From contig NZ_MBSS01000012.1 in assembly GCF_001695855.1 (NCBI RefSeq), forward strand, positions 434,001 through 498,000: a DNA stretch of 64,000 nt, read 5' to 3'. A program made the translations under genes and the position numbers. Every line of letters starts with the position of its first letter. Position 1 is the first letter of the stretch. The stretch is from Ensifer sp. LC163. GTDB lineage: Bacteria > Pseudomonadota > Alphaproteobacteria > Rhizobiales > Rhizobiaceae. Below the pieces are notes generated by a model, which did not search any database, was not told the origin of the DNA, and saw only the letters and a program-made list of their open reading frames with translations. Of this stretch, positions 1 through 64,000 are shown one piece after another.

Positions 1-216
1 CAGTTTCCGCCTATGACCTGACGACCAGCGAGCGATGCCGCGGCAAAACGCAACCAGCAACCTTATGATTTTACTGAGATATTTATGTGTATTAGCAATA
101 GTATACCGCAAGTCGTCTAGTTTAGAAGATGATAAAAAGGCAGAAATTCAGCCATCCTTGCGGGAATGGGAGCGCTCCGCCGGGATCCAACGAGACCAAA
201 ACGGCTGGAGACCGAC

Positions 217-1173
217 ATGGCCAAATACCGACGCAGCCTGCCGCTCATGAAGGGTGGAACCTTTCTCAGCGACGGCGGCCTGGAAACGACGCTGATTTTT
301 CACGAAGGCGTCGAGCTTCCGCACTTTGCCTCCTTCGTCCTCTTGTCGACGTCCGAAGGGCGGCGGCGGCTTTTGAACTACTACACGCGCTACCTCGATA
401 TCGCGCAGCACCACGGCACCGGCTTCGTTCTCGACTCGGCGACGTGGCGTGCAAGCGCCGACTGGGGCGTCAAGCTTGGCTATGATGCCCGGGCCCTGGC
501 CGAACTGAACCAGGACGCCGTCTATCTGCTGACGGAACTGCGCGCCGAATACGAGCGGCCGCAGGCACCGATCGTGCTTAGCGGCGCGATCGGGCCGCGT
601 GGCGACGGCTATAGGGCGAGCCGCATGAGCCCCGACGAAGCCGAGGACTATCATGCCGCGCAGGTCGCTGCCTTTGCCGTCAGCGACGCCGATATGATCT
701 GCGCCTATACGATCACCAATATCGACGAGGCGATCGGCATCGCCCGCTCGGCGCAAAGCCACGGCATGCCCTGCGCCATCTCGTTTACGGTGGAGACCGA
801 TGGGCGATTGCCGAACGGCCGCACGCTCAAGGACGCGATCGAGATCGTCGATGCGGCAACCGGCCGGTTTCCGCAATACTACATGATCAACTGCGCCCAT
901 CCGGACCATTTCGAGGCCAGCCTCGATACCGGCAGCGCCTGGGTCCACAGGATCGGCGGCATCCGCGCCAATGCCTCGATCAAAAGCCACAGCGAACTCG
1001 ACGAGAGCGAGACGCTCGATGCCGGCGATCCGGCGGACCTCGGGCAGCGGTATCGGATGCTGACGCATCGTTTGCCGCGACTGCGCGTCCTCGGTGGCTG
1101 CTGCGGCACCGACCATCGCCATATCGCGGCAATTTGCGAGGCCTGCCTTTCGCCAACGGCACTTAGCGCCTGA
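217..1173 (+). CDS. homocysteine S-methyltransferase family protein
   Basis: A 318-residue protein of the homocysteine S-methyltransferase fold, which transfers a methyl group from a donor such as S-methylmethionine to homocysteine in the cytoplasm. The zinc-binding cysteines are visible: Cys226 in an NCAHP context and the Cys295-Cys296 pair in GGCCGTD near the C-terminus. I chose the ATG at 217 because GGAG ends six bases before it; an in-frame ATG at 166 would add 17 residues with no family resemblance. It stands alone, followed by a terminator-like hairpin and then selO. The substrate cannot be read from the sequence, so no symbol is given. Confidence 0.85.
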   Translation: MAKYRRSLPLMKGGTFLSDGGLETTLIFHEGVELPHFASFVLLSTSEGRRRLLNYYTRYLDIAQHHGTGFVLDSATWRASADWGVKLGYDARALAELNQDAVYLLTELRAEYERPQAPIVLSGAIGPRGDGYRASRMSPDEAEDYHAAQVAAFAVSDADMICAYTITNIDEAIGIARSAQSHGMPCAISFTVETDGRLPNGRTLKDAIEIVDAATGRFPQYYMINCAHPDHFEASLDTGSAWVHRIGGIRANASIKSHSELDESETLDAGDPADLGQRYRMLTHRLPRLRVLGGCCGTDHRHIAAICEACLSPTALSA

Positions 1174-1199
1174 GACGAAGACGGCACTCGCCCTCCCGG

Positions 1200-1229
1200 C
1201 CCTCCCGCGAAAGACCTCTCGCGGGAGGG
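1200..1229. terminator. terminator-like hairpin after the homocysteine methyltransferase gene
   Basis: Perfect 11-bp inverted repeat (1200-1210 with 1219-1229) around an 8-base loop. No T-tract follows, so its efficiency as an intrinsic terminator is uncertain. Confidence 0.5.
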
Positions 1230-1335
1230 CGCCGCCTCGCCGGCTAACCCTCGCGAAACGAGCACAGCTCATGTAGACTTGGCTCGAAAGGGCGGTGGCC
1301 GGAATGTCCCGGCGGGAGCCGCTGACCACAGAACC

Positions 1336-2841
1336 ATGAACTACGTGCCTCCTTCGCCGACCGCCGAAACCGACGCCTTTCGCTTCGACAACAGTTTTGC
1401 GCGGTTGCCGCAGCAGTTCTTCGCCCGTGTCGACCCGACACCGGTCGCCGAGCCCTGGCTGATCAAGCTCAACCGACCGCTTGCCGAAGAACTCGGCCTC
1501 GACCTCGACAGTCTCGAGCGCGACGGTGCGCAGATCTTTTCCGGCAACAGCGTGCCTGCCGGGGCCGCGCCGCTCGCCATGGCCTATGCCGGCCACCAGT
1601 TCGGCACCTTCGTGCCGCAGCTCGGTGACGGCCGTGCGATCCTTCTGGGCGAAGTCATCGACCGGAACGGGCAGCGGCGCGACATTCAACTGAAGGGACC
1701 AGGACAGACGCCCTTCTCGCGCCGCGGCGACGGACGGGCCGCCCTCGGGCCGGTGCTGCGCGAATACATCGTCAGCGAAGCGATGTTTGCGCTCGGCATC
1801 CCGACGACGCGGGCGCTTGCGGCTGTCGTAACCGGCCAGCCGGTCTATCGCGAGCAGATCCTGCCCGGTGCCATCTTTACTCGTGTGGCGGCAAGCCACA
1901 TCCGCGTCGGCACCTTCCAGTTCTTTGCAGCGCGCGGCGATATGGCTTCGGTCCAGGCGCTGGCCGACTATGCGATCAGTCGCCACTATCCGGAGGTCAG
2001 GAATGACGAGCGCCCCTATCTCGCCTTCTTCAAGGCGGTGGTGGCGCGACAGGCGGCATTGATCGCTCGTTGGCTGCATATCGGCTTCATCCACGGCGTC
2101 ATGAACACCGACAACATGACGATCTCCGGTGAGACGATCGACTTCGGCCCTTGCGCCTTCATGGACGCCTATGATCCGAGGAAGGTGTTTTCCTCGATCG
2201 ATCAGTTCGGGCGCTACGCCTATGCCAGCCAGCCGGCAATCGGCCAGTGGAACCTCACCCGCCTTGCCGAGACGCTGGTGCCGCTCTTTGATCCGGTGGC
2301 AGGAACGGCGGTCGATCTCGCCAACGAAGTGCTCGGCGAGTACGGCGCGATCTTCCAGCGGCACTGGCTTGATGGCATGCGCCGCAAAATCGGGCTCGTC
2401 GGCGAGGAGGAAGGCGACCTTGATCTCGTCCAGGCGCTGCTGACGGCGATGCATCGGGGTGATGCCGATTTCACCCTCACCTTCCGCAGGCTTTGCGAGT
2501 GTGCTGCCGATCCGGCCGCGGATGCCGCCTTGATTTCCCTGTTCGCCGATCCGGCCGGCGTCACGTCCTGGCTCGCGGACTGGCGAAAGCGTCTGGAGCA
2601 GGAACCGGGAACGGCAGGCGAACGCGCCGTGGCGATGAGGGCGGTGAACCCGGCCTATATCCCGCGCAACCACCGTATCGAACAGGCGATTGTAGCGGCG
2701 ACGGAAGAGGCAGACTTCTCGTTGTTCGAAGCGCTCGTCGATGTGACGTCAAAGCCCTACGAGGACCAGCCGCGTTTTGCCGCCTATGCCGATCCGCCGC
2801 AGCCGGACGAAGAAGTGCAACAAACCTTTTGCGGTACGTGA
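1336..2841 (+). CDS. selO: SelO family protein adenylyltransferase (YdiU/UPF0061)
   Basis: A 501-residue member of the SelO pseudokinase family, known to transfer AMP from ATP to Ser, Thr or Tyr of target proteins, with links to redox stress in other bacteria. Family blocks are present in order: GHQFGTFVPQLGDGRA near residue 85, KGPGQTPFSRRGDGRA, a conserved LREYIVSEAM segment, and the metal-binding HGVMNTDNM plus IDFGPCAFMD region near residues 255-275. The C-terminus ends QTFCGT, with Cys where eukaryotic SelO carries selenocysteine. The ATG at 1336 is preferred over an in-frame TTG at 1279, whose extra 19 residues lack family similarity. Targets are unknown. Confidence 0.93.
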   Translation: MNYVPPSPTAETDAFRFDNSFARLPQQFFARVDPTPVAEPWLIKLNRPLAEELGLDLDSLERDGAQIFSGNSVPAGAAPLAMAYAGHQFGTFVPQLGDGRAILLGEVIDRNGQRRDIQLKGPGQTPFSRRGDGRAALGPVLREYIVSEAMFALGIPTTRALAAVVTGQPVYREQILPGAIFTRVAASHIRVGTFQFFAARGDMASVQALADYAISRHYPEVRNDERPYLAFFKAVVARQAALIARWLHIGFIHGVMNTDNMTISGETIDFGPCAFMDAYDPRKVFSSIDQFGRYAYASQPAIGQWNLTRLAETLVPLFDPVAGTAVDLANEVLGEYGAIFQRHWLDGMRRKIGLVGEEEGDLDLVQALLTAMHRGDADFTLTFRRLCECAADPAADAALISLFADPAGVTSWLADWRKRLEQEPGTAGERAVAMRAVNPAYIPRNHRIEQAIVAATEEADFSLFEALVDVTSKPYEDQPRFAAYADPPQPDEEVQQTFCGT

Positions 2842-2887
2842 GGGCAAACCGACAAGCGCTTCGCGCCTGCGGGTCGATAGGCCTTGC

Positions 2888-3520
2888 CTATCGCTTTCGG
2901 CCATAGGCCGAGAGGAATATCCGCACGCTTTCCTTGGTATGCGCGCGAAGAGCGTCGGCATTGGGAATTGCCTGATCGCCGAGCAACATGGCGTCGTTGA
3001 CGGGCTCGCCCATCACCAACCAGTTGAAGAAGGATGCGGCTGCGCGCAGATCCTCCGCCTCGACATCGCCGCTCTCGCGGTAGTGGGCAAGGGCTTTCCT
3101 GAGCCTGTCGATCGAACGACGCGGGCCCTTCGCATGCAGTCTCTTGCCCAGTTCCGGAAAACGTTCAGCCTCGCCGATCACCAGGCGCCGCAGCTGCATC
3201 AGCCGCGGCGTCATGACGATCGCGAGCTGCTGCTCGGCGAAATCCAGCAGAAAATCCTCGATCGGGCGTCCATCGAAGGGATCGGCGACCTGCTCCTCCA
3301 GTTCGTCGCCGGCCACGCCCGTCATGCCGGTGACGATACCGAGGAACAGCGCCTCCTTGGTTCCGAAATGGGCATAGACGGTCTGCTTCGACACGTCGGC
3401 CATCGCCGCCACCTCATCCATGTTCGTCGCGAGGAAACCGCGCTGCAGGAACAGTTCGGTGGCGGCAGCCAGGATGGACTGGCGCTTTCTCGTCATTCGC
3501 GTCCCGACGGCGTTCGTCAT
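2888..3520 (-). CDS. TetR/AcrR family transcriptional regulator
   Basis: A 210-residue one-component repressor. The N-terminal helix-turn-helix (about residues 10-55 of this start) carries the TetR signature around NMDEVAAMADVSKQTVYAHF. The C-terminal half is a ligand pocket that cannot be assigned. The start at 3520 has a GAGAGG about 13 bases upstream; the ATG at 3496 is an alternative. It is divergent from the GFA-type gene at 3624, and a 23-bp palindrome at 3591-3613 lies over that gene's promoter. Control of the neighbouring gene, and perhaps of itself, is therefore the simplest inference. Confidence 0.88.
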   Translation of the reverse strand: MTNAVGTRMTRKRQSILAAATELFLQRGFLATNMDEVAAMADVSKQTVYAHFGTKEALFLGIVTGMTGVAGDELEEQVADPFDGRPIEDFLLDFAEQQLAIVMTPRLMQLRRLVIGEAERFPELGKRLHAKGPRRSIDRLRKALAHYRESGDVEAEDLRAAASFFNWLVMGEPVNDAMLLGDQAIPNADALRAHTKESVRIFLSAYGRKR

Positions 3521-3582
3521 TCTCAACCACGACCTCTCATGTGAGCGCGCGATAGCACAAGTTCCGGAGTAGCACGACCACA

Positions 3583-3613
3583 TTGACAAATCAAACTGGA
3601 CGGTACAGTCTGA
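3583..3613 (+). promoter_or_regulatory. promoter with a TetR-type operator
   Basis: A TTGACA -35 hexamer (3583-3588) is followed by a 23-bp imperfect palindrome (3591-3613) that matches at 18 of 22 paired positions, with half-sites ACTG and CAGT around GGTAC. It fills the space where the -10 element of the gene at 3624 would lie, the usual place for repression by a TetR protein encoded divergently. Confidence 0.6.
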
Positions 3614-3623
3614 TTACGCGTGA

Positions 3624-4199
3624 ATGGCGGAGATGGCGGTGACCGGGAGCGAAAGCAGGACGTTGAACGCGCGCTGCACCTGCGGGCAGGTGCAACTGCG
3701 AGCCACCGGCAGACCGATCGTGGCGGCCGCCTGCTATTGCGCGAGTTGCCGGAAAGCAGGCGGACTGTTCGAGGCGCTGCCCGGCGCTGCGCCGGTGCTC
3801 AACAGCGACGGGTCCACGGATTTCGTTCTCTTCCGCAAAGATCGGATAGACTGTGTGCGTGGTGCCGATCAGCTTCGCGAACATCGGCTGACGCCCACGT
3901 CGAAAACCCGCCGCGTTGTCGCGATCTGCTGCAATGCGCCGATGTTTCTCGAGTTCACCGGTGGCCATTGGCTGACGCTCTACCGGCAGCGTCTCGACCA
4001 GGAAGCCCGGCCACCTCTGGAGATGCGGGTGATGACGCGGGACCGACGGGCGGGTGTCAGCGTCAAGGACGACCTGCCGAGCTACTCCGGACATTCCGGA
4101 AAGTTCATGCTGAAGCTCATCGGCGCCTGGGCGGCAATGGCTTTCCGGACCCCGAAAATCGACTATGTGAAAGGTGAGCTTGATGGCCACGGAACGTGA
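3624..4199 (+). CDS. GFA/CENP-V family zinc protein
   Basis: A 191-residue protein with the cysteine pattern of the glutathione-dependent formaldehyde-activating (GFA) fold: CTCG near residue 18, CYCASCRK near residue 37, and a later Cys-Cys pair near residue 100, expected to hold zinc. Members are annotated as S-(hydroxymethyl)glutathione synthases, but many have unknown substrates. Little leader separates the promoter from the start, and an ATG at 3633 is a possible alternative. Its last 17 bases overlap the following small gene, so the two are probably co-translated. Confidence 0.78.
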   Translation: MAEMAVTGSESRTLNARCTCGQVQLRATGRPIVAAACYCASCRKAGGLFEALPGAAPVLNSDGSTDFVLFRKDRIDCVRGADQLREHRLTPTSKTRRVVAICCNAPMFLEFTGGHWLTLYRQRLDQEARPPLEMRVMTRDRRAGVSVKDDLPSYSGHSGKFMLKLIGAWAAMAFRTPKIDYVKGELDGHGT

Positions 4200-4482
4200 A
4201 AAGATCGAGATCGAAAACATCGTTTCTCCCGGGCACGTCACGCGTGTCGACAAGATCAAGTATGATGCAATGAAGGACGCGCTACTCACCGCCCTATCCC
4301 GTGAGCCGACCGCCCTCACGGTCGCGGAAGCAAAACAGAAGCTGCTGCCATTGCTGCCGGACGACCTCTTTCCAGACGGTGCAAAGGCCGGGTGGTGGCT
4401 GAAGGCCGTCCAGCTCGATCTCGAGGCCAAGGGCGTGCTGCGCCGCGAAAACACCAAACCCTTGCGCCTTCGGCTCGCTTAA
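4183..4482 (+). CDS. small conserved protein, possibly DUF6958-type
   Basis: A 99-residue acidic-basic mixed protein without signal peptide or membrane segment. The ATG at 4183 follows AAGGTGAG with a short spacing and overlaps the end of the upstream gene by 17 bases, which argues for coupled expression. The sequence resembles, from memory, small proteins of the DUF6958 group with a predicted winged-helix-like C-terminal part; this assignment is weak. A role in the same response as the GFA-type protein is inferred from position only. Confidence 0.7.
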   Translation: MATEREKIEIENIVSPGHVTRVDKIKYDAMKDALLTALSREPTALTVAEAKQKLLPLLPDDLFPDGAKAGWWLKAVQLDLEAKGVLRRENTKPLRLRLA

Positions 4483-4581
4483 AGCGCGTCGCGATCTCTA
4501 GGATTCGCTTGCGGCGCTTTAAGCACTTGTTTTTACGCATGTCGTTATCGCAAAACCGCGGCACACTTTTGCGCGACATGC
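4479..4581. repeat. rhizobial intergenic palindromic element (two hairpins)
   Basis: Two nested palindromes follow the stop at 4482. The first pairs TTAAAGCGC (4479-4487) with GCGCTTTAA (4514-4522). The second pairs GCATGTCG (4537-4544) with CGACATGC (4574-4581), with an inner CGCAAAA/TTTTGCG stem (4549-4555 with 4567-4573). Elements with this second hairpin are, from memory, very common between genes in Rhizobiaceae. It may act as a transcript-end stem. The remaining bases 4582-4943 hold no supported gene. Confidence 0.75.
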
Positions 4582-4943
4582 TTTAGTCAACCGCACGCCG
4601 GTTCTTTCGGACCACGTCGGGAGCCCGCGACAGCGGCGGGCTGCTGCGCGGCCGTCATGCAACAAGAGCAGCAAAGCGTCGTGCGATGTCTCGGCGTGCA
4701 ACTTCATTGCGGCCACCTTAATTTCTTGCGCTGCGGAATCATGGCTATTGAAAGGCAGAACCGGCGCGTTAGGTGCTAAGGGGCAGGCGGTCGTACGACT
4801 TGCCCAAGCCCGATCTGACGGCCGCGGCATTCCTCGCGACCGCCGACCCCGAAACCGATTTTTTCCCGCGCGGCTTTTCGTCCTGGCCGCCCCAATGAAA
4901 AAGCCGTGCCGCGGCGCCGTTCATCAATTCGGGAGTTCCCACC

Positions 4944-7277
4944 ATGCTCATTCTGACGGCCATCGTCTTCGCGCTCATCGGTCTTGTGCTCGGCGGCGGC
5001 GGAGCCAAGCTCCTAGTGCTTGGCGGCAGTCCCTATTATCTCATTGCCGGTATCGGCTTCCTGCTGACGGCGATCCTCCTCTTCATGCGCAAGGCGGCGG
5101 CCATCTGGCTTTATGCCCTGGTGATCCTCGGCTCGCTCGCCTGGGCAGTCTGGGAGGTCGGCTTCGACTGGTGGCAACTCGGGCCCCGTGGCGGCATCAT
5201 CGTGTTGCTCGGCCTGTGGCTGATGTTGCCGGCGGTCCGGCGTCCGCTCGGGTTTGAGAGCCCGACGGGCGAACGCTATGCCGCCGGCGCCTGGCCGCTG
5301 GCGCTGGCCGTACTCGTTTCGATCGGCATTGCCGGATACGCGATGACCCAGGACCCCCACGACATCCGCGGTGACCTGCCGAGCGACGTGGTCGCCACCA
5401 ATCCACCGCTCGGCGGCAATATGCCTCCCGGCGAATGGCATCAATACGGGCGCACCCCCTTTGGCCAGCGCTATGCGCCGCTCGATCAGATCACCCCGGA
5501 AAATGTCGCCAGCCTCAAGGTCGCCTGGCAATATCAGACAGGCGACATCAAACGCCCCGACGACGTGGGCGAGACCACTTATCAGGTAACGCCGATCAAG
5601 GTGAAGGACACGCTCTTTGCCTGCACGCCGCACAACTGGGCGATCGCGCTCGACGCTGCGACCGGCGAGGAGAAATGGAAATATGACAGCAACTCCGGCA
5701 TGAACCCGGACCGGCAGCACCAGACCTGCCGGGGCGTCACCTATTGGGCCGATCCGGCGGCAGCCGCCGGCAGCGTCTGCGCCGAACGGGTCTACCTGCC
5801 GACATCGGACGCGCGGCTGATCGCACTCGACGCGGCAACAGGTTCGGTCTGCACCAGCTTTGCCGACAACGGCGTGCTGCAGCTCGAAAAAGGCATGAAG
5901 TACAATCCGGCCGGCTATTACTATTCGACCTCGCCGCCGGTTGCCGTTGCCGGAAAGGTGATCATCGGCGGCGCGGTCAACGACAACTATTCCACCCAGG
6001 AACAATCCGGCGTCATCCGCGCCTTCGACATCAACACCGGTGCCCTGCTCTGGAACTGGGACAGCGGCAATCCCGACGTGACGACGCCGATTGCCGAGGG
6101 TCAGACCTACATCACCAACTCGCCCAACAGCTGGTCGGTGTTCAGCTATGACGAGGGACTTGGCCTCGTCTATATCCCCATGGGCAACCAGGTGCCGGAC
6201 CAACTCGGCATGGGGCGCAGCGAACATGTGGAGAAGTACTCCTCCTCGATCGTCGCGCTCGACATCAATTCCGGTGCGGTGCGCTGGGTACGCCAGACCG
6301 TGCATCATGATCTCTGGGACATGGACGTGCCGGCACAGCCGGCGCTGCTCGACATCACGAAGGAAGACGGCACCGTCGTGCCGGCGCTCGTCGGTCCGAC
6401 GAAACAGGGCGATATCTACGTGCTCGATCGCAGGAGCGGCGAGCCGATCATCCCGATCGAGGAAGTCGCGGCCCCGAAGGGCGCGATCCCGGAGGACTTT
6501 ACCGCACCGACCCAGCCGGTCTCCGGCCTGACGTTCATGCCAGCGCCCCTTCAGGAGCGGAACATGTGGGGCGTGACCATGTTCGATCAGCTCGCCTGCC
6601 GTATCGAGCTTCGTTCGCTGAAATACGAAGGCCGCTATACACCGCCGTCGCTTGAAGGAACGCTCGTCTACCCCGGCAATTTCGGCACGTTCAACTGGGG
6701 CTCGGTCGCGGTCGACCCGGAACGGCAGGTGATGTTCGGCATGCCGACCTACCTCGCCTTCACCTCGCGCCTCGTTCCGCGCGACCAGATCCCGCCGAAG
6801 GGCCAGGGCGAAAAGGGATCCGAGCAAGGCCTCAACCGCAATGACGGCGCCCCCTACGGCGTCTTCATGGGCCCGTTCCTAGGCCCGCTGAAGGTCCCCT
6901 GCCAGGCGCCGCCATGGGGTTATGTCGCCGGGGCCGATCTCAGAACCGGCAAGATCGTCTACAAGCACAAAAACGGCACCGTCGAGGACATGACGCCTTT
7001 GCCGCTACCCTTCAAGGTCGGCGTTCCCGGCATCGGCGGACCGATGATCACCAAGGGCGGCGTCGCCTTCCTCGGGGCGGCGGTCGACGACTATCTGCGC
7101 GCCTACGACGTGACGACGGGCGAACAGCTCTGGGAGGCGCGCCTTCCGGCCGGCGGCCAGTCGACGCCGATGAGCTACACGGTGGGCGAGAAGCAATATG
7201 TGCTGATTGTCGCGGGCGGCCATGGCTCGGTCGGCACCAAGCCCGGAGACTACGTCATCGCCTATACCCTGCCTTAA
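4944..7277 (+). CDS. gcd: membrane-bound PQQ-dependent glucose dehydrogenase
   Basis: A 777-residue quinoprotein that oxidises aldoses such as glucose to the lactone in the periplasm and passes electrons to ubiquinone. The N-terminal 120 residues contain four to five hydrophobic helices. The rest is an eight-bladed PQQ propeller beginning with the family block around GEWHQYGRTPFGQRY, with W-motif repeats (DAATGEEKWKYDSNSG) and a C-terminal GGPMITKGGVAFLGA block. Length is close to E. coli Gcd (796). The start is preceded by GGGAG. No pqq biosynthesis genes lie in the window, so cofactor must come from elsewhere or outside. Gluconate formation in rhizobia is linked to mineral phosphate release. 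Confidence 0.95.
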   Translation: MLILTAIVFALIGLVLGGGGAKLLVLGGSPYYLIAGIGFLLTAILLFMRKAAAIWLYALVILGSLAWAVWEVGFDWWQLGPRGGIIVLLGLWLMLPAVRRPLGFESPTGERYAAGAWPLALAVLVSIGIAGYAMTQDPHDIRGDLPSDVVATNPPLGGNMPPGEWHQYGRTPFGQRYAPLDQITPENVASLKVAWQYQTGDIKRPDDVGETTYQVTPIKVKDTLFACTPHNWAIALDAATGEEKWKYDSNSGMNPDRQHQTCRGVTYWADPAAAAGSVCAERVYLPTSDARLIALDAATGSVCTSFADNGVLQLEKGMKYNPAGYYYSTSPPVAVAGKVIIGGAVNDNYSTQEQSGVIRAFDINTGALLWNWDSGNPDVTTPIAEGQTYITNSPNSWSVFSYDEGLGLVYIPMGNQVPDQLGMGRSEHVEKYSSSIVALDINSGAVRWVRQTVHHDLWDMDVPAQPALLDITKEDGTVVPALVGPTKQGDIYVLDRRSGEPIIPIEEVAAPKGAIPEDFTAPTQPVSGLTFMPAPLQERNMWGVTMFDQLACRIELRSLKYEGRYTPPSLEGTLVYPGNFGTFNWGSVAVDPERQVMFGMPTYLAFTSRLVPRDQIPPKGQGEKGSEQGLNRNDGAPYGVFMGPFLGPLKVPCQAPPWGYVAGADLRTGKIVYKHKNGTVEDMTPLPLPFKVGVPGIGGPMITKGGVAFLGAAVDDYLRAYDVTTGEQLWEARLPAGGQSTPMSYTVGEKQYVLIVAGGHGSVGTKPGDYVIAYTLP

Positions 7278-7309
7278 TACGCGAGAGCGCATCCCTAATT
7301 CTCGCTACG

Positions 7310-7414
7310 GCATAATTCCTTAAATCGGAATCGATTTAAGGGCAAAATTATGCAGCAACTCAAAGTGTTACAGCGGCCTTTGCGCGTCTAAATAGACGCG
7401 CAAAGGCCGCTGTA
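7310..7414 (+). repeat. two-module palindromic repeat, copy 1
   Basis: Module A (7310-7353) is an imperfect palindrome beginning GCATAATTCC and ending AAATTATGC. A 15-base linker follows. Module B (7369-7414) is a perfect 22-bp inverted repeat around a 2-base centre. This is the only copy in which both B arms carry the full AAAGGC-containing segment; the others have one shortened arm. It lies 33 bases after gcd and probably forms the 3' end stem of its transcript. Confidence 0.85.
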
Positions 7415-7489
7415 GTGGGTTGCATCGACAAGCCCCACACAAGCCACCGGAAGCAGCCTCCCCCGGACAGAAGATTCCGGGGGATTCCC

Positions 7490-7954
7490 ATGAAAATCGA
7501 CAACAGCGTCTCGAACTACTACTTCTCGCAGCGCCGCGCCCAGTCGGGAACCGTCGCCCCGCTCGAAGAGAATGGCGGCGGTGACGCGCGTCCGCGGCTT
7601 TCGCCGACCATCGCGCCGGCATCCACGTCGGCCTCGCTGTCGAGCGCCTTCTGGATCAGTGCGACCAGAGAAGAGGAAGCCAAGCCGTCGATCGGAACCG
7701 GGCAAGAGACGGCCTCCGGAGACTCGGTCAGCGACGAGTTCCTGAAACGCGCCAAGATGAGCCTGGCGGAACAGATCCGCGCACAAATTCTGGAAGCGCA
7801 CGGCATCACCGAAGACGAACTCAAGGCGATGGATCCGAAGCAGCGCGAGGCGATCGAGGAAGAAATCCGCAAGGCGGTCGAACGCGCGACGGGCATCGAC
7901 CAGCAGCGCAATGATACCGCATCCGATATCGCCGACGGAAGCGCCGCAGCCTAA
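7490..7954 (+). CDS. hypothetical protein
   Basis: A 154-residue soluble protein of unknown function. The first half is low in predicted structure and rich in Ser, Pro and Ala. The last 70 residues form charged amphipathic helices, including ITEDELKAMDPKQREAIEEE, followed by a disordered tail. No signal peptide, membrane segment or catalytic motif is visible. The start at 7490 sits after a GGGGG tract. It is flanked by repeat copy 1 and by an alpha/beta-hydrolase remnant, so it may be the survivor of a rearranged locus. Confidence 0.65.
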   Translation: MKIDNSVSNYYFSQRRAQSGTVAPLEENGGGDARPRLSPTIAPASTSASLSSAFWISATREEEAKPSIGTGQETASGDSVSDEFLKRAKMSLAEQIRAQILEAHGITEDELKAMDPKQREAIEEEIRKAVERATGIDQQRNDTASDIADGSAAA

Positions 7955-7956
7955 AG

Positions 7957-8193
7957 CAGCATCGCCTGCAATCCTCGATTTCCCCTGAAATCGGGCTCGA
8001 CCGGCTCGCCATGCCGGTGCTGCTGGCACTCGGACAATCCGATTACCTCGTTGCGCCGGCCGAAACTTGGGACGCCTATCGCAAGGGTTTTCCGGATCTG
8101 ACCGTTCGCATGTTCGAGAAAAGCGGCCACACACCGCAACTGGAGGAAAGCTATCTCTTCGACGAGACGCTGCTTTCCTTCCTCGCACGGTAA
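7957..8193 (+). pseudogene. alpha/beta hydrolase, C-terminal remnant
   Basis: The reading frame ending at the TAA of 8191-8193 encodes only the last quarter of an alpha/beta hydrolase. It has a strand and acid-residue loop LLALGQSDYLVAP, then the histidine loop SGHTPQLEE, and a final amphipathic helix. The nucleophile elbow and the whole N-terminal half are absent; the frame instead runs into the preceding gene. A short protein could start at 8011 but would lack the catalytic serine. This is a deletion remnant rather than a functional enzyme. Confidence 0.7.
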
Positions 8194-8207
8194 CCGGTGG
8201 AGCCAAG

Positions 8208-8230
8208 GGAAGGCCCGATCGGGCCCTTCC
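8208..8230. terminator. hairpin after the hydrolase remnant
   Basis: GGCCCGATCGGGCC (8212-8225) is a perfect palindrome, extended on both sides by GGAA and TTCC with a one-base bulge. There is no T-tract. It fits the old 3' end of the hydrolase gene. Confidence 0.45.
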
Positions 8231-8243
8231 TCGCAGCCTCACA

Positions 8244-8300
8244 TTGACGGTTTCCGGAAAGCGATTATCTAATGCTCCAGAAGCTATAGGTTTGGAGCAT
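8244..8300 (+). promoter_or_regulatory. merR-type promoter and operator
   Basis: TTGACG (8244-8249), a 16-base spacer and TATCTA (8266-8271) form a plausible promoter. It is followed by the dyad ATGCTCCA (8272-8279) / TGGAGCAT (8293-8300), five bases before the MerR start codon. The position predicts autoregulation. Confidence 0.5.
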
Positions 8301-8304
8301 AGGC

Positions 8305-8718
8305 ATGTATTCCATCGGCGATCTCTCCCGCCGCACGGGCGTAAAAATTCCGACGATCCGCTATTACGAGCAGATGGGGCTGATTGCCGCTCCTGAACGC
8401 TCGGAAGGCAACCAGCGGCGCTACGAGAAGCCCGAACTCGAACGTCTCGCCTTCATCCGCCATGCGCGCGATCTGGGACTTTCGATCGAATCGATCCGCG
8501 ATCTGCTGGCACTGAGCCGGCATCCGGAGCGCCCCTGCGGCGAAGCGGACCGCATCGCCAAGGAACATCTGATCACCGTACGCGAAAAAATCGCCCAGCT
8601 GCAAAAGCTGGAGCGCGAACTTGAGCGCATCGTCGCCTGCAACGGCGACCACACGATCGGCGACTGCTACGTCATCCGTGCGCTTGCAGACCATTCGATG
8701 TGCGGCGGCGACCATTGA
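8305..8718 (+). CDS. MerR family metal-responsive-type regulator
   Basis: A 137-residue MerR protein with an N-terminal winged helix (MYSIGDLSRRTGVKIPTIRY), a dimerisation helix and a metal-loop-like C-terminus. Cysteines lie at 78, 112 and 121, with another at 133. Cys at position 78/79 is typical of divalent-metal sensors (ZntR, PbrR) while CueR-type Cu(I) sensors have Ser there, and the Cys112-X8-Cys121 spacing matches the lead/zinc/cadmium type best. Metal specificity is therefore inferred as divalent. No efflux ATPase or metallothionein is adjacent, so its target is probably elsewhere. Confidence 0.85.
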   Translation: MYSIGDLSRRTGVKIPTIRYYEQMGLIAAPERSEGNQRRYEKPELERLAFIRHARDLGLSIESIRDLLALSRHPERPCGEADRIAKEHLITVREKIAQLQKLERELERIVACNGDHTIGDCYVIRALADHSMCGGDH

Positions 8719-8794
8719 GCGCTGCGGCGGCAGACTGGAGCCGACTTCGAACAGAGGTCGCCACCCCTGCCCCCAGCCCTGCGCAAAATCCCGG

Positions 8795-8933
8795 TTGACA
8801 AAAATTCGGAAACGGACAATCTACGCACATGATCAAGAACGCACCCATCTGCCGCGCGTATTTTTGGCTGTTCCCATAGGAGCGGCCTGCTGATCATATT
8901 CAACAAGGCCGCCATCAGGCGGCTTTTGTTTTT
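8795..8933 (+). promoter_or_regulatory. putative ribosome-mediated transcription attenuator
   Basis: A TTGACA -35 element (8795-8800) and a weak -10 near 8817-8822 place transcription start at about 8829, the first base of a 16-codon leader. Three pairings compete: segment 1 GCCGC (8851-8855) with segment 2 GCGGC (8882-8886); segment 2 GCGGCCT (8882-8888) with segment 3 AGGCCGC (8906-8912); and segment 3 with segment 4 as a terminator (8905-8913 with 8918-8926, ATCA loop, then a T-rich tract to 8933). A ribosome stalled on the Tyr-Phe-Trp codons would leave segment 2 free and favour read-through into the GNAT gene. Confidence 0.7.
8829..8879 (+). CDS. attenuator leader peptide, 16 aa
   Basis: ATG at 8829 and TAG at 8877-8879 encode MIKNAPICRAYFWLFP. 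Five of the last six residues are Tyr, Phe, Trp, Leu and Phe, followed by Pro directly before the stop. No Shine-Dalgarno precedes it; with the promoter spacing this suggests a leaderless mRNA, as is known for the trpL leader of Sinorhizobium meliloti. It is too short to recognise by homology, and its support comes from position and the hairpins around it. Confidence 0.6.
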   Translation: MIKNAPICRAYFWLFP

Positions 8934-8972
8934 CACGGCACCTGATGGCGAAAGAACCATGAGGAGCCGACA

Positions 8973-9476
8973 ATGCTACAGACCGCCATCCCCCCTCTCC
9001 ATCCGCTGCCATCGACGCGCCCGCCGATGGTGACGATCCGCTGCGCCAAGCAGCGTGACCTTCCCGAGCTGCGCGAAATGATCGCCGAACTCGCCGCCCA
9101 TCACGGCGACGCTGCCCCGATCACCCCCGAGCAGCTCGAGCGCGACCTCTTCGGCCGGAGCCCCTGGATCACGGCGCTTGTCGCCGAGGCCGGCAACCGG
9201 CTGATCGGATACGCGATCCTCGTCCCGGCCTACCGGGCAGCGGAAGGCGCCCGCGGCATGGAATTGCACCACCTCTTCGTGCGTCCCGACAACCGCGGCA
9301 CCGGCATCGGCCGACACCTCGTCGCCAAGGCCCGCGAACAGGCAAAAATGGCCGGTTGCGATTACCTCTCGGTCAGCGCCGCGACCGGCAATTTCAAGGC
9401 GCACGACTTCTACGAATCCGAGCGTTTCGTACCTCGCCCCGTGACGGGCATGCGCTATATGCAGAAACTTGGCTGA
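8973..9476 (+). CDS. GNAT family N-acetyltransferase
   Basis: A 167-residue acetyl-CoA-dependent acetyltransferase. The fold motifs are visible: the N-terminal strand-helix TIRCAKQRDLPELREM after residue 20, the acetyl-CoA pyrophosphate loop in LFVRPDNRGTGIGRHLV near residues 105-120, and the C-terminal N-x-x-A-x-x-F-Y-E block (GNFKAHDFYESERFV). The ATG at 8973 has GAGGAG upstream; an internal ATG at 9027 has none and would remove an unusual proline-rich 18-residue N-terminus. It is the first gene after the attenuator and is 10 bases from the DJ-1/PfpI gene. The acetyl acceptor is unknown. Confidence 0.88.
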   Translation: MLQTAIPPLHPLPSTRPPMVTIRCAKQRDLPELREMIAELAAHHGDAAPITPEQLERDLFGRSPWITALVAEAGNRLIGYAILVPAYRAAEGARGMELHHLFVRPDNRGTGIGRHLVAKAREQAKMAGCDYLSVSAATGNFKAHDFYESERFVPRPVTGMRYMQKLG

Positions 9477-9486
9477 GGATGAGGCG

Positions 9487-10068
9487 ATGCGGCTTGCAAT
9501 CGTGCTTCACGAAGGGTTTGCGGATTGGGAATGCGCGCTGTTGATGGCGGCGGCGCGCACTCACCTCGGCGTCGATATCGACGTCGCCACCTTGGACGGC
9601 GCGCCGGTGACGTCGATGGGCGGCCTCGACGTCTCCGCGCATCTGTCGATCGACGCGCTCGACCCTGCGGGCTTCGACGGCCTGGTGATCTGTGGCGGTG
9701 CGATCTGGGGAACCGCCGACGCCCCCAACCTCTCCGCCACGATCCGTTCCTTTCATCGGCAGGAACGGCTGGTCGCCGCAATCTGCGGCGGCGTCGATGC
9801 ACTGGCATCGAGCGGAATTCTCGACGCCACCGATCACACCGGAAACAGTGCGGACAGCCTTGCGTCGCTCGCTGGCTATCGCGGCCACGGCCATTATCGC
9901 GATCAGCCGCAGGCTCTTAGCCGCGACCACATTGTCACGGCCGCCGGCACGGCACCGGTCACCTTTGCGGTCGAGATCTTTCGCGCCCTCGGCCTCGGCT
10001 CGCCTGAACTCGACGGCTATGCCGCGCTCTATGGCCGCGAGCATGCGGCCGTCACGACGGCCGCATGA
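9487..10068 (+). CDS. DJ-1/PfpI family protein
   Basis: A 193-residue protein of the DJ-1/PfpI (class I glutamine amidotransferase-like) fold, whose members include glyoxalases, chaperones and deglycases. The nucleophile-elbow Cys is in AAICGGVDALA near residue 100, and the acidic partner is Glu in GFADWE near residue 16. The ATG at 9487 follows GAGGATGAGG and lies 10 bases after the GNAT stop, so the two genes form an operon that the upstream attenuator would control. The exact reaction cannot be assigned. Confidence 0.85.
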   Translation: MRLAIVLHEGFADWECALLMAAARTHLGVDIDVATLDGAPVTSMGGLDVSAHLSIDALDPAGFDGLVICGGAIWGTADAPNLSATIRSFHRQERLVAAICGGVDALASSGILDATDHTGNSADSLASLAGYRGHGHYRDQPQALSRDHIVTAAGTAPVTFAVEIFRALGLGSPELDGYAALYGREHAAVTTAA

Positions 10069-10077
10069 GCAAACCAC

Positions 10078-10179
10078 TGCATAATTCCTTAAATCGGAAT
10101 CGATTTAAGGACAAAATTATGCAGCGACTCAAAGTGTTACAGCGACCTTTGCGCGTCCAAATAGACGCGCGGCGCTGTA
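10078..10179 (+). repeat. two-module palindromic repeat, copy 2
   Basis: Module A at 10078-10123 and module B at 10138-10179, same orientation as copy 1. The right B arm is the short form ending CGGCGCTGTA. It sits between the 3' end of the DJ-1/PfpI gene and the 3' end of the di-haem cytochrome gene on the other strand. Confidence 0.85.
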
Positions 10180-10189
10180 AAGCGCATCG

Positions 10190-11104
10190 TCAGAGCGTGG
10201 GAATGGCCTTGAGATAGGCGGCAATCGCCTCGCGATCGGCAGCGGTCAGCTTCGCCATGTTCTTCTGAACCTCGACCATGGAGCCACCGACGGAATCGAA
10301 TTCCGGGGTGAAACCGGTTTCGAGATAGGAGGCAATGTCGGAAGCGCTCCAGCCGCCGATGCTCTTCGAGCCGGATGTGATATTGGGGATGCGCCCCTCG
10401 CCTTCCGGGTTTGGTGCGCCTGCCAGCCATTGGCCTGGCTCGAAGCCGCCAAGGGCGTTTCGCGGCGTATGGCACTCGCCGCAATGGCCGGGCCCTTCGA
10501 CCAGATATTGTCCGCGCGTCAGTTTCGGATCAGCGGCATCGATGGCAACGCGCGGCGTGTCGGTGAGGAACAGCAGCTTCCAGCCGCCGAGCGCCAATCG
10601 CATACTGTAGGGGAACGGCAACTCGTGGCCCGGCGCGACATCGCTCGCCTTCGGCAGCGTCTTCATGTAGCCCCAGAGGTCGTTGACGTCCTTTGGCGCC
10701 ATCCTGATGTAGGAGGCGTAGGGGAAGGACGGGTAGAGATGCTCGCCGTTTCGGCCGACGCCCCGCGTCATGGCGTTGCCGAACTCCGCGAGCGTCCACG
10801 CACCGATGCCGGCCGTTTCATCAGGCGAGATGTTGGGCGCGTGGAAAGTGCCAAACGGGCTTTTCAGTGGCGGCCCGCCGGCAAGAACGAGCCGGGCGTC
10901 GCCCTCGCTGCCGCGCTTCGCATGACAACTGACGCAGCCGCCGGCCCAGAAGATCTTCTCGCCATTGACGAGATCCGGTTCGCCCAAGCCTTCCCAATGA
11001 TCGGCCGGCCAGGGCGCCGGCTTGGTCAGCCACCAAAAGGCCGCACCGCCGACAAGGCCCACAAACACCAGACCCGAGACAAGCTTTCTAATCCGTCGGC
11101 CCAT
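10190..11104 (-). CDS. membrane-anchored di-haem cytochrome c
   Basis: A 304-residue electron-transfer protein. One N-terminal hydrophobic segment (residues 8-26) anchors it facing the periplasm. Two haem c sites are present: CVSCH at 57-61 and CGECH at 208-212, each in its own cytochrome c domain, resembling the cytochrome subunits that serve periplasmic dehydrogenases. The ATG at 11104 has AAAGG upstream. It lies downstream of the cytochrome c' gene on the same strand, separated by a strong hairpin. Its electron donor and acceptor are not evident. Confidence 0.87.
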   Translation of the reverse strand: MGRRIRKLVSGLVFVGLVGGAAFWWLTKPAPWPADHWEGLGEPDLVNGEKIFWAGGCVSCHAKRGSEGDARLVLAGGPPLKSPFGTFHAPNISPDETAGIGAWTLAEFGNAMTRGVGRNGEHLYPSFPYASYIRMAPKDVNDLWGYMKTLPKASDVAPGHELPFPYSMRLALGGWKLLFLTDTPRVAIDAADPKLTRGQYLVEGPGHCGECHTPRNALGGFEPGQWLAGAPNPEGEGRIPNITSGSKSIGGWSASDIASYLETGFTPEFDSVGGSMVEVQKNMAKLTAADREAIAAYLKAIPTL

Positions 11105-11208
11105 CAAGCTGCCTTTCAACTGCGCAACCTTAACCCGAGAGCTTCGCTCACACTCAAAATAACGCGGCAAACCGCGACGAGTGTGACGTCCCTGCCGTCA
11201 CAACAACA

Positions 11209-11244
11209 GCCTCAATGCGCCGGCGAAAGCCGGCGCATTGAGGC
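11209..11244 (-). terminator. terminator hairpin of the cytochrome c' gene
   Basis: Perfect 16-bp stem (11209-11224 with 11229-11244) closed by a GAAA tetraloop. On the minus strand it is followed by the mildly T-rich TGTTGTTG. It sits 25 bases beyond the cytochrome c' stop and before the di-haem cytochrome gene. Confidence 0.7.
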
Positions 11245-11269
11245 AATTCTCTGGGAAGTAGACCTATTG

Positions 11270-11716
11270 TCAGTTCTTCTTCAGGCGATACGTCTCATGA
11301 CAGCTGCCGCAGTCCTTGCCGAGTATGCCCATGGCAGCGCCGACACCGGCCTGATCGGCCGGAAGCTGGGCGAGCACGGCGTCGGTATCAGAACCAAGCT
11401 TCGCAGCCTTGGCTTTGAAATCGTCCATGTTCTCCCAGATCTTCGGGCTTGCTTCCGTCTCCGAACCGGTTTCGGAGCCGGTGGGGAAATGGTCCGGGAA
11501 TACCTTGACCGTCTCGGAGATGGTTGTCAGCGACACCTTGACGATCTCGGCGTCATAGGGCTTTTCGCCCTTGGCAATACCACCGAGCGCACCAGCAGCC
11601 TGACCAACCTTCTTCATCAGAGCCTGACGAACCGCCTGCGGTTCATCAGCAGCAGTCACGGCTGTAACGCCAAGCCCAGCGAGGGCGGCGGCAAGCATAA
11701 GAGCGCGTATCTTCAT
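11270..11716 (-). CDS. cytochrome c'
   Basis: A 148-residue periplasmic four-helix cytochrome. A signal peptide ends near residue 22 (AVTAADEP). The single haem site CGSCH is at 136-140, eight residues from the C-terminus, which is diagnostic of the cytochrome c' family. These bind NO and can protect against nitrosative stress, though function varies. The ATG at 11716 has GGGAG upstream. A perfect GAAA-loop hairpin follows the gene, so most transcripts may end before the di-haem cytochrome gene. Confidence 0.9.
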   Translation of the reverse strand: MKIRALMLAAALAGLGVTAVTAADEPQAVRQALMKKVGQAAGALGGIAKGEKPYDAEIVKVSLTTISETVKVFPDHFPTGSETGSETEASPKIWENMDDFKAKAAKLGSDTDAVLAQLPADQAGVGAAMGILGKDCGSCHETYRLKKN

Positions 11717-11887
11717 CGTGATCTCCCGGTCATTCGAATCCGCCTCTGCGGCCTTCGTGTTGAATGCGCCGGCATGATGTCATTTTAGCTAGTCGACGGA
11801 AGTAACATTTTTTTGATGTCCTTGCCACAACAGCACAATTTGGCGCGGCTGAGCGATTCTCGACCACCTCGGCCCGCACGTTCCTAT

Positions 11888-11910
11888 AACATGATTGCAG
11901 TAATCATGTT
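11888..11910 (-). other. AT-rich hairpin at the 3' end of the LysE-type gene
   Basis: AACATGATT (11888-11896) pairs with AATCATGTT (11902-11910) across a five-base loop, 13 bases beyond the stop of the exporter gene. It may end that transcript, but it lacks a T-tract and could also be a protein-binding palindrome. Confidence 0.4.
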
Positions 11911-11923
11911 TATACTCTGAGAC

Positions 11924-12562
11924 CTATCTCGCGCCGGCCCAGCCCTGCCAGACGGTGAGGGCTGCTACCAGCACCAGGACGATGCCGGCAATGCGGCCGA
12001 TCAGAACGGTCGCACCCGGGCTGCCGACGAGAAAATCGCGACCGCGACCGGCGGCCAGCGCCAAACCGCCATAGACGGCGAGCTGGGTAGTGGCGATCAT
12101 CAACGCCATGATCACCGCCTGCGACCATACCGGCCCGAATTGCGGCTTCAGAAACTGCGGATAGACCGCCAGCATGAAGAGATAGGCCTTGGGGTTCATC
12201 AGGCTGGTGAGAGCGCCCTGGCGAAAGCTCGCCCAACGCGAGAGCCGCCCGGTGCCGTCGATACCGCCGATGGTGATCGAACTGCGGATAAGGGAATAGC
12301 CAATCCAGGCGATATAGGCGGCACCGCCGACGAGCAGGACGTTGAAGAGCTGCGGCACCAGATGAAGGATGACGCTGACCCCGAGCGCCGCATAGAGAGT
12401 ATGCAGCACGCCGCCAGCCATGATGCCGGCCGTCGCCGACAGGCCGGAGGCTCGACCTCCGGTCAGCGAGTTCGCCAGCACGAAGATCATATCCATCCCC
12501 GGCACGATGATGATGCCGAAGAGAAGGGTGAAGAAAAGCCAGAGATTTTCCGAGTAGCTCAT
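11924..12562 (-). CDS. LysE/RhtB family amino-acid exporter
   Basis: A 212-residue inner-membrane protein with about six hydrophobic helices and the family signature GIIIVPGMDMIFVLANSL near the N-terminus, followed by G-rich helices and the conserved LMNPKAYLF loop near residue 120. The family exports amino acids or derivatives such as homoserine, threonine or lysine; the substrate here is unknown. It is divergent from the WYL-domain regulator at 12694, and a CTGACA/TGTCAG dyad lies between them, so regulation by that protein is likely. Confidence 0.88.
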   Translation of the reverse strand: MSYSENLWLFFTLLFGIIIVPGMDMIFVLANSLTGGRASGLSATAGIMAGGVLHTLYAALGVSVILHLVPQLFNVLLVGGAAYIAWIGYSLIRSSITIGGIDGTGRLSRWASFRQGALTSLMNPKAYLFMLAVYPQFLKPQFGPVWSQAVIMALMIATTQLAVYGGLALAAGRGRDFLVGSPGATVLIGRIAGIVLVLVAALTVWQGWAGAR

Positions 12563-12647
12563 GTCAGTTGTCCGAGGTCCGTTCGATCGTTGCCTGAGCG
12601 GATTGCTTATTTTTCAATCCGTTGCTGGATGTTATAAGCGCCTGCAA

Positions 12648-12665
12648 CTGACAGGGTCTTGTCAG
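12648..12665. promoter_or_regulatory. candidate operator between the LysE and WYL genes
   Basis: CTGACA (12648-12653) and TGTCAG (12660-12665) form a perfect 6-bp dyad with a 6-base spacer, 28 bases before the regulator start codon. I infer it is a binding site for the divergent regulator. Confidence 0.4.
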
Positions 12666-12693
12666 GAGCGTTTGAAGCAGCGGAGTTTTTTCG

Positions 12694-13389
12694 ATGCGCA
12701 AGGCCTCGCGGCTGTTCGAGATCATCCAGATCCTCCGGCTCGCCCGGAAACCGGTGACGGCGGCCGATATGGCCGAAACGCTGGAGGTGACGCCGCGCTC
12801 GATCTACCGCGATATCGCTGCCCTTCAGGCCATGCGCGTGCCGATCGAAGGCGGCCGCGGCATCGGATACATTCTCCGCCCGGGCTTCGACCTGCCGCCG
12901 CTGATGTTCTCGATCGAGGAAACCGAGGCGATCGTGCTGGCGCTGGCGCTGCTTGCGCGCACCGGAGACGAGGAGCTGAAGGCAGCGGCCGGCCGCGTCA
13001 ACCAGAAGATCACCGGCGCCGTGCCCCAACCGCTGCGGCTCGCCTTTCGCAGCCAAGCGCTGCACGCCTGGGGAACCGTGGCCCCCTCGCCCGCCGGCGT
13101 CGATCTGGCGCTGGTGCGCCGGGCAATCCGGGACGAACGCAAGCTCGGCATCGACTATCGCGACGAACTCGGCCGCGCCACCGAGCGGATGATCCGGCCG
13201 ATCGCGCTGATCTATTACTCCGAAACCGCCAACATCGTCGCCTGGTGCGAACTGCGCCAGGCGATCCGCAACTTTCGCGCCGATCGGGTCGAACACTGCG
13301 AAGCGACCGACGACTTTTTCCCGGGCGAAGGGGAAGGTCTGAGGGACCTCTGGATCAGCGGATGGCGGACGCAGCCAGGCGGGGCGTGA
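12694..13389 (+). CDS. YafY-type HTH and WYL domain transcriptional regulator
   Basis: A 231-residue regulator. Residues 1-60 form a DeoR-like HTH_11 domain (SRLFEIIQILRLARKPVTAA through TPRSIYRDIAAL). Residues 135-200 form a WYL-type ligand-binding domain. It is transcribed away from the LysE-type exporter and probably controls it. Its last 35 bases overlap, on the opposite strand, the 3' end of a decayed metallophosphoesterase gene. Confidence 0.85.
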   Translation: MRKASRLFEIIQILRLARKPVTAADMAETLEVTPRSIYRDIAALQAMRVPIEGGRGIGYILRPGFDLPPLMFSIEETEAIVLALALLARTGDEELKAAAGRVNQKITGAVPQPLRLAFRSQALHAWGTVAPSPAGVDLALVRRAIRDERKLGIDYRDELGRATERMIRPIALIYYSETANIVAWCELRQAIRNFRADRVEHCEATDDFFPGEGEGLRDLWISGWRTQPGGA

Positions 13390-13583
13390 CCGCTGTCAGT
13401 TGGAGTGTGCGGTCTGTCTCTCGCCCATAGCCGCGGATTTCCATTCTGCCCGCATGGACCTCGACGATCGCATAGGCTGTCGTATCCGGTGTTTCGACCA
13501 TGCCCTTGATTCGGTTCCACGGCGGCATATTGCGGGTCGGCGATGACGCCGAAGCGGAGGAGAGGCTGTGTGTCTGCGTGCAT
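13355..13583 (-). pseudogene. metallophosphoesterase relic with internal deletion
   Basis: From 13583 a good start (AGAGG upstream) encodes the N-terminus of a calcineurin-like phosphoesterase, LLRFGVIADPQYAAVEPN, with the first metal-binding Asp motif. It then runs out of register. Immediately afterwards another frame encodes a typical C-terminal end of the same family (KGMVETPDTTAYAIVEV, then EIRGYGRETDRTL) to a TGA at 13355-13357. The central domain with the other metal ligands is missing and the two ends are out of frame. I read this as one gene collapsed by a large internal deletion. Confidence 0.72.
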
Positions 13584-13660
13584 GGCGCCTCTGCCTAGCG
13601 CCGGGCGATGACACTTTGGTGACGGCGGACCAGCCATGTCCAATGCCACCGCAAACGAAA

Positions 13661-13684
13661 AGACCCGGCGCAAGCGCCGGGTCT
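13661..13684 (-). terminator. sodB terminator
   Basis: Perfect 10-bp stem (13661-13670 with 13675-13684) with a CAAG loop. On the minus strand it is followed by TTTCGTTT. It lies 22 bases past the sodB stop. Confidence 0.8.
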
Positions 13685-13706
13685 CGAAGTCGATTGTTGC
13701 GAAGGC

Positions 13707-14309
13707 TTACTTGGAAGCCGCTTCGTACATTTCGAGCACGTAATCCCAGTTGATCAGGCTATCGACGAACGCTTCGAGGTACTTCGGACGCGCGTTGCGA
13801 TAGTCGATGTAGTAGGAGTGTTCCCAGACGTCGACGCCGAGGATCGGCGAAGCGCCGTGAACGAGCGGGTTCTCGCCGTTCGGGGTCTTGGAGATTTCGA
13901 GCTTGCCGTTCTTGACCGAAAGCCATGCCCAGCCCGAACCGAACTGGCCGGTGCCGGCCGCGATGAAATCGGCACGGAACTTGTCGTAGCTGCCGAGGTC
14001 CGACTTGATGGCTGCGTCGAGCTTGCCCGGCAGGCTGGTGCCGCCGCCGCCCTTCTTCATCCACTTCCAGAAGTGGATGTGGTTGTAATGCTGGCCGGCA
14101 TTGTTGAACAGCGGCTGGTTGGTGCCGTAGGACTTCTTGACGACTTCCTCGAGCGAGAGGTCGGAGAGGCCGGCTTCCTCGGCAAGCTTGTTGCCGTTGG
14201 TCACGTAAGCGAGGTGGTGCTTGTCGTGGTGGTATTCGAGCGTCTCGCGCGACATGTAGGGCGCCAGCGCATCGTAGTCATAGGGAAGGTTCGGCAATTC
14301 GAAAGCCAT
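13707..14309 (-). CDS. sodB: superoxide dismutase, Fe/Mn family
   Basis: A 200-residue cytoplasmic enzyme converting superoxide to hydrogen peroxide and oxygen. Metal ligands are His27, His77 (in QHYNHIHFW), Asp160 and His164 (DVWEHSYY). Gln73 occupies the position typical of iron-type enzymes, although rhizobial members may use Mn or either metal. The ATG at 14309 follows AAGAGGAG; an upstream in-frame start would add only seven residues. It is a single-gene unit with its own terminator. Confidence 0.95.
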   Translation of the reverse strand: MAFELPNLPYDYDALAPYMSRETLEYHHDKHHLAYVTNGNKLAEEAGLSDLSLEEVVKKSYGTNQPLFNNAGQHYNHIHFWKWMKKGGGGTSLPGKLDAAIKSDLGSYDKFRADFIAAGTGQFGSGWAWLSVKNGKLEISKTPNGENPLVHGASPILGVDVWEHSYYIDYRNARPKYLEAFVDSLINWDYVLEMYEAASK

Positions 14310-14531
14310 GTGGGCATCTCCTCTTGGCATGGGATTTCGTCAGGGAAATCTGTGAGCGGGAACATAGGCACCGGCCTTGAAGGAGGCAACCGATGCAATG
14401 CCAATTTTTCCTCAACCCACGGAATATACTTTCAACATCATTTTGAAAGCGCGCGCCCCCCGAGCACATTCGCGCCACGTTTCGCGGGCAGCGTGAAGGT
14501 CAATGCAACCGTTTGAGAATAAGGACTGTCC

Positions 14532-14870
14532 ATGCCGCATCGCCCGATCCTGACCCTTGCCCTTGTCGCTGCAACCGGATTTGTCGCGACCGGCGCCCAT
14601 GCATCCTCCGGCGATGCCTGGGAAGAATTCCGGGCCGACGTTTCGGAGAAATGCATCTCGGCCGCCCCTTCGCTCGATAAGCCGATCGTTGTCGTCGACC
14701 CGTTCGGCTCCGAGAGCTTCGGGCTGGCGCTGGTCTCCGGCAAGCCGAAGGGCGCGGAAAATGCCGTGACCCAGATCTGCGTCTACGACAAGCAGAAGAA
14801 GACGGTGGAAATCGGCGGCGAGCTGGCGCCCGACACGGTCACGGTTGTGGCACCGGCAACGGACCAGTAG
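14532..14870 (+). CDS. secreted hypothetical protein
   Basis: A 112-residue protein with a clear signal peptide (hydrophobic residues 6-20, likely cleavage after ATGAHA). The mature part is about 87 residues with two cysteines (in EKCISAA and TQICVYD), probably a disulfide in the periplasm. No catalytic motif is recognised. The ATG at 14532 has AAGGA at a normal distance. A long perfect hairpin follows. Confidence 0.72.
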   Translation: MPHRPILTLALVAATGFVATGAHASSGDAWEEFRADVSEKCISAAPSLDKPIVVVDPFGSESFGLALVSGKPKGAENAVTQICVYDKQKKTVEIGGELAPDTVTVVAPATDQ

Positions 14871-14876
14871 CCCAGC

Positions 14877-14909
14877 CGCGTGTCGACGATCGCAGATCGT
14901 CGACACGCG
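14877..14909. terminator. bidirectional terminator-like hairpin
   Basis: Perfect 15-bp inverted repeat (14877-14891 with 14895-14909) with a GCA loop, between the convergent ends of the secreted protein gene and the aminotransferase gene. No T-tract is present. Confidence 0.5.
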
Positions 14910-15061
14910 CGAGCCTTCGCGTACAAACGGTTTCCGGCTCCTGTCATCGAGCAATCGGCCGGAAACCATTCCACCCAGCGCCACAATGGGTTGCGAATCA
15001 CAGCCGACCTGGGCCGCGACCGTGGCGCGGGCACCATGACCCGCACCGAGCGTTGACCTCC

Positions 15062-15943
15062 TCAGCCGTCCTGGCTGGAATGTGCCCAATCCATGTAGAG
15101 ATCGCGCGCCTTGGCGGCGATCGGCCCGGCCTGCAGGTCGCGCTCGTCAAGGCGAGTGACCGGCAAGACCTTGGAGTAGTTGCCGGAGGTGAAGATCTCG
15201 TCGGCAGCTTCAAAATCGGCCATCGACAATGTCGCTTCGACAACTTCGAAACCGGCCTCGCGCAACAGCGTCATGACGCGGAAGCGGGTGATGCCGGCCA
15301 GGAAGGTGCGGTTAGCCGCCGGCGTGAACACGACGCCATCCTTGACCAGAAAGACGTTGGAGGAGCCGGTTTCGGCGATGTTGCCGAGCATGTCGCGCAC
15401 CAGCGCATTGTCGAAGCCGCGCGACCGCGCCTCGGTCAGGATGCGGGCGTTGTTGGGATAAAGGCAGCCGGCCTTGGCATCGGTCGGCATGGATTCGAGC
15501 GTGGGCCTCCGGAACGGCGACAGCGTCAGCGATGAACCGCCATGGCCGTTGCCCATCGGCGCCTCGAACAGGCACAGCGCGAAGCGGGTCGATTCCGGAT
15601 CGATCGCAACGACGCCGGCCGCGCCATGCTCGGCCCAGTACATCGGCTTGACGTAGAGTGCCGTCTGGCCGTCGAATTTCTTGGCGCCTTCCCAGCTCAG
15701 GGCCTCGATCTCTTCCGGCTTCATGGTCGGCTTCAGCCCGAGCGCCGTTGCCGAGCGGTTGACGCGCTGGCAATGCAGGTCGAGGTCCGGCGCGACGCCG
15801 TCGAAGAAGCGGGCACCGTCGAATACGGTCGAACCCAGCCACATGGCATGGGAGGTCGGACCGATCAGCGGCGGATTGCCGGACAGCCATTCGCCGTCGA
15901 CAAAGGTCCAGGTCACTGAGCGGGGGGATGTATCGACGGCCAT
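15062..15943 (-). CDS. PLP class IV aminotransferase, branched-chain type
   Basis: A 293-residue fold-type IV PLP enzyme related to branched-chain aminotransferase (IlvE). The catalytic Lys is in TALYVKPMYW near residue 130, and the phosphate-binding GNIAETGSSNVFLV block lies near residue 190. The ATG at 15943 has AAGGAG upstream, and an upstream ATG in the same frame lacks a ribosome site. It probably transfers amino groups between branched-chain or related amino acids and 2-oxoglutarate, but D-amino-acid or aminodeoxychorismate-type activity cannot be excluded by eye. It is divergent from the GNAT-dehydrogenase pair. Confidence 0.85.
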   Translation of the reverse strand: MAVDTSPRSVTWTFVDGEWLSGNPPLIGPTSHAMWLGSTVFDGARFFDGVAPDLDLHCQRVNRSATALGLKPTMKPEEIEALSWEGAKKFDGQTALYVKPMYWAEHGAAGVVAIDPESTRFALCLFEAPMGNGHGGSSLTLSPFRRPTLESMPTDAKAGCLYPNNARILTEARSRGFDNALVRDMLGNIAETGSSNVFLVKDGVVFTPAANRTFLAGITRFRVMTLLREAGFEVVEATLSMADFEAADEIFTSGNYSKVLPVTRLDERDLQAGPIAAKARDLYMDWAHSSQDG

Positions 15944-16098
15944 CGGCGTCTCCTTCACGTTTTGTCTTCCGTATCTGCCGCCATAGCTCGAAAAAGCAGC
16001 ATGGGGGTGAATGGGTACATCAAAAAATGTCATGGCGTCCATTCTGGCACCGCAACGGCCTCTCGCGTAGTCTGTCGCGCAAGGGAAAAGGGGCAGAC

Positions 16099-16635
16099 GT
16101 GCGCACCATCAGGCATCTTGATCAGGACGACGTGGAAATCTTCCGCCGCATACGGCTGGAGGCGCTGCACCGCGAGCCGCAGGCCTTCGCTTCCACCGCG
16201 GCGGATTGGGCGCGGCTTTCGACGGCGGAATGGCAGGCAAGGCTTGCCGCAAACACCGTCTTCGTCGCGCTCGACGGGCATGAGCCTGTCGGCATCATGG
16301 GGCTCATGCGGCAGCGCTCCAGCCGGATGGCGCACCGTGCCACCATCATCATGGTCTATGTGCGCCGCGAGGCGCGCGGTTCCGGCGTGGCGCGCGAGCT
16401 TCTCGCACATCTGACCGACCATGCCCGCTCGGCCGGCATCCGGATGCTGGAGCTCGTCGCCCGCGCCGACAATGAGACGGCCATCCGTTTCTACGAGCGC
16501 GAAGAGTTCCGCGAAATCGGGCGCGTTCCGGGCGGCCTCCTCGACGGCGAGGAAGAGGTCGACGAAATTCTGATGGCGCGGCACATAGACGGCCGCGCCG
16601 CACCGGCTCAGACATCGCAAGGAGTGCCCCGATGA
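16099..16635 (+). CDS. GNAT family N-acetyltransferase
   Basis: A 178-residue acetyltransferase starting at a GTG that follows AAAAGGGG. The acetyl-CoA loop is seen in [15 protein letters not shown] near residue 95, and the C-terminal block [14 protein letters not shown] near residue 135. Its acceptor is unknown. The stop overlaps the next ATG by four bases (ATGA), so it is co-translated with the alcohol dehydrogenase. There is no ATG start in a reasonable place; a longer start at 15928 would read through the leader of the divergent gene. Confidence 0.83.
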
Positions 16636-17672
16636 AAGCCATGTACTACGACGCCTTCGAGAAGACGCCCGAGATCCGCACGCTTCCCGATCCGACGCCG
16701 ACCGAAAACGGCGTGGTCGTCAAGGTCGAAGCGACGGGCCTGTGCCGCTCCGACTGGCATGGCTGGATGGGGCACGACGCCGATATTCGCCTGCCGCACG
16801 TGCCGGGCCATGAGCTCGCCGGCATCGTGACCGCCACCGGCCGCGGCGTGGTGCGCTACAAGGTCGGCGACCGGGTGACGGTACCCTTCGTTTCCGGATG
16901 CGGCCGCTGCGGCGAATGCCGCTCGGGCAACCAGCAGGTCTGCGAGGTGCAGTTCCAGCCGGGCTTCACGCATTGGGGCTCCTTTGCCGAATATGTTGCG
17001 CTCGATTTCGCCGACCAGAACCTGGTGCACCTGCCGGAAAACATGGACTTCAAGACGGCCGCCAGCCTCGGTTGCCGGTTTGCCACTTCGTTTCGCGCCG
17101 TCGCCGACCAGGCACGGGTCAAGGGCGGCGAGTGGGTCGCCGTCCACGGCTGCGGCGGTGTCGGCCTATCGGCAATCATGATTGCCGCCGCGCTCGGCGC
17201 GCATCCGATCGCGATCGACATTGCCGAAGACAAGCTCGCATTCGCCAAAAAACTCGGCGCGGTCGCCACGGTCAACGGCCGCGACACGGACGATGTCGCC
17301 GGCGCAGTCAAAGAAATTACCGGCGGCGGCGCCCATGTCTCGATCGATGCGCTCGGCCATCCCGTCACCTGCTTCAACTCGATCAAGAACCTGCGCCGGC
17401 GCGGCCGCCACGTGCAGGTCGGCCTGATGCTCGGCGACCATGCCACGCCTGAAATCCCGATGGCACAGGTGATCGGCCATGAGCTCGAAATCTACGGCAG
17501 CCACGGCATGCAGGCATGGCGATACGACGCCATGCTGTCGATGATCGCCAACGGCAAGCTGCAACCGCAGCAGTTGATCGGCCGCGAAGTCTCGCTCCAA
17601 GAGGCGATCCCTGCCCTTGTCTCAATGGACCGCGCGACCGACCTTGGCATCAGTGTGATTACCCGGTTCTGA
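16632..17672 (+). CDS. zinc-dependent alcohol dehydrogenase family protein
   Basis: A 346-residue medium-chain dehydrogenase. Catalytic zinc ligands are Cys38 and His60-Glu61, with a further Cys expected near residue 150. The structural zinc is held by Cys90, Cys93, Cys96 and Cys104. The Rossmann loop [15 protein letters not shown] is near residue 175, and an acidic residue following it favours NAD(H). Translation is coupled to the GNAT gene by an ATGA overlap. The alcohol or aldehyde substrate is not determinable. Confidence 0.9.
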
Positions 17673-17711
17673 ACGGGCACGTCTCAAAGGCTGTTTGCTT
17701 TTGGTGGCGGA

Positions 17712-17757
17712 TGCGATTTTGCCCTTAAGCCGGAACCGCTTTCAGGGCAAAATCATC
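17712..17757. repeat. palindrome related to module A of the repeat family
   Basis: GATTTTGCCCT (17715-17725) pairs perfectly with AGGGCAAAATC (17744-17754) around a second, weaker TTAAGC/GCTTT stem. Its size and layout parallel module A of the two-module repeats, but the bases differ and there is no module B. Confidence 0.6.
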
Positions 17758-17785
17758 ACAGGAAGAATCACGACGAGGTCCTGTC

Positions 17786-18346
17786 ATGGCGCTAGCGGCA
17801 GCTGCCACCGGGGAAGAACTCTACAGCCCTGCTCTCAATGCCAATCCGGCCCATCCGAACGGCTGGCCCATCCGGATGATCATCAGCTCTCAAACGGAAG
17901 CCCGGCACAATCGGGCGCTCTGGGCACCGACGCACCTGATCTCGATGCGGGCGCCGGCGAGCCGGTTGCTGTCGATGATCGAACTGCCACCGGAAAGGCA
18001 CCTCGAACTCTATTTCGGCGACGCCACCGACCCCGATGCACCCGACGCCGCGCGGCCGGACGCGATCGAGGCAGCCTTCAATTTTGTCGACAGCCTGCCT
18101 GAGGACGCACATCTGCTGGTCCATTGTCTGCGCGGCATCGGTCGTGCGACGGCGCTGAGCCTCGGCATTCTTGCCCGATACATGTCGCCCGAAGAGGCGG
18201 CCGCCGCGTTGCATGCGCTGCGACCGGAGGCGAAGCCAAACCGGCATGTGGTCGGGCTCTGCGACACGGCCCTTGGGCTCAAGGGAAAGCTTGCCAGGCA
18301 GGCCCTGCGCTTCCCCGCGAAGGTCTGGAAACCCGGCAAAGGCTGA
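17786..18346 (+). CDS. protein tyrosine phosphatase-like protein
   Basis: A 186-residue cysteine-phosphatase-fold protein with the HCX5R active site at 113-120 (HCLRGIGR). Helices after the P-loop (TALSLGILARYM) match dual-specificity and tyrosine phosphatases of rhizobia. The general-acid Asp could be one of those in the DATDPDAPDA loop near residues 79-87. The start is uncertain: the ATG at 17786 adds about 30 residues, while the ATG at 17876 gives a more family-like N-terminus but has no clear ribosome site. The substrate is unknown. Confidence 0.72.
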   Translation: MALAAAATGEELYSPALNANPAHPNGWPIRMIISSQTEARHNRALWAPTHLISMRAPASRLLSMIELPPERHLELYFGDATDPDAPDAARPDAIEAAFNFVDSLPEDAHLLVHCLRGIGRATALSLGILARYMSPEEAAAALHALRPEAKPNRHVVGLCDTALGLKGKLARQALRFPAKVWKPGKG

Positions 18347-18474
18347 CGGCTGACAGCGCAATGTCGTTGTGCAATGCACAAATCTTTGCCATGATCACGC
18401 AAAAGAACGGTGTTCGCGGCGTGCCTCCGCCGGCACAATGCGGTAAGTCTTTGTTTTCGGCCACGCTTTGACGA

Positions 18475-18490
18475 GATAAGATATCTTGTC
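18475..18490. promoter_or_regulatory. palindrome in the leader of the haloacid dehalogenase gene
   Basis: A perfect 10-bp core AAGATATCTT (18478-18487) extended to 14 of 16 matching positions, 38 bases before the start codon. It is a possible operator; no cognate regulator is adjacent. Confidence 0.35.
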
Positions 18491-18527
18491 CCGCCGTGCG
18501 GCCGGAGATGATGGACGGGAGGAAAGA

Positions 18528-19190
18528 ATGTCCCACGCGGCTTATGTGTTCGATGCCTACGGCACACTTTTCGACGTGCATGCGGCGGTTCGGCGCCATG
18601 CTGCCGAGATCGGCCCGGACGGACAGGCCTTCTCCGAGCTCTGGCGGGCCAAGCAGCTCGAATATTCCTGGGTGCGTTCCCTGATGGGCGCCTATCAGGA
18701 TTTCTGGCAGCTGACCGAGCAGTCGCTAGACTATGCCTTTTCCCGGTTCCCGTCCGCTGACCGCAAGCTGAGGAAACCACTGCTCGATGCCTATTGGACG
18801 CTCGATTGCTACCCCGAAGTCCCCGCCGTTCTGAAAGGGCTGAAGGAGCGCGGAGCGCGGCTCGCCATCCTTTCCAACGGTTCTCCTGATATGCTGGCCG
18901 CGGCCGTGCACAATGCAGCGCTCGAAATCGTCATTGACGACGTCTTCTCCGTCGACACGGTCAAGACCTACAAGGCGGCACCTGCGGTCTATGATATCGT
19001 CACCACCCGCTACCGGCTTTACCCGCATGCGGTTTCCTTCCAGTCGTCAAACCGCTGGGACATTGCAGGCGCGACGAAGTTCGGCTTCCGCACGGTCTGG
19101 ATCAATCGGGCGGACATGCCCGACGAATATCGCGACCAGGGCCCGGCGTTGATCCTACCTTCGCTCGAAAGTCTGCAATTCGGTATCTGA
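18528..19190 (+). CDS. haloacid dehalogenase type II
   Basis: A 220-residue HAD-superfamily enzyme of the (S)-2-haloacid dehalogenase type, which hydrolyses short 2-haloalkanoates to hydroxy acids through an aspartyl ester. Nucleophile Asp9 is in FDAYGTLFD. Motif II is LSNGSPDML, the Lys of motif III is in KTYKAAPAVYD, and motif IV reads SSNRWDIAGA. The ATG at 18528 has GGAGG upstream. It lies 12 bases before tam, so they are probably co-transcribed. Family members also act on other small substrates, so haloacid use is not proven. Confidence 0.87.
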   Translation: MSHAAYVFDAYGTLFDVHAAVRRHAAEIGPDGQAFSELWRAKQLEYSWVRSLMGAYQDFWQLTEQSLDYAFSRFPSADRKLRKPLLDAYWTLDCYPEVPAVLKGLKERGARLAILSNGSPDMLAAAVHNAALEIVIDDVFSVDTVKTYKAAPAVYDIVTTRYRLYPHAVSFQSSNRWDIAGATKFGFRTVWINRADMPDEYRDQGPALILPSLESLQFGI

Positions 19191-19202
19191 GGGTTTGTCT
19201 CG

Positions 19203-19976
19203 ATGGCTTGGTCGGCGTCGCAATACCTGAAATTCGAAGACGAGCGCACGCGGCCGGCCCGCGACCTGCTGGCGCAGGTTCCGGACCTGCCGTCGGGTCC
19301 TGCCTTCGACCTTGGCTGCGGTCCGGGAAATTCGACCGAACTGATCCATCAGCGATTTCCGGACGCGCCGCTTTCCGGCCTCGACAGCGACGAGAACATG
19401 CTGCTGGCCGCCGCCAAGCGGCTGCCGGGCCTGACCTTCGAGAAGGCCGATCTGGCGACCTGGGCACCGCCCAAGGGCGCCTCGCTGTTCTTCGCCAATG
19501 CCGTCTTCCAGTGGCTGCCCGGTCACCTCGCCGTCCTGGAAAGGCTGACCGCATCCCTTGCCGCCGGCGGCACGCTTGCGGTGCAGTTGCCCGACAATCT
19601 CGACCAGCCGACCCATCTGCTGATGGAAGAAACGGCCCGCAGCGCCAAGTTCGCCGACGCCTTCGAAGGCCGGACGATCCGCCGCAATCCGTTGCCGGCG
19701 CCGTCAGTCTATGTCGAGCGCCTGTCGCAGCATGCAGCCCAAATCGAGGTCTGGCATACCATCTACTATCACCGGCTGGCGAACGCCGAAGCGATCGTCG
19801 AATGGGTGAAGGGTACGGGACTCCGCCCCTATCTCGATGCGCTGCCGCCGGAGCGACGCGACGCCTTTTCCGCGGCCTATACCGACCGGATTCGTGACGC
19901 CTATCCGGCCCTGAGCGATGGCCGGGTGCTTTTGCGCTTTCCCAGATTCTTCGTCGTCGCCGTCAAGGCCGACTAA
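19203..19976 (+). CDS. tam: trans-aconitate 2-methyltransferase
   Basis: A 257-residue SAM-dependent methyltransferase that esterifies trans-aconitate, an inhibitory by-product of the citrate cycle. The SAM loop [12 protein letters not shown] is near residue 35, the acidic ribose-binding GLDSDENML near residue 60, and the family segment [12 protein letters not shown] near residue 100. Length matches E. coli Tam (252). It follows the dehalogenase gene by 12 bases and converges on a LysR gene. Confidence 0.92.
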
Positions 19977-20021
19977 GACAGGTCAGACAGGATAGCGCCA
20001 GCGAAATTCGGGAGACAGGCA

Positions 20022-20918
20022 TCAGATCCGTTCGACCAGGAAGTCGATGAAAGCACGGATGCGGGCAGCGAGATGTTCGTGGCCGGCATAGACGGCATAG
20101 ACCGTTTCGATCTCGTCGGGCCGATAATCCTCCAGCAATGCGACCAGCCGACCCGCGGCCAGATCCGGCTCGGCGTGGAAGCGACCGATCCGGCCGATGC
20201 CGACACCGGCGAGACAGAGCTGCTGGACGATCGCGCCGCTCGAGACCTGCAGGTTTCCGAAGACGGACAGAAGCTCGACCGAGGCTTGCCCTGGCGCACG
20301 AAAGGCCCACTCGTCGACGCTGCGGCGGAAGTTGAAGCGAATGCAATTGTGATTTTCCAGGTCGGCCGGCGTCTGCGGCACGCCATGTCTGGCGAGATAG
20401 GCCGGGGACGCGATCACCACCGGCCGACTTTCCATCAGCTTGCGGGCCTTCAACGACGAATCGCGCAAGGGACCGGTCCGGATCGCCACGTCGGCCCGTT
20501 CGCCGACCACGTCGATCAAGCTGTCCGTCAGGGTCAGATCGAGGCGCACCTCCGGATAGCGCTCGAGAAACTCAGGCGCGAGCGGCAGGATGTAGCGTTC
20601 GCCGAAGCCGACCGATGCGTTGACGCGCAGAAGCCCGCGGGGAGAGAGCCGGCCACCGGCGGCAACCAGTTGCTCGGTCTCGGCGATCTCGGTCAGGATG
20701 CGCTGGGCGCGTTGTAGATAGACTTCGCCCTCCGGCGTCAATTGCAGGGTCCGGGTCGAGCGCACCAGCAGGCGCGTGCCCAGCCGATCCTCGATCCGGG
20801 TGACCAGCTTGCTGACGGCGGACGGCGATAGTCTCAGCCGCCGGCCGGCGGCAGAGAAGCTGCGCGTTTCGCAGACAGCAACAAAGACCTCCATCTCACC
20901 GGCGCGGTTGTCCATCAT
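20022..20918 (-). CDS. LysR family transcriptional regulator
   Basis: A 298-residue LysR protein. The winged helix-turn-helix covers residues 8-65 (SFSAAGRRLRLSPSAVSKLV), and the substrate-binding domain follows from about residue 95. It is divergent from an MFS exporter gene 137 bases away and probably controls it together with the downstream aldo/keto reductase. The start could be either Met1 or Met2. Confidence 0.9.
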   Translation of the reverse strand: MMDNRAGEMEVFVAVCETRSFSAAGRRLRLSPSAVSKLVTRIEDRLGTRLLVRSTRTLQLTPEGEVYLQRAQRILTEIAETEQLVAAGGRLSPRGLLRVNASVGFGERYILPLAPEFLERYPEVRLDLTLTDSLIDVVGERADVAIRTGPLRDSSLKARKLMESRPVVIASPAYLARHGVPQTPADLENHNCIRFNFRRSVDEWAFRAPGQASVELLSVFGNLQVSSGAIVQQLCLAGVGIGRIGRFHAEPDLAAGRLVALLEDYRPDEIETVYAVYAGHEHLAARIRAFIDFLVERI

Positions 20919-20948
20919 TCACCTTTGAATTTGGTTCACAGTCGTTTG

Positions 20949-20962
20949 TCCGATTATACGGA
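20949..20962. promoter_or_regulatory. candidate LysR-box dyad
   Basis: TCCG and CGGA half-sites around an AT centre in the space between the LysR and MFS start codons. Position and AT-rich centre fit a LysR recognition site; the consensus is too loose for certainty. Confidence 0.3.
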
Positions 20963-21055
20963 TTATCGCGCAAGCTCTCCACCCTCATATTCCCCTCGAA
21001 CACATCAACACCAAAACGCCCGGTTGCTCCCAACCAGGCGGGAAAGGGTCTTGTC

Positions 21056-22237
21056 ATGCCCATTGCGCTCTTTGCACTGACGGTCGCGGCCTACGCGATC
21101 GGAACCACCGAATTCGTCATCGTCGGCCTTCTGCCGACGGTCGCGAGCGACCTCCACATCACCCTGCCGCTTGCCGGCCTCATCGTCAGCGTCTACGCGC
21201 TCGGCGTCACCTTCGGCGCGCCGATCCTGACCGCTCTTACCGGCCGGATCGAACGCAAGCCGCTGCTGGTCGGCCTGATGGCGCTGTTCATCGTCGGCAA
21301 CGCCGCGGCGGCGCTGTCGCCAAGCTACGAGCCACTGCTGATTGCCCGCGTCATCTCCGCCTTCGCCCACGGCGTCTTCTTCTCCGTCGGCTCGACCATC
21401 GCCGCCGACCTCGTGCCCGAGGACCGTCGCGCCTCGGCGATCGCCATGATGTTCATGGGCCTGACGGTGGCGATCGTCACCGGCGTGCCGCTCGGTACCT
21501 GGATCGGCCAGACTTTTGGCTGGCGCGCCACCTTCTGGGCCGTCACCGGGCTTGGCGTCATCGCTCTTGCCGCGATTGCAGCTCTGCTGCCGAACACGCT
21601 GACCAAGGCGCCGCCGGCACGGCTGATCGACCAGGTGCGCGTTCTCGGCTCCGGCCGGCTGCTGATCGTCTTCGCCATGACCACCCTCGGCTACGGCGGC
21701 ACCTTCGTCGCCTTCACCTTCCTGGCGCCGATCCTGCAGGAAATCACCGGCTTTTCCGAGGGTGCCGTCAGCCTGATCCTGGTGCTCTACGGCGTCGCGA
21801 TCGCGATCGGCAACATCGCCGGCGGCAAGATCGCCAACCGCGATCCGGTGAAGGCTCTGGTTGGTCTGTTCCTTGCTCAAGCCATCGTCCTTGTGCTCTT
21901 CACCTTCACGGCTACTTCACAAGCCCTGACGCTGGTGACGTTGGCCACCCTCGGCTTCCTGTCCTTTGCCACCGTGCCCGGCCTGCAGCTCTATGTCGTG
22001 CAGCTTGCCAAACAGCATCGGCCGGGTGCCGTCGACGTCGCCTCGGCGCTCAACATTGCCGCCTTCAACCTCGGCATTGCCATCGGTGCCTGGCTCGGTG
22101 GCGTCATCGTCGCCTCGTCGCTCGGCCTCGGCATGACGCCGGTCGTCGGTTCCGTTCTGGTGGTGGGCGCCCTGCTGCTCACACTTCTGAGCGGCGCACT
22201 TGACCGCAAGGCAGAAACCGTCGCCCAACCGGCTTGA
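21056..22237 (+). CDS. MFS transporter, DHA1 drug/sugar efflux type
   Basis: A 393-residue inner-membrane transporter with twelve hydrophobic helices. The N-terminal signature GTTEFVIVGLLPTVA and the loop LTGRIERKPLL are typical of the AraJ/YdhP-like group of DHA1 exporters. It is divergent from a LysR regulator and 87 bases upstream of an aldo/keto reductase, suggesting a small detoxification unit. The exported compound is unknown. Confidence 0.9.
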   Translation: MPIALFALTVAAYAIGTTEFVIVGLLPTVASDLHITLPLAGLIVSVYALGVTFGAPILTALTGRIERKPLLVGLMALFIVGNAAAALSPSYEPLLIARVISAFAHGVFFSVGSTIAADLVPEDRRASAIAMMFMGLTVAIVTGVPLGTWIGQTFGWRATFWAVTGLGVIALAAIAALLPNTLTKAPPARLIDQVRVLGSGRLLIVFAMTTLGYGGTFVAFTFLAPILQEITGFSEGAVSLILVLYGVAIAIGNIAGGKIANRDPVKALVGLFLAQAIVLVLFTFTATSQALTLVTLATLGFLSFATVPGLQLYVVQLAKQHRPGAVDVASALNIAAFNLGIAIGAWLGGVIVASSLGLGMTPVVGSVLVVGALLLTLLSGALDRKAETVAQPA

Positions 22238-22324
22238 AGAAGCGCCTGTCAGGCCCACCTATATCCTCGTCTCTTTCCCGCCCGGCCGATGGCCGGGCGC
22301 TCTGCAAAAACAAGGAGTTCCCAC

Positions 22325-23161
22325 ATGCATTCGGTCAATTCCAACGGCGCCAACATCCCGGCGCTCGGCTTCGGTACCTTCCGCATGCCCGGTGCCGATG
22401 TGCTGCGCGTGCTGCCGGAAGCGTTGAAGCTCGGCTTCCACCACGTTGACACCGCCCAGATCTACGGCAACGAGGCCGAGGTCGGCGAGGCCATCCACAA
22501 ATCAGGCATCGCGCGCGCGGACATCTTCCTCACCACCAAGGTCTGGGTCGACAAATATGCCCATCGCGACTTTCTCGCCTCGGTCGACGAAAGCCTGACG
22601 AAGCTCAAGACCGATCACGTCGACCTGCTCCTCCTGCATTGGCCGGGCGGTAGCGACGTGCCAATGGCCGAGCGCATCGGCGCGTTGAACGAAGTCCATA
22701 AGGCCGGCAAGGTTCGCCATATCGGCGTCAGCAACTTCAACACCGCGCAGATGGAAGCGGCGGCGAAGCTCAGCGACGCGCCGATCGCCACGAACCAGGT
22801 GGAATATCACCCCTATCTCGACCAGACGAGGGTGCTCGGCACCGCCCGCAAGCACGGCATGTCCATCACCGCCTACTACGCCATGGCCAACGGTAAGATC
22901 CCGAACGATCCGTTGCTCAAGGATATCGGCGCGCGCCACGGCAAGACGGCGGCGCAAGTGGCGTTGCGCTGGCTGGTGCAGCAGAAGGATGTGATCACCC
23001 TGTCGAAGACAGCGACGATCGAGCGACTGAAGGAAAACTTCGACATCTTCGACTTCGCGCTTGGCGACGGCGAGATGGCAGCGATTCATGCGCTTGCCCG
23101 TCCGGACGGCCGCATCGTCAGCCCCGAAGACCTGTCGCCGGTTTGGGACAAGGCCGCCTGA
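22325..23161 (+). CDS. aldo/keto reductase, 2,5-diketogluconate reductase-like
   Basis: A 278-residue NADPH-dependent reductase of the AKR (beta/alpha)8 fold. The catalytic tetrad is complete: Asp42, Tyr47, Lys72 and His105 (in LLLLHWP). Similarity is greatest to the DkgB group, which reduces 2,5-diketo-D-gluconate and methylglyoxal. The ATG at 22325 follows AAGGAG at seven bases. It probably shares a transcript with the MFS gene upstream. Confidence 0.88.
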   Translation: MHSVNSNGANIPALGFGTFRMPGADVLRVLPEALKLGFHHVDTAQIYGNEAEVGEAIHKSGIARADIFLTTKVWVDKYAHRDFLASVDESLTKLKTDHVDLLLLHWPGGSDVPMAERIGALNEVHKAGKVRHIGVSNFNTAQMEAAAKLSDAPIATNQVEYHPYLDQTRVLGTARKHGMSITAYYAMANGKIPNDPLLKDIGARHGKTAAQVALRWLVQQKDVITLSKTATIERLKENFDIFDFALGDGEMAAIHALARPDGRIVSPEDLSPVWDKAA

Positions 23162-23280
23162 CAATAGTTTGCCGATCCGCCGCCGGTCGAGTTCCAAACC
23201 GGCGGCGGATAATCTAAGCAGATCCCCAGGGGGATCGATGCCGATCTCCCGAGGGGACGCACTGTCGAAGGGAGGGGTCG

Positions 23281-24440
23281 ATGACGTCGAAAACCGTTGA
23301 GGTGGGCGACATCGCTCCGGACTGGCCGGCCATCATTGCCGTCGTGCTTGGCGTTACCGCCTTTTCCGTCGCACAGGGCCTCACCTATCCCTTGATTTCG
23401 CTCTCACTCGAGGGCCGCGGCGTCTCGGCCGCCACGATCGGCCTCAACGCCATGGGCTTTGCTGCCGGCCTTGCCGCAGCGACCCTGCTGCTCGGGCACC
23501 TGACGCGGTGTGCCACTGCTGACAAGCTGATCATCGCCAGCCTCTGCGGCTGTTCGCTCTGCCTCGCAACGCTTGCAGCCACGTCCTCGCTGCCGATCTG
23601 GTTTGTCGCCCGCTTCGCGCTCGGCTTCTTCGTCAGCATGGTCTTCATGCTGGGCGAGGCCTGGCTCAATACCGCCTGTCCGGACCGGCTGCGTGGTAGG
23701 GTTTCCGGCCTATACGGCGCCGGCATGTGCGGCGGCTTTGCCGCCGGACCGCTGGCAATCCCGCTTCTCGGCACCAGCGGTGGCCTCGGCTTTGCACTGC
23801 TGGCGATCTATATCGCGCTCGTCGCCTTCCTGACCGGTCTTCTGACGATGGGCGCGCGGACCCGGCCGGAGCCATCATCGACGCGCGATCTCTTCGCCTT
23901 TTTCCGGCACGCGCCGATCCTGATCCTGATGGTTCTGATGTTCGGCTTTGCCGATATTGCGGCAATCTCGGCGATGCCGGTCTATTTCGTCAAGTCGGGT
24001 CATTCCCAGGCCTTTGCAGCGTTGAGCGTCACGGCGCTCGCGGTGCCGACGGCACTGGCGCAGCCCTTTATCGGCGTATTGCTCGACAAATTGCCCCGTC
24101 GACGGGTGGCGATCTCGGCAGCGGCGGTGGCGGCAACCGGCTATCTGCCATTCCGCTGGTTATATCGGCGCCGCTGCTGCTGGCGCTGTTCGCGCTGATC
24201 GGCGCTGCCAGCTTCGCGCTCTATACAGCGGCGCTGACCATGCTCGGCGAACAATATCGCGGCAGCATGCTGGTGGCTGGAAGTGCCGCCTTCTCGCTCG
24301 CCTATGCCGCCGGCAGCGTGGCCGGATCGGGCGCCACCGGGTTTCTCATGGCATTGATCAATCCCACCGCCGGTCCGCTTGGCGTCGGCATGGTGCTGGT
24401 CGTCTTCACGCTGATTTTCGCCGTCGCCGGTCGGCGATAG
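23281..24440 (+). pseudogene. MFS transporter, frameshifted
   Basis: The first frame (23281-24198, strong AAGGGAGGGG ribosome site) encodes nine or so helices of an MFS transporter and then an arginine-cysteine-rich tail foreign to the family. The rest continues in another frame from about 24141 to the stop at 24440, with helices such as PLLLALFALIGAASFALYTA. The join needs one missing base between about 24138 and 24150. No slippery heptamer is visible, so programmed frameshifting is unlikely. Combined length (about 386 residues) is that of an intact transporter, so the lesion is recent or a sequencing error. Confidence 0.8.
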
Positions 24441-24547
24441 GCGCCGCCGTCAGCGCCCGCAAAGCCGAGCGAGCGCATCGCCAAAAACACGCGCCCAGGC
24501 CCGATAGCGCCCTATCGTCGCTCCAGGGCATGACGCCCGGACAACAA

Positions 24548-24580
24548 AAAACCCACCGGGCACAAGCGCCGGTGGGTTTT
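24548..24580. terminator. bidirectional terminator
   Basis: Perfect 12-bp stem (24548-24559 with 24569-24580) with A-tract on one side and T-tract on the other, between the convergent MFS pseudogene and the gene at 24603. Confidence 0.88.
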
Positions 24581-24602
24581 CTTTAAACGCGTCCGAAAGC
24601 GA

Positions 24603-24995
24603 TCAGACGAACTGGCTGAGGCCCGGGACCGAGGCGACGACTTCGTCGACCACGTCGGCGCCAGCCTTTTCCTTGGCGAAAGCGATGGTTTCCTTGGCGA
24701 GCGAGGTGATCTCGCCCATGCCCAGGCCCTGGCTCATAAGCTGCTGACCGAGCGCCATGACACCGCCGCCGCCGATCGCCGCCATCAGGCCGCCGAGCAG
24801 ACCGCCGCCGCCCGTGCCCTCGCCGTTGTACTGCGCGATCAGGTCGGTTGCGCCCGGGATCGATTCGATCATCTGGGCGACCGGGCCGTCGGCCGCTTCG
24901 CGCTGCAGGAAGCCGAGGATCATGCCGACAGCCTTTTCGGCCGTCGCAGGCTCAAGGCCGACATTCTCCGCTACGCGCGTGACCAGTTCATTCAT
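24603..24995 (-). CDS. conserved hypothetical protein, glycine-rich centre
   Basis: A 130-residue soluble protein. The first 45 residues form helices resembling DUF2267-like domains, the centre is a Gly-rich segment (residues 58-80) and the last 40 residues are helical again (EITSLAKETIAFAKEKAGAD). No catalytic residues stand out. The start at 24995 lies 21 bases from a TTGACG/CGTCAA operator-like dyad, so it is probably regulated at its leader. Function is unknown. Confidence 0.75.
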   Translation of the reverse strand: MNELVTRVAENVGLEPATAEKAVGMILGFLQREAADGPVAQMIESIPGATDLIAQYNGEGTGGGGLLGGLMAAIGGGGVMALGQQLMSQGLGMGEITSLAKETIAFAKEKAGADVVDEVVASVPGLSQFV

Positions 24996-25016
24996 GGAAA
25001 ACTCCCTCGTTGAATT

Positions 25017-25032
25017 TTGACGTTGACGTCAA
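25017..25032. promoter_or_regulatory. operator-like dyad before the gene at 24995
   Basis: TTGACG (25017-25022), four bases, then CGTCAA (25027-25032). The half-sites resemble those of MerR-type LiuR regulators of alphaproteobacteria. The 314 bases from 25033 to 25346 hold no gene that I can support. Confidence 0.4.
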
Positions 25033-25346
25033 GGTAAATGATCGCTTGCGAAATAACAAGCGACTACGGATGGAATGCCGGGCAATCCACCAGCTTTCGG
25101 GCAGCCCGTCGTCCGTCTCATCGCAACCACGGCTCAGAACAATCGTTTCACGCTCGTGACCGGTTGGCAATGCGACCGATCGGCCGCCGCCAGCACCGCT
25201 GGTTTCGCGGTTGCGCGCCACAATCGCCTTGTTGCCGGGTGGAGCGGCACCGCCTATAACAGGGTCGAGCCACATTTCGATGGCGGGCCCCGGCAGCCAA
25301 GCCGCGAACCGCCCGCTTTCATTGATGAAACGGAGATGAAGCCCAC

Positions 25347-26909
25347 ATGGTGGAAGAAGGCAAGCTCTTTATCGGCGCCAGCCGCAAGCCGGACGACTCG
25401 ATCAACAAAGGCGAATATCTCGAGCTGAAATTCGGCAACCGCCACGGGCTCATCACCGGCGCCACCGGCACCGGCAAGACCATCACCCTGCAGATCCTCG
25501 CCGAAGGGTTTTCGAATGCCGGCGTTCCAGTGTTCTGCGCCGACGTCAAGGGCGACCTCTCGGGCATCGGCGCGATCGGCGAGACCAAGGACTTCATCCT
25601 CAAGCGCGCCGAACAGATCGGCCTGCCGACCAACCCTTACGAGTTCCAGGAATTTCCCGTGATCTTCTGGGATCTCTACGGGGAAAAGGGCCACCGCGTC
25701 CGCACCACCATGTCGGAAATGGGTCCCCTCCTCCTGTCGCGGCTGATGAACGCGACGGATGCCCAGGAAGGCGTGCTCAACATCGCCTTCAAGATTGCCG
25801 ACCAGGGCGGCCTGCCGTTGCTCGATCTGAAGGACCTGCAGGCGCTGCTCAACTACATGGGCGAGAACGCCACCCAGCTTTCCAACCAGTTCGGTTTCAT
25901 CTCCAAGGCCTCGGTCGGCTCGATCCAGCGCGAACTGCTGATCCTGGAGCAGCAGGGCGCCGAACATTTCTTCGGCGAACCGGCGCTGAAGATCACCGAT
26001 ATCATGCGCACGACCAATGACGGCCGCGGCGCGATCTCGGTGCTTGCCGCCGACAAGCTGATGATGAACCCGCGCCTCTACGCGACCTTCCTTCTCTGGC
26101 TTTTGTCCGAGCTGTTCGAGGAGCTGCCCGAAGTCGGCGACCCCGAGAAGCCGAAGCTGGTGTTCTTCTTCGACGAGGCGCATCTGCTGTTCAACGATGC
26201 GCCAAAAGTGCTGACAGAGCGCGTCGAACAGGTCGTGCGCCTCATCCGCTCCAAGGGCGTCGGCGTCTATTTCGTGACACAAAATCCGCTCGACGTGCCG
26301 GAAACGATCCTCGGCCAACTTGGCAACCGCGTCCAGCATGCACTGCGCGCCTATACGCCGCGCGACCAGAAGGCGGTGAAGACCGCCGCCGACACCTTCC
26401 GTCCGAACCCGGAGTTCGACTGCGCCACCGTCATCACCAATCTCGGCACCGGCGAGGCCCTGGTCTCGACGCTTGAAGGCAAGGGTGCGCCGACGATGGT
26501 GGAGCGCACCTTGGTGCGCCCGCCGCAGTCCCGCGTCGGCCCGCTGACGGCGGACGAGCGGCAGAAGGTCATGGATGTCAGTCCCGTTCGTGGCCAGTAC
26601 GACGAAGATTTCGACCGTGATTCGGCCTATGAAATGCTGACGGCACGGGCCAGGAAAGCGGCGGAAGCGCAGCAGCAAGCCGAGCAGGAACCGGTGGAGG
26701 CCAATACTGGCGGGAGCCGCTGGACGCTTCCGGGCTTCGGCGACGACGAGCCGGTGGCGCCTGCCGGAAAGCAGGCCCGTCCACGTTCCTCCGGATATCA
26801 ACGGGAGACCGTGGTGGAGGCGGCGATGAAATCGGTTGCCCGCACCGTTGCGACCCAGGTTGGTCGCGCTTTGGTTCGCGGCATCCTCGGCAGCCTCAGC
26901 AGGCGCTAA
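25347..26909 (+). CDS. HerA-like ATPase, DUF853 (YjgR type)
   Basis: A 520-residue P-loop ATPase of the HerA/FtsK superfamily. Walker A GATGTGKT is at 38-45 and Walker B LVFFFDEAHLLF near residues 270-281. An arginine-rich tail with a proposed nucleic-acid or membrane contact follows (VEAAMKSVARTVATQVGRAL). The protein is widespread in proteobacteria as YjgR, with no settled function. No nuclease such as NurA is adjacent, so a HerA-NurA end-processing role is not supported here. Confidence 0.9.
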   Translation: MVEEGKLFIGASRKPDDSINKGEYLELKFGNRHGLITGATGTGKTITLQILAEGFSNAGVPVFCADVKGDLSGIGAIGETKDFILKRAEQIGLPTNPYEFQEFPVIFWDLYGEKGHRVRTTMSEMGPLLLSRLMNATDAQEGVLNIAFKIADQGGLPLLDLKDLQALLNYMGENATQLSNQFGFISKASVGSIQRELLILEQQGAEHFFGEPALKITDIMRTTNDGRGAISVLAADKLMMNPRLYATFLLWLLSELFEELPEVGDPEKPKLVFFFDEAHLLFNDAPKVLTERVEQVVRLIRSKGVGVYFVTQNPLDVPETILGQLGNRVQHALRAYTPRDQKAVKTAADTFRPNPEFDCATVITNLGTGEALVSTLEGKGAPTMVERTLVRPPQSRVGPLTADERQKVMDVSPVRGQYDEDFDRDSAYEMLTARARKAAEAQQQAEQEPVEANTGGSRWTLPGFGDDEPVAPAGKQARPRSSGYQRETVVEAAMKSVARTVATQVGRALVRGILGSLSRR

Positions 26910-26910
26910 A

Positions 26911-27007
26911 GTATTTCCAGGAAAGGTGCGAAGCGGTTTTCCGTCAGGAAATACGTAAAACCAAGAGATGGAGCGTTTCCGTGAGTCCGTCTAAAGCGGA
27001 AACGCTC
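26911..27007. repeat. rhizobial intergenic double-hairpin element
   Basis: GTATTTCC (26911-26918) pairs with GGAAATAC (26947-26954), and GAGCGTTTCCG (26971-26981) pairs with CGGAAACGCTC (26997-27007). It begins one base after the DUF853 stop. It is, from memory, a common dispersed Rhizobiaceae element and differs from the two-module family. Confidence 0.7.
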
Positions 27008-27114
27008 TAACGCAAAGAGGCGGACTTGATCCGCCAAGACGATACGAATGACGATTTCTGCACGTCCTGATCCACCGGATCGGGGCGTGCCCTGCGTCTT
27101 GAAAGGAACAGTCC

Positions 27115-27327
27115 ATGGACGTGAAAGATTCGAACGGCGCCATCCTCAACGACGGCGACAACGTGACCCTGATCAAGGACCTGAAGGTCAAGGGCACGTC
27201 GACGACGCTGAAGCGCGGCACGGTGGTCAAGGGCATCCGCCTCACCGACAACCCCGATGAAGTCGAGTGCAGGGTCGAAAAGATCAAGGGCCTGGTGCTT
27301 CGTACCGAGTTCTTGAAGAAAGCCTGA
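27115..27327 (+). CDS. PhnA/YjdM-type domain protein, short form
   Basis: A 70-residue protein equivalent to the C-terminal domain of PhnA/YjdM (DSNGAILNDGDNVTLIKDLK, then KRGTVVKGIRLTDN). The N-terminal zinc ribbon of the E. coli protein is absent. Despite the historical phosphonate name, the family has no demonstrated phosphonate activity, and no phn genes are near. It has its own terminator and converges on ohr. Confidence 0.85.
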   Translation: MDVKDSNGAILNDGDNVTLIKDLKVKGTSTTLKRGTVVKGIRLTDNPDEVECRVEKIKGLVLRTEFLKKA

Positions 27328-27397
27328 TGCTGCCGCGGGCAGGCGCAGAAACTGCCTTCGCCGTCAATGGCACTACATCTCACGATGAAGACAAACA

Positions 27398-27429
27398 AAA
27401 GCCCGGCGGGAGCCATCTCGCCGGGCTTT
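27398..27429. terminator. bidirectional terminator between the PhnA-type gene and ohr
   Basis: Perfect 11-bp stem (27398-27408 with 27419-27429) with a 10-base loop, preceded by AAACAA and followed by TCTTGTTT, between convergent genes. Confidence 0.88.
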
Positions 27430-27455
27430 CTTGTTTCCTGAGGAAGATAGGATTT

Positions 27456-27878
27456 TCAGGCGACCGTCAGCGTGACGTCGATATTGCCCTTGGTCGCATG
27501 GCTGTAGGGGCAAACGATATGCGCCTTCTGGACAAGATCTTCGAGAACCGCCTTGTCGACGCCTGGCGACGAGATTTCGAGCGCGGCGTCGATGCCGAAG
27601 CCCGTGCCGTCATCACGCGGGCCGATGCCGACCGTGCCCGTCACCTTGGTGTCTTCGGGAAGCTTTACCTTCTCCTTGCCGGCGACGAACTTGAGCGCAC
27701 CAAGGAAGCAGGCGGAATAGCCAGCTGCGAAAAGCTGCTCGGGATTGGTGCCGCGGGCGCCGTCACCGCCCAGTTCCTTCGGCACGGTCAGCGTGACGTC
27801 GAGAACGCCATCGGTGCTCTTGGCCTGGCCTGCGCGGCCACCGGTTGCGGATGCAGTGGTACGATAGAGAATGGGCAT
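27456..27878 (-). CDS. ohr: organic hydroperoxide resistance protein (Ohr, OsmC family)
   Basis: A 140-residue thiol peroxidase that reduces organic hydroperoxides. The reactive Cys57 is in YSACFLGAL and the resolving Cys123 in [11 protein letters not shown]. The ATG at 27878 follows AAGGAG. It is divergent from ohrR, with a near-perfect 36-bp palindrome between them; the established model is repression by reduced OhrR and release when Cys23 of OhrR is oxidised. Confidence 0.95.
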
Positions 27879-27923
27879 TGGCGGGGTCTCCTTTGCGGTT
27901 TCGATGTCAATGCAGATTACATA

Positions 27924-27959
27924 TTGCAAAATTAAATTGCATGCAAATTAATTTTGCAA
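27924..27959. promoter_or_regulatory. OhrR operator
   Basis: A 36-bp palindrome matching at 17 of 18 paired positions, with TTGCAA at both ends and TTGCATGCAA at the centre, midway between ohr and ohrR. This is the known OhrR recognition type. Confidence 0.85.
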
Positions 27960-27995
27960 ATTGCATTTTCGACCTAAATTTGCAACAATGCCGGA

Positions 27996-28472
27996 ATGAC
28001 GACCAAAGCGGCACAATTCGACATGCTCCCGGACGAGGCGCTGACGCTCGGCAAACAACTCTGTTTCGCCGTCTACTCTGCTGCGCATGCCTTCAACCGC
28101 GCGTACAAGCCGCTGCTCGATCGTTTCGGCCTCACCTACCCGCAATATCTCGTGCTGCTGGCGCTCTGGCAACAGGACGGCATGACGGTCAAGCGTATCG
28201 GCGAGGAAATCGGGCTCGATTCGGGAACGCTGTCCCCTCTCTTGAAGCGGTTGGAGGCGGGAGGCTATGTCGGTCGCCAACGCGATCCCGGCGACGAACG
28301 GCAGGTGATCGTCAGTCTGACCGCGAAAGGTCGCGACCTCAAGACAGAGGCCTTCGGCATTCTTTCAGATATCGGCAAGGCGTCGGGATGCAGCCTGGAG
28401 GAAGCCGGTGAAATCAGGGAAACCCTGCACCAGTTGACGCGACGGCTCTCCTCGGGCGAGAGCGAAAGCTGA
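27996..28472 (+). CDS. ohrR: MarR family peroxide sensor OhrR
   Basis: A 158-residue MarR-type repressor. Cys23 in the N-terminal helix (LGKQLCFAVYSA) is the peroxide-sensing residue of the family. The winged helix occupies residues 60-100 (KRIGEEIGLDSGTLSPLLKR and the wing PGDERQVIVSLT). It is divergent from ohr with the operator between, so it controls both. A second Cys near residue 128 might act as a resolving residue. Confidence 0.94.
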   Translation: MTTKAAQFDMLPDEALTLGKQLCFAVYSAAHAFNRAYKPLLDRFGLTYPQYLVLLALWQQDGMTVKRIGEEIGLDSGTLSPLLKRLEAGGYVGRQRDPGDERQVIVSLTAKGRDLKTEAFGILSDIGKASGCSLEEAGEIRETLHQLTRRLSSGESES

Positions 28473-28585
28473 TCGTCGCCGTCGCACCGACGGCAACGTC
28501 GAAACTTCAACACGTGAGAAGCTTGCCGAGCGCGCAGTGACCGCGCCGATTTGCGCGGAACAAGAACCGGGCGCCATGGTGCGGG

Positions 28586-28680
28586 CACGCGGACTATTTA
28601 GACGCGCAAAGGTCGCTGTAACACTTTGAGTTGCTGCATAATTTTGTCCATAAATCGATTCCGATTTAAGGAATTATGCA
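28586..28680 (-). repeat. two-module palindromic repeat, copy 3
   Basis: Reverse orientation: module B remnant 28586-28620 with its outer arm decayed, then module A 28635-28680. It lies 10 bases beyond the L,D-transpeptidase stop. Confidence 0.8.
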
Positions 28681-28690
28681 GTAAGGCAGG

Positions 28691-29479
28691 TCAGACGACG
28701 AGGATCGGCGCCTTGCCGCGCACACGGTCATAGAGATCCATGACATCCTGGTTGAGCATGCGCACGCAACCCGACGAAACAGCCTTGCCGATCGACTTCC
28801 ACTCGGGCGAGCCATGGACGCGGTAAAGCGTATCCTGCCCGTTCTGGAAGATGTAGAGCGCGCGGGCGCCCAGCGGGTTATCGATACCAGGTGCCATACC
28901 GCCATTGCCGGCGGAATACTTCGCCAGTTGCGGCTGACGTGCGATCATCGAATCGGGCGGCGTCCAGCGCGGCCACTTCTTCTTCCACTGAATGACGCCG
29001 CGGCCGGACCAGGCAAAGCCCTCGCGGCCGAGACCGACGCCGTAGCGCAGTGCGCTGCCACCGGGCTGGATCAGATAGAGGAACCGGTCGCCGGTATCGA
29101 CGACGATCGTACCTGGGCGCTCGCCAAAGGGATCGCTGACTTCCTGGCGATAGAAACGCGCGTCGATCTGACGGTAGGGCACCGCCGGAATCTGATAACC
29201 GCCATCGTCGATAGCAGCGTAAATGTCGCCGTAATAGGCACTCTGCGGCGGCAGGCCCGTCGGCAGCGGCCCTTCATCAATGGGGCCCTCCAGAATGCCC
29301 TCGGCACGCGGATCGACCCAACGCCCTTCAAGAGCAGGATTACGGAAGACCGGCGCGGTTTCCATGCGGAAACGGTCGGTGTTCATCGAGGACGTGCAGC
29401 TTGCAAGGCCTGCCGAGGCAAGCGCAATGCCTGATGTGCGCAGGAACTGGCGGCGGGAGAAAATGACTGAAGAGGACAT
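28691..29479 (-). CDS. L,D-transpeptidase, YkuD family
   Basis: A 262-residue cell-envelope enzyme that forms 3-3 cross-links in peptidoglycan or attaches proteins to it. The N-terminus combines a twin-arginine-like RRQFLRTSG with a lipobox LASC near residue 28, so it is exported and may be lipid-anchored. The YkuD domain covers about residues 120-262 with His222 (HGSPEWKSIG) and catalytic Cys238 (SSGCVRM). It is monocistronic, between repeat copies 3 and 4. Confidence 0.9.
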   Translation of the reverse strand: MSSSVIFSRRQFLRTSGIALASAGLASCTSSMNTDRFRMETAPVFRNPALEGRWVDPRAEGILEGPIDEGPLPTGLPPQSAYYGDIYAAIDDGGYQIPAVPYRQIDARFYRQEVSDPFGERPGTIVVDTGDRFLYLIQPGGSALRYGVGLGREGFAWSGRGVIQWKKKWPRWTPPDSMIARQPQLAKYSAGNGGMAPGIDNPLGARALYIFQNGQDTLYRVHGSPEWKSIGKAVSSGCVRMLNQDVMDLYDRVRGKAPILVV

Positions 29480-29640
29480 CGAACTCTGAAAGGCTTGAGT
29501 GCGGCGACGAACTGGAGTGCTGCACGAAATTGATTAATGAAACGATTCGCGCAGACCCGCTCAATTTGAGAATGCTGGCATCTACGGCTGGAACGAGGCT
29601 TGTGCCAATAAACGTCGGATCACATTTCCGACAGCCTGAT

Positions 29641-29740
29641 ACTGCATGTTTCCTTAAATCGCATCCGATTTAAGGAAACATGCAGTAATTTAAAGTGCTA
29701 CATCGACCTTTGCGCGTCTGATAAGACGCGCGGCGCTGTA
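29641..29740 (+). repeat. two-module palindromic repeat, copy 4
   Basis: Module A (29641-29686) is a perfect 21-bp inverted repeat with a CATC loop and uses GCATGTTTCC/GGAAACATGC where other copies use an AATT-type sequence. Module B is 29699-29740 with a GATA loop. It lies 19 bases past the stop of the GGDEF-EAL gene. Confidence 0.85.
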
Positions 29741-29759
29741 GCGGATGCGACGGCACAAA

Positions 29760-32093
29760 TCAGATGCCGTCGGCGTTCAGCCCGGGCTGGCGCAACAGCG
29801 CAGCGAAATCCGCGGACGCGAGCGGCCGGCTGAAGAAGTAGCCCTGGATCTCGTTGCAACCACTGTGCCGCAGGAATTCCACTTGCGCCTGGGTTTCGAC
29901 CCCTTCGGCAATCACCCTCAGGCCGAGATTCTGCGCCAGCGATATGATCGCCGCGGTGATGGCCTTATCGTCGACACTGGCCGGAATGTCCTCGACGAAG
30001 GAGCGGTCGATCTTCAGGCGACGCACGGGAAACCGCTTCAATGCACTGAGGCTCGAATATCCCGTGCCGAAATCGTCGATCGCCAGGTGCACACCGATCG
30101 CCTCCAGCTCGTGCATGGTCGCCAATGCGCCAGGCACATCCTGCATGATCAGGCTCTCCGTCAGCTCCAGCTCCAGGTACTGCGGATCGAGTCCGATCTC
30201 CGCGAGAACGGCAGCGACATGCGCTGCCCAGTTTCGCTCACGGAACTGCCGTGCGGAAACATTGACGCTGACGATCAGCAACGGCAGCCCGGCCTCATGC
30301 CAGGCCTTGCACTGTCGGCAGGCGGCACGCAGCACCCAGTCGCCGATCGGCACGATCAGCCCGGTCTCCTCGGCCAGCGGAATGAAATCCGCCGGCGAAA
30401 CCATGCCGCGCTCGGGATGGCGCCAGCGAAGCAGCGCTTCGGCGGCAAAGACCCGGCCGGTTTCAAGATTCATCTGCGCCTGGAAATGCAGCAGGAATTC
30501 CTCGCGAGAGATCGCTTCCCGCAACTCCGCCTGTTTCAGCAGCTTTTCGTGTGCCTTGCCGGCCATCTCCTCGGTAAAGACCTGCAGATTGTTGCGACCG
30601 AGTTCCTTGGCCCGATACATCGCCATGTCGGCATTGGCGAGCAACTCGCCGACGGTCTTGCCCTGGTTGGGGAAACAGGCAACGCCCATGCTGCAGGATA
30701 TCTGCAGGCTGCGGCCGTTGATCTGCATGGGAGCAGCGATAGCCGCGCGAATATCCTCGAGACGGGCGAGCACGACATCGCGCTCGCAGGGCAGGCCGTT
30801 CAGAAGAAGGATGAATTCGTCGCCGCCGACGCGGACGACCATGTCGGACTTGCGCACCGATGCGCGCATGCGCGTGGCGGTCATCTTGAGCAGTTCGTCG
30901 CCCGCCGCATGGCCGAGCGTGTCGTTGACGAGCTTGAAGTTGTCGAGATCGAGGAAAGCGAGCACCGCCCAATGCCCCGTCCCGCGTAACGCCTCCAGGG
31001 CTTCGGCGACCTGCTCTTCGAACAGGGCCCGGTTCGGCAGGCCGGTCAGCGGGTCGTGGTGAGCCATGAAGCTGATGCGGTCTTCAGCCTGCTTGCGCTC
31101 GATCGCAATGCCCGCCAGATGAGCGGCCATGGCGATCAGTTCTTTCTGGGGCTCGTCAGGAACGCACACCGCCTCGGAATAGAGGGCAAAGGTGCCGAGT
31201 ACCTTTCGTTCCCGAGAGTGGATCGGCGTCGACCAACAGGCCCTGAACTCGTAGGGCCGAACGATCTCGCGATGATCCTCCCAGAGCGGATCGGTGAAGA
31301 TATCGGCAACGATCACCTGTTCGCCCCGCCAGGCAGCCGTCCCGCAGGAGCCGGCCTTCGGCCCGATCTCGACGCCATGGATGATACCGCAATAGCTTTC
31401 GTCGAGGCTCGGGGCCGCTCCATGCAGCAGGTGACGGCCATCGGCCGACAGCAGCAGGATCGAGCCGCGGATCCGCGGCACCAGCGCCTCGATCAGCAGG
31501 ATCAGTTCGCGAAAAAACTCTTCGAGTGGCCGGCCGTTGGCGATCATCTCCAGAAGATGCGCCTGCCCTTCAAGCAATCGTTCGGCCGCCTTTCGGTCGG
31601 AGATGTCGCGCGACACGCCGACGATGCCGACAATCTTGCCGCACTTGTTGCGCAATGGCACCTTGGATGTCATCAGCCAGCGATCGCGGCCCTTGGTGAC
31701 CATCGCGCGCTCTTCGATGCCGAAGATCGGTTCGCCCGTCTCGATCACGCGGCGTTCCACGTCGGCGATGACTTTGGCCAGATGCCGTGGATGCAGGTCG
31801 AAATCGGTCTTGCCGATGATGTCGCCAAGCGATTCCAGCCCGTTGTCGGCGACAGTGACCTGGTTGGCGATGAGGAAACGGCCCTCGATATCCTTGGCGT
31901 AGATATAGTCGGGAACGTGGTTGATGATCGTTTCCAACCAGTAATGCCGGTCGGCAATGTCAGGGTCGGCCGGAAAAATCCGGCTCATCTCTTCGGCCAG
32001 ACGATTGCTCGCGTCGATCAGGCGGCGCGTATCCTCGTTGCCACCCGCATTGAGGGCCGCATAACGCGGATTGCAGGACGTGTTCTTCGCCAA
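29760..32093 (-). CDS. PAS-GAF-GGDEF-EAL cyclic-di-GMP protein
   Basis: A cytoplasmic two-headed c-di-GMP enzyme of about 777 residues. A PAS domain (about 45-160) precedes a GAF domain (185-325), then GGDEF with an intact VGGDEF site and an RKSD inhibitory site five residues before it, then EAL with intact EALLRW and DDFGTGYSSL motifs. Both synthesis and hydrolysis residues are present. No ATG start fits; the TTG at 32093 has GGAGG six bases upstream, while an upstream TTG at 32159 has none. The PAS and GAF domains suggest control by a small ligand or redox signal. Confidence 0.9.
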   Translation of the reverse strand: MAKNTSCNPRYAALNAGGNEDTRRLIDASNRLAEEMSRIFPADPDIADRHYWLETIINHVPDYIYAKDIEGRFLIANQVTVADNGLESLGDIIGKTDFDLHPRHLAKVIADVERRVIETGEPIFGIEERAMVTKGRDRWLMTSKVPLRNKCGKIVGIVGVSRDISDRKAAERLLEGQAHLLEMIANGRPLEEFFRELILLIEALVPRIRGSILLLSADGRHLLHGAAPSLDESYCGIIHGVEIGPKAGSCGTAAWRGEQVIVADIFTDPLWEDHREIVRPYEFRACWSTPIHSRERKVLGTFALYSEAVCVPDEPQKELIAMAAHLAGIAIERKQAEDRISFMAHHDPLTGLPNRALFEEQVAEALEALRGTGHWAVLAFLDLDNFKLVNDTLGHAAGDELLKMTATRMRASVRKSDMVVRVGGDEFILLLNGLPCERDVVLARLEDIRAAIAAPMQINGRSLQISCSMGVACFPNQGKTVGELLANADMAMYRAKELGRNNLQVFTEEMAGKAHEKLLKQAELREAISREEFLLHFQAQMNLETGRVFAAEALLRWRHPERGMVSPADFIPLAEETGLIVPIGDWVLRAACRQCKAWHEAGLPLLIVSVNVSARQFRERNWAAHVAAVLAEIGLDPQYLELELTESLIMQDVPGALATMHELEAIGVHLAIDDFGTGYSSLSALKRFPVRRLKIDRSFVEDIPASVDDKAITAAIISLAQNLGLRVIAEGVETQAQVEFLRHSGCNEIQGYFFSRPLASADFAALLRQPGLNADGI

Positions 32094-32263
32094 GCAAGGC
32101 CTCCGGAAGCACAGTGTCGAGATCGGTCTGACTTTCCCCAACCCAAGATAGGCGACCAAAAGTTAGCCTTCCCTAAATAAGACAGGGAAAATCGTGCAGA
32201 GGTTGCATTTTGGTGTCCAGTATAGCCGGAAAGATGGGGCAGCGCGAGCCGCCCCATGCCAAA

Positions 32264-33640
32264 TCAGGACAGAACCCTGCGCAATGGCGGAACCAGCATC
32301 AGTGCCTGGTCCGCGACGATCATCACGACGATCGCGATACCGGTCAGCGGAAAGGCCAGCCCGAACAGCAACGCCATCAGCCACAACCCCGCATAGATGC
32401 TGCGGCGCGGCGGCATCGGCGGCACGCCGACGCGTCCGGCCGGACGCCGCTTCCACCACATCACGACCGCCGAAACCGACACGAGCATGATCGCCGCGCA
32501 GGTCGCGAGCATCAGGAGCTGGTTGAGCAGCCCCCATTCCTGTCCTTTATGAACGTTGATGCTCCATTCGATCGCCTTGCCGAGCGGCGGGTACTGGCCA
32601 AAGGCGATGTCGACCAGCGGCTCGCCGGAATATTGATCGATGTGCATCGTGCGTTCGCGTGAAAGGTCGGCCGGAAAGATCGCCGCGGTGTAGACGCCGG
32701 TCGTATCACCGGGCAGTGCCAGCTCATAGCCCGGCAACATGCCGGCCCTGTCGGCAATCGCGACGGCCCTGTCGACCCCTATGGACGGAACCGATCCACC
32801 ATCCCTGGACGATGTCGGAACCGGCGCGTTCTCCACCAGCCAGCCGGCCTTCGTGAGCACGTCGGTCGACACCTGTGTCGAGGTCGGCACATCGTCCCAG
32901 AGTTCGGCCGGGTAGCCCATGCCGGCAGCCGTCAGCTTGCCATTGACGGTCGAACCCCAATAGCCGGACCAAAGCAGGCCGGAAAAGGCGAGAAAGACGA
33001 TGAGCAGCGCCGAGGCGATGCCTGTAACCGCATGCAGGTCGCGCCAGAACACTCGCCGCGCCGGCGTACCCCGAACCGTGATGACGCCGCCAGTCTGCTG
33101 TCGCGGCCACCAGAGATAAATGCCGGTGAAGACGAGCAGGATCGCAAACCCCGCGACGATCTCGATGATCGTTTCGACACGCTTGCCGAAATAGTCGAGG
33201 CTGTGCAGGTCCTCGACCACCTGGTTGAACTCCTCATTGGGAGCGACCATGTCGAGAATGTCGGCGGTATAGGGGTCGACGTAGACCATCAGGCGCCCTG
33301 CGCCTACGCCCACCGTCACGCGTGCCGATCGATTGGCGCCGGCCGGCGTGCGATAGGCGACTGCCGCGCTGCCCGGCACCGCCTCGACGGCATTGGCAAC
33401 GATTGCAGAGGGCTGCAGCCGCGCTTCTCCGACTGGAACGATATTGCGGTAGGCAAAGAGCGTGTCGTCGATCTCGTCGTTGAAGAGATAAAGCCCACCG
33501 GTCACGGCCAGGCTGATCATGAATGGAATGACCAGAAGCCCGGCGAAGAAGTGCCAGCGCCATATGGCGCGGTAAAGCGAAATGCCGCGCGCGGCGACAT
33601 CAGGCAGTCGCGCCGCGCCGGAAAGAGATGCAGTCGTCAT
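32264..33640 (-). CDS. PepSY-associated TM domain protein
   Basis: A 458-residue inner-membrane protein with four main hydrophobic segments (about 25-50, 165-190, 215-240, 380-430) and periplasmic PepSY-type stretches between them. Conserved His residues flank helices (RAIWRWHFFAGLL, RDLHAVTGIASAL), as in PiuB-like proteins that may reduce ferric complexes or carry electrons. The ATG at 33640 is preceded by a GGGGG tract. It lies downstream of a small DUF2946-like gene on the same strand, an arrangement often seen with iron or copper uptake. Confidence 0.85.
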   Translation of the reverse strand: MTTASLSGAARLPDVAARGISLYRAIWRWHFFAGLLVIPFMISLAVTGGLYLFNDEIDDTLFAYRNIVPVGEARLQPSAIVANAVEAVPGSAAVAYRTPAGANRSARVTVGVGAGRLMVYVDPYTADILDMVAPNEEFNQVVEDLHSLDYFGKRVETIIEIVAGFAILLVFTGIYLWWPRQQTGGVITVRGTPARRVFWRDLHAVTGIASALLIVFLAFSGLLWSGYWGSTVNGKLTAAGMGYPAELWDDVPTSTQVSTDVLTKAGWLVENAPVPTSSRDGGSVPSIGVDRAVAIADRAGMLPGYELALPGDTTGVYTAAIFPADLSRERTMHIDQYSGEPLVDIAFGQYPPLGKAIEWSINVHKGQEWGLLNQLLMLATCAAIMLVSVSAVVMWWKRRPAGRVGVPPMPPRRSIYAGLWLMALLFGLAFPLTGIAIVVMIVADQALMLVPPLRRVLS

Positions 33641-33801
33641 GGGTGTCCCCCGCGGGAAAAGCCCGGCGATGATCAGCCGGCGGCTTACCCTTGCTTGAAG
33701 TCTGGATGTCGTGGTTGTGCCGGGTCTCGAAGTGAACGTGCCGGCCGAGACGCTCTCGTCGGCGGTCTCCCCCGCTCTGGCATTCAACCCTTAGCGGCAG
33801 A

Positions 33802-34197
33802 TCAGGCGGCAAGCCGCGGAGGCGCGCGGGGTCCGGAGCCGGTCAAAAGGACCGGGCGGGCAAGCAGGAGCTCCGCTGCGGGCGACGAGAGCGCCAGGAA
33901 AGCGGGCGAAGTCTTGGTGTGAACCGCCTGTGGCGCAGGCAGCACTACCGGCCCTGCAAGGCAGCAGGACTGGCATCCATGCGCTTTCGTGCCGCCCTTG
34001 CCATCCGGATCGTCATGACCGGTCAGGCAGAGGTCGGAAAGCGAGCCGTCGGGCAGGACATAGGCTGCCATCTCCGGCGAGGCCCGCATCGCGGCGCCGG
34101 CAGGCAGTTGCACCAGGGCGAAAACGGCAAATGCCAGCGCGCAAAAAATGCGCACTGCCAGGTCCAGCCTGCTCCGTTCTCGCCGCCGTCGCGCCAA
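33802..34197 (-). CDS. DUF2946-like small membrane/secreted protein
   Basis: A 131-residue protein with an N-terminal basic stretch and a signal-anchor helix (residues 14-35), then a His- and Cys-containing segment (CLTGHDD, then HGCQSCC) typical of DUF2946 proteins, and a Pro/Ala-rich tail. Such proteins accompany copper- or iron-related PepSY genes. It precedes the PepSY gene by 161 bases. Metal binding is inferred from HGCQSCC only. Confidence 0.7.
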   Translation of the reverse strand: MARRRRERSRLDLAVRIFCALAFAVFALVQLPAGAAMRASPEMAAYVLPDGSLSDLCLTGHDDPDGKGGTKAHGCQSCCLAGPVVLPAPQAVHTKTSPAFLALSSPAAELLLARPVLLTGSGPRAPPRLAA

Positions 34198-34377
34198 TCA
34201 AGCCCCCAAATCGATGCTGGGATTGCTAGAGTGCGAAGGCTTGAAAGACAAGCGGCCTTGCCGTCGCAGCGATTGTTTCATCAAAAGATTTCATGCGGGG
34301 TATCAACGCGCGCCACTTCTTGTACGCCCCGTGATTGCCTATGACGAGGACACGCAAATCGCAGGAGGAAGCCGGAC

Positions 34378-35037
34378 ATGCTGACGATCTATGGCGTCTA
34401 TCGCTCGCGCGCATCGCGCAATTACTGGATGGCGGGAGAACTCGGCATTCCCTTCACATCCGTACCTGTCATCCAGGCGAGGCGGCTGGCGGATCCGTTG
34501 GCAGACGACGCCCCTATCAACACCAAGTCGGCAAGTTTCCTCGCCGTCAATCCGATGGGCTTGATCCCGGCGATCGAAGACGATGGTCTCGTTCTGACGG
34601 AATCGCTTGCCAACAATCTCTATCTCGCCCGCAAATATGGCGGACCGCTTGCACCGAGCGACGTCCGCGAAGAGGGCATGATGAGCAATTGGACGATGTG
34701 GGCAGCCACGGAAGTCGAGCCGCACGCCGCGCGCATCATTCTCACCTATGACGCCGGCACCGAAAACACCGATGAGGGCAAGGCCAAGATCGCGGCCGCC
34801 GTCGCGGCATTGGGCAAGGCCTTTGCCCATCTCGAAAAGCATCTCGCCAGCCGTGACCACATCGTCGGAGATCGTTTCACCGTTGCCGATCTCAACCTGG
34901 CGGAAGTTTTCCGCTATGCCATGAGCCAGGCGGAACTGTTCGACCGGCATCAGAAGGTCAAGGCGTGGCTTGCACGCTGCCAGTCGCGTCCGGCTTTCAA
35001 GGCGATGATGGAGGTGCGGTCGAAGGAAGCCGAATAG
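34378..35037 (+). CDS. glutathione S-transferase family protein
   Basis: A 219-residue protein with an N-terminal thioredoxin-like domain ([20 protein letters not shown]) containing the conserved cis-Pro and glutathione-binding LTES near residue 75, and an all-helical C-terminal domain. Ser or Arg replaces the catalytic Cys near residue 10, so it is probably Ser-type or a binding protein. The start has AGGAGGAAG upstream. It is monocistronic and its substrate is unknown. Confidence 0.87.
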
Positions 35038-35077
35038 GTTTTTGCCATCGAACGCAGGACCGCCGAGGCGACACTAC

Positions 35078-35180
35078 TGCATAATTCCTTAAATCGGATC
35101 CGATTTAGGGACAAAATTATGCAGCAAGTTTAATGCGTTACAGCGTCCTTTGCGCGTCATATTTGACGCGCGGCGCTGTA
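35078..35180 (+). repeat. two-module palindromic repeat, copy 5
   Basis: Module A 35078-35123, module B 35139-35180. The linker (AGTTTAATGCG type) and loop (CATATTTG) define a second subfamily shared with copy 9. Module B overlaps the end of the LysR gene on the opposite strand. Confidence 0.85.
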
Positions 35181-36119
35181 GTCGCTCGCGAGCGATGGCT
35201 TGAAACGGGTGCGTGGCGCTTTGAGGTCGAGCAGCCGCATGCCCTCTTCGACCTCGTCGCGAACCCAACGTTTGAAGGCTGTCGTGGCTTTGCTCTCCCG
35301 CCTTGCGGGCGAACTGACGAAGTAGTGGCCGTAGCCGGTTCTTGCACGGATACCGAAGGGTACGACGAGACCGCCCTCGGTCACGGCAAAACCGGCAAGC
35401 GTCTGCCAGGCGAGCATCACGCCCTGGCCGGCAATCGCGGCATCGAGCACGAGCGAGGCCTCGTTGAAGGTATGGCGCACGCCCAATTCGGCGCCGGAAA
35501 GCCCGACCTCGCGCAGCCAGACCTCCCAGGTGAACATGGAATGGCCGTCGATCACCGCCGGCATCTTTAGAATATCTGCAGGCTCACGCAGGTTTTCAGC
35601 CATCGCCGGCGAGCAGACGGGGAAAACCTCCTGCTCCAGCAACAGTTCCGATTTAACGCCCGGCCAACGCCCCTCGCCAACGCGAATGCCGACGTCGACA
35701 TCCGAAGTATCGAGATTGACGAGCCGGGTGGTCGCGTCGATGCGCAGCCTGATGTCCGGATGGCGCTCGGCGAAACGGTTGAGCCTATAGACCAGCCAGC
35801 GGGCGGCAAAGACCGGGGCGACGGAGATCGTCAGGACCGATTCATCCCGCCGGCGCGCCGAGGCAACCGCCTCGGCCAGCTCGCCAAACGCATTGCTCAG
35901 CCGCGCCAGGAACAGCCGGCCGAAATCCGTGGCCACCAATCCGCGCGATGTGCGCTCGAACAGGATGCGGCCGAGCTGCGCCTCGGCCTTGGCGATCTGC
36001 TGGCTGACCGCGCCAGGTGTCACCCCCAGCTCGCCGGAAGCCGCCGCCAGCGAGCCAAGGCGACCGACCGCCTCAACCGCCCGCAAGCCGTTCAGGTGAA
36101 TGGCGTTCAAATCTCTCAT
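35157..36119 (-). CDS. LysR family transcriptional regulator, GcvA-like
   Basis: A 320-residue LysR protein. The HTH is at residues 20-45 (GSLAAASGELGVTPGAVSQQ), and the effector domain follows from about residue 95 in a form typical of GcvA-like regulators. Its last eight residues (DYSAARQI) and the TGA stop are encoded by module B of repeat copy 5, so the natural C-terminus has been replaced or extended by the repeat. It is divergent from a small gene at 36210, its likely target. Confidence 0.9.
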   Translation of the reverse strand: MRDLNAIHLNGLRAVEAVGRLGSLAAASGELGVTPGAVSQQIAKAEAQLGRILFERTSRGLVATDFGRLFLARLSNAFGELAEAVASARRRDESVLTISVAPVFAARWLVYRLNRFAERHPDIRLRIDATTRLVNLDTSDVDVGIRVGEGRWPGVKSELLLEQEVFPVCSPAMAENLREPADILKMPAVIDGHSMFTWEVWLREVGLSGAELGVRHTFNEASLVLDAAIAGQGVMLAWQTLAGFAVTEGGLVVPFGIRARTGYGHYFVSSPARRESKATTAFKRWVRDEVEEGMRLLDLKAPRTRFKPSLASDYSAARQI

Positions 36120-36209
36120 ATAGTTTTTCTAAACCTGCCGTTCGGCAATCTCAATTGAAATCGTGACCAAACAGGCAGATGCTCTCAAGCATCGAAAGGA
36201 TGGTCCGCC

Positions 36210-36419
36210 ATGCTGAAGATTTTCTCCTTGCTGAAGCCGACACGATCTCTGACAGACGCCCGGCAGGACGCCTCGCTCTCCTGGGCGCGCGACCCGCTGC
36301 AGCATCCCGATCTCGAACGGATGGACGGGCGCGAACTCGGCGACCTGCCTTTCCCCGGCTGGCCGTGGCCGAAGGCGGCCGAGTGCGGCTGCGATTGCTT
36401 GCCGGCAGGTGGGCGATGA
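36210..36419 (+). CDS. small hypothetical protein, 69 aa
   Basis: A 69-residue protein with an RELGDLPFPGWP-type segment reminiscent of short rhizobial proteins of unknown role, and a C-terminal CGC pattern. Support comes from the exact four-base ATGA overlap with the next gene and the divergent LysR gene 90 bases upstream. It has no signal peptide or membrane segment. Confidence 0.6.
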   Translation: MLKIFSLLKPTRSLTDARQDASLSWARDPLQHPDLERMDGRELGDLPFPGWPWPKAAECGCDCLPAGGR

Positions 36420-36802
36420 ACCACCCGCCGGCCGCACATAGCGACCGCTCAAGCGAAGACCTCGACGGCCGTTTTGCCCGCGTCGTGAAGCTGACTGACG
36501 CCGCCGGCCTGCCGGAGGTTTCGCTCGGCACTTCCTATGGTACGCCGGCGCTGCTGGTGAAGGGCAAGAGCTTCGCGCGCATGAAGGATGCCGAAACCCT
36601 GGTGGTGATGTGTGCGCTTGAAGAAAAGGAAATGCTGCTGGAACTCGACCCGGCACTCTTCTTCGAAACCGATCACTACAAGGGATGGCCGGCGATGCTG
36701 GTGCGTCTTGGCGCGATCGACGACGCCAGCCTGACCCAAAGGCTGATCGCCGCCTGGCGCGAGAAGGCGCCGAGGAAGCTGTCGGCCGGCTTTTCGGTGT
36801 AA
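36416..36802 (+). CDS. MmcQ/YjbR family protein
   Basis: A 128-residue protein of the MmcQ/YjbR fold, with the family segments LPEVSLGTSYGTPALLVKGK near residue 36, a charged LEEKEMLLELDP block and the C-terminal KGWPAMLVRLGAI. The fold resembles a DNA-binding domain, but function is unproven. Its ATG at 36416 overlaps the stop of the small upstream gene, so expression is coupled. Confidence 0.85.
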   Translation: MNHPPAAHSDRSSEDLDGRFARVVKLTDAAGLPEVSLGTSYGTPALLVKGKSFARMKDAETLVVMCALEEKEMLLELDPALFFETDHYKGWPAMLVRLGAIDDASLTQRLIAAWREKAPRKLSAGFSV

Positions 36803-36860
36803 GGACGCTCGCGATCGGCAACACCGACCTGTGCTGCTCGAACCACGGCGGGCAGTTCAA

Positions 36861-37439
36861 TCAATTGCCGACGCTGTACACGAGACTGACAGTGCCGTCC
36901 GGGCGCGACCTCGCTTCGTTGAGTTGGAGACGATGCCGCTGCGCGATCGTTGCAAACAGCGCCTTGCCCTCCCCCACCACCAGGGGGTGGATTGTCAGGC
37001 GCAGTTCATCGATGAAACCCCGGTCGAGCAGGCCGGAAACCGTCTGCGCGCCACCGACGATATAGATCGTCTTGCCCGGTCGCTGCCGCAAAGCGTCGAC
37101 TCCCGCTGCGTCGCGCAGCACCGTCGTATTTGCCCAGCGTACGCCGTCGAGCTTCTTGGACAGCAGATAATGCGGCGTGTTCAGGGCAAAGTCGGCGTAT
37201 TCGATTTCCTCCGCAGTCGGCAGTTTGCCGCTCAATTCGAGCGGGCTATGCGGGTCGGCCTTGATCGCGCTCCAATATTGCTCGTAGCCCGAATACATGC
37301 CGCTTCCGAGCACGCAGGCATCTATTTCGGGCAACAGGTCGAACGTATCCGACCAGGAATCCACCCAGTCGGCATATCCATCGGGACCATCGATCTTGCC
37401 ATCGATGGACATTTGCATGCCAGCAACAACCTTGCGCAT
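36861..37439 (-). CDS. dihydrofolate reductase family protein (RibD C-terminal type)
   Basis: A 192-residue NADPH-dependent reductase with the RibD C-terminal/DHFR-like fold. The N-terminal strand reads RKVVAGMQMSIDGKIDGPDG, and the nucleotide loop is IYIVGGAQTVSGLL near residue 130. Proteins of this group are not folate enzymes and their substrates are largely unknown. The ATG at 37439 follows GAGGAG. Confidence 0.88.
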   Translation of the reverse strand: MRKVVAGMQMSIDGKIDGPDGYADWVDSWSDTFDLLPEIDACVLGSGMYSGYEQYWSAIKADPHSPLELSGKLPTAEEIEYADFALNTPHYLLSKKLDGVRWANTTVLRDAAGVDALRQRPGKTIYIVGGAQTVSGLLDRGFIDELRLTIHPLVVGEGKALFATIAQRHRLQLNEARSRPDGTVSLVYSVGN

Positions 37440-37691
37440 TTCCGTCTCCTCTTCGATCCTCTCATCAAGGACGAGCGGGACGCCCGCGTGCCGACAGGCT
37501 GTCTGAAATATTGTCGGGGGCCGGTGCAGCCGCGCCGATCGCGATAACGACGGGCGGCGGGCAGACCACCGACTCCCATGGCCGGTTGTACCGCGGGGGC
37601 GGATCAGAACGCTGATCGCCATCGCGCGCTCTTCCAATTTTCGCGCCCCGCCTATACCGATGCTAAATCCTTGCCGCACAGGTAGCCGTCG

Positions 37692-38618
37692 ATGATCGTT
37701 CGTGACCGCCCCAGCCTTCTCAAGCTCTTCTTCATCCTGCGCGGCTCGGTCATCCAGCGGATCTTTCCACAAGTGCTGTTCGTCTTCGCCCTGTCTGGAG
37801 GCGTCGTCTGGGCCCACCAGGCCTTTCCCGCGATGGTGCCGAGCGTCAACAGCGGGCCGTTCGCGCTGCTGGGCATCGCCCTTTCCGTGTTTCTCGGCTT
37901 TCGCAATAACGCCTGCTACGACCGCTGGTGGGAGGCCCGCAAGGATTGGGGACAGCTGATTTTCGTCTCCCGCGATTTTGCCCGCCAGACGTTGATCCTC
38001 GGCGCGAGTGGTGCGGAGGGCATGGACAACGCGCGCGCACGCCTGCTCAATCTGGTGATCACCTTTGCACAGACCTTGGTCTGCCACCTGCGGCCGGGCA
38101 GTCAGCAAGACAAGGCCTTGCGGAGATTGCCGGTAGATCTTCTGCCGGCCTACAAGGTCAGCCGCAATGCCCCCGACCTGCTGCTGCGCGAAATCGGCGC
38201 CACGCTTGCCAGCCTGCGTGCCGCCGACAGGATCAGCGATATTCAGTACATGATGCTGGACGGCACCGTCGGGCGGATGTCGGCGGTGCTTGCCGCCTGC
38301 GAGCGCATCCGCAACACGCCGGTTCCGTTCGGCTACACGCTGCTGCTGCACCGCACCGCCTATCTCTTCTGCTTCCTCCTGCCCTTTGGCTTTGCCGACG
38401 CGCTGGGGTGGGCGACGCCGTTCGTAACCGCGCTCGTCGCCTACACCTTCTTCGGCCTCGACGCGCTGGGCGACGAACTGGAGGAACCGTTCGGTACCCT
38501 GCCGAACGACCTGCCGATCGTGGCGCTCGCCGATACGATCGAGATCAACCTGCGCGAGGCGCTCGGGGAGACGGACCTGCCTCAGCTGCCGCAACCGCAG
38601 AACTACATACTGATGTAG
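37692..38618 (+). CDS. bestrophin-like channel protein (YneE family)
   Basis: A 308-residue inner-membrane protein of the bacterial bestrophin family, which forms pentameric ion channels. Hydrophobic helices are at 25-45, 55-75, 215-240 and 243-262. The conserved SVFLGFRNNACYDRWWEAR segment and the loop ALGDELEEPFG near residue 260 identify the family. Bacterial members conduct sodium or anions. It stands alone. Confidence 0.88.
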   Translation: MIVRDRPSLLKLFFILRGSVIQRIFPQVLFVFALSGGVVWAHQAFPAMVPSVNSGPFALLGIALSVFLGFRNNACYDRWWEARKDWGQLIFVSRDFARQTLILGASGAEGMDNARARLLNLVITFAQTLVCHLRPGSQQDKALRRLPVDLLPAYKVSRNAPDLLLREIGATLASLRAADRISDIQYMMLDGTVGRMSAVLAACERIRNTPVPFGYTLLLHRTAYLFCFLLPFGFADALGWATPFVTALVAYTFFGLDALGDELEEPFGTLPNDLPIVALADTIEINLREALGETDLPQLPQPQNYILM

Positions 38619-38708
38619 CCGCGCGGCTCAGACTTATCGGTGCGGCCGGCGGAGACCCCGGCCGACGACTGCTTGCCTGACGCACGGGCGCTTGAGCCGG
38701 TGCCGAAC

Positions 38709-39329
38709 CTAGGCCTTCAGAACCGCCAGAACCCGGGCGACCGCTGGCCGCTGCGCCATGCGGTTGCGGTGGTCCAGAATTCTGGGAAAGCGTGTCGGGT
38801 CGACGCCATCGGGCTCGAGCCAGCCAGCGATGGTGAAGAGGTAGGGGTCGGCGATCGAATAGGTATCGCCCGTGACGAAAGGACCGGCGAGCATCCTGGT
38901 TTCGATCAGCTCGAAGCAATCCGCCATGTTCGAAGCAACCTTGGCTCTCATTGCCTCGTGTGCGGCCGGGTCGTCAGCCCAACGCGAACCGCGCCGGCCG
39001 TGGGCATGGGCGACATGCACGGTCGAGCAGAGGTAGCTCAGAAATGACTGGATCCGTGCAAACTCGAAGGCATCGTCGAGCGGTGCCAACTTGGCCTGCG
39101 GAACGCTTTGGGCGATGTAGGTGAGGATCGCCGGCGTCTCCGTAATGGTGCCGCGATCGGTAACGAGTGCCGGGACACGTCCCTTCGGGTTGACCGCGAG
39201 ATAGTCAGGTTTGGTCTGTTCCGCCTTGGAAAAATCGACCCGTACGGCCGTGTAATCGACGCCTGCCTCCTCCAGCGCGATGTGCGAGGCCAGCGAGCAG
39301 GTTCCCGGGGTGTAGAACAATTTCAGCAC
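38709..39329 (-). CDS. glutathione S-transferase, beta-like
   Basis: A 206-residue GST with the N-terminal VLKLFYTPGTCSLASHIAL, in which the Cys of TPGTCSLA is that of bacterial beta-class enzymes, and the glutathione contact TETPAIL near residue 65. The helical domain has the N-capping FVTGDTYSIADPYLF motif. The start is a GTG at 39329 with AAGGAG six bases upstream. The physiological substrate is unknown. Confidence 0.87.
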   Translation of the reverse strand: MLKLFYTPGTCSLASHIALEEAGVDYTAVRVDFSKAEQTKPDYLAVNPKGRVPALVTDRGTITETPAILTYIAQSVPQAKLAPLDDAFEFARIQSFLSYLCSTVHVAHAHGRRGSRWADDPAAHEAMRAKVASNMADCFELIETRMLAGPFVTGDTYSIADPYLFTIAGWLEPDGVDPTRFPRILDHRNRMAQRPAVARVLAVLKA

Positions 39330-39440
39330 GTTACTCTCCTTGCCATTCAAGGGCGGCGCTGGCGCCGCCTTTCGGGCCGCAGAAGAAATGAAGTCTCCAC
39401 GATTGACAAGCCAAATCCATATTCAATACAACGTGAACGT

Positions 39441-39454
39441 TACGTTATAACATA
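39441..39454. promoter_or_regulatory. candidate metal-repressor dyad before the DUF4198 gene
   Basis: TACGTTATAACATA is centred on the 8-bp palindrome GTTATAAC and is preceded by two AACGT repeats. Zur/Fur-type sites in rhizobia have similar ATAAC-rich palindromes. Its place just upstream of a metal-type gene is suggestive only. Confidence 0.3.
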
Positions 39455-39469
39455 TTTTCGGAGTCACGC

Positions 39470-40201
39470 ATGAAAACCTTCATTTCCTCCCTGCTTGCCG
39501 CCGGTCTGCTGGCCACCGCAGCCACGCCGGCATCTGCGCATGGCGCCTGGATCGGCGAGCGCTGGGGCGACCTTGCCGTGATCTACGGCCATGGCCCCGC
39601 CGACGAGGCCTATGATCCGGCAAAGGTGAAATCCGTTTCGGCACTCGGCGAGGATGGTAAGGCACTGCCTGTCACGATCAAACCGGCCGGCACCCATGCG
39701 CTGCTGAAGCTTGATGGTGAGCCGGCGCTGCTCGCGCTCGAATTCGACAATGGCTACTGGACCGAAGGCGCCGACGGCAAATGGGTGAACAAGCCGAAGA
39801 GCGAGGTCCCCGATGCCAAGCAGGCGAGCCACTCGGTGAAGTACAGCATCGCGCTTGTCCATGTGCATGGCGACATGCCTGCTTTTCCGGCCCAGCCACT
39901 GCAGATCGTGCCACTCGACAATCCGATCGGGCTGAAGCCCGGCGAGAAGTTTCGCGTCCGCGTGCTGCTTGATGGAAAGCCGCTCGAAGGCAAGGAAATC
40001 ACCATCGACTACACCGGACTGCCGGAACTCATTTCCGAAAAAACGGACGCGAAGGGCGAAGCCGAAGTGACCCTGCGCAATGCCGGCGTCAACATTCTTG
40101 CCGTCAGCCATGCAATTCCGCTCGAGAACGACACCGCTGCCGACAAGAAGGGCCTGACGGCAACGCTGACCTTCGTCGCCGAGCCGCACGTGCACGAGTA
40201 A
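39470..40201 (+). CDS. DUF4198 periplasmic protein, NikK/metal-uptake type
   Basis: A 243-residue exported protein with a signal peptide (cleavage near ATPASAHG). The mature N-terminus begins His-Gly-Ala-Trp, the C-terminus ends with EPHVHE, and His pairs occur at VHVHGDM. This fits the DUF4198 family, whose members often sit with nickel, cobalt or zinc uptake genes. The C-terminal half is an Ig-like domain (KPLEGKEITIDYTG). No transporter is adjacent. A possible metal-repressor palindrome lies upstream. Confidence 0.82.
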   Translation: MKTFISSLLAAGLLATAATPASAHGAWIGERWGDLAVIYGHGPADEAYDPAKVKSVSALGEDGKALPVTIKPAGTHALLKLDGEPALLALEFDNGYWTEGADGKWVNKPKSEVPDAKQASHSVKYSIALVHVHGDMPAFPAQPLQIVPLDNPIGLKPGEKFRVRVLLDGKPLEGKEITIDYTGLPELISEKTDAKGEAEVTLRNAGVNILAVSHAIPLENDTAADKKGLTATLTFVAEPHVHE

Positions 40202-40281
40202 GGTCACGCCTTTTCGCGCAGCGGAACGGGCATGACCAAGGTGTACAGAGGCATGCTTCGCGGCATGCCGCCAGCGATCGA

Positions 40282-40312
40282 CAGCCCCGGCGGACCATAC
40301 CCGCCGGGGCTG
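40282..40312. terminator. bidirectional terminator
   Basis: Perfect 12-bp GC-rich stem (40282-40293 with 40301-40312), 7-base loop, between the convergent DUF4198 and DUF4406 genes; CTTT follows on the plus strand. Confidence 0.75.
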
Positions 40313-40319
40313 CTTTGGC

Positions 40320-40691
40320 TCAGGCGACCCGCGCCTGGCCGCAGCCGGGCACATCTTCGAGGTTGTAATAGACCGGTATGCCGCGCTCCCGGGCGATGCG
40401 CACATCGTTGTCCGCTCCCTTGCTGTCGCCCGGCAGCCGCAGCACGGCGTCGCAAAGCGCCAGCAAGCGGCCGGCGACGGGATGGAAGATCTCCTCGTAG
40501 AGCTCGTCGCCGATCTTGGCGCCGCCGGCCGCATGCCAGACCGGTAGCGCCACCCACTCCCCAATCATCGGCACATGACCTGCCCTGAACAGGGCATAGG
40601 ACGGCTCTTCCAACCGCTTCAGATTTGCTGCCATCTTGGCTGGATCGTCGCCAGTACCCGAGCGATAGGGACCCGCAATCAGGATCAGCAT
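40320..40691 (-). CDS. DUF4406 / nucleoside 2-deoxyribosyltransferase-like protein
   Basis: A 123-residue small protein beginning MLILIAGPYRSGTGDDP, with the AGPY segment and the later CDAVLRLPGDSKGADNDV block typical of the nucleoside deoxyribosyltransferase-like fold (DUF4406). It probably binds a nucleotide-like or sugar substrate. It is divergent from a DeoR regulator and shares an extensive palindromic region with it, so it is the likely regulated target. Confidence 0.78.
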   Translation of the reverse strand: MLILIAGPYRSGTGDDPAKMAANLKRLEEPSYALFRAGHVPMIGEWVALPVWHAAGGAKIGDELYEEIFHPVAGRLLALCDAVLRLPGDSKGADNDVRIARERGIPVYYNLEDVPGCGQARVA

Positions 40692-40705
40692 GATTCTCTC
40701 CTTAT

Positions 40706-40759
40706 TATTGCACGATATATCCAGATTATACTGGAGTACTCACGATATTTCGTGCAATA
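40706..40759. promoter_or_regulatory. shared operator region of the DeoR regulator
   Basis: Two 15-bp inverted arms, 40706-40720 and 40745-40759, match at 14 of 15 positions (TATTGCACGA core) and are 24 bases apart; a CCAG/CTGG dyad lies at 40721-40734 inside. The region spans both divergent promoters. Confidence 0.7.
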
Positions 40760-40784
40760 TCTTGAAGAGTCAAGGAGCAAAATT

Positions 40785-41537
40785 ATGCTGACCACACAGA
40801 GACGGGCGTTGATCTCGGCACGGCTAAGCCGCGATGGCGAGATCATCGCCAAGCGTCTGGCGGGTGAATTGGAGCTTTCCGAAGACACGATCCGCCGAGA
40901 TCTCAGGGAAATGGCGGCCGAGGGTCTGCTGCAGCGGGTGCATGGCGGTGCGCTGCCGCTCGTGCCTCCTCTACCGGATTTTGCCGCACGGCAGGAGATT
41001 GCCGGTGACGTCAAGCGCAGGCTCGGACGCAAGGCGGCCGGGCTTGTCATTCCCGGGCAGACGATCTTTCTCGACGGCGGCACAAGCAACGCCGAAATCG
41101 CCAGAGCGCTTCCGCGCGAAATGCGGCTGACGATCGTGACCCACAGCCCGACCATTGCGGCGGAACTCGAAAGGCATGAGGCGGATGTGATCCTGATCGG
41201 CGGTCGACTTTACAAGCACTCGATGGTGGCAACGGGCTCCGCTGCAGTGGCGGCCATTGCAGGCATCCGCGTCGACATCTTCTTCCTTGGCGTCACCGCA
41301 ATCCATCCGGTTCACGGATTTTCGACCGGCGACTACGAGGAGGCTGCCGTCAAGCGGGCGATCCTCGGCCAGGCGGCGGACACTTTCGTCGTCGCCACGG
41401 CCGAAAAGTTCGGTGCCACCTCGCCGCATCACGTCGCCGACGCCGACGACATTGCCGGCCTCATCGTGCCCGAGGACATGAACGGCTATGCTCTCGGCCC
41501 CTATCGCGATAAGGGCATGACGCTCCTCTCCGCCTGA
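40785..41537 (+). CDS. DeoR/GlpR family transcriptional regulator
   Basis: A 250-residue regulator. The DeoR HTH is at residues 15-55 (LAGELELSEDTIRRDLREM). The C-terminal sugar-phosphate isomerase-like sensor domain begins near residue 75 and contains the phosphate-binding IFLDGGTSN and FFLGVTAIHPVHG blocks. The ligand is probably a phosphorylated sugar. The ATG at 40785 follows AAGGAG. It faces the DUF4406 gene across long inverted repeats. Confidence 0.9.
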   Translation: MLTTQRRALISARLSRDGEIIAKRLAGELELSEDTIRRDLREMAAEGLLQRVHGGALPLVPPLPDFAARQEIAGDVKRRLGRKAAGLVIPGQTIFLDGGTSNAEIARALPREMRLTIVTHSPTIAAELERHEADVILIGGRLYKHSMVATGSAAVAAIAGIRVDIFFLGVTAIHPVHGFSTGDYEEAAVKRAILGQAADTFVVATAEKFGATSPHHVADADDIAGLIVPEDMNGYALGPYRDKGMTLLSA

Positions 41538-41572
41538 GGAAGCGGAACCGATCGATGCAAGCGTCTTCAAAA

Positions 41573-41597
41573 GCGCGGGCCGGATTCCGGCCCGCGC
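41573..41597. terminator. terminator hairpin between deoR-type and asparaginase genes
   Basis: An 11-bp GC-rich stem (41573-41583 with 41587-41597) with a three-base loop between convergent genes, followed on the plus strand by GTTCTT. Confidence 0.7.
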
Positions 41598-41612
41598 GTT
41601 CTTCCGATGATA

Positions 41613-42620
41613 TCAGGCGGTGAAGGCTTCCGTCACCCTGATGTCGCCGACCGGGATGCCGTTCCAGTTCTTCATCGTGTGGTTCGCCTGTGCCATCAGG
41701 GCCGCGTGCACATCAGGCTCGTCCCGGAAGAAGCGGGCAAGTGTGGCGGTGACCATCGCCTCGGCGGCACGGGTGGCGCCATCTTCGCACTTGACGGCAA
41801 TGGCGATGCCCTTTTCCGGGATCGCCGCGCAGAACACGCCTTCGGCGCCGGTCTTGGCAAAGATCCGGCCAGGTGCCGTTTCCATCAGCCGGGTGCAGCC
41901 GCGCTTCGTGCCGGCGACGTAAAAGGGCTCGGCCATGCAGGCCTCGACCAGCCGCTTCGACGCCCGGGCGCGCTCCGGCGCGAGACCGACGCCGGTCGCC
42001 ATTTTGGCAAAGCCATGTGCCAAGCCCTTGAGCGGCACCGCATAGGTCGGGATCGAGCAGCCATCGACGCCGCAATTGTCGCGGCCGAGGATCGCGCCGG
42101 TGAGGCTCTCCATGGCACCGCGGATTTCCTGCTGCAGCGGGTGGTCATAGCCGACATAGCCCTTCACCTCGGTGCCGGAATGGCAGCAGGCGCAAATGAA
42201 GCCGGAATGCTTGCCGGAACAATTGTTGTGAAGCGCGCTCGGCGCCTCCATCGACCGGGCCTGAGCGATCAGCGTCTTCTGGTCGGACGACCAGTGGGCG
42301 CCGCATTCGAGCGCCGAAACGTCGCGGCCGGCAGCAGCCAGCATCTTTGTGGCAAGCGCGACATGCTCCGGCTCGCCCGAATGGGAGGAGCAGGCGAGCG
42401 CCAGTTCCTTGTTGCCGAAGCCGTAAGCATCGGCCGCGCCGCTTTCCATCAGCGGCAGCGCCTGCATCGCCTTGCAGGCCGATCGCGGGAACACACCGCT
42501 GTCGGTATCGCCCAACGAAAAGATCGTCCGGCCTTCGCCGTCGACGGCAACAACCATGCCGCGGTGACGGCTTTCGACCAGATTGCCGCGCGTGACTTCG
42601 ACGAGAACGGGATTCGACAT
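41613..42620 (-). CDS. L-asparaginase, ReAV (AnsA) type
   Basis: A 335-residue hydrolase of the rhizobial ReAV-type asparaginases, unrelated to the classical bacterial type I and II enzymes, converting asparagine to aspartate and ammonia. It has the two Ser-Lys tandems expected for the family (Ser47/Lys50 in FPRSACKAM, Ser79 in SSHSGE) and the zinc-site cluster (Cys134 and Lys137 in NNCSGKHSG, and Cys in DNCGVDGCS near residue 188). The numbering agrees with the R. etli enzyme minus one. It is a single-gene unit. Confidence 0.88.
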   Translation of the reverse strand: MSNPVLVEVTRGNLVESRHRGMVVAVDGEGRTIFSLGDTDSGVFPRSACKAMQALPLMESGAADAYGFGNKELALACSSHSGEPEHVALATKMLAAAGRDVSALECGAHWSSDQKTLIAQARSMEAPSALHNNCSGKHSGFICACCHSGTEVKGYVGYDHPLQQEIRGAMESLTGAILGRDNCGVDGCSIPTYAVPLKGLAHGFAKMATGVGLAPERARASKRLVEACMAEPFYVAGTKRGCTRLMETAPGRIFAKTGAEGVFCAAIPEKGIAIAVKCEDGATRAAEAMVTATLARFFRDEPDVHAALMAQANHTMKNWNGIPVGDIRVTEAFTA

Positions 42621-42692
42621 GCCTTGCCCTCAAATTTCCTAGATTGGTGCATGCATTTAGCAGGAATCGGACAACAGGAAACCGGCACTTTC

Positions 42693-43430
42693 ATGAAATT
42701 CATCCGCAGGCTCGTTGCCGCCTTTCTGGTCATCTACCTCTTGCCGGCTCTGGCCTCTGCCGGATGGTGGTACGTGAAGGAGCGCCCCGAGAGCTGGCGC
42801 GATGCCGATTGGTCATCGGCGGGCATCCTGCCAAAGCCGGCGCAAAGCCCGGATGCGGCCGTCTACATCTTTTCCGCCACGACGGGCGGCATGAAAGGTG
42901 CCGTCGCGAGCCACGCCTGGATCGTCACCAAGGAAAAGGGCGCCCAGGCCTATAATCGCTACGACAAGGTCGGCTGGGGCAAGCCGATCCGCAGGAACGC
43001 CTATCAGGCGGACGCCCGCTGGTATTCGAACGAGCCGCGGCTGGTCGCGACCGTCAGCGGTGCTGAGGCAAGCAGACTGATCCCGAAGATCGAAGCGGCG
43101 ATCGCTGCCTATCCCTATTCCGCGGCCGGCGGCTACCGGATCTGGCCGGGGCCGAACTCCAATACTTTCGTTGCCCATGTGCTGCGCTCGGTGCCGGAAC
43201 TCGATGCGGTGTTGCCGCCGGATGCGGTCGGGCGTGACTATCTGCCGGAGGGAAAACTGTTTCAGGTCGACGCTGATGGGCGCGACCTGCATGCGACGCT
43301 CTATGGCCTGGCGGGCATTTCCGCAGGGGTGCGCAGCGGCCTGGAGCTGCATTTCTTCGGCCTCGTCGCCGGTTTCGATATCGCCAATCCGGGCATCAAG
43401 ATTCCGGCGATCGGGCGTTTCGGTATTTGA
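42693..43430 (+). CDS. DUF3750 family protein
   Basis: A 245-residue protein with an N-terminal signal anchor (residues 5-24) and a conserved DUF3750 body, including VYIFSATTGGMKGAVASHAW, the basic loop KVGWGKPIRRNAY, and GYRIWPGPNSNTFVAHV near residue 150. It probably faces the periplasm. The His and Ser-Asn residues in these blocks look catalytic in style, but no activity is established. The ATG at 42693 is preferred; an ATG at 42651 lacks a ribosome site. Confidence 0.83.
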   Translation: MKFIRRLVAAFLVIYLLPALASAGWWYVKERPESWRDADWSSAGILPKPAQSPDAAVYIFSATTGGMKGAVASHAWIVTKEKGAQAYNRYDKVGWGKPIRRNAYQADARWYSNEPRLVATVSGAEASRLIPKIEAAIAAYPYSAAGGYRIWPGPNSNTFVAHVLRSVPELDAVLPPDAVGRDYLPEGKLFQVDADGRDLHATLYGLAGISAGVRSGLELHFFGLVAGFDIANPGIKIPAIGRFGI

Positions 43431-43467
43431 CGTGAGCCAGTCATCATGGAGCGACAGCGAACGCTAA

Positions 43468-43526
43468 TGCATAATTTAAAGTGTTACAGCGACCTTGGCG
43501 CGTCTTAAAAGACGCGCGGCGCTGTA
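43468..43526 (+). repeat. two-module repeat, copy 6, lacking most of module A
   Basis: Only TGCATAATT (43468-43476) remains of module A, joined directly to the linker. Module B is complete at 43485-43526 with a GTCTT/AAGAC closing stem. Confidence 0.8.
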
Positions 43527-43552
43527 GAAAATCAGGCGGGGTAAAAATCGAA

Positions 43553-43575
43553 AAGGGCCGCACGAGGCGACCCTT
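43553..43575 (-). terminator. minus-strand intrinsic terminator
   Basis: A 9-bp stem (43553-43561 with 43567-43575, one G-U pair on the minus strand), five-base loop, followed on the minus strand by TTTTCGATTTTT. It ends a transcript running leftward from the 43.7 kb region or from the quinone oxidoreductase gene. Confidence 0.75.
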
Positions 43576-43632
43576 CCCATGAGTTCTAGCCAAGTGGCCG
43601 GCCCGGGCTTGGGACCCGAAGGAAGGCGGGGA

Positions 43633-43704
43633 TCAGGCCGAAGGTTGCCTCGACGTGTTCACCTCTCCCATGCCTGTCACGACGACCGAAATCTCATTAG
43701 ACAT
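43633..43704 (-). other. short ORF or decayed gene with strong ribosome site
   Basis: ATG at 43704 with AGGAAGGAAGG upstream opens a 23-codon frame (starts MSNEISVVVTG). A neighbouring frame in the same stretch reads HVEATFGLIPAFLRVPSP, which resembles the N-terminal helices of carboxymuconolactone decarboxylase-type proteins. It may thus be a frameshifted remnant, a small protein, or part of an RNA ended by the terminator at 43553-43575. The rest of 43431-43799 shows only repeat copy 6. Confidence 0.4.
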
Positions 43705-43799
43705 TGGATCACCTTCCTTCCTGTTCGTTACCGATCGTTCGAAGGTAGGTGTTTTTCCTGATATTGCAAGGCCGACGAAGGTCGTAGCTCACGCCATCT

Positions 43800-44810
43800 T
43801 CACGATGAATTTCGCGTGGTCACGACGATCTTGCCGATGTGGTCGCCCTCTTCCATCATCCGATGTCCGTCTGCCACCCGCTCGAACGGCAGCACCGCGT
43901 GGATGACCGGAGCCACTTTTCCCGCCTCGAGCAAGGGCCAGGCAGTTGCCAGCAGCCCGTCACGGATGGCCTGCTTCTCCGCCGCGGTGCGCGGGCGGAG
44001 TGCCGAACCCATGACATGCAGGCGCTTCGACAGGATCGGGGCGATGTTGGCTGCCTCGACCCTGGTACCGCCGAGAAAGGCGATGATCGAGAGCCGGCCA
44101 TCCTTGGCAAGCGAACCGATATTGCGGTCGAAGTAGCGGCCGCCAACCATGTCGAGGATGACGTCAACGCCACGGCCGCCGGTTTCCTCAAGCACGACCG
44201 ACTTGAAGTCCTCGTCGCGATAGTTGATCGCCCGTTTCGCGCCGAGCGCCTCGCAGGCCCAGCACTTCTCAGTGCTGCCGGCGGTAACGAATACCTCTGC
44301 GCCCAGCGCTTTTGCCAGCTGGATTGCCGTCGTGCCGATGCCGCTCGATCCGCCGTGGATGAGGATCGTCTCCCCGGTCTTCAGCCCCGCCATGTCGAAG
44401 ACATTGGCCCAGACGGTAAAAAACGTCTCCGGCAGCGCTGCCGCTTTCACCGCGTCATAACCTTTCGGCCAGCCAAGCGCCTGCGTCGCCGGCACTGCCG
44501 CATACTCGGCATAACCGCCGCCGTTGGCGAGCGCGCAGACCTTGTCGCCGATCGAAAAACCTTGCGCCCCTTCGCCGAGCGCCACCACTTCGCCGGCAAC
44601 CTCCAGCCCGAGAATGGGGCTGGCACCGGGCGGCGGCGGGTAGTCCCCCTTGCGCTGGAGCACATCGGGCCGATTGATGCCTGCCGCTTCGACGCGCACC
44701 AGAATGTCGCCCGGCTTGAGCGTCGGCAACGGCCCCTTCGACAGCACCATATTTTCCGCACCGCCCGGGGACGGAAGATCGATGAAGGTCATTTCAACGG
44801 GAAGGGACAT
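43800..44810 (-). CDS. NAD(P)H-quinone oxidoreductase, zinc-independent MDR (PIG3 type)
   Basis: A 336-residue medium-chain reductase of the quinone oxidoreductase group. The N-terminal [19 protein letters not shown] is the PIG3/QOR signature. The nucleotide loop is [16 protein letters not shown] near residue 150, with the sequence after it favouring NADPH. No zinc-binding cysteine set is present. It probably reduces quinones or reactive carbonyls. A small leftward-reading region follows before an intrinsic terminator. Confidence 0.9.
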
Positions 44811-44925
44811 GGCTTTACCTCAAGGACTCTCAAGCGCCATACCTAGCGCCGTACCCGTTCCTCGAAAAGACCATTCTAGAGCCTGGCTGCGTCGCGCCGC
44901 CCGTCAGCGACTGGGCGCCGGGCGG

Positions 44926-46722
44926 TCAGACGCCCAGTGCCTCCAGAACAAGGCCGCTGGCGCTGGTCTTGGCACGAGACTTGATCTCGGCGATGCGGGC
45001 GCTGACGGCCTGGGTATCGGAGAAGACGAAGCCTTCCGGCAACCCGAGAACGGCGATCGAGCAGCGCATCAGCGGAAAATCCTTGGCCGTGCCATCGCGG
45101 CCATGACCGCTGATGCGCCCCTCTGCCTGATGCTCCGGCAGATAGAGCTGGCGGACATCGGAGGCGAAATCGTCAAGCAGACGGTGAAGAACGATCTGCA
45201 GCTCATCGACGGTGCAGCCGCTGATGCCGACAAAAAAATCGTCGCCGCCGACATGACCGAGGAACTTCTCTTCGCCGATGAAATGCCGCCGCAGCAATGC
45301 CGCGAAAAGCGAGATCGCCAGATCGCCTTTCTGGAAACCGTAGGTATCGTTGAACGGCTTGAAATTGTCGAAGTCGCAGTAGCAGAAATAACGCGGCTGG
45401 TCGCCGTCGAGGATGGCGTCCTGAACGTAGTCGCGGATGGCGCGATTGCCGGGCAGCCCGGTCAACGGGTTCTGCTCCTGCGCCGTCTTCAGCTGCTTCT
45501 CGTTGATGATCTTTAGGAGGGAGGATGCCGACAGGATGCCGGCGTAACGCATATTCTCGGTCAGGATCACGCAGTCGCTGCCGTCCATGCCGGCAAAGAT
45601 CTTCAACATCTCGTCGGCCGGCGTATCGAGATCGGCGATCGGTGCCGGGCTTGCGAAATGCGAGATGCGGCGCTGGTAGAGCCGGTTCTTGAGCAGATCG
45701 CGGCCGAAGGGATGATAGATCATCTCCTTGAGGTGGTATTCGTGCAGAATGCCGCGCGGCTCACCATTGGCGTTGAGCACCGGAAAGAAGGCCTGGCGTG
45801 GGTTGAGCCGGAAGAGATCGAACACGGATTCGAGCTCGTCGCTTTCGCGCACCGCCGGCAACTGTTCGATCTGCTTGCGGATAAGAATGCTGTCGAGCGT
45901 CGCTGAAGACCGGTGACCGCCGCTATTCACGGCCAGGTGCGGATAGGCCGGCTGCAACTCGCTCAGATGCGTCGTCGGCCGGGCGATGAAATAGCCCTGC
46001 ACGAGGTCACAGCCGAGATCGCGACAGGTCTGGAACTCCGCCTCGGTCTCGACGCCTTCGGCGATGACCCGGGTGCCGAGCACATGGGCGGTGTTGACGG
46101 TATGGCGAACGAGGTGGCGCTTGCGCGCATCGGCGTCGATGCCGGAAATGAAGTGCCGGTCGATCTTCACATAATCGACGGGCTGATCGCAGAGCAGCTT
46201 GAGGCCGTTGAAGCCGGCGCCGAAATCATCGATGGCCAGCTTGAAGCCGGCCAGCCGGAGTTCGCGGACGAGCGCAGAGAAATCCGGCATCTTGCCGCTG
46301 TCGAAGCGCTCGGACAGCTCGAAACACAGCGAGGACGGCGCGATGTTGGCGCGTTTCAGGTGGTTGACGAGGCGCTCGACGATCGTGTTTTCGCCGCCGA
46401 CGAGGCGGGAATCGAAATTCAGGAACAGCGTGCGGGTGGAGAACTCCGGCAACGTCGCGAATGCGGCGACGGCGCGGCTGTTGACCATATGCTCGAGCGC
46501 CAGAAGCTGGCCGGCCTCCTCGGCCTTGTCGAGCAATTCCAGCGGTGAGGCAAAGCCCAGCTTTTGAAAGCCGCGCATCAGCGACTCGTAGCCGAAGACG
46601 GCACCGGTTGCCGCTTCGACGATCGGCTGGAAGGCGCTTTCGATCACAAGCTTTGCAAGCGTTACGATCTGGTCGTCGCCGAACCGGCGAAGCGAGAGAA
46701 TTTCGGCGGGGGCGGCGGACAT
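44926..46722 (-). CDS. EAL-CBS-GGDEF signalling protein
   Basis: A 598-residue cytoplasmic protein with domains in the order EAL (about 15-260), a CBS pair (290-400) and GGDEF (430-590). The EAL signature is ESL (46-48), but the other metal-site residues remain (ELSER, DDFGAGFNGL, KIDRHFI, AEGVET). The GGDEF signature is GGDDF (492-496), a conservative change at a catalytic position. It may be a phosphodiesterase with a regulatory GGDEF domain, and the CBS pair suggests control by adenine nucleotides. The ATG at 46722 has GGAG upstream. Confidence 0.88.
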   Translation of the reverse strand: MSAAPAEILSLRRFGDDQIVTLAKLVIESAFQPIVEAATGAVFGYESLMRGFQKLGFASPLELLDKAEEAGQLLALEHMVNSRAVAAFATLPEFSTRTLFLNFDSRLVGGENTIVERLVNHLKRANIAPSSLCFELSERFDSGKMPDFSALVRELRLAGFKLAIDDFGAGFNGLKLLCDQPVDYVKIDRHFISGIDADARKRHLVRHTVNTAHVLGTRVIAEGVETEAEFQTCRDLGCDLVQGYFIARPTTHLSELQPAYPHLAVNSGGHRSSATLDSILIRKQIEQLPAVRESDELESVFDLFRLNPRQAFFPVLNANGEPRGILHEYHLKEMIYHPFGRDLLKNRLYQRRISHFASPAPIADLDTPADEMLKIFAGMDGSDCVILTENMRYAGILSASSLLKIINEKQLKTAQEQNPLTGLPGNRAIRDYVQDAILDGDQPRYFCYCDFDNFKPFNDTYGFQKGDLAISLFAALLRRHFIGEEKFLGHVGGDDFFVGISGCTVDELQIVLHRLLDDFASDVRQLYLPEHQAEGRISGHGRDGTAKDFPLMRCSIAVLGLPEGFVFSDTQAVSARIAEIKSRAKTSASGLVLEALGV

Positions 46723-46922
46723 GCCGGGCTCCAGAAACTTGAGAACGGACGATCGGACGGCCACAGGATGGCGGCCAAGAGTCAACGAAGTCTTTCCCCT
46801 GTATGAAGCTTTGATGAAAGCTATATGACAGCTCCGCCCGCGCTGATCACTGTCGAACTTTCTAATAAAATCAGCAGTTTCATCTAATTTTTCGAAACTG
46901 CGGATAATGTGTCGCTGCAGGT

Positions 46923-47360
46923 TCAGGCGAGAGCAAGAACGAGGACATAGCCGATACCGATAACCAGGCACAAAGGCCCATAGAAACGCCGGTCGAGAGT
47001 GGCGAAAGGCTGCTGCGGATGGCGGCCACGGAAAATCGGTGTGAACGCAAGGACGCCGCGGACAAGAAAGATAGCGGCGAGCAGCACCATTCCCATCCAC
47101 ACCAAGCTCGCCGGCAAGATCGATGGCACACCAGAAACGAATATCAGTGGCAACAGGCCTGCAACGAAGATCAGGATTGCGACCAACACCGTCAAGCCGG
47201 CGGGCGGCATGGTTTCCAAGCCGGAGGCGCCGACGACGGTTTTCGCCAGGGACGCTTCATCGTGACCCGGCCAGAGGCCACCCCAAGCCCAATAGGCGTG
47301 AAGGACGGCAATCACCGAAAGAACAAGGCAAATTGCCGAAGCAGACACAAGTGATACCAA
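46923..47360 (-). CDS. DUF3995 family membrane protein
   Basis: A 145-residue protein with four hydrophobic segments (about 3-22, 52-75, 83-105, 122-143). The first contains HAYWAWGGLWP, typical of DUF3995. No function is known. It lies 34 bases downstream of another small membrane protein gene on the same strand and is probably co-transcribed with it under the TetR regulator at 47881. Confidence 0.8.
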   Translation of the reverse strand: MVSLVSASAICLVLSVIAVLHAYWAWGGLWPGHDEASLAKTVVGASGLETMPPAGLTVLVAILIFVAGLLPLIFVSGVPSILPASLVWMGMVLLAAIFLVRGVLAFTPIFRGRHPQQPFATLDRRFYGPLCLVIGIGYVLVLALA

Positions 47361-47394
47361 CTTATCCTCCGTCGCAAGGTTCTGGCCGCTGCGC

Positions 47395-47796
47395 TCACGC
47401 GGCCAACTTGCGCAGCTTCAAAGGCGTTGAACGCGACCCCACCAGAGCCAGAGCGGAGATCAGCAGGAACACGATCCATTGCGGCGTCTGCCAGAGGGTG
47501 CCGACATAGACGAGCCCGTAGCCGATAAAGAGGCCGGCATAGGCGAGATACTGCGCCACCACGGCACCGACGAGCGCCTGCCGATGCCGGTGGGCGGCCG
47601 ATGCCCAAAGCAAGGCGACGCTGTAGACGGCAAGGACGGCGGTCGTCGCATGCCAAAGCAGCGACACATAGACCTTGAGGACGGGCGAAATGTCAGCCGC
47701 AAGCAACGGATCGTGCACGTCGGGCCCACCTGCCAGCACATGAATGCCTGTGGTCAAAAATGAAAGTGCCGCTGCCGAAAGGAGCCAAAGGTTCAT
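47395..47796 (-). CDS. small four-helix membrane protein
   Basis: A 133-residue integral membrane protein with four helices and a conserved-looking His in TTGIHVLAGGPDVHDPLL. It has no recognised family. The start at 47796 follows GGAGATGAG. The gene begins 21 bases from the first of two identical-type palindromes (47818-47833) in front of a divergent TetR gene, so it is the probable target of that repressor. Confidence 0.75.
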   Translation of the reverse strand: MNLWLLSAAALSFLTTGIHVLAGGPDVHDPLLAADISPVLKVYVSLLWHATTAVLAVYSVALLWASAAHRHRQALVGAVVAQYLAYAGLFIGYGLVYVGTLWQTPQWIVFLLISALALVGSRSTPLKLRKLAA

Positions 47797-47817
47797 GGTC
47801 TCATCTCCAAAACTCAC

Positions 47818-47833
47818 CATACGGTAGCGTATG
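47818..47833. promoter_or_regulatory. TetR operator, left copy
   Basis: CATACG, four bases GTAG, CGTATG: perfect 6-bp dyad 21 bases before the start codon of the small membrane protein gene. Confidence 0.65.
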
Positions 47834-47857
47834 TACGCACACCTGTTGCGTGAGTCA

Positions 47858-47871
47858 ATACGGTGGCGTAT
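47858..47871. promoter_or_regulatory. TetR operator, right copy
   Basis: ATACG, GTGG, CGTAT: the same half-sites as the left copy, centred 39 bp away, ending nine bases before the TetR start codon. Confidence 0.65.
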
Positions 47872-47880
47872 GGATGCGAC

Positions 47881-48462
47881 ATGGCGACGAAAACCTCACT
47901 TTCGAGTGATGACTGGATCAAGGCGGCCTTCCGTGCGCTGTCGAGCGGAGGCGTGCAGGCAATCAGGGCCGAAGCGATCGCGCGCGACCTGAAGGTCAGC
48001 AAGGGGTCGTTCTACTGGCATTTCAAGGATGTGCCGGATCTCAAGGCGCAGATGCTCGCGCATTGGTCCAGCCAAGCCACGGATGCGATCATCGCGGCTA
48101 TCGAAGCGAACGACGGGTCGGGGCGCGAACAGCTGAGGCTGCTGGTTGAGGCTGCCACCGACGATCGCAACCTCGCCTATGGTGGCGTCCGTACGGAAGG
48201 TGCAATCCGCGAATGGGCGCGTTACGACAGCGCCGCTGCAGCGGCGCTCAAGGCGGTCGACCAGCGGCGGCTCGCCTATGTCGCCGAACTGTTTGAGCGA
48301 TGCGGCTTTTGCACCGCCTTTAGCCGAAGCGGCGCAAACATTCTCTATGGCGCCCTGATCGGGCTGGAGGCGCTCGCCTCAGGCGAGCTCGCCGATCTGC
48401 GCGCTGACATGCTTGCGCTGCTGGCAGCACTTCTCCAGGGTGGCGACAGCTCACAAGCCTAG
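47881..48462 (+). CDS. TetR family transcriptional regulator
   Basis: A 193-residue repressor. The HTH (residues 15-55) shows AIARDLKVSKGSFYWHFKDV. The C-terminal domain is a helical ligand pocket. The ATG at 47881 leaves almost no leader after the right-hand operator, suggesting a short-leader mRNA. It faces two small membrane protein genes across the twin operators. It ends four bases from the convergent HdeD-type gene. Confidence 0.88.
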   Translation: MATKTSLSSDDWIKAAFRALSSGGVQAIRAEAIARDLKVSKGSFYWHFKDVPDLKAQMLAHWSSQATDAIIAAIEANDGSGREQLRLLVEAATDDRNLAYGGVRTEGAIREWARYDSAAAAALKAVDQRRLAYVAELFERCGFCTAFSRSGANILYGALIGLEALASGELADLRADMLALLAALLQGGDSSQA

Positions 48463-48466
48463 CGGC

Positions 48467-49015
48467 TCAGCCCTTCGCCAAAACCCCGAAGGCGATCAGC
48501 GACAGTCCCTGCATCACCAGATCGACCGCCAGGAACAGGCCGAGGATCCACAGGCTGTTGACCGGCCAACCGGCAGCAATGATCAGGCCGGCGGCGAGCG
48601 TGACCAGACCGCCGAGCGCGACCCATCCCCAGCCCTGGATCGGCCGCAGCTTGAAGCTGACCCAGATGCGGAAGCAACCGGCAACGATCAGCGCGATGGC
48701 CATCAGGAAGGTGAGGACGGACGAGGCCAGCACCGGATTGATGAAGGCGAAAAGCCCGGCAACGGCGTAGCAGGCGCCGCTCAGCACCCAATAGAGCACG
48801 CTATCCCAGCCTTTGACCTGGAAGGCATGGGCAAGATTGAACAGGCCGCCGATCAGCATGATCAGCCCGACATAATAGACCGAGGCCACCGTCGCCATCA
48901 GCAGGTTGCCGAAGGCAAGACCGCCGCACATGATCAAGAGCACGCCGAGCGCGACGAACCATCCCCATTTGCCGGCAACCGCCGCCTTGCCAGCCGGATC
49001 GAATGCATCGGTCAT
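48467..49015 (-). CDS. HdeD family membrane protein (DUF308)
   Basis: A 182-residue membrane protein with six short helices and the repeated DUF308 pattern (VGLIMLIGGLFNLAHAF, GLFAFINPVLASSVLTFLMA). In enterobacteria HdeD belongs to the acid-resistance island, but the family is broad and this one's function is unknown. The ATG at 49015 has GGAGG upstream. Confidence 0.85.
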   Translation of the reverse strand: MTDAFDPAGKAAVAGKWGWFVALGVLLIMCGGLAFGNLLMATVASVYYVGLIMLIGGLFNLAHAFQVKGWDSVLYWVLSGACYAVAGLFAFINPVLASSVLTFLMAIALIVAGCFRIWVSFKLRPIQGWGWVALGGLVTLAAGLIIAAGWPVNSLWILGLFLAVDLVMQGLSLIAFGVLAKG

Positions 49016-49109
49016 TTCAACCTCCAGTCCTTCGAGTATCCAGAACGCTACCAGCGGATTGAGCCGGATTTCTCTGCAAAAAGAAAGAGAAAACATCGCA
49101 TATTTTTAT

Positions 49110-49129
49110 TGATTGATGAGTCAATCAAA
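49110..49129. promoter_or_regulatory. BetI operator before betI
   Basis: TTGATTGA (49110-49117) and TCAATCAA (49122-49129) form a perfect 8-bp dyad with T- and A-rich flanks, 31 bases before betI. It matches the known BetI-type operator in style. Confidence 0.75.
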
Positions 49130-49160
49130 AATAAACTGATCATCGTCAAGGGAGAGACGG

Positions 49161-49763
49161 ATGCCCAAGGTCGGAATGGAACCCGTGCGTCGCAAGGCGC
49201 TGGTGGATGCGGCGCTGCGCGTGATCGGCGATCAGGGCACGCTGGCCGTCACCATGTCCGAGATTGCCCGCAGTGCCGGCGTCTCCCCGGCGCTTGCCCA
49301 TCACTATTTCGGCAGCAAGGAGCAATTGCTGATCGAGACAGTCCGCAGCCTTCTAAGACAGCTGCGCGACGACACGGTGACGGCGCTGAGCGTAGCGGCA
49401 ACACCGCGCGAGAAGCTTAGCGCATTGATCCGCGTCTCGTTCCAGGCAAGCCAGTTTGCGCCCGATACCATCGCCGCGTGGCTTGCCTTCTATTCCGAAG
49501 CGCAGCGCTCAGAAGACGTGCGCCGCTTCCTCGTCGTCTATGCCCGCCGGCTACGCTCCAACCTGATGGCGAGCCTCAAGGCGCTTTGCCCTGTCGATGA
49601 CGCGGAACGCATCGCGGAAGGCGCAGCTGCGATGATCGACGGGCTCTACATCCGCCAGAGTCTGCGCTCCGCGCCGATCGGCATCGAGGCCTCGATCGCG
49701 TTGACGGAAGACTACGTCACCTCGCATCTTGACCAGCTCCACCGCCAAGGACGGGCCATATGA
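49161..49763 (+). CDS. betI: choline-responsive repressor BetI
   Basis: A 200-residue TetR-family repressor of the glycine betaine operon, released by choline. The HTH spans residues 25-60 (TMSEIARSAGVSPALAHHYF). The sequence begins MPKVGMEPVRRKALVDAA, as in other BetI proteins. Its dyad operator is at 49110-49129. The stop overlaps betC by four bases (ATGA), so the operon is co-translated from here. Confidence 0.95.
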   Translation: MPKVGMEPVRRKALVDAALRVIGDQGTLAVTMSEIARSAGVSPALAHHYFGSKEQLLIETVRSLLRQLRDDTVTALSVAATPREKLSALIRVSFQASQFAPDTIAAWLAFYSEAQRSEDVRRFLVVYARRLRSNLMASLKALCPVDDAERIAEGAAAMIDGLYIRQSLRSAPIGIEASIALTEDYVTSHLDQLHRQGRAI

Positions 49764-51295
49764 CCGCCAGACCGAATATCCTGATCATCATGGTCGATCA
49801 GCTGAACGGAAAGCTCTTTCCCGACGGCCCGGCGGAATTCCTGCATGCGCCGAACCTGAAGAACCTTGCCGCCCGCTCCGCCCGCTTTCGCAACAACTAC
49901 ACCTCGTCGCCGCTCTGCGCGCCGGCCCGCGCCTCGTTCATGGCCGGTCAGTTGCCGAGCCGCACCCGCGTCTACGACAATGCCGCCGAATACCAGTCCT
50001 CGATCCCGACTTACGCGCACCATCTGCGCCGCGCCGGCTATTACACGGCGCTGTCGGGCAAGATGCATTTCGTCGGCCCGGACCAATTGCACGGCTTCGA
50101 GGAGCGCCTGACCACCGACATCTATCCCGCCGATTTCGGCTGGACGCCGGATTATCGCAAGCCGGGCGAGCGCATCGACTGGTGGTACCACAATCTCGGA
50201 TCGGTCACAGGCGCCGGCGTTGCCGAGATCACCAACCAGATGGAGTATGACGACGAGGTCGCCTTCCTCGCCAACCAGAAGCTCTACCAGCTGTCGCGCG
50301 AGAACGACGATGACAGCCGCCGCCCCTGGTGCCTGACCGTGTCCTTCACTCACCCGCACGACCCCTATGTCGCACGCAAGATATTTTGGGACCTGTACGA
50401 AAATTGCGAGCATCTGCTCCCCGAAGTCGGCATGTTGCCGGACGAAGAGCAGGACCCGCATTCCAAACGCATCATGCATTCCTGTGACTACGTCAATTTC
50501 GACCTCACGGAAGACAACATCCGCCGCTCGCGTCGCGCCTATTTCGCCAATATTTCCTACCTCGACGAGAAGGTCGGCGAACTCATTGACACGCTGACGC
50601 GCACCCGGATGCTCGACAACACGCTGATCCTCTTCTGCTCAGACCATGGCGACATGCTCGGCGAGCGCGGCCTGTGGTTCAAGATGAACTTCTTCGAAGG
50701 CTCGGCGCGCGTGCCCCTGATGGTCGCCGGCCCCGGCGTCGCGCCCGGCCTGCACTTGGCACCGACATCGAACCTCGACGTGACGCCGTCGCTTTGCGAC
50801 CTTGCCGGCATCTCGATGGACGAGGTGAAGCCCTGGACGGACGGCATCAGCCTCGTGCCTGTCATCAACGGCGAGGAGCGCTCGGAACCGGTGTTGATGG
50901 AGTATGCGGCGGAAGCCTCCTACGCGCCACTGGTCGCCATTCGCGAGGGGAAATGGAAATTTATCCACTGCGCGCTCGACCCGGATCAGCTCTATGATCT
51001 CGAAACCGATCCGCTGGAGCTGAAGAACCTGGCCGCTAGCCCAGAAACGCCGGTGCTGGCGGCGACGCTCAATGCGTTTCGCGACATGTGCGCCGCCCAC
51101 TGGGACATGGAGGCCTTCGATGCCGCCGTGCGTGAAAACCAGGCACGGCGCTGGGTGGTCTACGAGGCGCTGCGGAACGGCGCCTACTATCCGTGGGACC
51201 ACCAGCCGCTGCAAAAGGCATCCGAGCGCTACATGCGCAACCACATGAACCTCGACAATCTCGAGGAATCGAAACGCTATCCGCGGGGAGAATGA
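49760..51295 (+). CDS. betC: choline-sulfatase BetC
   Basis: A 511-residue sulfatase that hydrolyses choline-O-sulfate to choline and sulfate, letting the cell use it as an osmoprotectant, carbon, nitrogen or sulfur source. The formylglycine site C53-x-P-x-R reads [10 protein letters not shown]. Metal-binding Asp residues are in [12 protein letters not shown] at the N-terminus and in [13 protein letters not shown] near residue 300. Presence of betC in the bet operon is characteristic of Sinorhizobium and relatives. Confidence 0.96.
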
Positions 51296-51296
51296 C

Positions 51297-52760
51297 ATGA
51301 GAGCCCAACCGCAAGCCTCGCACTTCATCGACGGCGAGTATGTCGAGGACATCGCCGGCACCGTCATCGAGAGCATCTATCCGGCAACCGGCGAGGTGAT
51401 CGCCCGGCTGCACGCGGCAACGCCCGCCATCGTCGAAAGGGCGATCGCCGCTGCCAAGCGCGCACAGCCGGAGTGGGCCGCCATGAGCCCGACCGCCCGT
51501 GGTCGCATCTTGAAGCGTGCCGCCGAGATCATGCGCGAGCGCAACCGCGAGCTTTCCGAGCTTGAGACGCTCGACACCGGCAAGCCGATCCAGGAGACCA
51601 TCGTCGCCGACCCAACCTCAGGCGCCGACTCGTTCGAGTTCTTCGGCGGCGTCATCGCCACCGCGCTCAACGGCGACTACATCCCGCTCGGCGGCGACTT
51701 CGCCTATACCAAGCGGGTGGCCCTCGGCGTCTGCGTCGGTATCGGCGCCTGGAACTATCCGCAGCAGATCGCCTGCTGGAAGGGCGCACCGGCGCTTGCT
51801 GCCGGCAATGCCATGGTCTTCAAGCCATCGGAAAACACCCCGCTCGGCGCCCTGAAGATCGCCGAGATCCTGATCGAGGCCGGTCTTCCCAAGGGTCTCT
51901 ACAACGTCATCCAGGGCGATCGGACGACCGGTCCGCTGCTCGTCAATCACCCTGACGTCGCCAAGGTCTCGCTTACCGGCTCGGTGCCGACCGGCCGCAA
52001 GGTCTACGAGGCCGCCGCTGCCGGCCTTCGCCACGTGACGATGGAGCTTGGCGGCAAGTCGCCGCTGATCGTCTTCGACGACGCCGACCTCGAAAGCGCC
52101 ATCGGCGGCGCCATGCTCGGTAACTTCTATTCCACCGGCCAGGTCTGCTCGAATGGCACCCGCGTTTTCGTGCAGAAGGGCATCAAGGATCAATTCCTTG
52201 ATCGCCTTAAGGCGCGCACCGAAGCGATCGTCATCGGCGATCCGATGGACGAGGCAACCCAGCTCGGTCCGATGGTGTCAGGAGCGCAACGCGACAAGGT
52301 CTTCTCCTATATCGAAAAGGGCAAGTCAGAGGGTGCGCGTCTCGTCACCGGCGGCGGCATTCCGAATGCGGTCAGCGCCGACGGCACCTATATCCAGCCG
52401 ACGGTCTTTGCCGACGTCACCGACGACATGACCATCGCGCGCGAAGAAATCTTCGGCCCCGTCATGTGCGTACTCGACTTCGAAGACGAGGCGGACGTCG
52501 TCGCGCGCGCCAATGCCACCGAGTTCGGCCTGTCGGCCGGCGTCTTCACCGCCGACATCACCCGCGCCCACCGTGTGGTCGACCAACTCGAAGCCGGCAC
52601 GCTGTGGATCAATACCTATAACCTCGCTCCTGTCGAAATTCCCTTTGGCGGCTCGAAGCAATCCGGCTTCGGACGCGAGAATTCCGTGGCTGCGCTCAAC
52701 CACTATAGCGAATTGAAGACCGTCTATGTCGGCATGAGCCCGGTGCAGGCGCCGTATTGA
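51297..52760 (+). CDS. betB: betaine aldehyde dehydrogenase BetB
   Basis: A 487-residue NAD(P)-dependent aldehyde dehydrogenase that oxidises betaine aldehyde to glycine betaine. The catalytic base Glu250 is in MELGGKSPL and nucleophile Cys284 in [10 protein letters not shown]. It starts one base after the betC stop. The bet operon is then interrupted by a 151-bp repeat element before betA. Confidence 0.96.
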
Positions 52761-52769
52761 GACAGGGCT

Positions 52770-52920
52770 GCCCCTCACCCTAGCCCTCTCCCCGCGCGCG
52801 GGGAGAGGGGACGTGGCCGATCGATACGCCCGGCCGGGACGCCAGAGAGGGAACGGGCGTGACTACAAAGTCCCTTCTCCCCGCACGCGGGGAGAAGGTG
52901 GCGGCAGCCGGATGAGGGGC
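52770..52920. repeat. intergenic mosaic element between betB and betA
   Basis: Bounded by the perfect 8-bp inverted repeat GCCCCTCA (52770-52777) / TGAGGGGC (52913-52920). Inside are two perfect 12-bp hairpins: 52784-52795 with 52798-52809 and 52873-52884 with 52887-52898. This matches the general layout of Rhizobium-specific intergenic mosaic elements. Confidence 0.8.
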
Positions 52921-52957
52921 ATGCCGAGGGCATTCAGCTAGAAGAAAGACCACGCTT

Positions 52958-54607
52958 ATGCAGGCAGATTACATCATCATCGGCTCCGGCTCCGCCGGTT
53001 CGGCGCTCGCCTACCGCCTCTCCGAAGACGGCAAGCACACGGTGCTGGTGCTGGAGTTCGGTGGATCGGATATCGGCCCCTTCATCCAGATGCCGGCGGC
53101 ACTTGCCTGGCCGATGAGCATGAAGCGTTACAACTGGGGCTATCTGTCCGAACCAGAGGCGAACCTCAACAACCGGCGCATCACCGCGCCGCGCGGCAAG
53201 GTGATCGGCGGCTCGTCGTCGATCAACGGCCTCGTCTATGTGCGCGGCCATGCGGAAGACTTCAACCGCTGGGAGGAACTCGGCGCGCGCGGCTGGGCCT
53301 ATGCGGACGTCCTTCCCTATTTCAAGCGCATGGAACATTCGCATGGCGGCGAGGCCGGCTGGCGCGGCACTGACGGGCCGCTGCACGTCAAGCGCGGCCC
53401 GGTTCACAACCCGCTGTTCCACGCCTTCATCGAAGCGGGCAAGCAGGCGGGCTTCGAACTTACCGACGACTACAACGGTTCGAAGCAGGAAGGCTTCGGG
53501 CTGATGGAGCAGACCGTCTGGCAGGGCCGGCGCTGGTCGGCGGCCAACGCCTATCTGAAGCCGGCGCTCAAACGCCGGAACGTCTCGCTCACGCGCTGTT
53601 TCGCCCGCCGCATCATCATCGAGAACGGCCGGGCGACCGGCGTCGAGATCGAGCGCGGCGGCAAGATCGAGATCGTCAAGGCGAATCGCGAGGTGATCGT
53701 CTCGGCTTCGTCGTTCAACTCGCCGAAGCTCCTGATGCTCTCCGGCATCGGCCCGGCCCAGCACTTGAAGGACATGGGTATAGAGGTCAAGGTCGACCGA
53801 CCGGGCGTCGGGCAGAACCTGCAGGACCATATGGAATTCTACTTCCAGCAGATCTCGACCAAGCCCGTCTCGCTCTATTCCTGGCTGCCCTGGTTCTGGC
53901 AGGGGGTCGCCGGCGCGCAGTGGCTGATCTTCAAGAAGGGCCTCGGCATCTCCAACCAGTTCGAGGCCTGCGCCTTCCTGCGCTCCGCACCCGGCGTCAA
54001 GCAACCGGATATCCAGTACCATTTCCTGCCGGTGGCGATCAGCTATGACGGCAAGGCGGCCGCCAACACGCACGGTTTCCAGGTGCATGTCGGCTACAAT
54101 CTCTCGAAGTCGCGCGGCAACGTCACGCTGCGCTCCTCCGACCCGATGGTCGATCCGGCCATCCGCTTCAACTATATGAGCCACCCGGAGGACTGGGAGA
54201 AGTTCCGTCACTGCGTGCGCCTCACCCGCGAGATCTTCGGCCAGAAGGCCTTCGATCACTATCGCGGCCCGGAAATCCAGCCGGGTGAAAATGTCCAGAG
54301 CGACGACCAGATCGACGAATTCCTGCGCGAGCATCTCGAAAGCGCCTACCATCCCTGCGGCACCTGCAAGATGGGCGCGAAGGACGATCCGATGGCGGTC
54401 GTCGATCCGGAAACCCGTGTCATCGGCGTCGACGGCCTTCGCGTCGCCGATAGCTCGATCTTCCCGCACGTGACCTACGGCAACTTGAACAGCCCCTCGA
54501 TCATGACCGGCGAAAAGGCGGCCGACCACATTCTCGGCAAGCAACCCCTCGCCCGATCGAACCAGGAACCGTGGATCAACCCGCGCTGGCAGGTCAGCGA
54601 CAGATAG
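52958..54607 (+). CDS. betA: choline dehydrogenase BetA
   Basis: A 549-residue GMC oxidoreductase that oxidises choline to betaine aldehyde using FAD. The N-terminal dinucleotide loop is [16 protein letters not shown]. The GMC signatures [14 protein letters not shown] and [18 protein letters not shown] are present. The active-site His lies in HPCGTCKMG and in the final [11 protein letters not shown] region. It is last in betICBA, 197 bases after betB because of the intervening repeat, and may need read-through or its own promoter. Confidence 0.96.
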
Positions 54608-54739
54608 AGTCGCCTGATAGCCCCGCCAGCTTGACGACGATCGGAAGACGCCGGGCTGCCGTTGGTACATGGTGGGACCGGCAGAGCAAGGACGCGTGAT
54701 TGCAGAACATCGAGGTGCAGACGACGGCCAGCGGCAGTT

Positions 54740-55219
54740 TCAGAGGAAGCCGATCCAGCGCCCGGCCAGAACCGCGCTCGGCCACACGATGAGGGAGACG
54801 CCGGCTGACAGCCGGACAGAGTTTGCCACCGGGCCGCCGCGCGCGACGGCCCGCCAGGCGCCGCCCATATGCACACTGGCGGCGTTGGCGGCGCCGATCC
54901 CAAGCAGACCAATCTTTGCGAGGAAGGCAGCATTCGTGACATAGGCCGACGGCCGCACGCTGAAGAGGCAGAAACCGGTCACGATCGCCAGGGCCAGACC
55001 GACCGCGGCTGCGCGCGAAAGAAACGGCGCGAGCACCTCAAGCGACGTGTTGCCGAAGAAACCGAGCAGCCGCAGATCCAGAGGCACGATCGCGCCAACC
55101 AGAAGGCCAATCGCCAGAATATGGGTCGCGTTGACGACGAGGTAGAAGGTCGCAGATCGCCGCATGGCCGAAGCTACGGGCCAGGCGGCGAGCCACTCCA
55201 GCAGCTCCGCCGCGCTCAT
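54740..55219 (-). CDS. DUF6644-type membrane protein
   Basis: A 159-residue inner-membrane protein with four hydrophobic helices (about 22-45, 55-80, 88-108, 128-150). It starts with an ATGA overlap at the end of the DUF6152 gene, so the two form an operon. Pairs of this type, a periplasmic DUF6152 protein with a four-helix partner, recur in proteobacteria; cytochrome or copper roles are speculative. A conserved-looking His occurs in NATHILAIGLLVG. Confidence 0.75.
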   Translation of the reverse strand: MSAAELLEWLAAWPVASAMRRSATFYLVVNATHILAIGLLVGAIVPLDLRLLGFFGNTSLEVLAPFLSRAAAVGLALAIVTGFCLFSVRPSAYVTNAAFLAKIGLLGIGAANAASVHMGGAWRAVARGGPVANSVRLSAGVSLIVWPSAVLAGRWIGFL

Positions 55220-55605
55220 CCACCGGTCCGGATACGGTCCGGATAGATGTCGAATGTCTTGCCGGCCACCGTGACGCGAACCGCCTTCATGCGCTTCTCG
55301 TTCGGATCGAGCGAGCGATTGCCGAGAGCCACGATCCGATCGCCGACCTTGGCGACACCTTCGACAAAGCCGGACCGCTCCGTCTGTCTGGGATTGCCCA
55401 GCTCGACGCGCCAGAGCCCGTCCTTTTCGGTTTCGACCTGAAGCGTTGGATGTGGCGGCGCCATCGAAATCTCGCGGATCGTGCCGGCAAGTTCGATCTG
55501 GTCCGCCTCGGCCCAGGACCACCCGTGATGGGCATAGGCGCCAGTGACCAGAAGCATTGCAACCATGCTTCCGGCAAAAGCGCGGCGAGGAAAGGACGCG
55601 AACAT
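55216..55605 (-). CDS. DUF6152 family exported protein
   Basis: A 129-residue protein with a signal peptide (residues 1-25, cleavage near TGAYAHHG). The mature N-terminus is His-His-Gly-Trp-Ser-Trp, the hallmark of the DUF6152 group, followed by an OB-like beta domain (ELAGTIREISMAPPHPTLQV). His residues at the mature start suggest metal binding. The ATG at 55605 has AAGGAG six bases upstream; earlier Met codons lack one. Its downstream partner is a DUF6644-like membrane protein. Confidence 0.8.
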   Translation of the reverse strand: MFASFPRRAFAGSMVAMLLVTGAYAHHGWSWAEADQIELAGTIREISMAPPHPTLQVETEKDGLWRVELGNPRQTERSGFVEGVAKVGDRIVALGNRSLDPNEKRMKAVRVTVAGKTFDIYPDRIRTGG

Positions 55606-55998
55606 CTTCCACTCCTTCATTTGCCTTGGAGCCCGCAGATTGAACTCGAAGCGCCGGATGGGAAAGCGTCTGCCATTCAACAATTCTTGAGCAACCCCGG
55701 TCATCAGACAATTGACGCGCCGTCATTTTCCGCAGCTCTCGAACTGAAGGTTGCATTATTCTTGTTCAGCAGCTTAAAATTTAGCCATTTTTAATCTCCG
55801 GTTGTTATGTCTATATGAGACGGAGCGAACGCTTGGCGAATGTGCCATGACGGCAATTTGCTGCATGTTTTTGCGTGCTCCATCGGACCATCGTCATCTC
55901 CCTTGCCAAGGCAAGCACGCCAACTGATGTCCTCGCGGCGCGTCCGCAGTCATCGGACGCGGACGAATTTGCCTTGCGGGCAACCGAAGAGCGTTCCC

Positions 55999-57909
55999 AT
56001 GACAATCAAATCGCGCCTGCTCGTGTGTTTGTCGCTGCTCGCCGTGGCCATGCTGGTCATGATCGTCACGGCATTCAATGCGATGACTTCGATTTCCAAA
56101 CGCACGGAATCCATCGTTGCCGATCGGTTGGTACCGGTCGACCAGTTGAAGACGGTGTCGGACATGTATGCCGTCGAAATCGTCGATTCGACCCACAAGG
56201 TGCGAAGCGCCGCCCTCGGTTGGGCGGCGGGCAAGGAGGCGATCACTGCTGCGCTTTCCACTATAGACACGCAATGGCGCGCCTACGAGGCGACCAGATT
56301 GACGCCTGAGGAGAAGGAGCTCGCGGAGAGCTTCGACAGCGCTCGCGCGGCCAGCGATGCTTCGATCCGCGATCTCATGCAGATCCTGGATCGCCAGGAC
56401 AAGGCGGAACTCGAGCGCTTCGTCGATACCCGGCTCTACGCCGCGGTCGATCCCCTCGCCGTACCGATCAGCGAGTTGATCAAGCTGCAGCTTTCCGAAG
56501 CGAACAACGAACTCAAGGCTGCCAAGGCCGAAAAGGACAATCTGACCCTCTGGCAAACCGTCATCGCCGGATTCGCACTGGCAATACTCGCGGCAACGGT
56601 GTGGTTCGTCATCTCGGGCCTTTTCCGGCCGTTGACAAACCTGCGCGAGGCCATGCGCCAGCTGGCCGCCGGCAATCTCAAGGCGGCGATATCAGGTGAA
56701 GGGCGCCGGGACGAGATCGGCCAGATGGCCGGCGCCGTCGCCGTCTTCCGCGACAACGGGCTTGAACGGCAAAGACTGGAGCAGGAAGCGGAGGCAAACC
56801 GCTTGCTTTCGGAGCGCGAACGCGAACAGCGCGAGGCACAAAAGGCCCGGGAAACAGCAGAAGTCCAGGCGGCCGTCGAAGCGCTGGCCTTCGGCCTAGG
56901 TCGCCTTGCCGAAGGCGACCTTACCTATCGCATCGGCGCAGCACTTGCCGATCGGCTGGACGCGCTTCGCACCAACTTCAACAGTTCGGTCGCCAATCTC
57001 GAGGATGCCCTGCGCTCCGTCGGCGACAACGCCCGCAGCATCAATGCCGGCGCCGGCGAGATCCGCTCGGCGGCAGGCGACCTGTCGAAACGGACCGAAC
57101 AGCAGGCGGCCTCCGTCGAAGAGACGGCCGCAGCACTCGACCAGATCGCAACGACCGTGGCGGATGCCAGCCGGCGCGCGCAGGAGGCCGGAAGCCTGGT
57201 GGCCAGAACCCGCGGCGCGGCGGAAAAATCCGGCGAAATCGTCGGCAATGCCGTCACCGCCATGAGCGGGATCGAGGCCTCCTCCCGTGAGATCTCCGGC
57301 ATCATCGGCGTCATCGACGACATTGCCTTCCAGACCAACCTGCTGGCGCTCAATGCCGGCGTCGAAGCGGCCCGCGCCGGTGAGGCCGGCAAAGGGTTTG
57401 CCGTTGTTGCGCAGGAGGTGCGCGAACTCGCCCAACGCTCCGCGCAGGCCGCCAAGGAGATCAAGGTCCTCATTGCCACCTCCGGCGCCCAGGTCAAATC
57501 CGGCGTCAGCCTGGTTCGCGAGACCGGAGCGGCGCTTGAGGGCATCATTGCCGAGGTGCAGGAAATCAGCGCGCATGTGACGGCCATCGTCGAAAGCGCC
57601 CGCGAACAGGCGGCCGGCATCCAGCAGATCAACACGGCCGTCAATTCGATCGACCAGGGCACCCAGCAGAATGCGGCGATGGTGGAGCAGTCGACGGCGG
57701 CAAGCCACAGCCTCGCCCGCGAGGCCGGTGCGCTCAACGATCTGCTGATGCGCTTCAAGACCGGCAGCGAGCGCCAGGCACCCACGTCTGTCACAGCCAC
57801 CACGACCATGCGGGAGGCCGCGCACTCCCCTGTCCATGCTCTCGGCCGTAAACTGGCGGGCACCTTCGGCGGCAAGGTGCAGCAGGCCGCCAACTGGACC
57901 GAATTCTGA
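55999..57909 (+). CDS. methyl-accepting chemotaxis protein with C-terminal tether
   Basis: A 636-residue transmembrane chemoreceptor. One TM helix at 9-30 is followed by a periplasmic four-helix domain (4HB_MCP type, 35-180), a second TM at 187-208, a HAMP domain to about 265, and a cytoplasmic signalling hairpin. The conserved tip is [20 protein letters not shown] near residues 440-460. The protein ends NWTEF, an aromatic pentapeptide of the type that tethers CheR and CheB. No che genes are nearby, so it is an orphan receptor; the ligand is unknown. Confidence 0.93.
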
Positions 57910-57912
57910 GTG

Positions 57913-57951
57913 CTACCCCGGGGGCGCCGAGCAAGCGCGTCCCCGGGGTAG
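57913..57951 (+). terminator. chemoreceptor gene terminator
   Basis: A GC-rich stem of about 15 bp (57913-57927 with 57937-57951, one G-T pair) immediately after the stop. No T-tract follows. Confidence 0.55.
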
Positions 57952-58018
57952 AGCTGCAAATGACAGCGGATGCGGCTCAAAGGCTGGACATCAGCGACCG
58001 CGAATTGAAGTATAAAAT

Positions 58019-58033
58019 CTAGTATTTTACTAG
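58019..58033. promoter_or_regulatory. palindrome in the cysH leader
   Basis: CTAGTA, TTT, TACTAG: a perfect dyad in an AT-rich tract about 135 bases before cysH. It may be the operator for sulfur control; the regulator is not in the window. Confidence 0.45.
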
Positions 58034-58168
58034 CTTATCTTGTGTTTTTCACCGCTTTTCGATCTGAGAGGCAGATTTGCTCCAAACGCGCAGCATTAGA
58101 AACCGCTATTTCTGTTCCTTGTCACACGCGGCTGCGATATTCCGGTGAAGTTGGAACAGGACGCAGCC

Positions 58169-58924
58169 ATGACCACGTCACCCCTCGACGCCACCGCAAA
58201 AGCTCTGAACGAAGCGCTTGAACGCCTGGATCTCGCAGGGCGTCTGGCGCTCGTTGCCGGCCTTGAAGGTCGCACCGTCTTTACGACGTCGCTCGGCATC
58301 GAAGATCAGGTGATCACGGCCGTCATCGGCAAGAACAAGCTGGCGGTCGATGTTGCCACGCTTCAAACCGGTCGCCTCTTCAATGAGACCGTGGCGCTGA
58401 TCGACGAGACGGAAGAGACCTACGGCATCCTGATCAAGCGTTACCATCCGGAAAAGGCCGACGTCGACGCCTATGCGGCGCAGTATGGCCTCAACGGCTT
58501 TTACGACAGCGTCGAGGCCAGGCATGCCTGTTGTGACGTGCGCAAGCTGAAGCCGCTTGCGCGCGCACTCGAGGGTGCCAGCTACTGGGTGACGGGACTT
58601 CGCCGCGGCCAGTCCGGCAACCGGGCAGCGACCCCCTTTGCCGAAGCGGATACTGAGCGCGGCCTGATCAAGATCAATCCGCTGGCCGACTGGGACATCG
58701 AAACCATTCGCACCTACGTCGCCGCCAACGCGGTCCCGGTAAACCCGCTGCATGCGCGCGGTTACCCCTCGATCGGCTGCGAGCCCTGTACCCGCGCCAT
58801 CAAGCCGGGCGAGCCCGAACGGGCCGGCCGCTGGTGGTGGGAAAACGACGAGAAGCGCGAATGCGGGCTTCACGTCCCGGAGACTGCCAGCTCCACCATC
58901 CCGACTTCGAGCAGCGCCGCCTGA
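58169..58924 (+). CDS. cysH: assimilatory adenylylsulfate (APS/PAPS) reductase CysH
   Basis: A 251-residue thioredoxin-dependent reductase producing sulfite in sulfate assimilation. It contains Cys121-Cys122 and Cys204-x2-Cys207, which bind a [4Fe-4S] cluster and mark the APS-reducing rather than strict PAPS-reducing type. The catalytic Cys232 is in ECGLH. The ATG at 58169 has AGGA upstream; a GTG at 58145 would add eight residues. It heads cysHDN. Confidence 0.94.
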
Positions 58925-58970
58925 GGGCTGGCGCGCTCCTCCCAAGACAAAGATCCTCCCGGAGACTGAA

Positions 58971-59924
58971 ATGCCTCATACCCATCCGGAAACGGAACTG
59001 CACAATCCGCAGAGCACCAAGCCGCCGCTTGACCCGCATCTGAAGGCGCTCGAAAACGAAGCGATCCACATCTTCCGCGAAGTGGCCGCCGAGTTCGAGA
59101 GGCCGGTGATGCTTTATTCGATCGGCAAGGATTCCTCGGTGCTGCTGCATCTGGCACGCAAGGCCTTCTATCCCGGCCGCGTCCCCTTTCCGCTGCTGCA
59201 CGTCAACACCGGCTGGAAATTTGCCGAGATGATCGCGTTTCGCGACGAGATCGTGAAGCGCTACGACCTCGACCTGATCGAGCACGTCAACCCGCGCGGT
59301 GCCGCCGAGAGCGTCACGCCATTCAGCCACGGTTCGGCGCTCTATACCGACATCATGAAGACCGAGGCGCTGCGCCAGGCGCTCGACGCCGGCCAGTACG
59401 ACGCTGCCTTCGGCGGCGCGCGCCGCGACGAAGAGGCCTCGCGCGCCAAGGAGCGCATCTACTCCTTCCGCACCCCCGACCATCGCTGGGATCCGCGCAA
59501 CCAGCGCCCGGAGCTTTGGAACGTCTATAACGGCATGGTGCGCAAGGGCGAGAGCGTGCGCGCCTTCCCGCTGTCGAACTGGACCGAAGTCGACATCTGG
59601 CGTTACATCCAGGCCGAAGACATTCCGATCGTGCCGCTTTATTTCGCCAAGAAGCGCCCGGTCGTCGAGCGCGACGGCATGATGATCCTTGCCGAAGATC
59701 AGCGTCTCGAACTGCTGCCGGGTGAAACCAAGCGCGACGAAGTGATCCGCTTCCGCACGCTCGGATGCTTCCCGCTGACCGGCGCCATCCGCTCCGGCGC
59801 CACGTCGCTCGACGACATCATCTCCGAACTTGAAACCGCGACCGTATCCGAACGCCAGGGCCGCGCCATCGACCGCGACCAATCCGGCTCGATGGAAAAG
59901 AAGAAACGCGAAGGATATTTCTGA
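58971..59924 (+). CDS. cysD: sulfate adenylyltransferase subunit CysD
   Basis: A 317-residue catalytic subunit of ATP sulfurylase, which forms APS from ATP and sulfate. The ATP-PP loop SIGKDSSV is at 50-57, and the substrate region [15 protein letters not shown] lies near residue 150. Length equals that of E. coli CysD (302) plus a short N-terminal extension. The stop shares one base with the start of cysN (TGATG). Confidence 0.95.
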
Positions 59925-61429
59925 TGACCGCACCAGCAACCGCGAATGCCGTTCAGGATGACGCAGCCGGCCAGCTTCTGGCGTTTCCGGCCCCCGAAAC
60001 GGCACGCGCAACGCGCGACAGCCGCCCCCTTCGCCTCATCACCTGCGGTTCGGTCGACGACGGGAAATCGACGCTGATCGGCCGGCTGCTTTGGGACACC
60101 AAGGCGGTCAAGGAAGACCAGGCGGCCACGCTGCGGCGTGATTCCAGCGGCAAGCAGAACGATCTGGGTCTGCCGGATTTTGCACTTCTGCTCGACGGCC
60201 TCCAGGCCGAGCGCGAACAGGGCATCACCATCGACGTCGCCTATCGCTATTTCTCCACTGACAAGCGCTCCTTCATCGTCGCCGACACGCCCGGCCACGA
60301 GCAGTACACGCGCAACATGGCAACCGGCGCCTCAACGGCCGACCTCGCGGTGTTGCTGGTCGACGCCCGCGTCGGCCTGCTCGAACAGACCCGGCGGCAC
60401 GCCACGATCGCGACCCTGATGGGCATCAAGCAGTTCGTTCTGGCGGTCAACAAGATCGATCTGACGGACTACGACCGCGCCCGGTTCGAGCAGATCAGTC
60501 ACGAGTTTCGCGAACTGGCGCTGTCGCTCGGCGTGCGCCAGGTGACGGCAATTCCGCTTTCGGCGCTGAAGGGCGAGAACGTCGTTTATGACGGCCGCGC
60601 TTCGATGCCCTGGTACGATGGCCCGACACTGGTCGAGGTGCTTGAGCTGGCGACGACACGCTCCGCCCAGACCGTCGGCTTCCGCCTGCCGGTGCAGCGC
60701 GTCTCGCGCCCGGGCGAAAGCTTCCGCGGCTACCAGGGAACGGTTGCCGGCGGCTCGGTCAAGCCGGGCGACAGCGTGGTGATCCTGCCCTCGGGCATGG
60801 TCGCCAACGTCACCAAGATCGTTACCTTCGACCTCGTGCGCAACGCGGCGGTTGCCGGCGATGCCATCACGCTGGTGCTCGACCGCCAGGTCGACGTTTC
60901 GCGCGGCGACATGATCGTCGCCATCGACAGCCAGCCGCTGACGGGCCTTGCCTTCGACGCGCAGATCGTTGCGCTGCAGCCGGACGGCATCCAGCCGGGC
61001 AAGCGCTACTGGCTGAAGAGCGGCAGCCGCCGCCAGCGTGTCCAGGTGCAGCCGGCAAGCCAGCTGGACCTGAAGACGGGCAAATGGGAACACGCCGAGC
61101 AGTTGTCGATGAACGCGATCGGCAAGGTTCACCTTGCCTTCGACGAACAGGCGATTTTCGATCCCTACGAGCAGAACCGGACGACGGGCGCCTTCATCCT
61201 GATCGACCCCGACACCAACAACACGGTGGCCGGCGGCATGATCACGGCCAAGCGCTCAGCGCTCGGCGGCATCCATACGGAAGACGCCCGCGTGATCCTG
61301 TCGCTGCCGGCCGATCTCGCCGATCAGCTGATGGCGACCGAACTGTTTGCAGGTCGTCGCGAGGACGCCGAAGTGCGTCGCGTCAGCGCCGGCAAGGCGA
61401 GCGAGATCATCGACACGATCGACGGCTGA
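59924..61429 (+). CDS. cysN: sulfate adenylyltransferase subunit CysN (GTPase)
   Basis: A 501-residue translation-factor-like GTPase that drives ATP sulfurylase. The G1 loop GSVDDGKST is at 42-50, G3 DTPGHEQYTRNM near residue 122 and G4 NKIDL near residue 177. The two C-terminal beta barrels follow. There is no fused CysC APS kinase domain as in NodQ-type proteins, which agrees with an APS-reducing CysH. It ends 21 bases before a strong terminator. Confidence 0.95.
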   Translation: MTAPATANAVQDDAAGQLLAFPAPETARATRDSRPLRLITCGSVDDGKSTLIGRLLWDTKAVKEDQAATLRRDSSGKQNDLGLPDFALLLDGLQAEREQGITIDVAYRYFSTDKRSFIVADTPGHEQYTRNMATGASTADLAVLLVDARVGLLEQTRRHATIATLMGIKQFVLAVNKIDLTDYDRARFEQISHEFRELALSLGVRQVTAIPLSALKGENVVYDGRASMPWYDGPTLVEVLELATTRSAQTVGFRLPVQRVSRPGESFRGYQGTVAGGSVKPGDSVVILPSGMVANVTKIVTFDLVRNAAVAGDAITLVLDRQVDVSRGDMIVAIDSQPLTGLAFDAQIVALQPDGIQPGKRYWLKSGSRRQRVQVQPASQLDLKTGKWEHAEQLSMNAIGKVHLAFDEQAIFDPYEQNRTTGAFILIDPDTNNTVAGGMITAKRSALGGIHTEDARVILSLPADLADQLMATELFAGRREDAEVRRVSAGKASEIIDTIDG

Positions 61430-61450
61430 CCCCCGGTCAACCAAGATCAG

Positions 61451-61474
61451 AAAAGGGCCCCTTCGGGCCCTTTT
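61451..61474 (+). terminator. cysHDN terminator
   Basis: Perfect 10-bp stem AAAAGGGCCC/GGGCCCTTTT with a CTTC loop, followed by CCGTTT. Confidence 0.9.
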
Positions 61475-61580
61475 CCGTTTCTGCATCTCTATTCGACCCC
61501 TCGCCAAATTACTCCGACGCATCTTTCCGAAACAGCCTGCCGCGCTATTTCGCAAGGACCGGGAAGGAGGAGCAGCCACG

Positions 61581-61772
61581 ATGCTGGACCATGAACGGGA
61601 AGAGGTGCCGCGCCGAGGCTTTCTTGGGCGCGCCGTGACGATCGAGGCCTTCGCACGAAAGTATCGGCTCGACGCGGAGGAGACAGAACGGCTTCAGAGC
61701 CAGTTTGGCCCCACGGCCGGCGAGATCGAGTTGCTGCAGGCCGCGCGGCGTAACGGAATGCCGGAGGAGTAA
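61581..61772 (+). CDS. small hypothetical protein, 63 aa
   Basis: A 63-residue acidic-basic helical protein with no recognised family. The ATG at 61581 has an excellent GGAAGGAGGAG ribosome site. The central segment VTIEAFARKYRLDAEETERL and QFGPTAGEIELLQAAR looks like a two-helix domain. It sits alone between the cys terminator and repeat copy 7. Confidence 0.65.
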   Translation: MLDHEREEVPRRGFLGRAVTIEAFARKYRLDAEETERLQSQFGPTAGEIELLQAARRNGMPEE

Positions 61773-61795
61773 CATCACCTGCGCCGAAATGCCTT

Positions 61796-61894
61796 TACAG
61801 TGCTGCGCGCCAGATATGACGCGCAGCACTGTAGAACTTTGATCTTGCTGCATAATTTTCCGCTTAAATCGATTTCGATTTAAGGAATAATGCA
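61796..61894 (-). repeat. two-module palindromic repeat, copy 7
   Basis: Reverse orientation: module B 61796-61833 with perfect 14-bp outer arms (TACAGTGCTGCGCG type, differing from other copies on both sides of the stem), then module A 61849-61894. Confidence 0.85.
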
Positions 61895-61899
61895 GTAAA

Positions 61900-62043
61900 T
61901 CACGACCGCTGCTCGATGCTCGGAAGCACCATCGTCAGCGGAGCGGGATCTGCGTGCTGCCAAAGCTGGTAGCCGACCACGCTGCCAAGGATAGCAGACC
62001 ATATGGCGATCTCGCGAAATGTGAATATCGGTTCCTTCAACAT
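61900..62043 (-). CDS. small single-helix membrane peptide
   Basis: A 47-residue peptide with one hydrophobic helix (IAIWSAILGSVVGYQLW) after a short charged start. The ATG at 62043 has GTGAGG upstream. No homolog is recognised, so it may or may not be translated. Confidence 0.4.
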   Translation of the reverse strand: MLKEPIFTFREIAIWSAILGSVVGYQLWQHADPAPLTMVLPSIEQRS

Positions 62044-62565
62044 CTGAGCCTCACGGGGAGAACGATTGTTGAATGCAATATCGCCTTTATTGTTCACCCC
62101 GATAAGACATCACCCAGTGAACAGGCCGTTTCAAATTGAACAATAACGGAGCGTAACGCGTTGGGCGCACATGCGCTTCCCCTACGCCGCCGTCGCGTCA
62201 CCGGCTACAGCCTCGATACCCCGAACGCGCGGCTTGAATTTGTCGATCTGCATCCGCAGGGATCAGACGCCGGCACGGCGAGCGCTTCGGATGCAGGGAT
62301 GGAGACTGCCCCTCACCCAAGGCTTCCGCCGCCGCGATAACGATCGGGAGATCGCAGTCCTCGCGATGACGAAAGCGGGATTGTCCCGAAATGGGACGCC
62401 TCCCGAAATTGCTTCACCTTGATCGGTGGTCGCGAAATACGTGCCTTCAAATTCGCGGACGTATTTGTAAGTTGGCGCGTCGATCATGATGATCGATAGG
62501 GCTGTTTCATCGTTTCCGAACGTCTGGGACAGTCCGCCTGACCATAAATCCGCCCAGGCTCCGGC
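62044..62565. other. intergenic region without a supported gene
   Basis: No frame shows coding features I trust. There is one short dyad GTCCC/GGGAC near 62383-62397. A minus-strand open frame crosses 62263-62781 but has no ribosome site and reads into repeat copy 8. Confidence 0.5.
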
Positions 62566-62666
62566 TACAGCGCCGCGCGTCTTTAAGACGCGCCAAGGTC
62601 GCTGTAACACTTTGAATTGCTGGATATTTTTGTCCTTAAATCGATTCCGATTTAAGGAATTATGCA
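62566..62666 (-). repeat. two-module palindromic repeat, copy 8
   Basis: Reverse orientation: module B 62566-62606, module A 62621-62666; one end of module A has drifted (TGGATATT instead of TGCATAAT). Confidence 0.85.
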
Positions 62667-62911
62667 TTAGGCAACAAGAAAGGGCCCTTGCGAGCCCTCT
62701 CCTGCCATCTACTGTACAATTCTCGATCAGCGCGTACTGACGCCGGCTCGGCGCCTTGGCCTGCCGCATCGACATGCCCAAAAAGCGGCCGGATGTCCCG
62801 AACTTGTGCCGGTCAAGCCATCACAAACCAGATGCATATGGACATCAGCCGCATCATGCGGATATCAGGCAGTTCTCACGCGACGACGCGCAGCATCTCA
62901 GGGAGACGAAG

Positions 62912-63091
62912 ATGACCACGGACAAAAAACCGGAAACGACCGTGACCGTCGAGAAACGACTGAACGGCAAATGGTGCTTTGTCGTCAAGTATCGCGGCGT
63001 CACACACCCGGCACAGGGAAACTTTTCCTCGATGCTGCAGGCGCAGGCAATCGGCCAATCCTTCCTGAAGGCTCTGGAAAAACAGGGCTGA
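62912..63091 (+). CDS. small hypothetical protein, 59 aa
   Basis: A 59-residue, basic protein with predicted beta strands (TVTVEKRLNGKWCFVVKYRG) and a C-terminal helix. The ATG at 62912 follows GGGAG. It lies between repeat copies 8 and 9. No family is recognised. Confidence 0.55.
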   Translation: MTTDKKPETTVTVEKRLNGKWCFVVKYRGVTHPAQGNFSSMLQAQAIGQSFLKALEKQG

Positions 63092-63118
63092 GAATGCCGG
63101 CCGGTCGAGGCGGCCACA

Positions 63119-63220
63119 TACAGCGCCGCGCGTCAAACGTGACGCGCTAAGGACGCTGTAACGCTTTAAACTTGCTGCATAATTTATCCTTGAATCGATT
63201 CCGATTTAAGGAATTATGCA
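63119..63220 (-). repeat. two-module palindromic repeat, copy 9
   Basis: Reverse orientation: module B 63119-63160 with a GTCA/TGAC closing stem, then module A 63176-63220. Its linker matches copy 5, placing both in one subfamily. Confidence 0.85.
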
Positions 63221-63368
63221 ATAGCCGCGCTGACCGGGGCCCTTCGCTTGCCGCCCCATCAGGTTGCACGACGGCAGCGAGCCGTCCACCGTGCAATTCT
63301 GCCTCCACCATCTCGAATGAATTTGAGGACCATTTCGCAATCGGGCAGCCAGCGATACTGCCTGACGA

Positions 63369-63641
63369 CTATTCCGTCGCCGAGCGGATGATGTTGCAGA
63401 GACCGTCGCGCACGATGTCCTTGGAGGTCATTTGCCCGGCCTGGATATCAAAGATGGCATCGACGCGCGTGCTGGAGCCGCGCTCGCGGGCGACGACGCG
63501 CAACGTCTGGATCCGGCCCGAACCCGTCGTTTCCTGAAATGCGTCAACTGTGCCGAGCGACTTGTTGACCTTGATGCCCGAGAACCCTTCGGCGGCAACG
63601 CCCTGGGCAAGTCGCTGCAACGCGGTTTCAGGTTTCAGCAT
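63369..63641 (-). CDS. small hypothetical protein, 90 aa
   Basis: A 90-residue soluble protein with alternating helices and strands (KVNKSLGTVDAFQETTGSGR, IQTLRVVARERGSS). The ATG at 63641 has AGGA upstream. No family is recognised. The segment from 63642 to 63884 shows only a weak 54-codon open frame on the plus strand. Confidence 0.5.
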   Translation of the reverse strand: MLKPETALQRLAQGVAAEGFSGIKVNKSLGTVDAFQETTGSGRIQTLRVVARERGSSTRVDAIFDIQAGQMTSKDIVRDGLCNIIRSATE

Positions 63642-63884
63642 GGCGAATTCCTGCCAGGTCTTGTAGCTGATGGCGCGCTGGAGGGAATTGGACGACCACT
63701 ATGGGACTTGAAGAAGACGTTGAACCAGAGAGCGATCGGCGGCCTGTCCCGAATCTGGAGCAAGCCTATCGGCGTGAGAGACGGGCTTTTTACAAAGCAC
63801 GGCCTGCGTGCGCTGAAAACGTCCGCAATCGGTCCGCATCAAGATACGGGCCGAACAGAATATGAATTAAGGGATTGATTTAGC

Positions 63885-63961
63885 TGGTCGGAGTGAGAGG
63901 ATTCGAACCTCCGACCCCCACGTCCCGAACGTGGTGCGCTACCAGACTGCGCTACACTCCG
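63885..63961 (-). tRNA. tRNA-Pro(CGG)
   Basis: A 77-base cloverleaf on the minus strand: acceptor stem CGGAGTG/CACTCCG, anticodon loop TTCGGGA with anticodon CGG in a CACG/CGTG stem, T-loop GGTTCGAATCC, and an encoded CCA end. Confidence 0.97.
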
Positions 63962-64000
63962 TGACCAGCGGCGCCTCTATAGAACAGGCTTTTGGATTGC

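Follow-up and report, generated by a model that had tools for sequence, protein, structure and literature searches.

A putative leaderless attenuator with aromatic control codons upstream of a GNAT acetyltransferase gene in Ensifer and other Rhizobiaceae

Upstream of a GNAT acetyltransferase gene in the window, i.e., the whole 64,000-nt stretch of Ensifer sp. LC163 DNA analysed here, lies a short aromatic leader frame which we read as a leaderless, trpL-type, ribosome-mediated attenuator that would respond to aromatic tRNA charging and control the acetyltransferase gene at two levels, with a probability of roughly 0.55 for this full statement. Attenuation by tRNA charging alone, without a second lock, is quite likely; the confidence in the full statement is lower because it includes that second lock. 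Conservation, folding with the ribosome at set positions and the related leaders all give good support to ribosome-mediated attenuation with aromatic control codons, and the aromatic tRNA-charging reading first made from the sequence alone is strengthened by the same evidence, including the codon-matched leaders before tyrS, trpS and DAHP synthase genes. The GNAT gene appears to be an unusual but not accidental target, and the element appears larger, and its family wider, than first seen.

A definite candidate signal, the charging state of aromatic tRNAs, is thereby assigned to a widely kept, uncharacterised acetyltransferase, and since the leader is also found in genomes of the tractable species S. 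meliloti and A. tumefaciens, the function of this GNAT becomes testable. If the double lock is true, a single stalled ribosome would govern the following gene at the level of transcription and of translation alike. In addition, the related leaders point to a family of aromatic attenuators among Alphaproteobacteria.

The leader frame and its conservation

The putative leaderless leader ORF (8829–8879, forward strand) encodes MIKNAPICRAYFWLFP in 16 codons, with its ATG at 8829–8831, a TAG stop at 8877–8879 and the control codons TAT TTT TGG at 8859–8867 on the same strand, so that the 16-codon frame with aromatic residues is present as it had been described. It is preceded by a promoter-like sequence (8795–8823, forward strand) comprising TTGACA (8795–8800), a 17-nt spacer and AATCTA (8818–8823). 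Inspection of the sequence places the leader ATG five bases 3′ of the −10 AATCTA, and the TTGACA/AATCTA spacing would put the transcription start at or near that ATG, which is also where transcription would begin in the proposed mechanism. Of the TTGACA promoter claimed in the sequence-only reading, the TTGACA itself holds, with TTGAC found 34–39 nt 5′ of the leader ATG in 107/107 relatives, whereas a strict sigma-70 scan called no promoter at 8795–8823, the −10 AATCTA being poor. A Shine–Dalgarno (SD) motif (AGGA, GGAG, AAGG or GAGG) occurs 5′ of the leader ATG in 0/107 relatives and 5′ of the GNAT start in 106/107. The leader ATG lacking such a motif, together with the conserved TTGAC spacing, fits a leaderless leader.

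A GNAT orthologue at E ≤ 1e-25 was found in 101 of 394 genomes and in 23 of 109 genera of Rhizobiaceae. The orthologue set comprises 109 genomes, 108 of which were read (G347 was left out), and in every one of the 108 a short ORF with an aromatic cluster at its end lies upstream of the gene, with 107 of these leaders fitting one tight pattern. The most distant orthologue, L116 (43% identity), has the leader MIKRLPTLCWFYYANLP. An aromatic leader is likewise present in 80/80 named loci (the best 80 of 173, with species overlapping those of the 108), among which the GNAT has its closest named relatives in Ensifer adhaerens and its kin; the leaders of S. meliloti 4H41 and A. tumefaciens MEJ076 are MIKNAPISSVYFWLFR and MINARALISCTYFWAFL, respectively. 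Within the genus, the region 8829–8935 is nearly identical in all 16 genomes, all of which have the GNAT gene.

The frame, the stop and Tyr-Phe are kept in the relatives while the remaining leader codons vary. Phe is invariant and always encoded by TTT in the 107 aligned leaders, Tyr and Trp are each present in 106, and Tyr, Phe and Trp occur together in 105, while the other codons drift (pairs within a genus add up to 477 non-synonymous and 263 synonymous single differences). The constancy of TTT is unusual because this codon accounts for only 125 of the 485 Phe codons in the 31 long ORFs of the window; the need for an unpaired U-run could be an alternative cause of it. The comparison across Rhizobiaceae that the sequence-only reading had proposed thus finds the aromatic leader residues conserved, and the 1:2, loop:5 and 5:6 pairings described below track between genera.

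Ribosome position and the choice of pairings

The local RNA fold was compared with shuffles, giving z = −4.24 with 0/200 shuffles equally good. In the predicted fold, the 5′ arm of a helix termed P1, ATGATCA (8829–8835, forward strand, as are all segments below), pairs with TGATCAT (8891–8897). Segment 1, GGCTGTTCC (8866–8874), lies within the Trp-Leu-Phe codons and has as its partner segment 2, GGAGCGGCCT (8879–8888), which forms either 1:2 or, with a ribosome on Tyr, Phe or Trp, the 2:3 antiterminator. Segment 3 (8902–8913) is the 5′ arm of the terminator, and its AGGCCGC (8906–8912) pairs alternatively with segment 2, whereas segment 4 with the T-tract (8918–8933) is the 3′ arm, the T-tract lying inside 8924–8933. 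The geometry is as previously described, i.e., the GCGGCCT antiterminator segment begins at 8882, three bases past the leader stop. The terminator stem in the window is GCCGCC/GGCGGC followed by the T-tract, and TTT lies no more than 12 nt from the stem in 100/107 sequences, being absent from L083 and from six of the seven sequences of genus g81.

In the proposed mechanism, the signal would be how far aromatic tRNAs are charged, foremost those for Phe and Tyr but also that for Trp. With these tRNAs charged, the ribosome would reach the stop and cover segment 2, leading to 3:4 and termination near 8933. With Tyr-, Phe- or Trp-tRNA in short supply, the ribosome would wait on the respective codons and cover segment 1, leading to 2:3 and read-through.

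The folding with a ribosome at defined positions was calculated with segment 4 not yet made, and segment 3 was counted as paired with any upstream partner at P > 0.5. With a footprint of 13 nt, segment 3 is paired upstream in 103/103 distinct sequences when the A site lies between one codon before Tyr and four codons after it, versus 0/103 when the ribosome is at the stop, which agrees with the earlier claim of mutually exclusive pairings. A footprint of 10 nt shifts the pairing window by one codon, with 2/103 sequences exceeding 0.5 at the stop, and a footprint of 16 nt again gives 0/103. Antiterminator pairing is still predicted in 85–88% of sequences with the ribosome 2–6 codons before Tyr (footprint 13 nt), and segment 3 pairs upstream in 52% of sequences (mean 0.58) with no ribosome. 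Because an upstream ribosome gives the pairing too, the sharp change comes as the ribosome moves from the aromatic codons to the stop, not on the 5′ side. The predicted switch is seen in 98/103 real sequences, compared with 47/515 after shuffling of the 26–32 nt between the leader stop and the terminator.

Switching by equilibrium alone is insufficient, since equilibrium folding prefers the terminator wherever the ribosome stands (means 0.85–0.96 on the aromatic codons, medians ≥ 0.97; the window's own terminator probability drops to 0.55 on Phe) and leaves the GNAT SD paired in both states. As equilibrium folding yields no switch, we infer that both switches would have to be kinetic, with the order of synthesis, and hence of folding, being decisive.

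Each segment was also paired with its own partner and, for comparison, with the partners of other genera (107 sequences, 22 genera), and the resulting p values are approximate because the genera are not independent. The own partner is the stronger one for 1:2 in 19/22 genera (p = 2.5e-4), for P1 weakly so in 14/22 (p = 0.046), and for 2:3, which has little informative variation, not significantly (12/22 genera, p = 0.23). Pairs were also counted formally in a subset of 27 of the 107 sequences. With P1, 1:2 and 3:4 taken together, 85.6% of cells are paired (84.1% when shuffled, 36–61% when slid), with 8 pairs changed on both sides versus 4.1 in the shuffled set, three of these in P1, and with pair types not in excess (18 vs. 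17.9 shuffled); for 2:3, 81.2% of cells are paired (22–70% when slid), with two-sided pair changes not in excess (2 vs. 2.0).

Pairings past the terminator and a possible second lock

The sequence-only reading had described three pairings, all of which are present, but this count understates the element in that two further pairings past the terminator reach the GNAT SD. Segment 5, CGGCACCTGATGGC (8936–8949, forward strand), is complementary both to the terminator loop and the start of segment 4 (8912–8919), its partner in the proposed ON state, and to segment 6 (8957–8969, forward strand), the GNAT SD region, whose AGGAG (8962–8966) it would mask in the OFF state. Thus, OFF would consist of 1:2, 3:4 and 5:6, where 5:6 would mask the SD of transcripts leaking past an intact terminator, and ON would consist of 2:3 and 4:5, where segment 5, once 2:3 has formed, would pair with the freed loop and segment 4 and be kept off segment 6, so that the SD may be released for translation.

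These pairings also admit a simpler account, in which transcription is indeed attenuated while the pairings past the terminator form an SD hairpin that is always closed and lowers translation, with no second switch; we consider this account rather unlikely, though the better placed of the alternatives. It is in line with the prediction of 5:6 in most genera. In the partner comparison, the own partner for 5:6 is stronger in 16/22 genera with wide windows (p = 0.021) and in 19/22 with SD-anchored windows (p = 0.0016). Pairing of the SD core covers 0.79 of positions vs. 0.58 with the upstream part shuffled, at a mean energy z of −2.3 (92 distinct sequences); the letters of the SD hairpin differ widely between genera, and in the representatives of g70 and g92 its energy is no better than that of shuffles. 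The simpler account is equally in line with equilibrium folding of the whole leader, in which the SD is unpaired at 0.27 in the modelled ON state vs. 0.22 in OFF (ON above OFF in 57/100); because the SD stays hidden in both equilibrium states, the second lock needs kinetic folding. However, an always-closed hairpin is at odds with the behaviour of segment 5, whose pairing with its own terminator loop is stronger than with the loops of other genera in 21/22 genera (p = 2.4e-6; 17/22 and p = 0.005 with narrower windows). With segment 3 forced upstream and the SD not yet made, loop:5 forms at P > 0.5 in 98/100 sequences, with a mean of 0.94 vs. 0.37 when segment 5 is shuffled. In genus g81 (L098, L100–L102, L105, L107 and L108), no T-run directly follows the stem, while the leader and the SD hairpin are kept, a sequence pattern which hints at translational control alone.

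Related leaders, known systems and the controlled gene

A first covariance model, made from the Rhizobiaceae leaders, was searched against 397 genomes of the order and matched 67 at E ≤ 0.01, many of the weak matches looking like chance. The nine strongest matches are all from Rhizobiaceae and all lie 5′ of GNAT genes. Next in rank are tandem-Tyr leaders, found before tyrS in L206, L208 and L213 (by Pfam; L207 and L214, near copies of these loci, were left out of the scan) and before prephenate-dehydrogenase-like genes in L209, L210, L211 and L221 (PDH_N above cut-off). The 30 first-model loci include the nine GNAT loci and 16 that were inspected (L220, L222, L223, L225, L226 and rows without a locus were left out); L212, L215–L218 and L224 were discarded on visual inspection because they are ends of longer frames or lack an aromatic pair. 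A weak match in L219 (1501–1608, reverse strand; E 7.4e-4) precedes a gene with an isochorismatase domain, its leader being MIDRVLRTATRYWRFL.

A second model, built from seven related leaders and ten GNAT leaders, was searched against 385 genomes of the class and matched 16 at E ≤ 1e-4, among them the window and L221, both of which are in the model. It found a VYFARLP leader before tyrS (L276), a YY leader before prephenate dehydrogenase (L280), an IWW leader before trpS (L284, 1501–1609, reverse strand), a YFWYFSY leader before DAHP synthase (L287, 1501–1632, reverse strand), WYF leaders before five distantly related GNATs (L275, L277, L278, L281 and L282) and aromatic leaders before small ORFs with open frames of 113–123 codons (L279, L285, L286 and L288); L283 is a match without an ATG leader. 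The frames of L213, L280, L287 and L288 fit more poorly, being longer (21–26 codons) and, in L280, starting with GTG. The tyrS leaders of L206, L208, L213 and L276, from other alphaproteobacterial families, have a GCCGCC/GGCGGC-type terminator. Nineteen related loci were checked for their SD, of which L209, L211 and L279 have no scorable start; in most of the 16 scorable ones the predicted fold masks the SD, as judged by eye and with no control.

Two side observations concern these loci. The tyrS attenuators of L206 (1501–1609), L208 (1501–1611), L213 (1501–1623, reverse strand) and L276 (1501–1609) have a similar start-codon helix. The small genes of L279, L285, L286 and L288 resemble by eye the C-terminal S4 part of TyrRS; the Pfam S4 cut-off is passed by L285 only, L286 is weak, and L279 and L288 are without a supporting match.

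A profile of the window GNAT scores the five distant GNATs (29.9–39.7 bits) no better than the genomes' own paralogues (28.9–67.8 bits), and orthology is therefore rejected. Judging from these sequences, aromatic attenuators seem to have acquired acetyltransferase genes as targets on more than one occasion.

The related leaders mostly match codon to gene, which favours aromatic tRNA charging over drug stalling, and this match, though imperfect, is the best argument for tRNA-charging control. Drug stalling would mean that the leader is an arrest peptide, on which a drug or small molecule stalls the ribosome near Tyr-Phe-Trp-Leu-Phe and thereby induces a GNAT that detoxifies the compound. GNAT enzymes can indeed modify antibiotics, and the fold neighbours of this one include aminoglycoside acetyltransferases; Tyr-Phe is nearly constant, and a stall anywhere on the aromatic codons would switch the RNA as well. 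Yet, a drug sensor leaves the codon-matched leaders (YY before tyrS, WW before trpS) unexplained, and the C-terminal residues vary: Trp directly follows Tyr-Phe in 90/107 leaders and directly precedes it in 16, Leu is exchanged for Ala, Gly or Ser in 32, and the last residue is R in 55, L in 25, P in 16, S in 7 and Q in 4. We therefore regard an arrest peptide as improbable, and the specific arrest at Trp-Leu-Phe-Pro-stop suggested in the sequence-only reading is disfavoured by the same variation.

Within Rhizobiaceae no aromatic regulon is shown, since the tyrS (22) and PF02153 (18) genes examined lack a similar leader. No element-like aromatic leader was found before tyrS in 22 Rhizobiaceae genomes (330 nt upstream), the short ORFs with an aromatic pair in L230 and L234 being unlike the element, and PF02153 genes in 20 genomes, 18 of them Rhizobiaceae, showed no similar leader within 500 nt, the single ORF seen, in L268, being unlike the element. 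The best other full-length match of the second model in the window's own genome is weak (L290, E 0.129) and has the leader MTSARNISIWWWAR, recognisable from its sequence as a putative trpL. Its terminator, GCCGCC...GGCGGC, is like that of the element, whereas past the terminator a predicted SD hairpin is found in the element only, being absent from the single trp leader that was folded.

No Rfam family came near its gathering score, either at gathering threshold over the whole window or at E up to 5 over 8700–9000; the best scores for the element were those of isrK (17 bits, 50 needed) and Phe_leader RF01859 (16.5 bits, 55 needed). The E. coli pheA leader (RF01859) encodes a Phe-rich leader peptide and follows a terminator/antiterminator logic, both of which resemble the element, whereas the element has mixed aromatic codons, a putatively leaderless frame and another target gene. 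The Bacillus subtilis trp leader combines termination with an SD-blocking hairpin in the read-through RNA, as is proposed here, but it is run by the TRAP protein instead of a translating ribosome.

The closest parallel in layout is S. meliloti trpLE(G). There, trpL is reported to be leaderless and the attenuator products rnTrpL and peTrpL to act in trans (PMC7298713, PMC10117765). Both systems have a leader whose transcript begins with the ATG (putatively so in the element), aromatic control codons in tandem and a choice between antiterminator and terminator; they differ in that trpLE(G) has Trp-Trp-Trp and the anthranilate synthase gene trpE(G), whereas the element has Tyr-Phe-Trp and a GNAT gene. 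The uORFC-8-2 motif before cysS of Rhodobacterales is a ribosome-mediated attenuator with tandem matched Cys codons and thus parallels the tyrS and trpS leaders as an alphaproteobacterial attenuator with matched tandem codons before a tRNA-synthetase gene; it differs in having Cys codons and cysS, and the section on this motif mentions no SD lock (PMC8632094). Among the literature matches listed, we found no report of this GNAT leader or of an aromatic attenuator family in Alphaproteobacteria. It is improbable that the main product acts in trans, i.e., that the leader peptide and the RNA released at the terminator hit other targets like rnTrpL and peTrpL (which would be compatible with cis attenuation): the leaderless-type layout is like that of the trp attenuator, S. 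meliloti offers a precedent (PMC7298713) and P1 could stabilise a released RNA, but the leader peptide drifts everywhere except at its aromatic codons, and the nine strong Rhizobiaceae model matches all lie before GNAT genes, which points to a cis role.

The GNAT gene proposed to be regulated (8973–9476, forward strand) encodes a protein that, by structure comparison, is close in fold to SSAT1 and SSAT2 (thialysine N-acetyltransferase, PDB 2bei), with many other GNATs within 3 Z units; SSAT1 and SSAT2 are human enzymes, unlike this rhizobial GNAT. A link of the GNAT to aromatic metabolism was looked for and none was found, and PADLOC gave no match for the GNAT or the DJ-1 gene at E ≤ 0.001. 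Its role is perhaps to N-acetylate an amine or a compound resembling an amino acid, useful when aromatic supply or aminoacylation fails. More tentatively, a six-segment double-lock attenuator may recur across Alphaproteobacteria with its codons tuned to the gene, and GNATs, separately recruited, would serve in a response to failing aromatic aminoacylation. In such a cascade, one stalled ribosome would drive 2:3 and then 4:5, both sparing the transcript and freeing the SD; YY would serve tyrS and prephenate dehydrogenase, WW trpS, and Y-F-W DAHP synthase and the acetyltransferases, whose task might be, for example, to detoxify aromatic amino-acid analogues or synthetase inhibitors around plant roots.

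The controlled unit had been described as an acetyltransferase together with a DJ-1/PfpI protein, of which the GNAT stands while the DJ-1/PfpI-family gene (9487–10068, forward strand; PF01965, E 5.5e-25) is an optional second gene rather than a constant part. By tblastn, a DJ-1 homologue lies downstream of the GNAT in at least 55/107 relatives, a lower bound since only 0.6–3.5 kb past the start of the GNAT match were covered. A MerR-family regulator gene (8305–8718) lies upstream of the leader on the same strand, CadR/CueR-like but under the NCBIfam cut-offs, and a homologue of it is nearby in 64/107 relatives. Just past the DJ-1 gene, an A+T-rich inverted repeat, CCTTAAATCG / CGATTTAAGG (10080–10121), is perhaps a terminator, as judged by eye.
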